Shown piece by piece: positions 1-26,064 of a stretch of DNA of 26,064 nt. Under the pieces are notes generated by a model, which saw nothing but the letters and a program-made list of their open reading frames with translations, was not told the DNA's origin and ran no database searches. The stretch spans positions 1-26,064 of IMG/VR virus record IMGVR_UViG_3300036832_000467. One strand, given 5' to 3'. Numbering within the stretch: the stretch's first letter is position 1; the number at the start of each line of letters is the position of its first letter. Source of the DNA: a virus. The position numbers and the translations under genes were made by a program.

Positions 1-1
1 G

Positions 2-1195
2 CCAGCACGGCTTGTAGCGTGGCTAGGGACGCAGGGATTGAACCTGAGTGGGGTAGACCGCCCGCAGGTGGAACAGGCCCTGGCGGGCTTCCCTGAGGCT
101 TCTAGCAGCCCTGTGGCGGAGGTATTGGGGATCAGGCTCCGGACCGCACGCGCCAGCACTAAAAAGTTGGCGACGATGCTGGGAATGGTGTCCGGGGGCC
201 AGCGGCTTCGGGGGCAGTTTCAGTTCCTGGGGGCAGCAAGAACCGGCCGCTGGTCCGGACGCGGCATCCAACCGCAAAACCTGCCCAGGGTTCCCAAGGG
301 GTTTTCGCCCGAGGCCTTCATCCGCACCGCCCAGGCCGGTAATGGGTTGGACGTGGTAGCCCCTGCGCCGGTGTTGGATTGCGTGAGTTGGAGCTTGCGG
401 GCCTGCCTCGGGGAAGATGGCACGCCGTTATGGTCGTTCGACTTCTCGCAAATCGAGGCGAGGGTGATTGCTTGGCTAGCAGGGCAAGAGGATGTGTTGG
501 AGGTGTTCCGCGACCCTTCCCAGGACGTGTATGTGTGGACGGCGCAGCAGGTTGGAAGCGATAACAGGCAGCTCGGGAAGGTCTTGGTCTTGGCCTTGGG
601 GTTCGGCATGGGCGCTGCAAAGCTCCGGAGTACGGCATGGGAGAACTACGGGGTACGGATGACCGAAGCGGAAGCCGAGCGGTTCAAGCGGGAGTGGAGG
701 GCAAGGAACCCTCGGATCGTGGGTTTCTGGTACGAGTGCGAGGGCGCGGCACGGGACGCGATCCTGCATCCGGGGCGAGTGTATCCGGTGCTGCCGTCCG
801 CGATCACGTTCACAGCTACGGCACGAACCCTGCAGATGCGACTGCCGTCGGGCCGGGTGTTGTACTACCACAAGCCTCACGTCGGCACGGGCGGCGAGAT
901 CACGTACTGGGGCGAGGAGAAGGGGGCGTGGAAGCAAAGGCGGACATGGGGCGGGACCTTGGCGGAAAACGCGACACAAGCTGCGGCGCGCGACATCATG
1001 GCCGAAGCGATGTCGCGGGTCGCGACATGTCGGGGTTTGTCGCCTTTGATGACCGTGCATGACGAGCTGGTTTATGCGGCGGAGGACACGGAGCAGCTTA
1101 AAAGTCTGATGTTGGAAGCACCTTCTTGGAGTGGGGGGCTGCCCATAGACGGGGAAGCTAAAATGATGACTAGATATAGTGTCGTGACAAAATAG
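2..1195 (+). CDS. Family A DNA polymerase, C-terminal part (cut by left window edge)
   Basis: Replicative DNA polymerase of the Pol I (family A) type, palm and fingers region. The frame is open from base 2 with no stop, so the gene begins outside the window; the TTG at 38 is probably not the true start. Visible landmarks in order: the T-G-R-W-S-G segment followed by QPQNLPR (about 242-290), motif A DFSQIEARVIAWL (440-478), motif B with R at 566 and K at 578 followed by VLVLALGFGMG, and motif C HDE (1058-1066). The protein ends shortly after motif C, as is usual. By hand alignment to E. coli Pol I, the Phe762 position is Leu and the Tyr766 position is Phe. Any 3'-5' exonuclease domain would lie upstream and cannot be judged. 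The primase/ATPase gene follows on the same strand, consistent with a replication module. Confidence 0.93.
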   Translation, partial: PARLVAWLGTQGLNLSGVDRPQVEQALAGFPEASSSPVAEVLGIRLRTARASTKKLATMLGMVSGGQRLRGQFQFLGAARTGRWSGRGIQPQNLPRVPKGFSPEAFIRTAQAGNGLDVVAPAPVLDCVSWSLRACLGEDGTPLWSFDFSQIEARVIAWLAGQEDVLEVFRDPSQDVYVWTAQQVGSDNRQLGKVLVLALGFGMGAAKLRSTAWENYGVRMTEAEAERFKREWRARNPRIVGFWYECEGAARDAILHPGRVYPVLPSAITFTATARTLQMRLPSGRVLYYHKPHVGTGGEITYWGEEKGAWKQRRTWGGTLAENATQAAARDIMAEAMSRVATCRGLSPLMTVHDELVYAAEDTEQLKSLMLEAPSWSGGLPIDGEAKMMTRYSVVTK

Positions 1196-1210
1196 CTGCA
1201 GTTGAAAAAC

Positions 1211-1243
1211 AGGCGAGGTTCTGAGAGGATCAGAACCCCGCCT
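1211..1243 (+). terminator. Hairpin between polymerase and primase genes, possible terminator
   Basis: A 14-bp stem with one A:C mismatch (arms 1211-1224 and 1230-1243, 5-nt loop) lies 15 bases after the polymerase stop. The 3' side has only a short T run (CCTTTGAG), so intrinsic termination may be weak; it could instead protect or process the mRNA. It is the only structured element in the 119-base gap before the next start codon. Confidence 0.5.
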
Positions 1244-1314
1244 TTGAGACTAAACCCTCATTGTTTCCACACACCAAGGGCGGTGCGACAACCGTGCAAA
1301 AGGATGCCACAACT

Positions 1315-3450
1315 ATGTCTATACCTAACGATGTCTACCGCTTTCTGCAAGCGGTTTATCCGGACTACAAACTCTTCGCTATTTTCGCCAATGCCGCCAA
1401 AGATCCCCGCACCCGGGTGCTTGAAGATCTGAGCGACCTCAAGGATTGCTACCTGTCGATCGGGCGGTTCGGACTGCTAGCTAGCTCCAATCTGCGGAAA
1501 GCTGTTATCAGCGTGCAGGCGCTGGTTATCGATGATGTCGGAACCAAAGGGCCCGAAGCCGACAAAGTCCTGCTATTCCTCGGCACTCCTACCGCGATCG
1601 TCCGGACATCGGCAGGTAATCACCAATGGTGGTACCGGCTGACAACGCCGGTTCCAGCAGAGCAGTGGGACAGGTTCTTTGCCGGAGTGGAGCAGCTATT
1701 GGGGGTGAAGCTGGAAGGCTCGGGGCGTCAGCACCTGTTCCGGTTGCCGATGGGGGTCAACACCAAGCCTGCGCGCAAGCGTGATCCAGTTGAGCTGATC
1801 AAGCTTAACGAGGACGCAGCGCTTGATCCTGCAACAATACCCCCAGCAGCAATACCGGCACGAGCTACAGCCTCTGGGAAGTCTGTCGGGGAAAAGGCTC
1901 TGGAAGAGCTGCTTGCACTTATCCCCAACCATAAAGACATCGACAGGAAGCAATGGGTAGATATCGGGCACTACGCCAAAGGGCTTTGCCCGGAAGGCTG
2001 TGAGCCGTTTGTTGAGTGGACGCTGACATGGGACGGGGCGCCAGAAGATCTGGATACATTCACGCGGGAATACGTGGAAGAGAAGTGGGACAGCTTTGGG
2101 AAAGACGGGCTGTTATCCCGGGGCGGCATGCTGAGAGCTATGGCGGAACGGATCAATCCAGTGGGGTTCAAGGCATGGGACGCGCGGTGGGTGTTCGATG
2201 ATGGCGTGGAGGTTCCAGACGTACCGCCGGGAAAGGGGAGAGTGCAGTTCAAGCTAGGAGAGAAAAAGCAGATACTTTCGCTCGCGGAAAACGCGAAACG
2301 GGCGATTAGCGGGCTGGATATCAAATGCGCATACGATGAGTTCCATCACCGGATCTACCTTGAAGGAAAGGACATAACAGACCCGATCGTGCTGCTGTTG
2401 CGGGACAGGTTGACCCGCGAATACGGCAAGGAGTTCAGCATATCCACGATGTGGGAAGCCATCATATCGCTGGCGCATGAAAACAAGTTCAACCCGGTAT
2501 GCGAGATGCTGGATGCAGCGGAAACGCTATGGGATGGAGTGAAGCGGCTGGATCGGTTGGGGCCTGACTATTTCAATACACCTGATACGGCATATGCCCG
2601 CGCGGCGTTCCGCAAGACTATGTTGGCAGCAGTGCGAAGAGCGCGGCGGCCGGGATGCAAGTTCGATCAGATATTGGTGCTCGAAAGCCCGGAAGGCTGG
2701 AACAAGTCGTCGGCATGGGCGGTGCTGGCGGGGGAAGGGAACTTCTCGGATGCGAACATCCTCGGGAAGAATGCCAGGGAGGTGCAAGAAGAACTGGCGG
2801 ATATCTGGATACACGAGAACTCGGAGCTATCGGGGCTATCGAGAACAGAGGTAGAGCACGTCAAGGCGTTTGCCTCGCGTGTGAATGACAGGGCGCGGCC
2901 AGCATACGGGCGGGTGCTGATCGATCAACCGCGCCAGTCAATCGAAGTCGGAACAACCAATGCAGAAAGCTACCTGTTATCGCTTACCGGTAACCGGCGG
3001 TTCTGGACATTCGAAGTTATTCAACCGATCAACCTTGATCGGTTGAGGAATGACAGGCTGCAGTTGTGGGGTGAAGCGGCAGCAGCTGAAAGCACAGGAG
3101 AGACGCTTGTGCTTGATGAAGTGTTATGGAGTGAAGCAGCTGACGAACAGGAAAAGCGGCGTGTCATAGACCCGTGGGAAGACGAGCTGGCTAATCTCAA
3201 GGGCTACATGGCTGTAAGCGTCAGAGAGGGAAAAGAGTGTATCACGCGGGTTGCTGTCCATGAATTTCTAAGGCAGCGAGGGCAGCTGCTCACTATAGCA
3301 GCGGGCAAGCGCATAGCAGAGATCATGCGTAAGCTGGGGTGGAAGGATTGTAAATTATGGGTTGATGGGGTGTCCCTAAGAGGTTTTAACAGATTTCTGG
3401 ACATGTCAGAAGATGGTGTACAGAACGTGTCTAGGAAAAAGCTCTTTTAG
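1315..3450 (+). CDS. Bifunctional primase-like / VirE-family ATPase replication protein
   Basis: Likely phage replication initiation protein: a primase-like N-terminus joined to a VirE-type P-loop ATPase/helicase (711 aa). ATG 1315 is preferred over TTG 1261 because an AAAAGGA Shine-Dalgarno sits 11 bases upstream and because 1261 lies next to the hairpin. N-terminal features resemble archaeo-eukaryotic-type primases of the RepB_primase group: IDDVG near residue 73, a TSAGNHQWWYRL segment near 98-109, and RLPMGVNTK near 143-151. The C-terminal half has the VirE pattern: a P-loop SPEGWNKSS (458-466), WIHENSEL (498-505), KAFASR-(x)n-RPAYGR, GTTN (546-549) and GNRRFW (559-564). The P-loop is non-canonical, with Asn before the Lys. 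Together with the polymerase it forms a replication module; the repeat cluster begins inside its 3' end. Domain naming is by motif recognition only. Confidence 0.85.
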   Translation: MSIPNDVYRFLQAVYPDYKLFAIFANAAKDPRTRVLEDLSDLKDCYLSIGRFGLLASSNLRKAVISVQALVIDDVGTKGPEADKVLLFLGTPTAIVRTSAGNHQWWYRLTTPVPAEQWDRFFAGVEQLLGVKLEGSGRQHLFRLPMGVNTKPARKRDPVELIKLNEDAALDPATIPPAAIPARATASGKSVGEKALEELLALIPNHKDIDRKQWVDIGHYAKGLCPEGCEPFVEWTLTWDGAPEDLDTFTREYVEEKWDSFGKDGLLSRGGMLRAMAERINPVGFKAWDARWVFDDGVEVPDVPPGKGRVQFKLGEKKQILSLAENAKRAISGLDIKCAYDEFHHRIYLEGKDITDPIVLLLRDRLTREYGKEFSISTMWEAIISLAHENKFNPVCEMLDAAETLWDGVKRLDRLGPDYFNTPDTAYARAAFRKTMLAAVRRARRPGCKFDQILVLESPEGWNKSSAWAVLAGEGNFSDANILGKNAREVQEELADIWIHENSELSGLSRTEVEHVKAFASRVNDRARPAYGRVLIDQPRQSIEVGTTNAESYLLSLTGNRRFWTFEVIQPINLDRLRNDRLQLWGEAAAAESTGETLVLDEVLWSEAADEQEKRRVIDPWEDELANLKGYMAVSVREGKECITRVAVHEFLRQRGQLLTIAAGKRIAEIMRKLGWKDCKLWVDGVSLRGFNRFLDMSEDGVQNVSRKKLF
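3416..3434 (+). repeat. Paired 8-bp repeat, copy pair 1
   Basis: GTGTACAG (3416-3423) and GTGTCTAG (3427-3434) lie 11 bp apart, start to start, inside the last codons of the primase/ATPase gene. They match the pairs at 3468-3485 and 3572-3589. The helical-turn spacing suggests a DNA-binding site for a dimer or oligomer; the binding protein is unknown. Confidence 0.5.
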
Positions 3451-3459
3451 ATCAAAGCG

Positions 3460-3485
3460 TAAGACACCTGTACACCTCTGTACAC
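3460..3485 (-). repeat. Paired 8-bp repeat, copy pair 2 (inverted orientation)
   Basis: CTGTACAC occurs at 3468-3475 and 3478-3485, exactly 10 bp apart, as the complement of GTGTACAG. A degenerate third copy, TAAGACAC, sits at 3460-3467. The pair lies directly before the AT-rich TATACTATAG (3488-3497), which could be a -10 region, so this is a good candidate operator or origin element. Confidence 0.55.
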
Positions 3486-3512
3486 CATATACTATAGAGG
3501 GGGGAAGCGAGC

Positions 3513-3683
3513 ATGTTAGCGCGCTGCTGTATTATGGAACATAAAAGCATACTCGGGGTATATGGAAAATGGTGTCTAGACGTGTCTAGGTGGACAGGAG
3601 TAGCAGCAGCCCGCCTGTGCTGGCGGGCTGCGGCCTTGCTGGATCACTGGGGCAACGCCCTGTTCATACGGTCGCGGTCCTAG
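3513..3683 (+). CDS. Possible small protein, 56 aa, unknown
   Basis: A small open frame from ATG 3513 to TAG 3683. In its favour is a strong purine-rich ribosome-binding site (AGAGGGGGGAAG) about 6 bases before the ATG, and an AT-rich promoter-like TATACTATAG just before that. Against it: the protein is rich in Cys, Trp, Arg and Ala and resembles no family I know; it contains a GC-rich hairpin and two copies of the 8-bp repeat; and its last 20 bases overlap the convergent 99-residue gene. It could be a real leader-type or early peptide, or a chance frame over regulatory DNA. Confidence 0.3.
   Translation: MLARCCIMEHKSILGVYGKWCLDVSRWTGVAAARLCWRAAALLDHWGNALFIRSRS
3572..3589 (+). repeat. Paired 8-bp repeat, copy pair 3
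   Basis: GTGTCTAG occurs at 3572-3579 and again at 3582-3589, 10 bp apart. The 10-mer CGTGTCTAGG at 3581-3590 is identical to 3426-3435. This is the third pair of the same element within 175 bases. Confidence 0.55.
3606..3631. other. Perfect GC-rich hairpin between convergent genes
   Basis: Arms GCAGCCCGCC (3606-3615) and GGCGGGCTGC (3622-3631) are perfectly complementary with a 6-nt loop. It lies where plus-strand transcription from the replication genes meets the minus-strand genes. There is no T run on either strand, so a classical intrinsic terminator is not supported; a pause site or mRNA-stability hairpin is possible. Confidence 0.5.
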
Positions 3684-3963
3684 CTTTAACTCGCACCCGA
3701 AGCTTGGGTGGCCGTGCTAGCTGTTGCAGCAGGGCTTCCGCCTCGGAGATCCAACCCATTTCAGGGTTCGGCATGATCAGCTGCTCAATCTGCCGAACCA
3801 AGCTGGGATGGAACAAGGCGAATTCGATCAAGTCGCGGTTCTTGGCGTCTGCGGAAATGATCTCTTTAGCTTCAAGAAACAGCCGCCAGTGCGGGTGAGC
3901 CTTGACTAGTGCTCTGATCTTGCCGCGCAAGGCGGTCGGTATTGGCGTGGAAACGGTAAGCAT
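3664..3963 (-). CDS. Hypothetical protein, 99 aa
   Basis: Unknown function. The protein has a balanced composition with a mostly alpha-helical look and no signal peptide, membrane segment or obvious helix-turn-helix. A central stretch (LFLEAKEIISADAKNRDLIE) is charged and probably helical, and the C-terminus is basic. ATG 3963 has no good Shine-Dalgarno (only an A/G-rich AAAGAAAG about 12 bases upstream), so translation may depend on the small peptide gene that ends 20 bases upstream on the same strand. It would be the last gene of a short minus-strand unit that starts near 4086. The opposite-strand frame at 3590-3898 looks like a shadow. Confidence 0.6.
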   Translation of the reverse strand: MLTVSTPIPTALRGKIRALVKAHPHWRLFLEAKEIISADAKNRDLIEFALFHPSLVRQIEQLIMPNPEMGWISEAEALLQQLARPPKLRVRVKARTATV

Positions 3964-3983
3964 GGGAGTGGGGGCTTTCTTTG

Positions 3984-4058
3984 TTAGACGACGTCAAAGG
4001 CTTCGATGAAGCAGAGGAGAAGGTGAAGGGCGATAGCGAGGAAAATGAAGGTGAACAT
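3984..4058 (-). CDS. 24-residue hydrophobic peptide, probable single-pass membrane peptide
   Basis: A very small frame with ATG at 4058 and TAA at 3984. Residues 2-17 (FTFIFLAIALHLLLCF) are almost entirely hydrophobic, followed by an acidic tail IEAFDVV, as expected for a single membrane-spanning peptide. An ACGGAG ribosome-binding site sits 9 bases upstream of the ATG, and a promoter-like sequence (4086-4114) lies just before that. Function unknown: a toxin-like peptide, membrane regulator or superinfection-related peptide are all guesses. It would be co-transcribed with the 99-residue gene 20 bases downstream. Confidence 0.5.
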   Translation of the reverse strand: MFTFIFLAIALHLLLCFIEAFDVV

Positions 4059-4085
4059 GGTGTGTGCTCCGTTGTTGATGAAAAC

Positions 4086-4114
4086 AATATAGGGGTTTAA
4101 ACAATAAAAAACAA
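4086..4114 (-). promoter_or_regulatory. Putative sigma70 promoter for the 24-aa/99-aa minus-strand unit
   Basis: Read on the minus strand: TTGTTT (complement of 4109-4114), a 17-bp spacer, TATATT (complement of 4086-4091). The -35 overlaps the stem and T-tract of the DUF932 terminator. The block CAATATAGGGGTTTAA (plus strand 4085-4100) matches 15 of 16 bases of the DUF932 promoter block at 5249-5264. Confidence 0.5.
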
Positions 4115-4137
4115 CCCCGCATCTCTGCGGGGTTGTT
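4104..4137 (-). terminator. Intrinsic terminator of the DUF932 gene
   Basis: Read on the minus strand, a perfect 11-bp stem (arms 4127-4137 and 4110-4120, 6-nt loop) is followed directly by a run of T residues ending near 4104. It begins 10 bases after the DUF932 stop codon, the textbook position for a Rho-independent terminator. Confidence 0.9.
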
Positions 4138-4147
4138 CACTTGAGCG

Positions 4148-5197
4148 TTACGCTAGTACTGGAACTTTATCCTTCACCAGGGGCAGCAACAGCCCCATGG
4201 CCTTGCCTTTGAGGGCGTCGCCGCTGCCGAACTGGGCGGAGCGGAACCGGGCGGTGCTTTCACCAATCGCGCCAGACTGAACCGAGCGGTCATGGTCGCA
4301 GTACCGCGTGATTGCCTGCAAGGCCGCCCAAGGGGTGTTGGCTTCGGCGCCTTCCTTGACTGATGTCGAGTAAGCCCGCGACAGATCCGTGAACTGGTTC
4401 ATCTTGCGTCCTGATACATCCTCCTTCTTGGCATCGAACGGGATGTCAAGGCAGGCCTTGAAGAATTCCGACACCTGCTGCCCGCTCATCTCTACTGACG
4501 CCATGGCGTCGCCGATCTCCTTGAAGCGCTTGTAGCCTTGCGCCAACTGCGCCAGCTCCCTGCCGACCTTGGCTGCGTCGAATTTGGTCGAGTGCCTGGT
4601 ACGGATCACGGCGCGGGTATCAGCGTGGGCGATGCGAAGCGTATTCTGGCATACCACGCGCGTCACCGTGGCTTGGTTGATGGTGGAACCCGAGCCGTCG
4701 AAGGTGGTCGACATCAACACCCGTGCGGTATGCTTCTCGCCTGCGACGTCGAGGCCGCCATTGTACAGCGCGGTAGCCCAGATCCGCTTGCCGCCATCCA
4801 GCGAACCGGCGACGTCGAGCTTGAACCGGTCATCGACCGCGATGTAGCGCTGGAACCAATCCAGCACGTCGCGCGGCTGCACCACTTGATAGCCCTGGCC
4901 TGCGCCTTCACCGGAGACGTAGCCGAGCACGCTGCCGTTGTCCGAGCGCACCACGAACGAGCGGTCATCGACCGGCAGGAAGCGCTTGGAAGCGTCGATA
5001 TGGTCGAAGCGCGGGCCTTCCAGGGCGGCGATTGCGGGAACCTTGACCGCTTCCCAACCGAGGCCAGCAGCGGCCGCCCAGTCCTCGACTGACTGGCCTG
5101 CGACCATTTCCTGGCCCATGCGGTGCCAGACGTCGTTGCGGTTGCCGAGGAACGCGATGTTCGCGCGGTTATTGGTCATGTCTAAATTATGTGCCAT
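4148..5197 (-). CDS. DUF932 domain phage/plasmid protein
   Basis: A 349-residue protein recognised as DUF932 (phage/plasmid-like protein family), whose biochemical role is not established. Family-like segments include the N-terminal region ending WEAVKVPA, a central GYVSGEGAGQGYQVVQPRDVLDWF, a LDGGKRIWATA stretch, a TTFDGSGSTINQATVTRVVCQNTL segment, and a helical C-terminal part. ATG 5197 is preferred to an upstream in-frame start at 5254 because the -10 box lies at 5250-5255 and a GAAAGG ribosome-binding site lies about 12 bases before 5197. The gene is transcribed against the rest of the phage from its own promoter and ends in its own terminator, so it is an independently controlled unit, perhaps early or accessory. 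The large plus-strand frame at 4538-5092 is a shadow. Confidence 0.85.
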   Translation of the reverse strand: MAHNLDMTNNRANIAFLGNRNDVWHRMGQEMVAGQSVEDWAAAAGLGWEAVKVPAIAALEGPRFDHIDASKRFLPVDDRSFVVRSDNGSVLGYVSGEGAGQGYQVVQPRDVLDWFQRYIAVDDRFKLDVAGSLDGGKRIWATALYNGGLDVAGEKHTARVLMSTTFDGSGSTINQATVTRVVCQNTLRIAHADTRAVIRTRHSTKFDAAKVGRELAQLAQGYKRFKEIGDAMASVEMSGQQVSEFFKACLDIPFDAKKEDVSGRKMNQFTDLSRAYSTSVKEGAEANTPWAALQAITRYCDHDRSVQSGAIGESTARFRSAQFGSGDALKGKAMGLLLPLVKDKVPVLA

Positions 5198-5249
5198 AGT
5201 AGCGTGGAACCTTTCGGGGTTGAGACGGCGTCCTTGCGCCGACCTCTGC

Positions 5250-5278
5250 AACATAGGGGTTTAATTTGACTTTGTCAA
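5250..5278 (-). promoter_or_regulatory. Sigma70 promoter of the DUF932 gene, with palindrome over the -35
   Basis: On the minus strand: TTGACA (complement of 5273-5278), a 17-bp spacer, TATGTT (complement of 5250-5255). This is a consensus -35 with a good -10. The spacer contains TTAAACCCC, shared with the promoter at 4086-4114. The palindrome TTGACTTTGTCAA (5266-5278) covers the -35 and also contains the TTG start proposed for the divergent small terminase gene. Confidence 0.7.
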
Positions 5279-6018
5279 CTCCCGTATCAATACGGACGGG
5301 CAAAAGAATTCGCACGAAACCGCCTGCCATTGTTCCCGTTGGTTTTGGGCTCAATGATGAACGGGAGGAAGCTTTTTGCCTTTTGATCGCGGATGGTGTG
5401 CCTTTGGCCATTGCGTTCAAGGTTGCAGGCTTCAAGGCTAAGGGCCATGGGGCTTTTCATCTATACAAGGCTCAGCGGATACAAGAGCGTGTGACAGCTA
5501 TCCTCAAGGCAAGGGCCAGCAGCCCTGCTGTAAGCCTGCCTGAAGTTACTGATATGCTTAAGCGTGTTTACGTGGGCGCTTTGCATTCGGCCGAATACAC
5601 GCCTGCCCATAACGCGGCCTTCTCATTGGCGAGGCTGTACGGCTTGGTTGTCGATAGGGCTCAGCTCGACGTTGTCAGGCGCCCAAGCCGCGAGCCTGAT
5701 GCGCCTAGCGAGCTTGCCTTGGGCTCATGGATAGAGGCGCTGCCAAGCCCTCCTCCGAAGCCTGTAGAGCCCCCGCTCCCGGCGCGCTCTCCGCTCCCAA
5801 TAGGGCCCGGGCCCTCGAGTAGCCCTATCATCGATGCCACAACTTATGGTAGTGATCTCGACGGGCCCGCGCGCGCTGCGCAAGGGCCCTCCATAATCGA
5901 AAACGGGGCCCCCTCGAGGCCGGTAACTGGGCCCCCCTCCCCCGGCGCACATTCCGGCCCAATGGGACCCGAAGACGAAAGGGTACCAGCCATCCCACGC
6001 GCAGAGGATCTGTTCTGA
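5266..6018 (+). CDS. Terminase small subunit
   Basis: DNA-recognition subunit of the packaging motor. Residues about 30-85 show the familiar small-terminase pattern: EREEAFCLLIADGVPLAIAF, a G-rich turn, then a helix ending RIQERVTAILKAR, expected to form a helix-turn-helix. Residues 113-133 (PAHNAAFSLARLYGLVVDR) are also typical. From about residue 150 the protein becomes a Pro/Gly-rich, probably disordered tail containing six GGGCCC palindromes at DNA level. The start is uncertain: TTG 5266 has an AGGGG ribosome-binding site 7 bases upstream, TTG 5272 is possible, and there is no in-frame ATG before the conserved region. It directly precedes the large subunit (12-base gap). Identification rests on pattern and position. 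Confidence 0.8.
   Translation: MTLSTPVSIRTGKRIRTKPPAIVPVGFGLNDEREEAFCLLIADGVPLAIAFKVAGFKAKGHGAFHLYKAQRIQERVTAILKARASSPAVSLPEVTDMLKRVYVGALHSAEYTPAHNAAFSLARLYGLVVDRAQLDVVRRPSREPDAPSELALGSWIEALPSPPPKPVEPPLPARSPLPIGPGPSSSPIIDATTYGSDLDGPARAAQGPSIIENGAPSRPVTGPPSPGAHSGPMGPEDERVPAIPRAEDLF
5803..5934 (+). repeat. Cluster of GGGCCC palindromes in the small terminase gene
   Basis: GGGCCC occurs at 5803, 5809, 5863, 5884, 5906 and 5929, six times in 132 bases; about 0.1 would be expected at this base composition. Two copies run into CTCGAG (5814-5819 and 5913-5918). Most copies encode Gly-Pro, so amino-acid composition explains part of the signal. A packaging-initiation (pac/cos) role is possible because such sites often lie in or near small terminase genes. 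Confidence 0.5.
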
Positions 6019-6030
6019 AAGGCGCATGGT

Positions 6031-7449
6031 GTGAAGATCGTCACCGGCTTCAAGCCGCAACCGGGCCCGCAGCATCACTTCCTGACCTGCCCGGCGGACA
6101 TCGTGGTTTACGGCGGTGCGCGCGGAGGTGGTAAGTCGTTCGCGTCACTCGGCGAGTTCTGGTGCCATGCCGAGGATTGGGGTGAGGCCGCCAGGGGCCT
6201 GATGATCCGCCGCTCGCGCGAGGATCTCAAGGACACCATTGACATGGCCAGGACCATGTACGGTGGTGCTGCCGAATGGCGCGACAAGGACAAGCAATTC
6301 CGCTTCGCCAACGGCGGCCTGCTGCACATGGCCTACCTCGAGAGCGATGCCGACGCCATGAACTACCAGGGCTGGAGCCTCACCCGCGTCTATGTCGAGG
6401 AGCTGACCCAGTACGCTTCAAGCGCCGGGATCTTCAAGTTGTTTGCCACTCTTCGCACAACTTCGGGCGCACGCTGCCAGTTCCGCGCGACTTGCAATCC
6501 AGGAGGACCAGGACATCATTGGGTAAAGGCCTGGGTGATCGACAACGGTGCTTATAATCCCGTCAAGGATCACGAGACCGGTCTGATACGGATTTTCATT
6601 CCGGCTAAAATCGATGACAATCCTGCCCTGCTCAACAATGATCCGAACTATATCAACCGGCTGCGCGCTGCCGGTTCCCCCGCTCTGGTCCGCGCTTGGC
6701 TCGACGGCGACTGGAGCATCATCGAGGGCGCGTTCTTCCCCGAATTCGAGCTTGCTCGGCATGTCATTGCTCCCTTCCCTATCCCTGCACACTGGACCCG
6801 CTTCCGCTCGATGGACTGGGGCTCGGCTTCCCCCTTCAGCATCGGCTGGTGGGCGGTGGTGCAGGATGACATGCTTCATGCGGGGAAACTACTTCCGCGC
6901 GGCGCTATCATTCGGTACCGCGAATGGTATGGTGCCGAGAAGCACGACAATCAGGGCTTAAGACTGCCTGCCGAGACTGTCGCCCGGGGCATCGTGCAGC
7001 GTGAGACCGATGAAAAAGGTCGTAGAGAGCCGATCGCCTACGGCGTGCTGGACCCTGCCGCCTTCGCAGTCGTGTCAGGTCCGTCAATTGGTGAGACGCT
7101 GGCACGTGCTGGCTGTTTCTTCCGGCGTGCCGATAACTCGCGTGTTTCTACGCCGAAAAGGATGGGTGGTTGGGATCAGGTCAGATGGCGGTTACGGGGC
7201 ACAGCAGACGGCCACCCATTGATGTATTTCTTTGACACTTGTCTCGCTGCCATTCGCACCATCCCGATGATGCAGCACGATGCAAACCGCCCCGAAGACG
7301 TGGACACCGAGAGCGAAGATCACGCACCCGATGATGTGCGGTACGCCTGCATGAGCCGTCCATTCGGTAACCGGCTTGAACCCGACGAAGACCGTAACCC
7401 CCTCCTCGTGAAAAATGCCTTTCGCTTCTCGGAACTTGGTATAGATTGA
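6031..7449 (+). CDS. Terminase large subunit
   Basis: ATPase and nuclease of the DNA-packaging motor (472 aa). The ATPase half has Walker A GGARGGGKS (residues 28-36), Walker B VYVEEL (120-125), and a coupling-type segment RATCNPGGPGHHW (152-164). The RNase H-like nuclease half has the expected acidic positions: MDWG (Asp262), VLDPAAF (Asp341) and HAPDDVRYA (Asp434/435). GTG 6031 is chosen because GAAAGG at 6017-6022 is 8 bases upstream; the ATG at 6026 leads to an immediate stop. Length and motif order fit a complete protein. It sits between the small terminase and the portal, the standard packaging order. Confidence 0.95.
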   Translation: MKIVTGFKPQPGPQHHFLTCPADIVVYGGARGGGKSFASLGEFWCHAEDWGEAARGLMIRRSREDLKDTIDMARTMYGGAAEWRDKDKQFRFANGGLLHMAYLESDADAMNYQGWSLTRVYVEELTQYASSAGIFKLFATLRTTSGARCQFRATCNPGGPGHHWVKAWVIDNGAYNPVKDHETGLIRIFIPAKIDDNPALLNNDPNYINRLRAAGSPALVRAWLDGDWSIIEGAFFPEFELARHVIAPFPIPAHWTRFRSMDWGSASPFSIGWWAVVQDDMLHAGKLLPRGAIIRYREWYGAEKHDNQGLRLPAETVARGIVQRETDEKGRREPIAYGVLDPAAFAVVSGPSIGETLARAGCFFRRADNSRVSTPKRMGGWDQVRWRLRGTADGHPLMYFFDTCLAAIRTIPMMQHDANRPEDVDTESEDHAPDDVRYACMSRPFGNRLEPDEDRNPLLVKNAFRFSELGID

Positions 7450-7485
7450 CCCCCGTCCCCGCTCCCCGCGTGGGAACGATGGACT

Positions 7486-9915
7486 ATGCCGTCAACGACC
7501 TATGGCGTGCCGGAACAACGCCCTGCGGGCGCCGATGCTGTTTCGCCCGAAGCCGACCGCCCTGACGCCCCTCAAGCCGATGTCACTTCGACCGAAGACA
7601 TCGATACCACTTGGTGGGAGCGCACCCTCTCCGACGCCGAGCGGGCCGAGAAGGACTGGCGCGCCAGAGGCCGCGACATCGTCCAGATCTACCGGGGCGA
7701 CATCCCGATCACCCGGCCCCGTGCCGGAAAGTACACTTCCCAGAGCGCCTACTCCACCCGCCAGGATACCGCCAGCGCTTTCAATATTTTATACGCGAAT
7801 ACGGAAGTCATGCTCCCGGCGGCTTACGCCAAGCCTCCCGATCCCGTAGTCCGCTCCCGTTTCATCAAGAAGACCTCTCAGCCGATCGCCCCTCCTCCCC
7901 CGATGCCCCCTCCGGGCATCGCTCCCCCAGGTCTCGGGCCGCCCGGCGCGGCTGGCCCGCCGCCCCCGGGGGTGCCGATGCCGCCGAGCGGACCTCCGGG
8001 GCCTCCTGGCGGACCCCAGGGGGCTCCGGGGCCTCCGCCTCCTCCACCCCCACCGCCCCCTCAAAACGCACCAGCGGGGCTCCCAGGGCCTCCTGCAGGC
8101 ATTCCTCCGGCGGCGGGCGCTACTTCCCTCCCGCCGCCCGGGGGGATGGAGGGCCCGCCGCCAAATATGCCCCCAACCCCCGGCGGCGGGCCGCCTTCAC
8201 CCTCGCCTGGAGGATCGCTCCCCGCACCACCCGCCCCGGGCGTGCCGGAGCAATCCGATATCGAAACCGCTGCGGCGGTGATGGAAAAAGCCCTGGAGAT
8301 CGTCGTCGCCGACGAGGCCTCCAACGAGGCCGTCAAGTGCGCGGTCAAGGACATGCTGCTGCCGGGCCGGGGGGTGTGCCGGGTGCGCTGGAAGCCCGTC
8401 ATCAAGCAGATCCCGGTCGAGGACCCGGTGATGGGCGGTGACCTGATGCATCCGGTCACGGGGGAGCCGCAAGTCAAAGAGACCAAGGTGTGGGAAACCG
8501 TCGATGACGAATATGTTTATTGGGAGGATATTCTGGTTGATCCTGTACGTCAGCATTCTGATGTCAGCTGGATTGCTTTTCGCCATCTGTTCGATCAGCA
8601 GTCGCTGTTACAGGAGTTTTCGGACAGTCCTCAGCTCAAGCAGCTTCAATCCCAGAACAAGCTCTCTGACCTCTTTAAGTGGACCGAGGAGAGTGCCGCC
8701 AAGTCCCCGGTCGGCGGCGGCTCAGCTCCCAAGACCGCTTCGCGGCTGGATGCCGTGATCAAGAAGGCCATGGTCTGGGAAGTCTGGAACCGAAGCACCA
8801 AGGAGATTATCTGGCTGATCCGCGAGAGCGGCGGCATTGCCTTGCGGGTCGACCCTGACAGCCTGGGCCTCGAAGGCTTCTATCCCATTCCCAAGCCAAT
8901 CTACGCCATCGTCAGTACCGACACCATGATCCCGAGGGCGTTCTATGACATCTACGCCTCGCTTGCGGCCGACCTCGATGATACTTCGCGACGGATTTCA
9001 GACCTCACTGCCAAGATCAAGGTCAGGGGTGGCTACAACGCCGCCAACAAGGACATCGCCTCCCTCCTCACCGCCGACGACGGCAAGATGCTGCCTGTGG
9101 ACGGCGTCGATCTTATGTCCGGCGGATTGCAGAACCACATTTGGCTCGTGCCCCTACTGGAGTGGGTCAACGCCCTCAAAGAACTCTACGCCAGCCGCGA
9201 TCAGCAGAAGAACGCGATCTACGAGATCATAGGGATTGCCGACATCGTCAGAGGCGCCACCAACCCTTACGAGACCGCGACCGCCCAAAGGATCAAGGGC
9301 ACGATGGGCACCGGCAGGATGCAGGGCGTCAAGCAGTCGGTCGCCAACTTCGTCCGCGATCTGATGAGACTGAAAGCGGATATCATCGCCAAGAATTTCG
9401 ATGCCGACACCCTCACCAAGATGACCGGCGAGGAAGTCACGCCGATGATCATGGCGATCCTGCGCAGCGATTTCATGCGGGTCTGCAGCATCGATATCGA
9501 GACCGACAGCACCGTTGAATTCGACGAGACCACCGAAAAAGAGTCCAACGCTCAGACCATGCAGGTGATCGGCACTACCCTGCAGGCCGCCCAGGGCCTG
9601 CTGGCAAGCGGCCTGCTGCCGCCGCCGATGATCATTCAACTGACGCTAGAAATGATCAAGATGATGCTGCATCCGGTCCGGCATTCTCGCGGAGTTGTTG
9701 ACCTCATCAACGGCTACCAAGAGGTGCTGATGAATTTCATGAAGCAGGACCCGCTCGGCGTCAGCATGCGTCCGCCACCTCCACCCCCAGGAGCCCCGCC
9801 GCCAGGAGGCGCTAATGGCAAAGGCCCCCCGAAACCTCAAGCTGGGTCACCGCAAGGTCCCCCGCACGTCGGCCCCCCGGGCCAGGGCCCGCAAGTCGTC
9901 CCCCGTCCGCAGTAA
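7486..9915 (+). CDS. Portal protein with large proline-rich insertion
   Basis: Portal vertex protein (809 aa), called from position after the large terminase, size, and segments typical of podovirus-type portals: an N-terminal DWRARGRDIVQIYRGD, ASAFNILYANTEVMLPAAYAKPPDP (95-120), then VMEKALEIVV (265-274), GRGVCRVRW and a helical C-terminal half. ATG 7486 has GGGAA 9 bases upstream. Very unusual: residues 133-254 are about half proline (59 of 122 by count), with collagen-like GPP units and ten consecutive prolines at 183-192, between two stretches that would normally be contiguous. The C-terminus (about 765-809) is also Pro/Gly-rich. The insertion stays in frame and the flanking conserved parts look intact, so the gene appears functional. 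Confidence 0.85.
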   Translation: MPSTTYGVPEQRPAGADAVSPEADRPDAPQADVTSTEDIDTTWWERTLSDAERAEKDWRARGRDIVQIYRGDIPITRPRAGKYTSQSAYSTRQDTASAFNILYANTEVMLPAAYAKPPDPVVRSRFIKKTSQPIAPPPPMPPPGIAPPGLGPPGAAGPPPPGVPMPPSGPPGPPGGPQGAPGPPPPPPPPPPQNAPAGLPGPPAGIPPAAGATSLPPPGGMEGPPPNMPPTPGGGPPSPSPGGSLPAPPAPGVPEQSDIETAAAVMEKALEIVVADEASNEAVKCAVKDMLLPGRGVCRVRWKPVIKQIPVEDPVMGGDLMHPVTGEPQVKETKVWETVDDEYVYWEDILVDPVRQHSDVSWIAFRHLFDQQSLLQEFSDSPQLKQLQSQNKLSDLFKWTEESAAKSPVGGGSAPKTASRLDAVIKKAMVWEVWNRSTKEIIWLIRESGGIALRVDPDSLGLEGFYPIPKPIYAIVSTDTMIPRAFYDIYASLAADLDDTSRRISDLTAKIKVRGGYNAANKDIASLLTADDGKMLPVDGVDLMSGGLQNHIWLVPLLEWVNALKELYASRDQQKNAIYEIIGIADIVRGATNPYETATAQRIKGTMGTGRMQGVKQSVANFVRDLMRLKADIIAKNFDADTLTKMTGEEVTPMIMAILRSDFMRVCSIDIETDSTVEFDETTEKESNAQTMQVIGTTLQAAQGLLASGLLPPPMIIQLTLEMIKMMLHPVRHSRGVVDLINGYQEVLMNFMKQDPLGVSMRPPPPPPGAPPPGGANGKGPPKPQAGSPQGPPHVGPPGQGPQVVPRPQ
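7882..8247 (+). repeat. Collagen-like proline/glycine low-complexity tract inside the portal gene
   Basis: Low-complexity GC-rich DNA encoding residues 133-254 of the portal. It uses varied proline codons (CCT, CCG, CCA, CCC) rather than a pure simple repeat, so it is not a fresh slippage product. The opposite-strand and other-frame reading frames here are composition artefacts. Confidence 0.8.
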
Positions 9916-9931
9916 CAGAGGAAACAAACCC

Positions 9932-10300
9932 ATGGCTGAGAAGCACGATAATATAACCCAGGACCCGAAGCACCCCGCCAATGTCACTCCGGCCCGGGAG
10001 CACAAGACCCTTGAGCCGGGCGTGGTCCCGACCGGGGCCTTCACCAGTGAAAACATGCGTACCACCCAGGAAGTGGATGCTGCTGGCAAGAGCCTCGGCG
10101 TCGGCCCGGTCTCGCCCGCCGAACCGTTCGCCGCCGAGCCTGCCGAAACCGTCGAAGAACTGGGGATCGGCCCGCGCACGCCGTACCCGACCGGAAACCC
10201 GCCCCCGCTGTACTCGGAGGCCATTCTGCAGCAGTCGATGCGGGACACCAACGTCCATCACGACAAGCACACCACCCCAACCACGAGGAAAAACCCATGA
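9932..10300 (+). CDS. Hypothetical head-region protein, 122 aa
   Basis: Unrecognised small protein between portal and head genes. ATG 9932 is preferred over the in-frame upstream ATG at 9815 because AGAGGAAA (9917-9924) is well placed and the upstream extension would overlap the end of the portal gene. The protein is hydrophilic, rich in Pro, Glu and Thr, without membrane segments. Recognisable segments are LEPGVVPTGAFTSENMRT and ELGIGPRTPYPTGNPPP. The stop overlaps the next start as ATGA, suggesting coupled translation. A minor virion or assembly role is inferred only from position. Confidence 0.75.
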   Translation: MAEKHDNITQDPKHPANVTPAREHKTLEPGVVPTGAFTSENMRTTQEVDAAGKSLGVGPVSPAEPFAAEPAETVEELGIGPRTPYPTGNPPPLYSEAILQQSMRDTNVHHDKHTTPTTRKNP

Positions 10301-10896
10301 CCTGGGGCTGGGCTCTGGTTCGGCCGGTGCCGATCACCGCAGCGATGCTGGCGCCTGCGAACCCGCGCGTGGACTACCCGCGCTACTCAACCCCTGCCGA
10401 CTGGAACATGGGCACCACCGGCAACGACATCGACGGCTGCAAGGCTACCGTTGCGGCGGTCGGCTCCGAGAGCACGCTTGCGACCGGGTATCCAGCGGCG
10501 CTTACCCAGACTGCCCGCAACGCTCTCAAGGTACCAGCGCTGGCGGCTCCGAGCGATATTGGTCAGGACTATGGCGCCTATGACAATTTGACTGGGCGTG
10601 CTGGCTTCATCGGGCCGCTCGATCCCTACCCTGACGCAACTTCCCCGACCAAGCTGAACTCAGTCGTCCCCGGCACCGGGACCACGGCGGGCGGCACCAC
10701 CGTCACGCTCGCGGGTGTCGGCTTCACCGGGGCTACCGCCGTCACCTTCGGCGGCACCGCAGGGACCTCGATCGTGGTCGGCACGCCCAACAGCCTGACC
10801 GTCGTCACTCCAGCCAAGACCGCAGGCAGCTACGATGTGCTCGTGACCTCGCCGAGAGGCACCAGTCAGGCGGGCGTCAAGTACACCTACGTATAG
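10297..10896 (+). CDS. Virion protein with C-terminal Ig-like (IPT/TIG-type) domain
   Basis: A 199-residue protein. Residues about 120-199 carry an Ig-like fold pattern of the IPT/TIG type: VVPGTGTTAGGTTVTLAGVG, FTGATAVTFGG, TVVTPAKTAGSYDVLVTS and a final VKYTYV strand. Such domains are common on phage heads and tails as weak carbohydrate-binding or adhesive decorations. The N-terminal part (residues 1-115) is unrecognised and has the look of a structural protein. The start overlaps the previous stop (ATGA at 10297). Position before scaffold and capsid genes suggests a head decoration, but this is inference. Confidence 0.75.
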   Translation: MTWGWALVRPVPITAAMLAPANPRVDYPRYSTPADWNMGTTGNDIDGCKATVAAVGSESTLATGYPAALTQTARNALKVPALAAPSDIGQDYGAYDNLTGRAGFIGPLDPYPDATSPTKLNSVVPGTGTTAGGTTVTLAGVGFTGATAVTFGGTAGTSIVVGTPNSLTVVTPAKTAGSYDVLVTSPRGTSQAGVKYTYV

Positions 10897-10907
10897 GAAA
10901 GCGCGAG

Positions 10908-11177
10908 ATGCCCTCATCAGGCTTCAGACCCAATAATCAGATGCACCTTCCGGGCCTGGGAGTGCCGGTTGATCCCTGGACCGGCTTCCAGCTCGATCCG
11001 ATGGTGGTCGCCCGCATGGCCAAGCTCAGGGAGGCCGAGCGGGCCTTCCGCGAGGTGCTGCACGAACTCGACGGCTCCTCGGTCGGCAGCCGCCCCGGCG
11101 ACCGCCGTATGAATAACGCCTTCACCCGGATTGAAGAGGCCACGATGTGGGCCTCGGCTGCAATCATGGACCTCTGA
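10908..11177 (+). CDS. Small protein resembling the Acb2/Tad1 hairpin family (possible anti-CBASS)
   Basis: An 89-residue protein with AGGAAA 7 bases before ATG 10908. After a Pro/Gly N-terminus, residues 38-51 form a charged helix (LREAERAFREVLHE), then a short linker with RPGDRR, then a second helix NNAFTRIEEATMWASAAI ending the protein. The two-helix hairpin and the pattern T-x-I/L-E-E-A-x-M-W-A-x-A-A-I match my memory of the Acb2/Tad1 hairpin domain. Acb2 proteins sequester cyclic nucleotides and so block CBASS defence. No alignment was run, and ligand-binding residues cannot be assigned by eye. The gene sits inside the head operon between the Ig-like protein and another small protein, so a structural or assembly role is the main alternative. 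Confidence 0.55.
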   Translation: MPSSGFRPNNQMHLPGLGVPVDPWTGFQLDPMVVARMAKLREAERAFREVLHELDGSSVGSRPGDRRMNNAFTRIEEATMWASAAIMDL

Positions 11178-11179
11178 CC

Positions 11180-11455
11180 GTGCCAATCTACGTCTACTAC
11201 CAGGGGCGGTTGATCGAAAAGCGCTACAAACCGGCTGAATACCGGGCGCAATCCGATCTCCCCGCCCCTGCGCTCCACAATTTCGAAGCCTTCGCCTCGC
11301 CGATCGATGACCGACCGATCCGCTCTCCCCGCGAGCGGGATCGAGACCTTCGCAACAGCGGCAGTTACGACCCCCGGGATACTCCCGCAGCCTGGAAGAG
11401 AGCCAGAGATGTCAGATACCAGCAACGGCGCAGGCTCGCCGCCCCCGAGCCTTAG
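11180..11455 (+). CDS. Small phage head-region protein, 91 aa
   Basis: Starts at GTG 11180, two bases after the previous stop, suggesting translational coupling; an upstream ATG at 11147 would overlap the preceding gene. The N-terminus MPIYVYYQGRLIEKRYKP and the middle SPIDDRPIRSPRERDRDLR resemble a common small protein encoded before capsid genes in many phages of proteobacteria, with no assigned function. The C-terminus is strongly basic (RARDVRYQQRRRL). Its last 47 bases overlap the scaffold gene in another frame. Confidence 0.7.
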   Translation: MPIYVYYQGRLIEKRYKPAEYRAQSDLPAPALHNFEAFASPIDDRPIRSPRERDRDLRNSGSYDPRDTPAAWKRARDVRYQQRRRLAAPEP

Positions 11456-12608
11456 AGATATCGCAGAACAAGCCTACGACGACCTTGAAGCGGGCACTGA
11501 GGCTCCCGTCGAGGAGGCCGCGCCTGCGGAGGAGCCTGCGGAAAGTCCCGATGAGGGGGTTGCATCGGATGAAAGACCGCGCGATAAACAAGGCCGCTGG
11601 GTTGCGAAATCGGCCCAGCCGGGTGAAGCAATCGAGCCCCCCAAAGCCGATCCAGCCCCGAAGCCATCAGATACCGGGACCAAAGCTGCCGAACCTGATC
11701 CAGCCGCGCAAGCGAGGAGCAATCAGGCCCCCGAGCATTGGAGCGCAGACGACAAGGCGACCTTCGCCAAGCTGCCCCAGGAAGGACAGGCCTTCCTCCT
11801 CCGGCGGCACGGCGAGATGGAAGCTGAGTTCACGCGCCGTGCCCAGGCGAGTGCGGGAGCAGTCCAGTTCACCCAAAGCCTCGCGCCAGTGTTCACCGAC
11901 CGGCGAATTCAAACCTCGCTGCAGCAGATGGGTCTCAACCCGACGCAAGCCGTGCAGGAATGGGCAGGCTTCCACGTCCGGGCGATGTCCCCGAACCTAC
12001 AAGACAGGTTCAATGTGCTGGTGGATCTGACCGAGCGGATGGGGCTCGACCCAGCACGCATCTTTGCCGCCCTCAATAAATCGCCGCTGCCGGAGGGCCT
12101 TTCCGAGGCCGAATTGAAAGATCCGGCGGTCAAATTCTTCGCCGAAAAACTCGGGCAGACCACCAATGAACTGAACGCTCTCAAGAATGATGTCCAGAGC
12201 CGCTGGCATGCTGCAGAGCAGGCCAAGGCGCGAGAAGGTGAGCAGTTTGCAAGGCAGAACATCGATCATTGGGCGGACGAAGTTGGTCAGGACGGCAAGC
12301 CGCTCCGGCCTCACTTCAACGCCGTGCTGCCGGTCATCCTCGATCTGTTCAGGGCCAATCCGCAGCGCAATCTCGCGGAAGCCTATGAGCAGGCCTGCTG
12401 GGCTCATCCGGATGTCAGGAAACAGCTGCTCGCCGCCGAGCAAATGCGGCTGCAGTCGCGCCATGACGTCGAGAAGGCCAAGGTTGCGCAACGCGGCAAC
12501 ACCAGGGGCCTCACCTCCCCTGCGGTCAAGCCGCCGGGCAATTCCGGTACTCACAAGGGATCGTTACGGGACACTATCGAGCAGGCTGCCGAGGAGATCG
12601 GGTATTGA
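11409..12608 (+). CDS. Scaffolding (head assembly) protein
   Basis: Capsid scaffold candidate (399 aa), immediately upstream of the major capsid gene. The start ATG 11409 is chosen over ATG 11307 because GAGAG precedes it and the N-terminus MSDTSNGAGSPPPSLRDIAE looks natural. Residues about 20-105 are acidic, Glu/Ala/Pro-rich and probably disordered; EHWSADDKATFAKLPQEGQAF (about 114-134) is a segment often seen in this protein class; the rest is helical and charged. The C-terminal SLRDTIEQAAEEIGY mirrors the N-terminal SLRDIAEQAYDDLE, an internal echo. No separate head protease gene is visible. Function is inferred from composition and position. Confidence 0.75.
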   Translation: MSDTSNGAGSPPPSLRDIAEQAYDDLEAGTEAPVEEAAPAEEPAESPDEGVASDERPRDKQGRWVAKSAQPGEAIEPPKADPAPKPSDTGTKAAEPDPAAQARSNQAPEHWSADDKATFAKLPQEGQAFLLRRHGEMEAEFTRRAQASAGAVQFTQSLAPVFTDRRIQTSLQQMGLNPTQAVQEWAGFHVRAMSPNLQDRFNVLVDLTERMGLDPARIFAALNKSPLPEGLSEAELKDPAVKFFAEKLGQTTNELNALKNDVQSRWHAAEQAKAREGEQFARQNIDHWADEVGQDGKPLRPHFNAVLPVILDLFRANPQRNLAEAYEQACWAHPDVRKQLLAAEQMRLQSRHDVEKAKVAQRGNTRGLTSPAVKPPGNSGTHKGSLRDTIEQAAEEIGY

Positions 12609-12626
12609 CCCCCATAGGAGCAGGTC

Positions 12627-13580
12627 ATGCCGTCACCAACGGTTAATAACCTAGTTGCGACTACTATCCAGAACTACCACAAGCAGTTCGCCGACAACGT
12701 CAGCAATTCCAACGCCGTCACCGCATTGCTGCGGGAAGGCAACCGCGTCCGCGTCATCGAAGGCGGCCGTGCTATCGCCTGCCCGCTGACCTACGCCGAG
12801 GAAACTTTTGCTTGGTACATCGGCAGCGATCCGCTCAACCGGGCTACCAAGGAAACCATCTCGGAAGCCGAATACGCACCTGCAAACGCGGTTGCCTCGG
12901 TAACCCTTACCGGTCCTGATTTGGCGATGAACCGCTCGCGTGAGCGCATCCTCAATTTGCTCGAAGGCAAATTGGATAACGCGGAAGCGACCATGAAAAA
13001 CAACATTACCAAAGCCATCTACGGCGACGGTACTGTTGCCAAGAGCTTCGCGGGATTGAAGGCTTTCATCACCAACGACGGCAGCGGCATCGTAGGAGCG
13101 ATCGACGCTACCACCTGGGTGTTCTGGAAGAACCAGTTCCAGCAAGTGGTGCGAGCGACAGGCCTGCAGTATCCGGCCCTCGTTGCCGGTATGGCTGCAT
13201 TGTGGATGAAGCTGATCCGTGGCGCCGAGAAACCTGATCTGATCGTCGCCGACGGTGAAATCTACTCAACCTACGAGAGCGGGCTGCAGATGAACCAAAG
13301 GTACGCCGACGCCCGGCTCGGCGCGCTCGGGTTCGAGACCTTGAAGTACAAGTCTGCCCCACTTGTGTTCGACGGCGTCGCCACCGGCCTTACTGGCGCC
13401 TACTATCTCAATACAAAATACCTGAAATTCGAGATCTACTCCGGCCGGAACTTCGAGACCCTCGATCTTCCTGACCAGAGCCCCGATTTGGACGCCGTCA
13501 CCCGGCACCTTGCCTTCATGGGGGCCTTGACGCTGTCCAACCGTTCGATGCAGGGAAGGTTGTTCGCAACCGGTACCTGA
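12627..13580 (+). CDS. Major capsid protein
   Basis: Coat protein, 317 aa, expected HK97-type fold. The start ATG 12627 has AGGAG 6 bases upstream, one of the best ribosome-binding sites in the window, as expected for the most abundant virion protein. Typical features: an N-terminal helix NLVATTIQNYHKQFADN, GGRAIACPLTYAEETFAWYIG, a long helix (NLLEGKLDNAEATMKNNITKA) and a C-terminal GALTLSNRSMQGRL. It follows the scaffold gene and is followed directly by a strong terminator-like hairpin. Assignment is by position and overall pattern; no structure comparison was possible. Confidence 0.85.
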   Translation: MPSPTVNNLVATTIQNYHKQFADNVSNSNAVTALLREGNRVRVIEGGRAIACPLTYAEETFAWYIGSDPLNRATKETISEAEYAPANAVASVTLTGPDLAMNRSRERILNLLEGKLDNAEATMKNNITKAIYGDGTVAKSFAGLKAFITNDGSGIVGAIDATTWVFWKNQFQQVVRATGLQYPALVAGMAALWMKLIRGAEKPDLIVADGEIYSTYESGLQMNQRYADARLGALGFETLKYKSAPLVFDGVATGLTGAYYLNTKYLKFEIYSGRNFETLDLPDQSPDLDAVTRHLAFMGALTLSNRSMQGRLFATGT

Positions 13581-13587
13581 GCATCGG

Positions 13588-13628
13588 AACCGGCAGGCGG
13601 CTTGCGGGGAGCGACGCCTGCCGGTTTT
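13588..13628 (+). terminator. Terminator-like hairpin after the major capsid gene
   Basis: A perfect 12-bp stem (13588-13599 with 13615-13626), 15-nt loop, followed by TTTT. It begins 7 bases after the capsid stop. The loop carries GGGGAGCG (13606-13613), exactly complementary to CGCTCCCC (13632-13639) just before the next gene's ribosome-binding site, so an alternative stem or pseudoknot could form. It probably reduces read-through so that capsid mRNA exceeds tail mRNA. Confidence 0.85.
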
Positions 13629-13652
13629 CCCCGCTCCCCCCAAGGAGTGGTT

Positions 13653-14207
13653 ATGAGCAATGACGCCCCGACACTCGTAAGGTTCTACAGCGGCTGGGAG
13701 CGGGACGGCAACGGCCCTGATGGATTACCTGTTTTCAAGCAAACCGTGCGGGTGCGGCTCGACCGGCCGCCTTATCTCGCGGTCGAGCGGGTGGCGGAAG
13801 AGGATGACATTCGCGATCATCCCGAGCCGTATGCCCTGTACCAGCGCACCGAGGGCTCGCGGATCGAGGTGCACGGTTATCCGCTAGCGCTATGGCCCGC
13901 GTGCCTGCCGCACATCTTCCAGATGTGCGCGCACCGCGACATTCACACCGTCGAGCAACTCGCTCAGCTGGTTTCAAAAACCCGGCGCAGTGAAGCGGTC
14001 AAGACCATGCCGCCTGACGTTCTGGAGCTAGCCGACCGGGCCAAGAAGATGATCGAGCTGCACTCGAGGCAGGGGCAGTATGAAGAGCTGGTGACCGATC
14101 TGCAGGCTCAACTGGCGGTGCTGAAGGAGCAGCTCACCGAAGCCGTCTCCACCATCGCGGCGCAGAAGACCATGATCGAAACCCTGCAGCTCAAGGCGGT
14201 TGCCTAA
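13653..14207 (+). CDS. Hypothetical head/neck protein with C-terminal coiled coil, 184 aa
   Basis: Starts at ATG 13653 with AAGGAG 5 bases upstream. The N-terminal half (FYSGWERDGNGPDGLPVFKQTVRVRLDRPPY) resembles proteins found after capsid genes in related phages. From about residue 125 the protein is a long heptad-like helix (ELADRAKKMIELHSRQGQYE and onward), a probable coiled coil. No enzyme motif is seen. Being the first gene after the capsid terminator, it starts the neck/tail part of the operon. Role unknown; head completion is inferred from position. Confidence 0.75.
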   Translation: MSNDAPTLVRFYSGWERDGNGPDGLPVFKQTVRVRLDRPPYLAVERVAEEDDIRDHPEPYALYQRTEGSRIEVHGYPLALWPACLPHIFQMCAHRDIHTVEQLAQLVSKTRRSEAVKTMPPDVLELADRAKKMIELHSRQGQYEELVTDLQAQLAVLKEQLTEAVSTIAAQKTMIETLQLKAVA

Positions 14208-14630
14208 ATGGCGCGGCTATTTACCATACTTCAAGTTGTATCTGATGTTTCGATGGAGCTTGGCACTACTCAGATCCCGGTGGTGCAGGCGCTCGGCAGT
14301 GCGGATCAGGACATCGCCCAGATCACCGCGCTGATGAACAATGTCGCTGACGAGCTGCTGCTCGATCCGCCCTACCGTGACGCGCTCGGCGACGGCAACT
14401 GGATCTACGACCCCGGCCTCTTGATCCGCAAAGCCCGGCCCACTCAGGATACTGACGTGGTGCTGTTCGATCCACGCCTTTCGGTCAGCGGCCTTAAATA
14501 CCGCTTCCTCAAGGCCAAGGGTCTCGAATACGGCGAAGAGCAGCGCGACTTTATCGCGAGACTAAACAAGCTCGCGGGTCGCAATGCGCCCGTGATCGAT
14601 CTCAACTTCGACCCGGGGCGCGTGCAATGA
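14208..14630 (+). CDS. Putative head-tail adaptor protein, 140 aa
   Basis: Its ATG immediately follows the previous stop. The N-terminus (FTILQVVSDVSMELGTTQIP) and the DQDIAQITALMNNVADELLL helix match the pattern of head-tail adaptor/stopper proteins of podoviruses (P22 gp4-like group), which bind below the portal. No membrane or catalytic feature. The end overlaps the next start (ATGA at 14627). The call rests on this N-terminal pattern plus location between head genes and tail proteins. Confidence 0.6.
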   Translation: MARLFTILQVVSDVSMELGTTQIPVVQALGSADQDIAQITALMNNVADELLLDPPYRDALGDGNWIYDPGLLIRKARPTQDTDVVLFDPRLSVSGLKYRFLKAKGLEYGEEQRDFIARLNKLAGRNAPVIDLNFDPGRVQ

Positions 14631-16288
14631 GAATGATGCCGACCAACACGCTGGCGATTAAGAACCCGCGCGGCACTCCGACCCGCTCCAAGCGCAAGTC
14701 AACCTCTCATGTCGCGCACATGAGCGCGCCGTTGAAGGGTCTCTCCCGGCTCGCCCAGCTCAACGAGAGCGACCCGCTGCTGGCCTCGATCCTGACCAAT
14801 TTCGTGGTGCAGCAGGACCGCATTACCCTGCGCCCGGGCTACTTCAGGATGGGCGCGATCTCTGACGGCCGTCCGATCTCGACCTTGATCCCGTATTACG
14901 GTCCCAACCCGCAGTTCGTGGCGGCTGCCGGTGACGGGCTGTTCAACGCCAGTGGTACCCGGATCGGCACCCACTCCTACGGCAGTGACGCCTGGAGTTG
15001 GACTTCGTTCGCTGACCTGTCGCAGAAAAAATACACCGTCATGGTCAACGGTATCGACAGCATCGTCTCCTGGGACGGCACTAACACCTCGTTTCCGACC
15101 GTGGCCCTGGAGGGACATCCGGACGACTTCAAGGGCTTCCCCGAGGCCGATCCGGCGGGCTTTCGAACGCTGGATGTCGATGTCAGGGCGCTGCCGCCCG
15201 GGTTCGACGTCAAGAAGCTCGATAAGGTGCTGGCCCATCAAAACCGGCTGTGGTTCGCCAACAGCATCGACTTAGCGGTGTACTACCTGCCGATCCAGGT
15301 TCAAACCGGCACCATGGGCATCCTGCCGCTCAATGCCTACTTCCGGCGCGGCGGCTCGATCCGGGCGATCATGACCTGGACCTATACCGGTGGCGTCGGC
15401 ATGGACGATCTGCTGGCGATCTTCTCCACCAACGGTGAGGCTGCGATCTACTCCGGCGCCAATCCTGATGCGGTGGACGGCAGCTTCAAATTGGTTGGCG
15501 TCTACCGGTTCGACAGCCCGATGGGCCAAGGCTGCACCGTCAACTATGGCGGCGAGCTGTACGTTCTGATCGGCACCGGCCTGGTGCCCATGTCTACCCT
15601 GCTGAAGGCGGAGGAGGACAACCTCGGCACGGCCGACCAGAACATCATGCAGGAGTTCTCCGACGTTTCGAACACCTACCGCAACAACTACGGCTGGTCT
15701 GTCATCATCAACAGCCAGACCAACCACGCCATCTGCAACCTACCGATCGGTTCAGGCCAGTACCAACAACTGGTGCGGTTCATGCCGAACCCGATCTGGA
15801 GCAAGTGGATCAACATTCCGGCGCGCTGCTGGGCGTGGTTGGATAACCGCACGTATTTTGGCACCGAGGACGGCAGGATCTGCCGGGGCGGGTCTGACTA
15901 CCTCAACGATGACGGCCAGCCAATCGATATCGATGTCCGCTTCGCCTGGAGCAGCTTCAAGAGCGTCGCCAAGAAGCAGTTCAAGATGATCCGGCTCTAC
16001 ACCATGTCCGACAGCATCCCGCAGCCGTTTGTCGATGTCGAGGTGGACTATGAGAACGTGGCTCCGACCAACAAGCCGGACCCCGCCGAGGTTAATACTG
16101 CAGCGCTGTGGAACACCGCTACCTGGGATGTCGATGGCTGGGCGGTGGATGCAGTGCCGCGACAGTTCTGGCAGGGCATAACCGGCCTCGGGCGGGTTGG
16201 GGCTCCGCGCATCCGCGCCAGCTTCACTGGCTCGACCTTCGCGATCACGGGGGCGGACATCATCTACGAAGAGGGTGGTTTGATGTGA
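14627..16288 (+). CDS. Tail/packaged-DNA stabilisation protein, beta-rich (P22 gp10-like candidate)
   Basis: A 553-residue protein starting at ATG 14627, overlapping the previous stop. After a basic N-terminus (about 35 residues), the body is beta-strand rich with aromatic repeats such as YYGPNPQFVAAAGDGLF, KYTVMVNGIDSIVSWDG, NRLWFAN and YRFDSPMGQGCTVNYGGELYVLIG, suggesting a beta-propeller-like tail hub. LKGLSRLAQLN and RPGYFRMG near the N-terminus are the kind of segments seen in tail-accessory proteins that plug the portal after packaging. No enzyme motif. It follows the adaptor gene, as in podovirus neck operons. Confidence in a tail role is good; the gp10 comparison is by recall. Confidence 0.7.
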   Translation: MRMMPTNTLAIKNPRGTPTRSKRKSTSHVAHMSAPLKGLSRLAQLNESDPLLASILTNFVVQQDRITLRPGYFRMGAISDGRPISTLIPYYGPNPQFVAAAGDGLFNASGTRIGTHSYGSDAWSWTSFADLSQKKYTVMVNGIDSIVSWDGTNTSFPTVALEGHPDDFKGFPEADPAGFRTLDVDVRALPPGFDVKKLDKVLAHQNRLWFANSIDLAVYYLPIQVQTGTMGILPLNAYFRRGGSIRAIMTWTYTGGVGMDDLLAIFSTNGEAAIYSGANPDAVDGSFKLVGVYRFDSPMGQGCTVNYGGELYVLIGTGLVPMSTLLKAEEDNLGTADQNIMQEFSDVSNTYRNNYGWSVIINSQTNHAICNLPIGSGQYQQLVRFMPNPIWSKWINIPARCWAWLDNRTYFGTEDGRICRGGSDYLNDDGQPIDIDVRFAWSSFKSVAKKQFKMIRLYTMSDSIPQPFVDVEVDYENVAPTNKPDPAEVNTAALWNTATWDVDGWAVDAVPRQFWQGITGLGRVGAPRIRASFTGSTFAITGADIIYEEGGLM

Positions 16289-16779
16289 AAACCTATTTCG
16301 GAGACCTCCCACCTGATGCGCAAGCAATGCTCACGCGTCACTTGCGCATCGATTTTTCTTTTTGCTCATTCAAGGAGCCAAGGTGGTTTTCGGCCTGGGT
16401 ATGTAATGACGATGGTCATGTCATCGGCATCTTCGCGGTCGAGTTTCCGGTATGGTTTGAAGGCAAGATAACAGTCTTGGTGCTCGACCCGCGCTGCGTC
16501 ACCCGGCGGCTGCTGCGAGCTGTTTTCAAAGCCCTGTTCTCCAAAGTGAAACGGCTTACCGCCGAGGTCGAGCCTGACAACCGGCGTTGTTTACAGGTCC
16601 TGCAGCGGCTGGGTTTCGTCTACGAGGGCTATCGCCCGCTGGGACTGGAAGGCGCCCGCGACACCATCGTGTTTGGGATGCTCAGGGAGGATTGCCGCTA
16701 TCTCCCGAGCTTTGCCGAAGACCGGGCGGTGCGGACGGTACCGGTGTTTCCCGGCTACGTTTACGAGAGAACGCACTGA
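16285..16779 (+). CDS. GNAT-like acyltransferase-fold phage protein, 164 aa
   Basis: Begins at GTG 16285, overlapping the previous TGA, with GAGGGTGG about 8 bases upstream; larger frames from 16108 merely overlap the previous gene. Residues 92-118 (LTAEVEPDNRRCLQVLQRLGFVYEGYRP) are a classic GNAT motif: V-x-P-x-N followed by a helix and LGF-x-x-EG. The earlier motif A region (VLVLDPRCVTRRLLRAVFKAL) lacks the usual Q/RxxGxG/A pyrophosphate loop, so catalytic competence is doubtful. GNAT-fold proteins occur in podovirus tail/ejection operons (T7 gp13-like region), where their role is assembly-related or unknown. Confidence 0.75.
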   Translation: MKTYFGDLPPDAQAMLTRHLRIDFSFCSFKEPRWFSAWVCNDDGHVIGIFAVEFPVWFEGKITVLVLDPRCVTRRLLRAVFKALFSKVKRLTAEVEPDNRRCLQVLQRLGFVYEGYRPLGLEGARDTIVFGMLREDCRYLPSFAEDRAVRTVPVFPGYVYERTH

Positions 16780-17711
16780 TGGCCTCACAACCGCAAGCTC
16801 CAGACCCCTACCAAACCGCGAGCGCGCAGAACGCCCAGAATTCGTTCGCTTCGCAGTTCTCGACCGGAAGTGGCAACGCCAATGAGGTTAATCCGTATGG
16901 CTCGGTCAGCTACAACCAGAGCGGTCAAACCCCGATCTACTCTAACGGCCAGCTTACAGGCTATGCGCCGCAGTGGACCAAAACCACCAGTCTTTCACCG
17001 GATCAGCAAAAACTACTGGGCCTCGAAACCCAAGGGAAATACAACCTGGGCACTGCGGCGGTAAATCAATCCGCCAACGTCGCCAACACGCTTGGCCAGC
17101 CGGTTGATCAGAGTTCGTGGACGCCGTGGCAGACCTCGCTGCCAACCCAGGATCTTCGCCAGGATCAGGGCGCTACCGATCGCGCCTCGATCGAGAAGGC
17201 GATGATGGACAGCTATCAAAGAAATGTCGGCCCTCAAGAACAGGCGCAGGAAGCTAGTCTGGCTGCCCGTGGATTATCTCCTGGGGCCGCAGGCTACAGC
17301 CAGTATCAGCAGACCAGAGACGACAGCCGTGCTGAAGCGGCGCGGCAAGCTTATCTGGCTTCGGGCAATGAGAGCCGAGCGGCGCAAGCGGCCTACAACG
17401 ACGTAGGCACCCAGCGCTTCAACATGCAGCAGTCGGCCAACAGCTACCTGAACAATCTGCGCGGCGCCCAGATGCAAGAAGCTTATCAAGCGCGCACCCA
17501 GCCGCTCAACGAGCTTAACGCGATGATGTCGGGCGCGCAGGCGACGATCCCGCAGTTTCAGGCGTTCCAGGGCTCTCCGGTGCAGGCCTCGAATATCGGG
17601 CAGTACATCTCGAGCAACTACCAGAACCAAGCCCAGCAGGCGGCCAACACCAACGCCGGTATCTTCGGCCTCGCGGGCGGCCTCACCAAACTCGGCGTAG
17701 GGATGTTGTGA
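16779..17711 (+). CDS. Putative internal virion/ejection protein, 310 aa
   Basis: Starts at ATG 16779 (TGATG overlap with the preceding stop). Rich in Gln, Ala, Asn and Ser. The N-terminal third (GNANEVNPYGSVSYNQSG, then TKTTSLSPDQQKLLGLE) is a pattern common in proteins encoded before transglycosylase/ejection genes in podoviruses; the middle is helical and charged (QEQAQEASLAARGLSPGAAG and QAYLASGNESRAAQAAYND). The C-terminus GIFGLAGGLTKLGVGML is small-residue hydrophobic and could insert in a membrane. A DNA-ejection role is inferred from composition and gene order. Confidence 0.65.
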   Translation: MASQPQAPDPYQTASAQNAQNSFASQFSTGSGNANEVNPYGSVSYNQSGQTPIYSNGQLTGYAPQWTKTTSLSPDQQKLLGLETQGKYNLGTAAVNQSANVANTLGQPVDQSSWTPWQTSLPTQDLRQDQGATDRASIEKAMMDSYQRNVGPQEQAQEASLAARGLSPGAAGYSQYQQTRDDSRAEAARQAYLASGNESRAAQAAYNDVGTQRFNMQQSANSYLNNLRGAQMQEAYQARTQPLNELNAMMSGAQATIPQFQAFQGSPVQASNIGQYISSNYQNQAQQAANTNAGIFGLAGGLTKLGVGML

Positions 17712-17712
17712 C

Positions 17713-18174
17713 ATGGGCTCCAGCGGCAGCGGCAGTGGCAATCCGATGTTCCTCTCGCAAGGCGGCCAGCCGATCCCCGGCCTGCCGATTGCGGGCCAGG
17801 GGGCACCCAACGATGATCCGCGCAACTTCGGCAAGTTCCAGAGCTTCCTGCCGGATCTTCCCGCTGCTGGCGGCGGCGCGGCGCCATTAGCGCGCGGCCT
17901 CACCTCCGACATGTTGCAGTATCGGTCGCCGGGCGGCGCTGCTGCTCCGGCAGCCGCTGCAGCCGCAGCTCCTGCCGCCGACGCGCAGCGCCAGCAACTG
18001 GCGGCAATCCAGTCCAGCAACGGCCAGTTCGGCGCTGCCGGTGACGGCACTCCGCCACACGGTCCGGTACCGATCGGCTGGACTACTGGCGCGCAGCCGA
18101 TCTTCGATCCAGGCGGCGCGACCACTAGCCAGCCGATCTCGATGGGGCAAATTCGCGGTTTGATGGGGCGGTGA
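17713..18174 (+). CDS. Low-complexity structural protein, 153 aa, unknown
   Basis: A single base separates it from the previous stop. The protein is Gly/Pro/Ala/Gln-rich with an Ala-Pro tract (GGAAAPAAAAAAAPAADA near residue 74-91) and no recognisable domain. A conserved-looking short segment is DPRNFGKFQSFLPDLP near 35-50. It lies between two ejection-type genes and so is probably a minor virion component. Codon phase and tight spacing support it being real. Confidence 0.7.
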   Translation: MGSSGSGSGNPMFLSQGGQPIPGLPIAGQGAPNDDPRNFGKFQSFLPDLPAAGGGAAPLARGLTSDMLQYRSPGGAAAPAAAAAAAPAADAQRQQLAAIQSSNGQFGAAGDGTPPHGPVPIGWTTGAQPIFDPGGATTSQPISMGQIRGLMGR

Positions 18175-18175
18175 G

Positions 18176-18973
18176 ATGGCTCGCTCGCAGTACGCCTTGC
18201 CAGGAGGGACTGACCGGAGCGATCCGCGTGGTAAGGCCGACTTGATCCGCCAGACCGCTATAAAGTACGGCATCGATCCAGAAATCGCGCTCAAGGTGGC
18301 GAAGTCCGAGGGCCTCAGCTCGTTCCGGTCTGGCGTGCGCACTAAAAGCGGCGGGGAAGAGCCCAGCTTCGGCGCGTTCCAGCTTTATACCGGCGGCGGC
18401 CTCGGCAACAAGTTCAAGGCGGAGACAGGGCTTGATCCGTCTGATCCGAAAAATGAGGACGCTACGATCGACTACGCCCTGAGAACTGCAGCTAAGACCG
18501 GCTGGGGCCCGTGGAACGGGGCCAAGAACACCGGCATCGGCGAGTGGCAGGGGATCACCGGCAAGGGCGGCTCGAATATGGACAAGCTCAAGGAGGCTGC
18601 GGATCAGTCCGGGGCGGTCGCTGCCGACACCACCATTAAGGGCACCAACACTGACACCAGCACCCCGGACGTCGCGCAGAGTGGTCCTGCAGCAGCCGCA
18701 GCAGGCTCTACAGGCGATTTCCTGACCAAGCTGAAAGACCCTCAGGGTAACGCCAGCCAAGGCCTCGGCGAGGCTGTAAGCGGCCTTGGCGGTGCCGTGA
18801 TGGGCGCGAGCAAGAGCCCCTATACCGTAGCTCCGGTCCCGCAGACGGTCCCGATCGCTCCAACCCCCGCTCCCGCACAGGTGGTTCCGGCGGTCGATCC
18901 CCGCGCGGCGGAAAGTCAACGACAGCAGCTGGCGATGGCGATCCAGCGATTGAATTCGGGGAGGCTATACTGA
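18176..18973 (+). CDS. Virion-associated lytic transglycosylase-like protein, 265 aa
   Basis: The N-terminal domain has the lytic transglycosylase look: AIKYGIDPEIALKVAKSEG (28-46, with Glu45 the candidate catalytic residue), then PSFGAFQLYTGGGLGN (63-78) corresponding to the S-x-G-x-F/M-Q motif, and a late aromatic segment GWGPWNGAKNTGIGEWQG. Such domains open the peptidoglycan during DNA entry. After residue 130 the protein is low-complexity (Ala/Pro/Thr), with a helical C-terminus AESQRQQLAMAIQRLNSGRLY. There is no signal peptide, which fits a virion-borne enzyme rather than a secreted one. Confidence 0.8.
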   Translation: MARSQYALPGGTDRSDPRGKADLIRQTAIKYGIDPEIALKVAKSEGLSSFRSGVRTKSGGEEPSFGAFQLYTGGGLGNKFKAETGLDPSDPKNEDATIDYALRTAAKTGWGPWNGAKNTGIGEWQGITGKGGSNMDKLKEAADQSGAVAADTTIKGTNTDTSTPDVAQSGPAAAAAGSTGDFLTKLKDPQGNASQGLGEAVSGLGGAVMGASKSPYTVAPVPQTVPIAPTPAPAQVVPAVDPRAAESQRQQLAMAIQRLNSGRLY

Positions 18974-18974
18974 C

Positions 18975-20117
18975 ATGGCGATCTTTGCCTCCACCACACT
19001 CGGCAGCAGCGACCCCGCAAGGGCGATGAGCATCAAGGCGCTGGAAGCCCGGGCGCAAGCTCTGGCAGCTGCCAGCGCGCAAGCGCCGACGCCGCAGAGC
19101 GTGCCGAGCCCCTGGCAAGGCGTCGGCAACCTCGCCAACACCGCCGCTGATGCCCTGCTGGCCAGACACGCCGATCAGGTGGCAGGACAGCGCCGTGCCG
19201 ACCTCGCCGGTTACATCCAGCGGGCTGGCGACAACCCCACCATGGCGGACGTAGGAAGCATTACCGGCGCCGACACTGACGTCGGCAAGGCCTATCTGTC
19301 GATGATCCAGCAGCGCCGGGAGCAGGCGCAGCAGATCCAGGCCGCCAAGGAAGCGGCTGCACTGCAGAACCAACAGCAGCTGGAAGTCCAGCGCCGACAA
19401 CAGGAATTCCAGGCGGGACAGCCGAAGAGCAAGCTCGGCGAGATCACGGCGGATCTTGGCCGCCAGCCGACGCCGGAAGAGGGCGCCGCCGCGATCGCCA
19501 AGGAGACCGCGCCGCCGCCTGCGCAGACCGAGCTGCTGCAACAAACCCAGCAGGAGCACGCCGACCTGCAGACCAAGTCCCAGGAGCTGGCCGAAGCTGC
19601 CGCGCTGCTGGCCAAGGGCACCGTCGAGGGCGGCAAGGGAGGCGTCTACAGCGGCCCTGGAGGAGGAGCGCGGTCCGAGTATGGGCAGACCGCGACCACG
19701 CTGCATCTCGGCGGCGTCTCCGGTACCACGCCGGAGCAGAACGCGGACACCAAGCGCTTCAACCAGATCCTGAGCACGCAGGTTCTGGACCGGCTGTCCA
19801 AGCTGAAGGGCTCCGCGTCAGACAAGGACCGGGCGTGGGCGGCACAGACGATAAACGAGCCGAGCGCGCCGCTGGCGAACAAACAGAGGGCGGTGCAGAT
19901 CCTGCGTGACAATCTGGATGCGCATCTGAAGATTTCCGGACAGACCCTAGAGCGTCTGGGTGGCGCCCCGGTCAAGGTCCAGCAGCCCGGAGTGACAGCA
20001 CCCGCCGGGGGAGGCGGACTGCTGGACGAGGCCAAGCAGGCGATCGCGCGCGGGGCGCCGCGCGACAAGGTGATCGAGCGATTAAAGGCAAAAGGCATAG
20101 ACGCTTCAGGATTATGA
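18975..20117 (+). CDS. Helical internal virion/ejection protein candidate, 380 aa
   Basis: Begins one base after the previous stop. Ala/Gln/Glu-rich with long predicted helices, including a heptad-like coiled coil QQRREQAQQIQAAKEAAALQ (about 115-135) and QEHADLQTKSQELAEAAALL (about 195-214). A Gly-rich segment GGKGGVYSGPGGGARSEYG follows. The C-terminal GLLDEAKQAIARGAPRDKVIERLKAKG (long helix, about 348-375) is a pattern often seen at the end of ejection proteins. No membrane or enzyme motif. Function inferred from neighbours. Confidence 0.7.
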   Translation: MAIFASTTLGSSDPARAMSIKALEARAQALAAASAQAPTPQSVPSPWQGVGNLANTAADALLARHADQVAGQRRADLAGYIQRAGDNPTMADVGSITGADTDVGKAYLSMIQQRREQAQQIQAAKEAAALQNQQQLEVQRRQQEFQAGQPKSKLGEITADLGRQPTPEEGAAAIAKETAPPPAQTELLQQTQQEHADLQTKSQELAEAAALLAKGTVEGGKGGVYSGPGGGARSEYGQTATTLHLGGVSGTTPEQNADTKRFNQILSTQVLDRLSKLKGSASDKDRAWAAQTINEPSAPLANKQRAVQILRDNLDAHLKISGQTLERLGGAPVKVQQPGVTAPAGGGGLLDEAKQAIARGAPRDKVIERLKAKGIDASGL

Positions 20118-20118
20118 C

Positions 20119-21753
20119 ATGGGCGCGTTTGACGATCTCATTCCCGAGAAAGCACCGGCTGCAGCGGGTGGCGGCGGGACGTTTGACGATCTGATCCCGC
20201 AGTCGAAAGAGCAGCAGCTGCGCGTCCAGTACGGCAAGGATATCGCCAAGCACGGTGAGCCCGGCTATGGCGAGCGCTTCATTGACGACGCGACGTTCGG
20301 GGCCATCCGGCCCTTGAGTGGATTGACGCGCGTGATCGGGGGTCTCGGCGATCCCAGCTCCACTGCCGGGGAGCGCTGGCGCGCGGGCGTCGGCGCCGCC
20401 GGGGACTACTTCAAGAAGGGCGAAGAGAACACCGCAGGGCTCGGGGGTTTTGCGACTGATGTTGCAGGCGCTGTTGCCGCGCCGCCGATCGGCAAGGCTG
20501 TAGCGCTTCCGGGCATGGCAGCAAGATACATTGGTGAAAAGATAGCGCCTAGCGTAGCAAAGATAGCGCCTAGCGTAGCAACCAAGCTGGTGCCTGCAGC
20601 GCAGACTGGCGGCCGGGAGCTGCTCGGCAAGATCATCCCGCAAGCCGCCTTTACCGGAGGGGTCGAGGGCGCCGCCAGGAATGCCGAGGATGTCGGCAGC
20701 GCGCTGGGCGGCGCCGCCAGCGGTGCGGCTCTGGGCAGCGCTGCGGCGGGTGCTGTCGGCACCGCGCTCAAGCCTTTCATGGGCAAGGCCACGGACGCGG
20801 TTCGTCTGGCCAATCAGGGCATGACGCCGGAGGAAGTGAAGGCGGGGGCGAGGCCGCTATTCAAGATGCTCGACCAGGGCGGCATCTCCTACGGCCAGCC
20901 GCAGACCCTGCCGCTGAAGGCGGGGATCGATGATCTGATCGCCAACAACCAGTACAACCCGATCGCGCACCAGAGGATTTCTGGTTTTGTCGATGAGCTG
21001 GCGCAGAAGGCGCAACGGCCGCAGGGGATGGGCTTCAACGAGCTGAGCAATCTGCGCTCGGCGCTCGCAGAACAGGCCCGGGGGCCTGACGAGAGCACTC
21101 GCGGAGCGGCGCGCAAGGTAATCGAAAAGATTGATGATCTGATACTGAACAACAAGCCCGCCACGGCGCCTCCCGGCATCGATGTTGGCGCTGTTCACAG
21201 CAAGGCCCGCGAGCTGTGGAAGGCGGCCAGCATCGCTGACGATGTCGGCTACACCGCAGGCCGGGCCGAGCGCAAGGCGGCCTCGCAGGCGGGCGTCAAT
21301 CCGGACGAGGCCAACCGCGCCGCGTTCCGTCCGATGTACGAGCAAACCCTGAAGCCGGGGGCTTACAGTCCTTTCGATGCCGAGCAGCGCCAGATGCTGG
21401 CCAAGATCGTGCGCGGCGACACCGGGCAGAACCTCTATCGCGCCGCCGGAGCGGCTGCCGGTAGTCCGGCGACGAAATGGATTGTCGGCGCGCTGGGGGC
21501 CGCTGCGGGTCTCAATCCGATAGCAGGCGGGCTAGCGGGGGCCGGTGCGTCACAAATAGGCGGAGGCTTTGCGAAGCGCTATTTCGACCAGCAGGCCGCC
21601 AATCGCGGCGCCGAGAACATCGACGCGCTGATCCGCAACATCACCGGCTCGCAGCGTAAGGACATTCCTGCCGACGCGATGCGGACCCTGCTGGCGAAAC
21701 AGCAGGCGCAGCGCGCTGCGGCGGCGGGGGCTGGAAACATATTGGGAGATTGA
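20119..21753 (+). CDS. Internal virion/DNA ejection protein candidate, 544 aa
   Basis: Large Ala/Gly-rich protein. The N-terminus carries two copies of FDDLIP (residues 4-9 and 22-27), a repeated short motif seen at the start of large internal phage proteins. Further segments: [19 protein letters not shown] containing a perfect 7-residue tandem repeat, an Ala/Gly stretch [18 protein letters not shown] (about 198-215) and a second small-residue hydrophobic stretch [20 protein letters not shown], both suited to membrane insertion, separated by a charged helical domain. No catalytic motif is recognised. It is the third large member of the ejection-type gene group and is followed by two small basic proteins. 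Confidence 0.7.
20538..20579 (+). repeat. Perfect 21-bp tandem duplication
   Basis: The 21-bp unit 20538-20558 is repeated exactly at 20559-20579, encoding KIAPSVA twice. Perfect identity at synonymous positions suggests a recent duplication by slippage. It sits inside the ejection-protein gene and keeps the frame. Confidence 0.95.
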
Positions 21754-21754
21754 A

Positions 21755-21955
21755 ATGCCTCCACGCAGCGAACAGCAAAGAAAAGCCATGCACGCCGCAG
21801 CCAGCGGCAAGTCCACGCTCGGCATTCCGAAGAGCGTCGGCAAAGAATTTGTCGATGCCGACAAGCCCGGCAAGCTGCCGAAGAAAGCCAAGATCGGCAA
21901 GCAATATGACCTGCCGAAATCGAAGGGGATGATGGATGAAGAAGACAACTGCTGA
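21755..21955 (+). CDS. Small basic phage protein, 66 aa
   Basis: ATG 21755 has GGGAG 6 bases upstream and lies one base after the previous stop. The sequence [20 protein letters not shown] followed by [19 protein letters not shown] is a pattern I have seen in small phage proteins of unknown function, with a basic C-terminal half and an acidic end (DEEDNC). Highly charged and likely to bind nucleic acid or a virion protein, but that is a guess. Overlaps the next gene by 20 bases. Confidence 0.75.
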
Positions 21956-22124
21956 AATACCGCCTTCGATCGCCGCCGAATACGCCAAGACACCGGATGC
22001 GGCCGCAGCTGCAGAAGCGGACGGCTATGTCAAACCCCCGACACGGAAGATACCGCTGCCCGGCAAGCGCAAGACCCAGTACGGGCTGCCGAAATCCGTA
22101 AAAGTGCTGAAAATAAAGGGATAA
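21936..22124 (+). CDS. Small hypothetical protein, 62 aa
   Basis: Starts at ATG 21936 inside the end of the previous gene, with AAGGGG 7 bases upstream. Its C-terminal [18 protein letters not shown] echoes [12 protein letters not shown] near the end of the previous protein, so the two may be related or bind the same partner (Q-Y-x-L-P-K-S shared). The middle is Ala-rich. Function unknown; it precedes the fibre genes. Confidence 0.65.
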
Positions 22125-22128
22125 GGCC

Positions 22129-23145
22129 ATGGCGTTTGACGGCTTCGGCACTTTCCTTCGGCTGCGCAGCTGGGTTGTAGACGCGACCAACAACGTAAAA
22201 ATTCGCGCGGATTATCACGACGCGGAGGATAACGGCTTTGCCGCCGGGCTTTCCAACTGCATTTGTAAAGACGGCCAAACCGCGATCACCCAGAACATCC
22301 CCTTCAACTCCCGCCGCATCATCTCGCTTGCCGATCCGATCGACCCGCAGGACGCCGCCACCAAGGACTATGCCGACACCAAGATGCCGCTGGACGGCTC
22401 AGCGCCGATCACCGGGGATGTCACGATCAAGGAAGACAATCCGACACTAACGCTGAACAGCAACGCCACCACCGGCACCAACAGCATTTTCGGCGACAAG
22501 GCTGGCAAGCATCGCTGGCAGATAATTCTAGGTAACGCCACGCCTGAGACCGGCAGCAATGTTGGATCGGATTTTTACCTGATCAACTATGACGATGCCG
22601 GTGCTGTATTAAGCGGGGGATACCCGCTGACGGGCATCCGTTCTACCGGACTTTTAAGTGTCAAGGGCGATCCGACCACCGCGCTTGGCATCGCCACCAA
22701 GCAGTATGCCGACGCTACCGCGCTCAACGCTGCTTCCAGCAAGCTGCCGATCGCGGGCGGCACCATCAGCGGCAGCCTGCAGGTCAGCGGCAACCTGGGT
22801 GTCGGGTCGCAAGCGCTGTTCCTTGGCGCGATCGGCGGCCCTGGCTACATCCAGTGGCAGGGTGGCGCTACCTACGTGCTCGGCGGCGGCGGCACGATCT
22901 GGCACTCCGGCAACTTCAATCCGAACGCGCAGCCGTCGGTGGTCGCGGACGTACGGCTGTATTTTGCCGCTGACGTCAGCACCAACCTGTACGGCAATCT
23001 GGCGATGGCCGAGCCGTATAGCGGCGCGGTTCTGACCGGGGTCGCCAGCAACTGGGCCGCAAGCTACCCGATCCCGGCGGTATTCCGCTGGCGCTATCTG
23101 CAGGTGCTCAAGAACGGCACCTATTACACCGTGGGGTATGCCTGA
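22129..23145 (+). CDS. Tail fibre protein, first paralogue, 338 aa
   Basis: Receptor-binding fibre candidate. The N-terminal roughly 88 residues form a conserved attachment-like domain (KIRADYHDAEDNGFAAGLSN, SLADPIDPQDAATKDYAD), about 60 % identical by hand count to the second fibre at 23568. The middle consists of fibre-like repeats (ITGDVTIKEDNPTLTLN, ATKQYADATALNAASSKLPI, GGTISGSLQVSGNLGVG) typical of trimeric phage fibres. The C-terminus (WRYLQVLKNGTYYTVGYA) is again shared with the paralogue, so only the central part differs. ATG 22129 is 4 bases after the previous stop, with AAAGGGATAAGG upstream. Confidence 0.85.
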   Translation: MAFDGFGTFLRLRSWVVDATNNVKIRADYHDAEDNGFAAGLSNCICKDGQTAITQNIPFNSRRIISLADPIDPQDAATKDYADTKMPLDGSAPITGDVTIKEDNPTLTLNSNATTGTNSIFGDKAGKHRWQIILGNATPETGSNVGSDFYLINYDDAGAVLSGGYPLTGIRSTGLLSVKGDPTTALGIATKQYADATALNAASSKLPIAGGTISGSLQVSGNLGVGSQALFLGAIGGPGYIQWQGGATYVLGGGGTIWHSGNFNPNAQPSVVADVRLYFAADVSTNLYGNLAMAEPYSGAVLTGVASNWAASYPIPAVFRWRYLQVLKNGTYYTVGYA

Positions 23146-23567
23146 TGCCGCCCAGCTACAGTTCAATTGTCGATCACGGCAGCTGGTCGCGCTACACCCC
23201 GACCACGTTGCCGGAAGGGGCGCCGCCGACCGCGTTATTCATTCGCCGCGACAGTGACGGTACCGATTGGTACGACTACGCCAAGACCGCCACCAACTTC
23301 CAGCCGAGCACGCTGAAGATGACGGTCACCAACAACATTGTCTCTACGGTGGCGGAAGACCCGACGCTGTTGTTTCCGCAGGGAGCAACGCTGTTGGAGA
23401 TATTCGGCACTCCGCTCGGCGATCAGCACGATGCCTGGAGCCAGTGCGGTTATGATCCCGCCACTCAAACTTTTACCGATCCCCCCGATCCGATCACGGA
23501 AGTGCCTGCAATCAAGCGGCTGGAAGACCGGATCGCGGCGCTCGAGGCCAAGCAGGGAGGTGCATGA
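23145..23567 (+). CDS. Fibre-associated protein, first paralogue, 140 aa
   Basis: Starts at ATG 23145, overlapping the fibre stop (TGATG). N-terminal VDHGSWSRYTPTTLPEGAPP and RRDSDGTDWYDYAK are shared with the protein at 24494 (VDHGKWVPYRPDKLPEFAPP and RRESDGVDWYDYVR), so the two are paralogues. The C-terminus LEDRIAALEAKQGG is a short coiled coil. A tail-fibre assembly/chaperone or fibre-cap role is inferred from pairing with a fibre gene twice; no known chaperone family is recognised with certainty. Confidence 0.75.
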   Translation: MPPSYSSIVDHGSWSRYTPTTLPEGAPPTALFIRRDSDGTDWYDYAKTATNFQPSTLKMTVTNNIVSTVAEDPTLLFPQGATLLEIFGTPLGDQHDAWSQCGYDPATQTFTDPPDPITEVPAIKRLEDRIAALEAKQGGA

Positions 23568-24497
23568 GTGCCTTTCAATGGTGCGGGAATGTTTGTCCGG
23601 GTGCGCAACTGGGTGGCGGACGCTGCCGCAGGCATCAAGATCCGCGCCGACTATCACGACATCGAGGACGATGGCTTCGCCGCCGGAATATCTCAGTGCA
23701 TCGCCAGGGACGGCCAGAGCACCATCCTCAACAACATTCCGATGAACGGCAAGCGGCTGGTGTCGCTGTCGGACCCGGTTGATCCGCAGGATGCAGTAAC
23801 CAAAGCCTATGACGATCTCAAGCTGCCGCTGACCGGCGGCACCATCACCGGCAGCCTCACGGTGAACGGTCAGGTCACAACCACAGGATACAAGTGCCGT
23901 GCTGGCTTGTCCGGGGGCTATGGCGCTAACTGGTTCAACTTCAACTGGGGCGCCAGCGGCATGGAGGTGTATGCCGACGACTATCACTGGGGGACCATGG
24001 CTACCACAGCCTATGTCGAGCAGCGCGCCCAGGACTGGGCCCACGCCATCGCCGATCCCAAGGTCAATCGTGCCGGTGATACCATGGGCGGACTGCTCAA
24101 CACCGCAGTCGGCGGAAACATCGGTTCTTCCGGGGGCATGAACTCGATCTGGATCAATGGAAACGCCAACGACTGGGCGGCGCTGACGTTTTACAGCCCT
24201 GGCGCGTTCGGCGCTAACTTTGGCCTGAGCCCCAACGGGGATTTCTACTGCGGCGGCTGGTCGTACGGCGCGGGCGTCGCCTACAAGTTTTGGACCACGC
24301 GAAACCTGAACCCGATCTTAAACGCACAGTGGGTCAATGCAGGTACTGCCACTAGTGACGTACCCAATGCCGTAGTTTCCAGCTTAACGATTATCGGCGG
24401 TACTGGACAATTTCAGGGACTGTGTAACGGAGGGACTTGGCGCTATCTGCAACTGCTTACCCCTGGTGGTTGGTACACCATAGGGCGTGCGTCATGA
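23568..24497 (+). CDS. Tail fibre protein, second paralogue, 309 aa
   Basis: GTG 23568 follows the previous stop directly, with GGGAGG about 8 bases upstream. Same N-terminal domain as the first fibre (KIRADYHDIEDDGFAAGISQ, SLSDPVDPQDAVTKAYDD) and the same C-terminal WRYLQLLTPGGWYTIGRAS, but a different centre (YGANWFNFNWGASGMEVYAD, WINGNANDWAALTFYSPGAF, Gly/Trp/Asn-rich), suggesting a distinct receptor-binding region. A TGGTITGSLTVNGQV segment recalls trimeric fibre repeats. Likely the second fibre or an alternative receptor-binding protein. Confidence 0.85.
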   Translation: MPFNGAGMFVRVRNWVADAAAGIKIRADYHDIEDDGFAAGISQCIARDGQSTILNNIPMNGKRLVSLSDPVDPQDAVTKAYDDLKLPLTGGTITGSLTVNGQVTTTGYKCRAGLSGGYGANWFNFNWGASGMEVYADDYHWGTMATTAYVEQRAQDWAHAIADPKVNRAGDTMGGLLNTAVGGNIGSSGGMNSIWINGNANDWAALTFYSPGAFGANFGLSPNGDFYCGGWSYGAGVAYKFWTTRNLNPILNAQWVNAGTATSDVPNAVVSSLTIIGGTGQFQGLCNGGTWRYLQLLTPGGWYTIGRAS

Positions 24498-24913
24498 CCC
24501 AGATTGTCGACCACGGCAAATGGGTGCCCTACCGGCCGGACAAGCTGCCGGAGTTCGCGCCGCCCAACACGATCTTTGCCCGGCGTGAAAGCGACGGCGT
24601 CGATTGGTACGATTATGTCAGGGACGAGAACAGCTTCACTGCCGACAGTGTGAAATTCACTGCGTTACGACAGGATAGCGGCTGGGTGGTGGGCGCTGCC
24701 GTCCGTGACGCGAACAGGCTGCACCCGGCTGACCAGTGGGTCGCGGAGATCATCGACTATCACGGCGGCGACCCGCAGGCTGAACTCGGCAATCGGCTGT
24801 TTGATCCTGACACCCGCAAGTTGCTCGGCCGTCCGCCTCCGCGCCCCGATCCGATGCAGGCCGTGCTGGATCGGATCGCGGTAATCGAAGCCAAACTGGG
24901 GATAACGCCATGA
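24494..24913 (+). CDS. Fibre-associated protein, second paralogue, 139 aa
   Basis: ATG 24494 overlaps the previous stop (ATGA); the upstream frame from 24437 is an overlap artefact. Paralogue of the protein at 23145: VDHGKWVPYRP, RRESDGVDWYDYVRDENSF and the C-terminal coiled coil LDRIAVIEAKLGI match it, while the middle diverges. Probably works with the second fibre. Its end overlaps the next small membrane protein (ATGA at 24910). Confidence 0.75.
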   Translation: MTQIVDHGKWVPYRPDKLPEFAPPNTIFARRESDGVDWYDYVRDENSFTADSVKFTALRQDSGWVVGAAVRDANRLHPADQWVAEIIDYHGGDPQAELGNRLFDPDTRKLLGRPPPRPDPMQAVLDRIAVIEAKLGITP

Positions 24914-25086
24914 GTGCAAATATCTGGTTCTGGTTGCTTTGGGTGCTGACGCTGATCTTCGGGGGCTGGAGCATGAACCCCTGGCAGCCAGCGCCGCAAA
25001 GCTGGGCGCCGTTCGGCTCCTGGCTGATCCTGTTCATCCTGATCGGCATCCTCGGATGGGGGGTGTTCGGGAGCCCGATTAGATGA
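24910..25086 (+). CDS. 58-residue two-transmembrane protein, possible holin
   Basis: Starts at ATG 24910 overlapping the previous stop, ends at TGA 25086. Two hydrophobic segments are seen: residues 4-18 (NIWFWLLWVLTLIFG) and about 36-55 (FGSWLILFILIGILGWGVFG), joined by a short Pro/Trp/Gln loop; unusually Trp-rich. This is the size and topology of small class II-type holins, but similar tiny membrane proteins also occur in tail operons with other roles. No separate endolysin is visible nearby in this window. Overlaps the next gene (ATGA at 25083). Confidence 0.65.
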   Translation: MSANIWFWLLWVLTLIFGGWSMNPWQPAPQSWAPFGSWLILFILIGILGWGVFGSPIR

Positions 25087-26064
25087 GTTGGACCCAAGAC
25101 GCCGGTTCGTACTTTCAGCCACTGCAATACACCACGTCGTTCACGAACCCGGCGCAGTGGACCAATGCCAACAACTATAACAACTTTCAGCAGTCCCAAG
25201 ATTACCTGGGTGGTCTTTTGCGCAGCACCCAGGCGAGCCAGCAGCATACTGCCGACCTCATAAGCTCTTCCATCAGTCTCATGAACGAGGCCACCAAGGA
25301 CAAGAATGTCCAGGGTGGCAGTTACCTTGACGAACGCAATGCTGGCACTGGCGCGACCATGCAGCAATTGCAGCAACCTTGGTTAACCCCCCAAGGCGGT
25401 GTCAATAATATCGTTAGTGGCGGCGGCATGTATCAGGGCCCCGCCCCCGTAACCAGCTCTTATTTCGATAATCTTTTCCGGGAGATCAACCCTCAAAGCG
25501 GGGGCTGGGGCGGCGGTGGAGGTTGGGGTAGCGGTAGTGGAGGCGGTAACGCCAATCTCGATAATATTTTTCGGCAAATCAATCCTTCCGGTGGGGGTTG
25601 GGGCGGCGTGGGATCTGCCGCCGCCGGTCTTTACCCCTCCAGCAAAAGCCCTTTCGACTTCAATGCTGGTGCTGGTGCTGGCATGTTCGGTGGTCTTGGT
25701 GGCGCTGGCGCTCAGCCTGGGGCGGGGCTCGACTGGACCAAGCTCTACCAGGGCGGCGCGAAGCAGGACCCTACCCCCGGCATGAGCATGCCGGGCGGGC
25801 TGAACCAGTCGATGGCGCAGCCGCAACCGCAGCAGCAGCCGATCGATTACGGCTCGTTGTTTGGCCAAGCTGTGGGCGGCAAGGGCGGGGCTCCGCCGTC
25901 GATCTCCCAGACCGCACCAGCGCCGATGCCGGGCGCTGCCGAGCAGGGAGGTGCGATGTTCGGGGGCCTCGGCGGCGTCGGTGGCCTTCCGAGCCAAGCG
26001 CCACAGCAGGCTGGCGGCGCTACCTTCAACGATCGCTTCAACGCCGCGCCAGAGCCGCAGCCGG
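25083..26064 (+). CDS. Gly/Gln-rich protein with internal motif repeat (cut by right edge)
   Basis: ATG 25083 overlaps the previous stop (ATGA); the frame is open for 327 codons to the window end. The first 100 residues are Asn/Gln/Thr-rich and helical (NANNYNNFQQSQDYLGGLLR), with no signal peptide. Then come two copies of a DN[LI]FR[EQ]INP motif (residues 129-137 and 160-168), each followed by a GGWGG tract, and later two copies of MFGGLGG (201 and 292), with Gln/Pro-rich linkers. Probably a structural or ejection-associated virion protein of low-complexity type. Function unknown, and I recognise no family. Confidence 0.75.
   Translation, partial: MSWTQDAGSYFQPLQYTTSFTNPAQWTNANNYNNFQQSQDYLGGLLRSTQASQQHTADLISSSISLMNEATKDKNVQGGSYLDERNAGTGATMQQLQQPWLTPQGGVNNIVSGGGMYQGPAPVTSSYFDNLFREINPQSGGWGGGGGWGSGSGGGNANLDNIFRQINPSGGGWGGVGSAAAGLYPSSKSPFDFNAGAGAGMFGGLGGAGAQPGAGLDWTKLYQGGAKQDPTPGMSMPGGLNQSMAQPQPQQQPIDYGSLFGQAVGGKGGAPPSISQTAPAPMPGAAEQGGAMFGGLGGVGGLPSQAPQQAGGATFNDRFNAAPEPQP
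25464..25607 (+). repeat. Two copies of DN[LI]FR[EQ]INP-GGWGG motif
   Basis: DNA at 25464-25514 and 25557-25607 encodes the same 15-17-residue motif, separated by a Gly/Ser stretch. The two DNA copies differ at many synonymous sites, so the duplication is old and the protein motif looks selected rather than recently copied. Confidence 0.65.

Follow-up and report, generated by a model that had tools for sequence, protein, structure and literature searches.

What is the small protein encoded between the portal and major capsid protein (MCP) genes of this phage: a component of the virion, or a counter-defense factor that happens to be made alongside virion components? The question arises because the protein resembles a helical hairpin that is common to Acb2, which is directed at CBASS signals, and Tad1, which is directed at both Thoeris and CBASS signals. 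The window considered here is the whole stretch of DNA that was analyzed, 26,064 nt in length.

Gene Context and Organization of the Head Operon

The gene is an open reading frame (ORF) on the + strand (10908-11177) with an ATG start, a TGA stop and an 89-aa product, and a ribosome-site-like run (AGGAAAG) lies immediately 5' of the ATG. Residues 73-86 of the product read TRIEEATMWASAAI. The gene had been predicted to be embedded in the head operon, and its surroundings bear this out, with the terminase and portal genes on the 5' side and the MCP gene on the 3' side:

6031-7449, + strand: terminase large subunit (TerL; Pfam Terminase_6N, PHROG 979)
7486-9915, + strand: portal protein (PHROG 12082, E 1.9e-122)
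between the portal and TIG-domain genes: small ORF without assigned function
10297-10896, + strand: TIG/IPT-domain protein, the 5' operon neighbor (Pfam PF01833, E 1.5e-11)
10908-11177, + strand: type A Acb2/Tad1-hairpin gene, putative nucleotide-signal sponge (Pfam PF24729, hhalign, 31 syntenic loci)
11180-11455, + strand: conserved small gene with a GTG start, beginning VPIYVYYQGRLIEK, the 3' neighbor (from the ORF list; found in 31/31 type A loci)
11409-12608, + strand: scaffold-like ORF directly 5' of the MCP gene (from the ORF list and synteny in kin; function assigned by position)
12627-13580, + strand: MCP (PHROG 9953, E 9.9e-74)

Only 11 nt separate the hairpin gene from its 5' neighbor and 2 nt from its 3' neighbor, and a search of the + strand from 6642 to 14000 found no promoter-like site; co-expression with the head genes is therefore likely. 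When the rest of the 26-kb record was searched for a second hairpin gene, none was found.

Several other features of the record deserve mention in their own right. The portal ORF (7486-9915) encodes 809 aa, with a long Pro/Gly-rich insert at approximately residues 130-250 and a Pro-rich tail, both of which are shared by kin. The TIG/IPT-domain protein (10297-10896) is a conserved member of the group's head operon, with about 50% identity among kin versus about 88% for the MCP, and is possibly a fast-evolving head decoration. A DUF932 gene (4148-5254, - strand, 138 bits) lies on the strand opposite to its neighbors, where the replication genes give way to the head genes.

Assignment to the Acb2/Tad1 Hairpin Superfamily

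The original prediction had placed the protein in the Acb2/Tad1-hairpin family, and the profile search now supports this placement: Pfam PF24729 (Acb2/Tad1 hairpin) matched the 89-aa protein at 36.4 bits (E = 6.1e-9) against a curated cut-off of 27, with residues 35-87 aligned to profile positions 11-57 of 58. Short helical domains are prone to spurious matches, and the match could in principle reflect nothing more than the chance likeness of a short amphipathic hairpin; PF24729 was also found eight times in control genomes, each time under the cut-off. This explanation is nevertheless very improbable and has been largely refuted, given a score above the curated cut-off, the lack of any match for the reversed and five shuffled versions of the protein, scores above the cut-off in 22 of the 50 records searched, and the agreement of both residues and profiles with proven members of the family.

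With regard to residues, the near-invariant positions of canonical members, given in PaMx33 numbering (K26, R67, A72, T74, A79, M81, W82 and A83; PaMx33 itself deviates at some of them), correspond to R41, R66, A71, T73, A78, M80, W81 and A82 in the 89-aa protein, the Lys-to-Arg replacement of K26 being the sole change. With regard to profiles, hhalign comparison of the gene's own branch with a canonical alignment of 10 proteins (PaMx33 Acb2, T4 Vs.4 and eight contig proteins) gave a probability of 96.3% (E 1.8e-9), versus 0.1% for the neighboring small gene used as a control. Furthermore, a profile combining this branch (type A) with the diverged type B form described below ranked T4 Vs.4 (7uq2) first among 177,635 PDB sequences, albeit with a weak E of 0.013, and a profile of canonical members reached Tad1 chains at E about 0.0009. 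On the strength of these sequence comparisons, membership in the Acb2/Tad1 hairpin superfamily can be regarded as firm.

Other resources were less informative. PHROGs returned only families without assigned function, and NCBIfam left the 89-aa protein unmatched, as it did proven Acb2, which likewise had no match above the cut-off. A tblastn search with the 89-aa protein against 50,697 phage genomes gave only a weak match to a tape-measure gene (E 0.8), which is not a relative, and the protein A fragments returned by single-sequence phmmer against the PDB represent helix-on-helix noise.

The Slot in Related Phages

A sample of kin was obtained by retrieving 80 contigs with the capsid protein, from which the 47 records with sufficient upstream sequence, including the window, were examined; tree and presence counts refer to 40 dereplicated rows. 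Among these rows, 17 carry type A, 13 carry type B (including L055, which fits both types poorly and was counted as type B), 9 carry no hairpin gene, and 1 (L067) carries a canonical hairpin gene. Type B is a diverged form in the same slot, recognizable by the motifs GVPVDYxTG, MHxAEGS and SRRMxIAATHLE; its PF24729 scores are mostly near or under the cut-off, and its homology to type A was recognized by cross-scoring. The type A rows form one clade on the MCP tree (support 100/100), and the tree requires at least 2 losses of the hairpin gene.

The conservation of the locus within this clade favors a rival explanation, namely that the product is a head protein (a minor capsid protein, a scaffold helper or a decoration) that contains, or is derived from, an Acb2-like hairpin. 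With the type A alignment as query, 31 loci were recovered, all of them (31/31) with the same neighbors and a constant position between the portal/TIG genes and the scaffold; the gene is present in 17/17 rows of the clade, hence in every phage sampled from it; and the branch has its own invariant N-terminal motif, together with the invariant residues H52 and G56. Against a head protein stand the absence of the gene from 9 of the 40 dereplicated kin despite their related MCPs, and the lack of any hairpin match near the MCP gene in the distant relatives Mx8, BUCT555, ppBjS10J-1 and ctMlz233. Moreover, in some relatives the slot is taken by a member of another hairpin subfamily or by a Tad2-like gene, and the type A gene evolves faster than the MCP gene. 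On balance, a head protein appears unlikely. A scan for type A branch relatives in bacterial and archaeal genomes found none.

The exchange of genes within the slot takes several forms. L067, which lies within a loss clade, carries a canonical hairpin gene (44.9 bits) in the slot, and in L073 a canonical hairpin gene stands in tandem with type A. Additional canonical hairpin genes are located directly 5' of the portal gene in L031 (629-856) and in L037 (2894-3121), where the gene lies between TerL and portal, and these define a second slot in the operon. Taken together with L085, 5/5 canonical hairpin genes seen in the group are thus located either between TerL and MCP or immediately 5' of the portal gene. 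Tad2-like genes (PF11195, about 90 bits) were found in the slot of two phages, L085 and Ruegeria phage 45A6. The latter is a distant relative (MCP identity 33%), and its Tad2-like gene lies a few small genes 5' of the MCP gene.

Three individual loci are also worth recording. In L085 (5592-6396), Tad2-like, canonical Acb2-like and type B genes follow one another with 4-nt overlaps, forming a three-sponge cassette flanked by the TIG gene on one side and, on the other, by the small gene 5' of the scaffold. The Tad2-like gene of Ruegeria phage 45A6 (L098, KT820175; 1787-2227; PF11195, 91 bits) is annotated as 'hypothetical protein'. In L084, an HNH endonuclease gene (3049-3480; PF13392) separates the type B hairpin gene from the scaffold; it was the sole find in a Pfam scan of the other slot genes and is possibly a mobile element near the slot.

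Placement of Acb2-like Genes in Other Phages

The original prediction had also contrasted a position among structural genes with the early accessory region where a counter-defense gene might be expected. The head-operon location stands, as described above, while the contrast is less marked than suggested, given that relatives of proven Acb2 lie in the head operons of several other phages. Homologs are found among head genes in Vibrio phage D56 (between the portal and MCP genes), Pseudomonas phage Ps60, Shewanella phage 1/41, Leptolyngbya phage Lsp-JY19, Sinorhizobium phage Aussie and the IMG/VR contig L002, and outside the head operon in the case of T4 vs.4, PaMx33 acb2 and the homologs in Gordonia phage Anon and Paenibacillus phage Tripp; these comparison phages were chosen by hand and give no frequency. 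Head-operon placement of hairpin genes recurs in at least 6 other phages and is not new in itself.

Predicted Structure and the Branch-Specific N Terminus

An AlphaFold2 monomer model was built from 29 syntenic homologs (mean pLDDT 81.6). It shows two antiparallel C-terminal helices, consistent with the two-helix ending that had been proposed for this 89-residue product, and ten-residue blocks within the helices mostly have pLDDT values of 89-96. The N terminus is of low confidence (pLDDT 47-58 for residues 1-20). The protein can be divided as follows:

10926-10994, + strand: N-terminal segment, residues 7-29 (RPNxQM-LPGxGxPVDPxTGxxL), branch-specific and without the Acb2 Tyr
10998-11072, + strand: helix 1, residues 31-55, including R41 and the invariant H52 (AlphaFold2, alignments)
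11103-11171, + strand: helix 2, residues 66-88, including R66, T73, A78, M80, W81 and A82 (AlphaFold2, alignments)

Fold comparison aligned the model with T4 Vs.4 (7uq2; Z 7.1, 66 residues aligned, rmsd 3.5) and Acb2 (8h2x; Z 6.6, 57 residues aligned, rmsd 2.5), with unrelated hairpins reaching equal Z in both cases. Such a comparison of a bare helical hairpin is not decisive, as it cannot separate Acb2 from other hairpins, and no conclusion here is drawn from it.

The N-terminal part had been described as atypical, and the alignments agree. The motif RPNxQM-LPGxGxPVDPxTG is invariant or nearly so in the 17 type A proteins, and a segment of about 30 residues bearing GVPVDPxTG occupies the place of the Acb2 N-terminal Tyr region. 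The Tyr column itself (PaMx33 Y11, T4 Y8) is Gly in the window protein and in most type A/B members. We take Y11, K26 and R67 of PaMx33 Acb2 to be ligand-contacting residues, which are compared here by position and conservation only; K26 corresponds to R41 in helix 1 and R67 to R66 in helix 2. T73 of the 89-aa protein is equivalent to PaMx33 T74 and T4 T68, and the Thr is kept. In addition, H52 and G56 are invariant in 29/29 type A/B proteins; canonical Acb2 shows no conservation at either position. Mutational work on T4 Acb2 has reported that Y8A is binding-deficient and that T68M lowers binding (PMC12657230). A possible alteration of ligand choice through the N-terminal part, as originally suggested, is a reasonable reading of these sequence differences.

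Selection and Proposed Function

The median dN/dS of the type A gene is 0.32 (136 pairs), approximately 4.5 times the 0.07 of the MCP gene in the same phages. The ORF at 10908-11177 is a real gene under purifying selection, and it changes at a far higher rate than a core gene of the virion. Because of this difference in rate, the losses in kin and the sharing of the slot with other sponge families, a dispensable nucleotide-signal sponge fits the comparative evidence better than a part of the virion. Two observations count against a sponge: the Tyr is not kept, and the gene is present throughout its own clade, as expected for a virion gene. Overall, the gene probably encodes a phage nucleotide-signal sponge of the Acb2/Tad1-hairpin superfamily that is made together with the head proteins.

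According to the proposed mechanism, the hairpin would probably assemble into an Acb2-like oligomer, which would sequester a nucleotide signal of host defense without cutting it, so that the suicide effector of the host would consequently stay off. Co-expression with the capsid genes might supply the sponge as capsid proteins accumulate. Phages lacking acb2 have been found to evade CBASS via capsid mutations (PMC10419184), and Thoeris ThsB1 senses a major head protein (PMC12043709); with capsid proteins implicated as triggers of defense, making a sponge together with the capsid gene may matter. A link between this co-expression and a capsid-triggered alarm is offered purely as a hypothesis.

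As for the signal, an anti-CBASS role is only one possibility among several, since the hairpin is common to Acb2 and Tad1 and the Tyr for cyclic dinucleotides is not conserved. Given that helix 2 retains its Arg and Thr and that the Tyr of the dinucleotide site is missing, the predicted ligand is more probably a cyclic trinucleotide (cA3, for example) than a cyclic dinucleotide, unless the signal is read by the N-terminal segment. Alternatively, the sponge might be directed at an NAD-derived (Thoeris-type) or other nucleotide signal and not at CBASS, a subcase of the sponge reading and not exclusive of it. The hairpin shared with Tad1, to which the canonical profile extends, the missing Tyr together with the new N-terminal segment, and the Tad2-like genes in the slot of two relatives are consistent with this alternative; the retention of the Acb2-type Arg/Thr pair of helix 2 and the lack of room for the beta-sheet domain of Tad1 speak against it, as only 30 residues precede helix 1 and the model contains no strand of at least 3 residues. 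We consider a Thoeris-type or similar target doubtful. Returning to the nucleotide-signal sponge in general, a more elaborate scenario is put forward tentatively: the GVPVDPxTG branch may be a sponge family of its own, in which the Acb2 dinucleotide site has been lost and a different signal is bound by a newly acquired pocket at the N terminus, and the slot may act as a sponge-exchange cassette (Acb2-type, GVPVD-type and Tad2), with the sponge being made together with an alarm-triggering capsid protein.

If the gene is indeed a sponge, it extends the phage signal sponges by a branch that had not been described before, and the natural loss of the Tyr combined with a new conserved N terminus offers a direct test of how a shared hairpin changes its ligand. 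In this phage group, the stretch from portal to scaffold and capsid repeatedly acquires sponge genes of different families, making it a place to seek counter-defense genes that are commonly read as hypothetical head-region proteins.

Comparison with Known Systems

The closest known systems are Acb2 of PaMx33/PaP2 (PDB 8h2j, 8h2x and 8ixz) and T4 Vs.4 (7uq2), which are likewise single-domain phage proteins of about 90 aa and share with the window protein the C-terminal helical hairpin, the K26 position (Arg here), R67, T74 and the A-x-M-W-A core. In contrast to them, the 89-aa protein lacks the Y11/Y8 Tyr, carries the GVPVDPxTG segment and the invariant H52 and G56, and is encoded inside the head operon, whereas PaMx33 acb2 and T4 vs.4 lie outside it. 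The head-operon proteins of D56, Ps60, 1/41 and Lsp-JY19 are PaMx33 Acb2-like (39-52% identity over 98-100% of Acb2), and that of Aussie resembles the canonical protein of contig L004; none of these five belongs to the GVPVD branch. Tad1 (Thoeris anti-defense 1; PDB 7uav and 8kbe) has the PF24729 hairpin domain in common with the window protein. It also possesses an N-terminal beta-sheet domain (PMC12043709), in place of which the window protein has only a short, low-confidence coil. Finally, the Tad2-like proteins (PF11195) of L085 and 45A6 belong to a known family of signal sponges and share the same slot, although their family and fold are unrelated to the hairpin.
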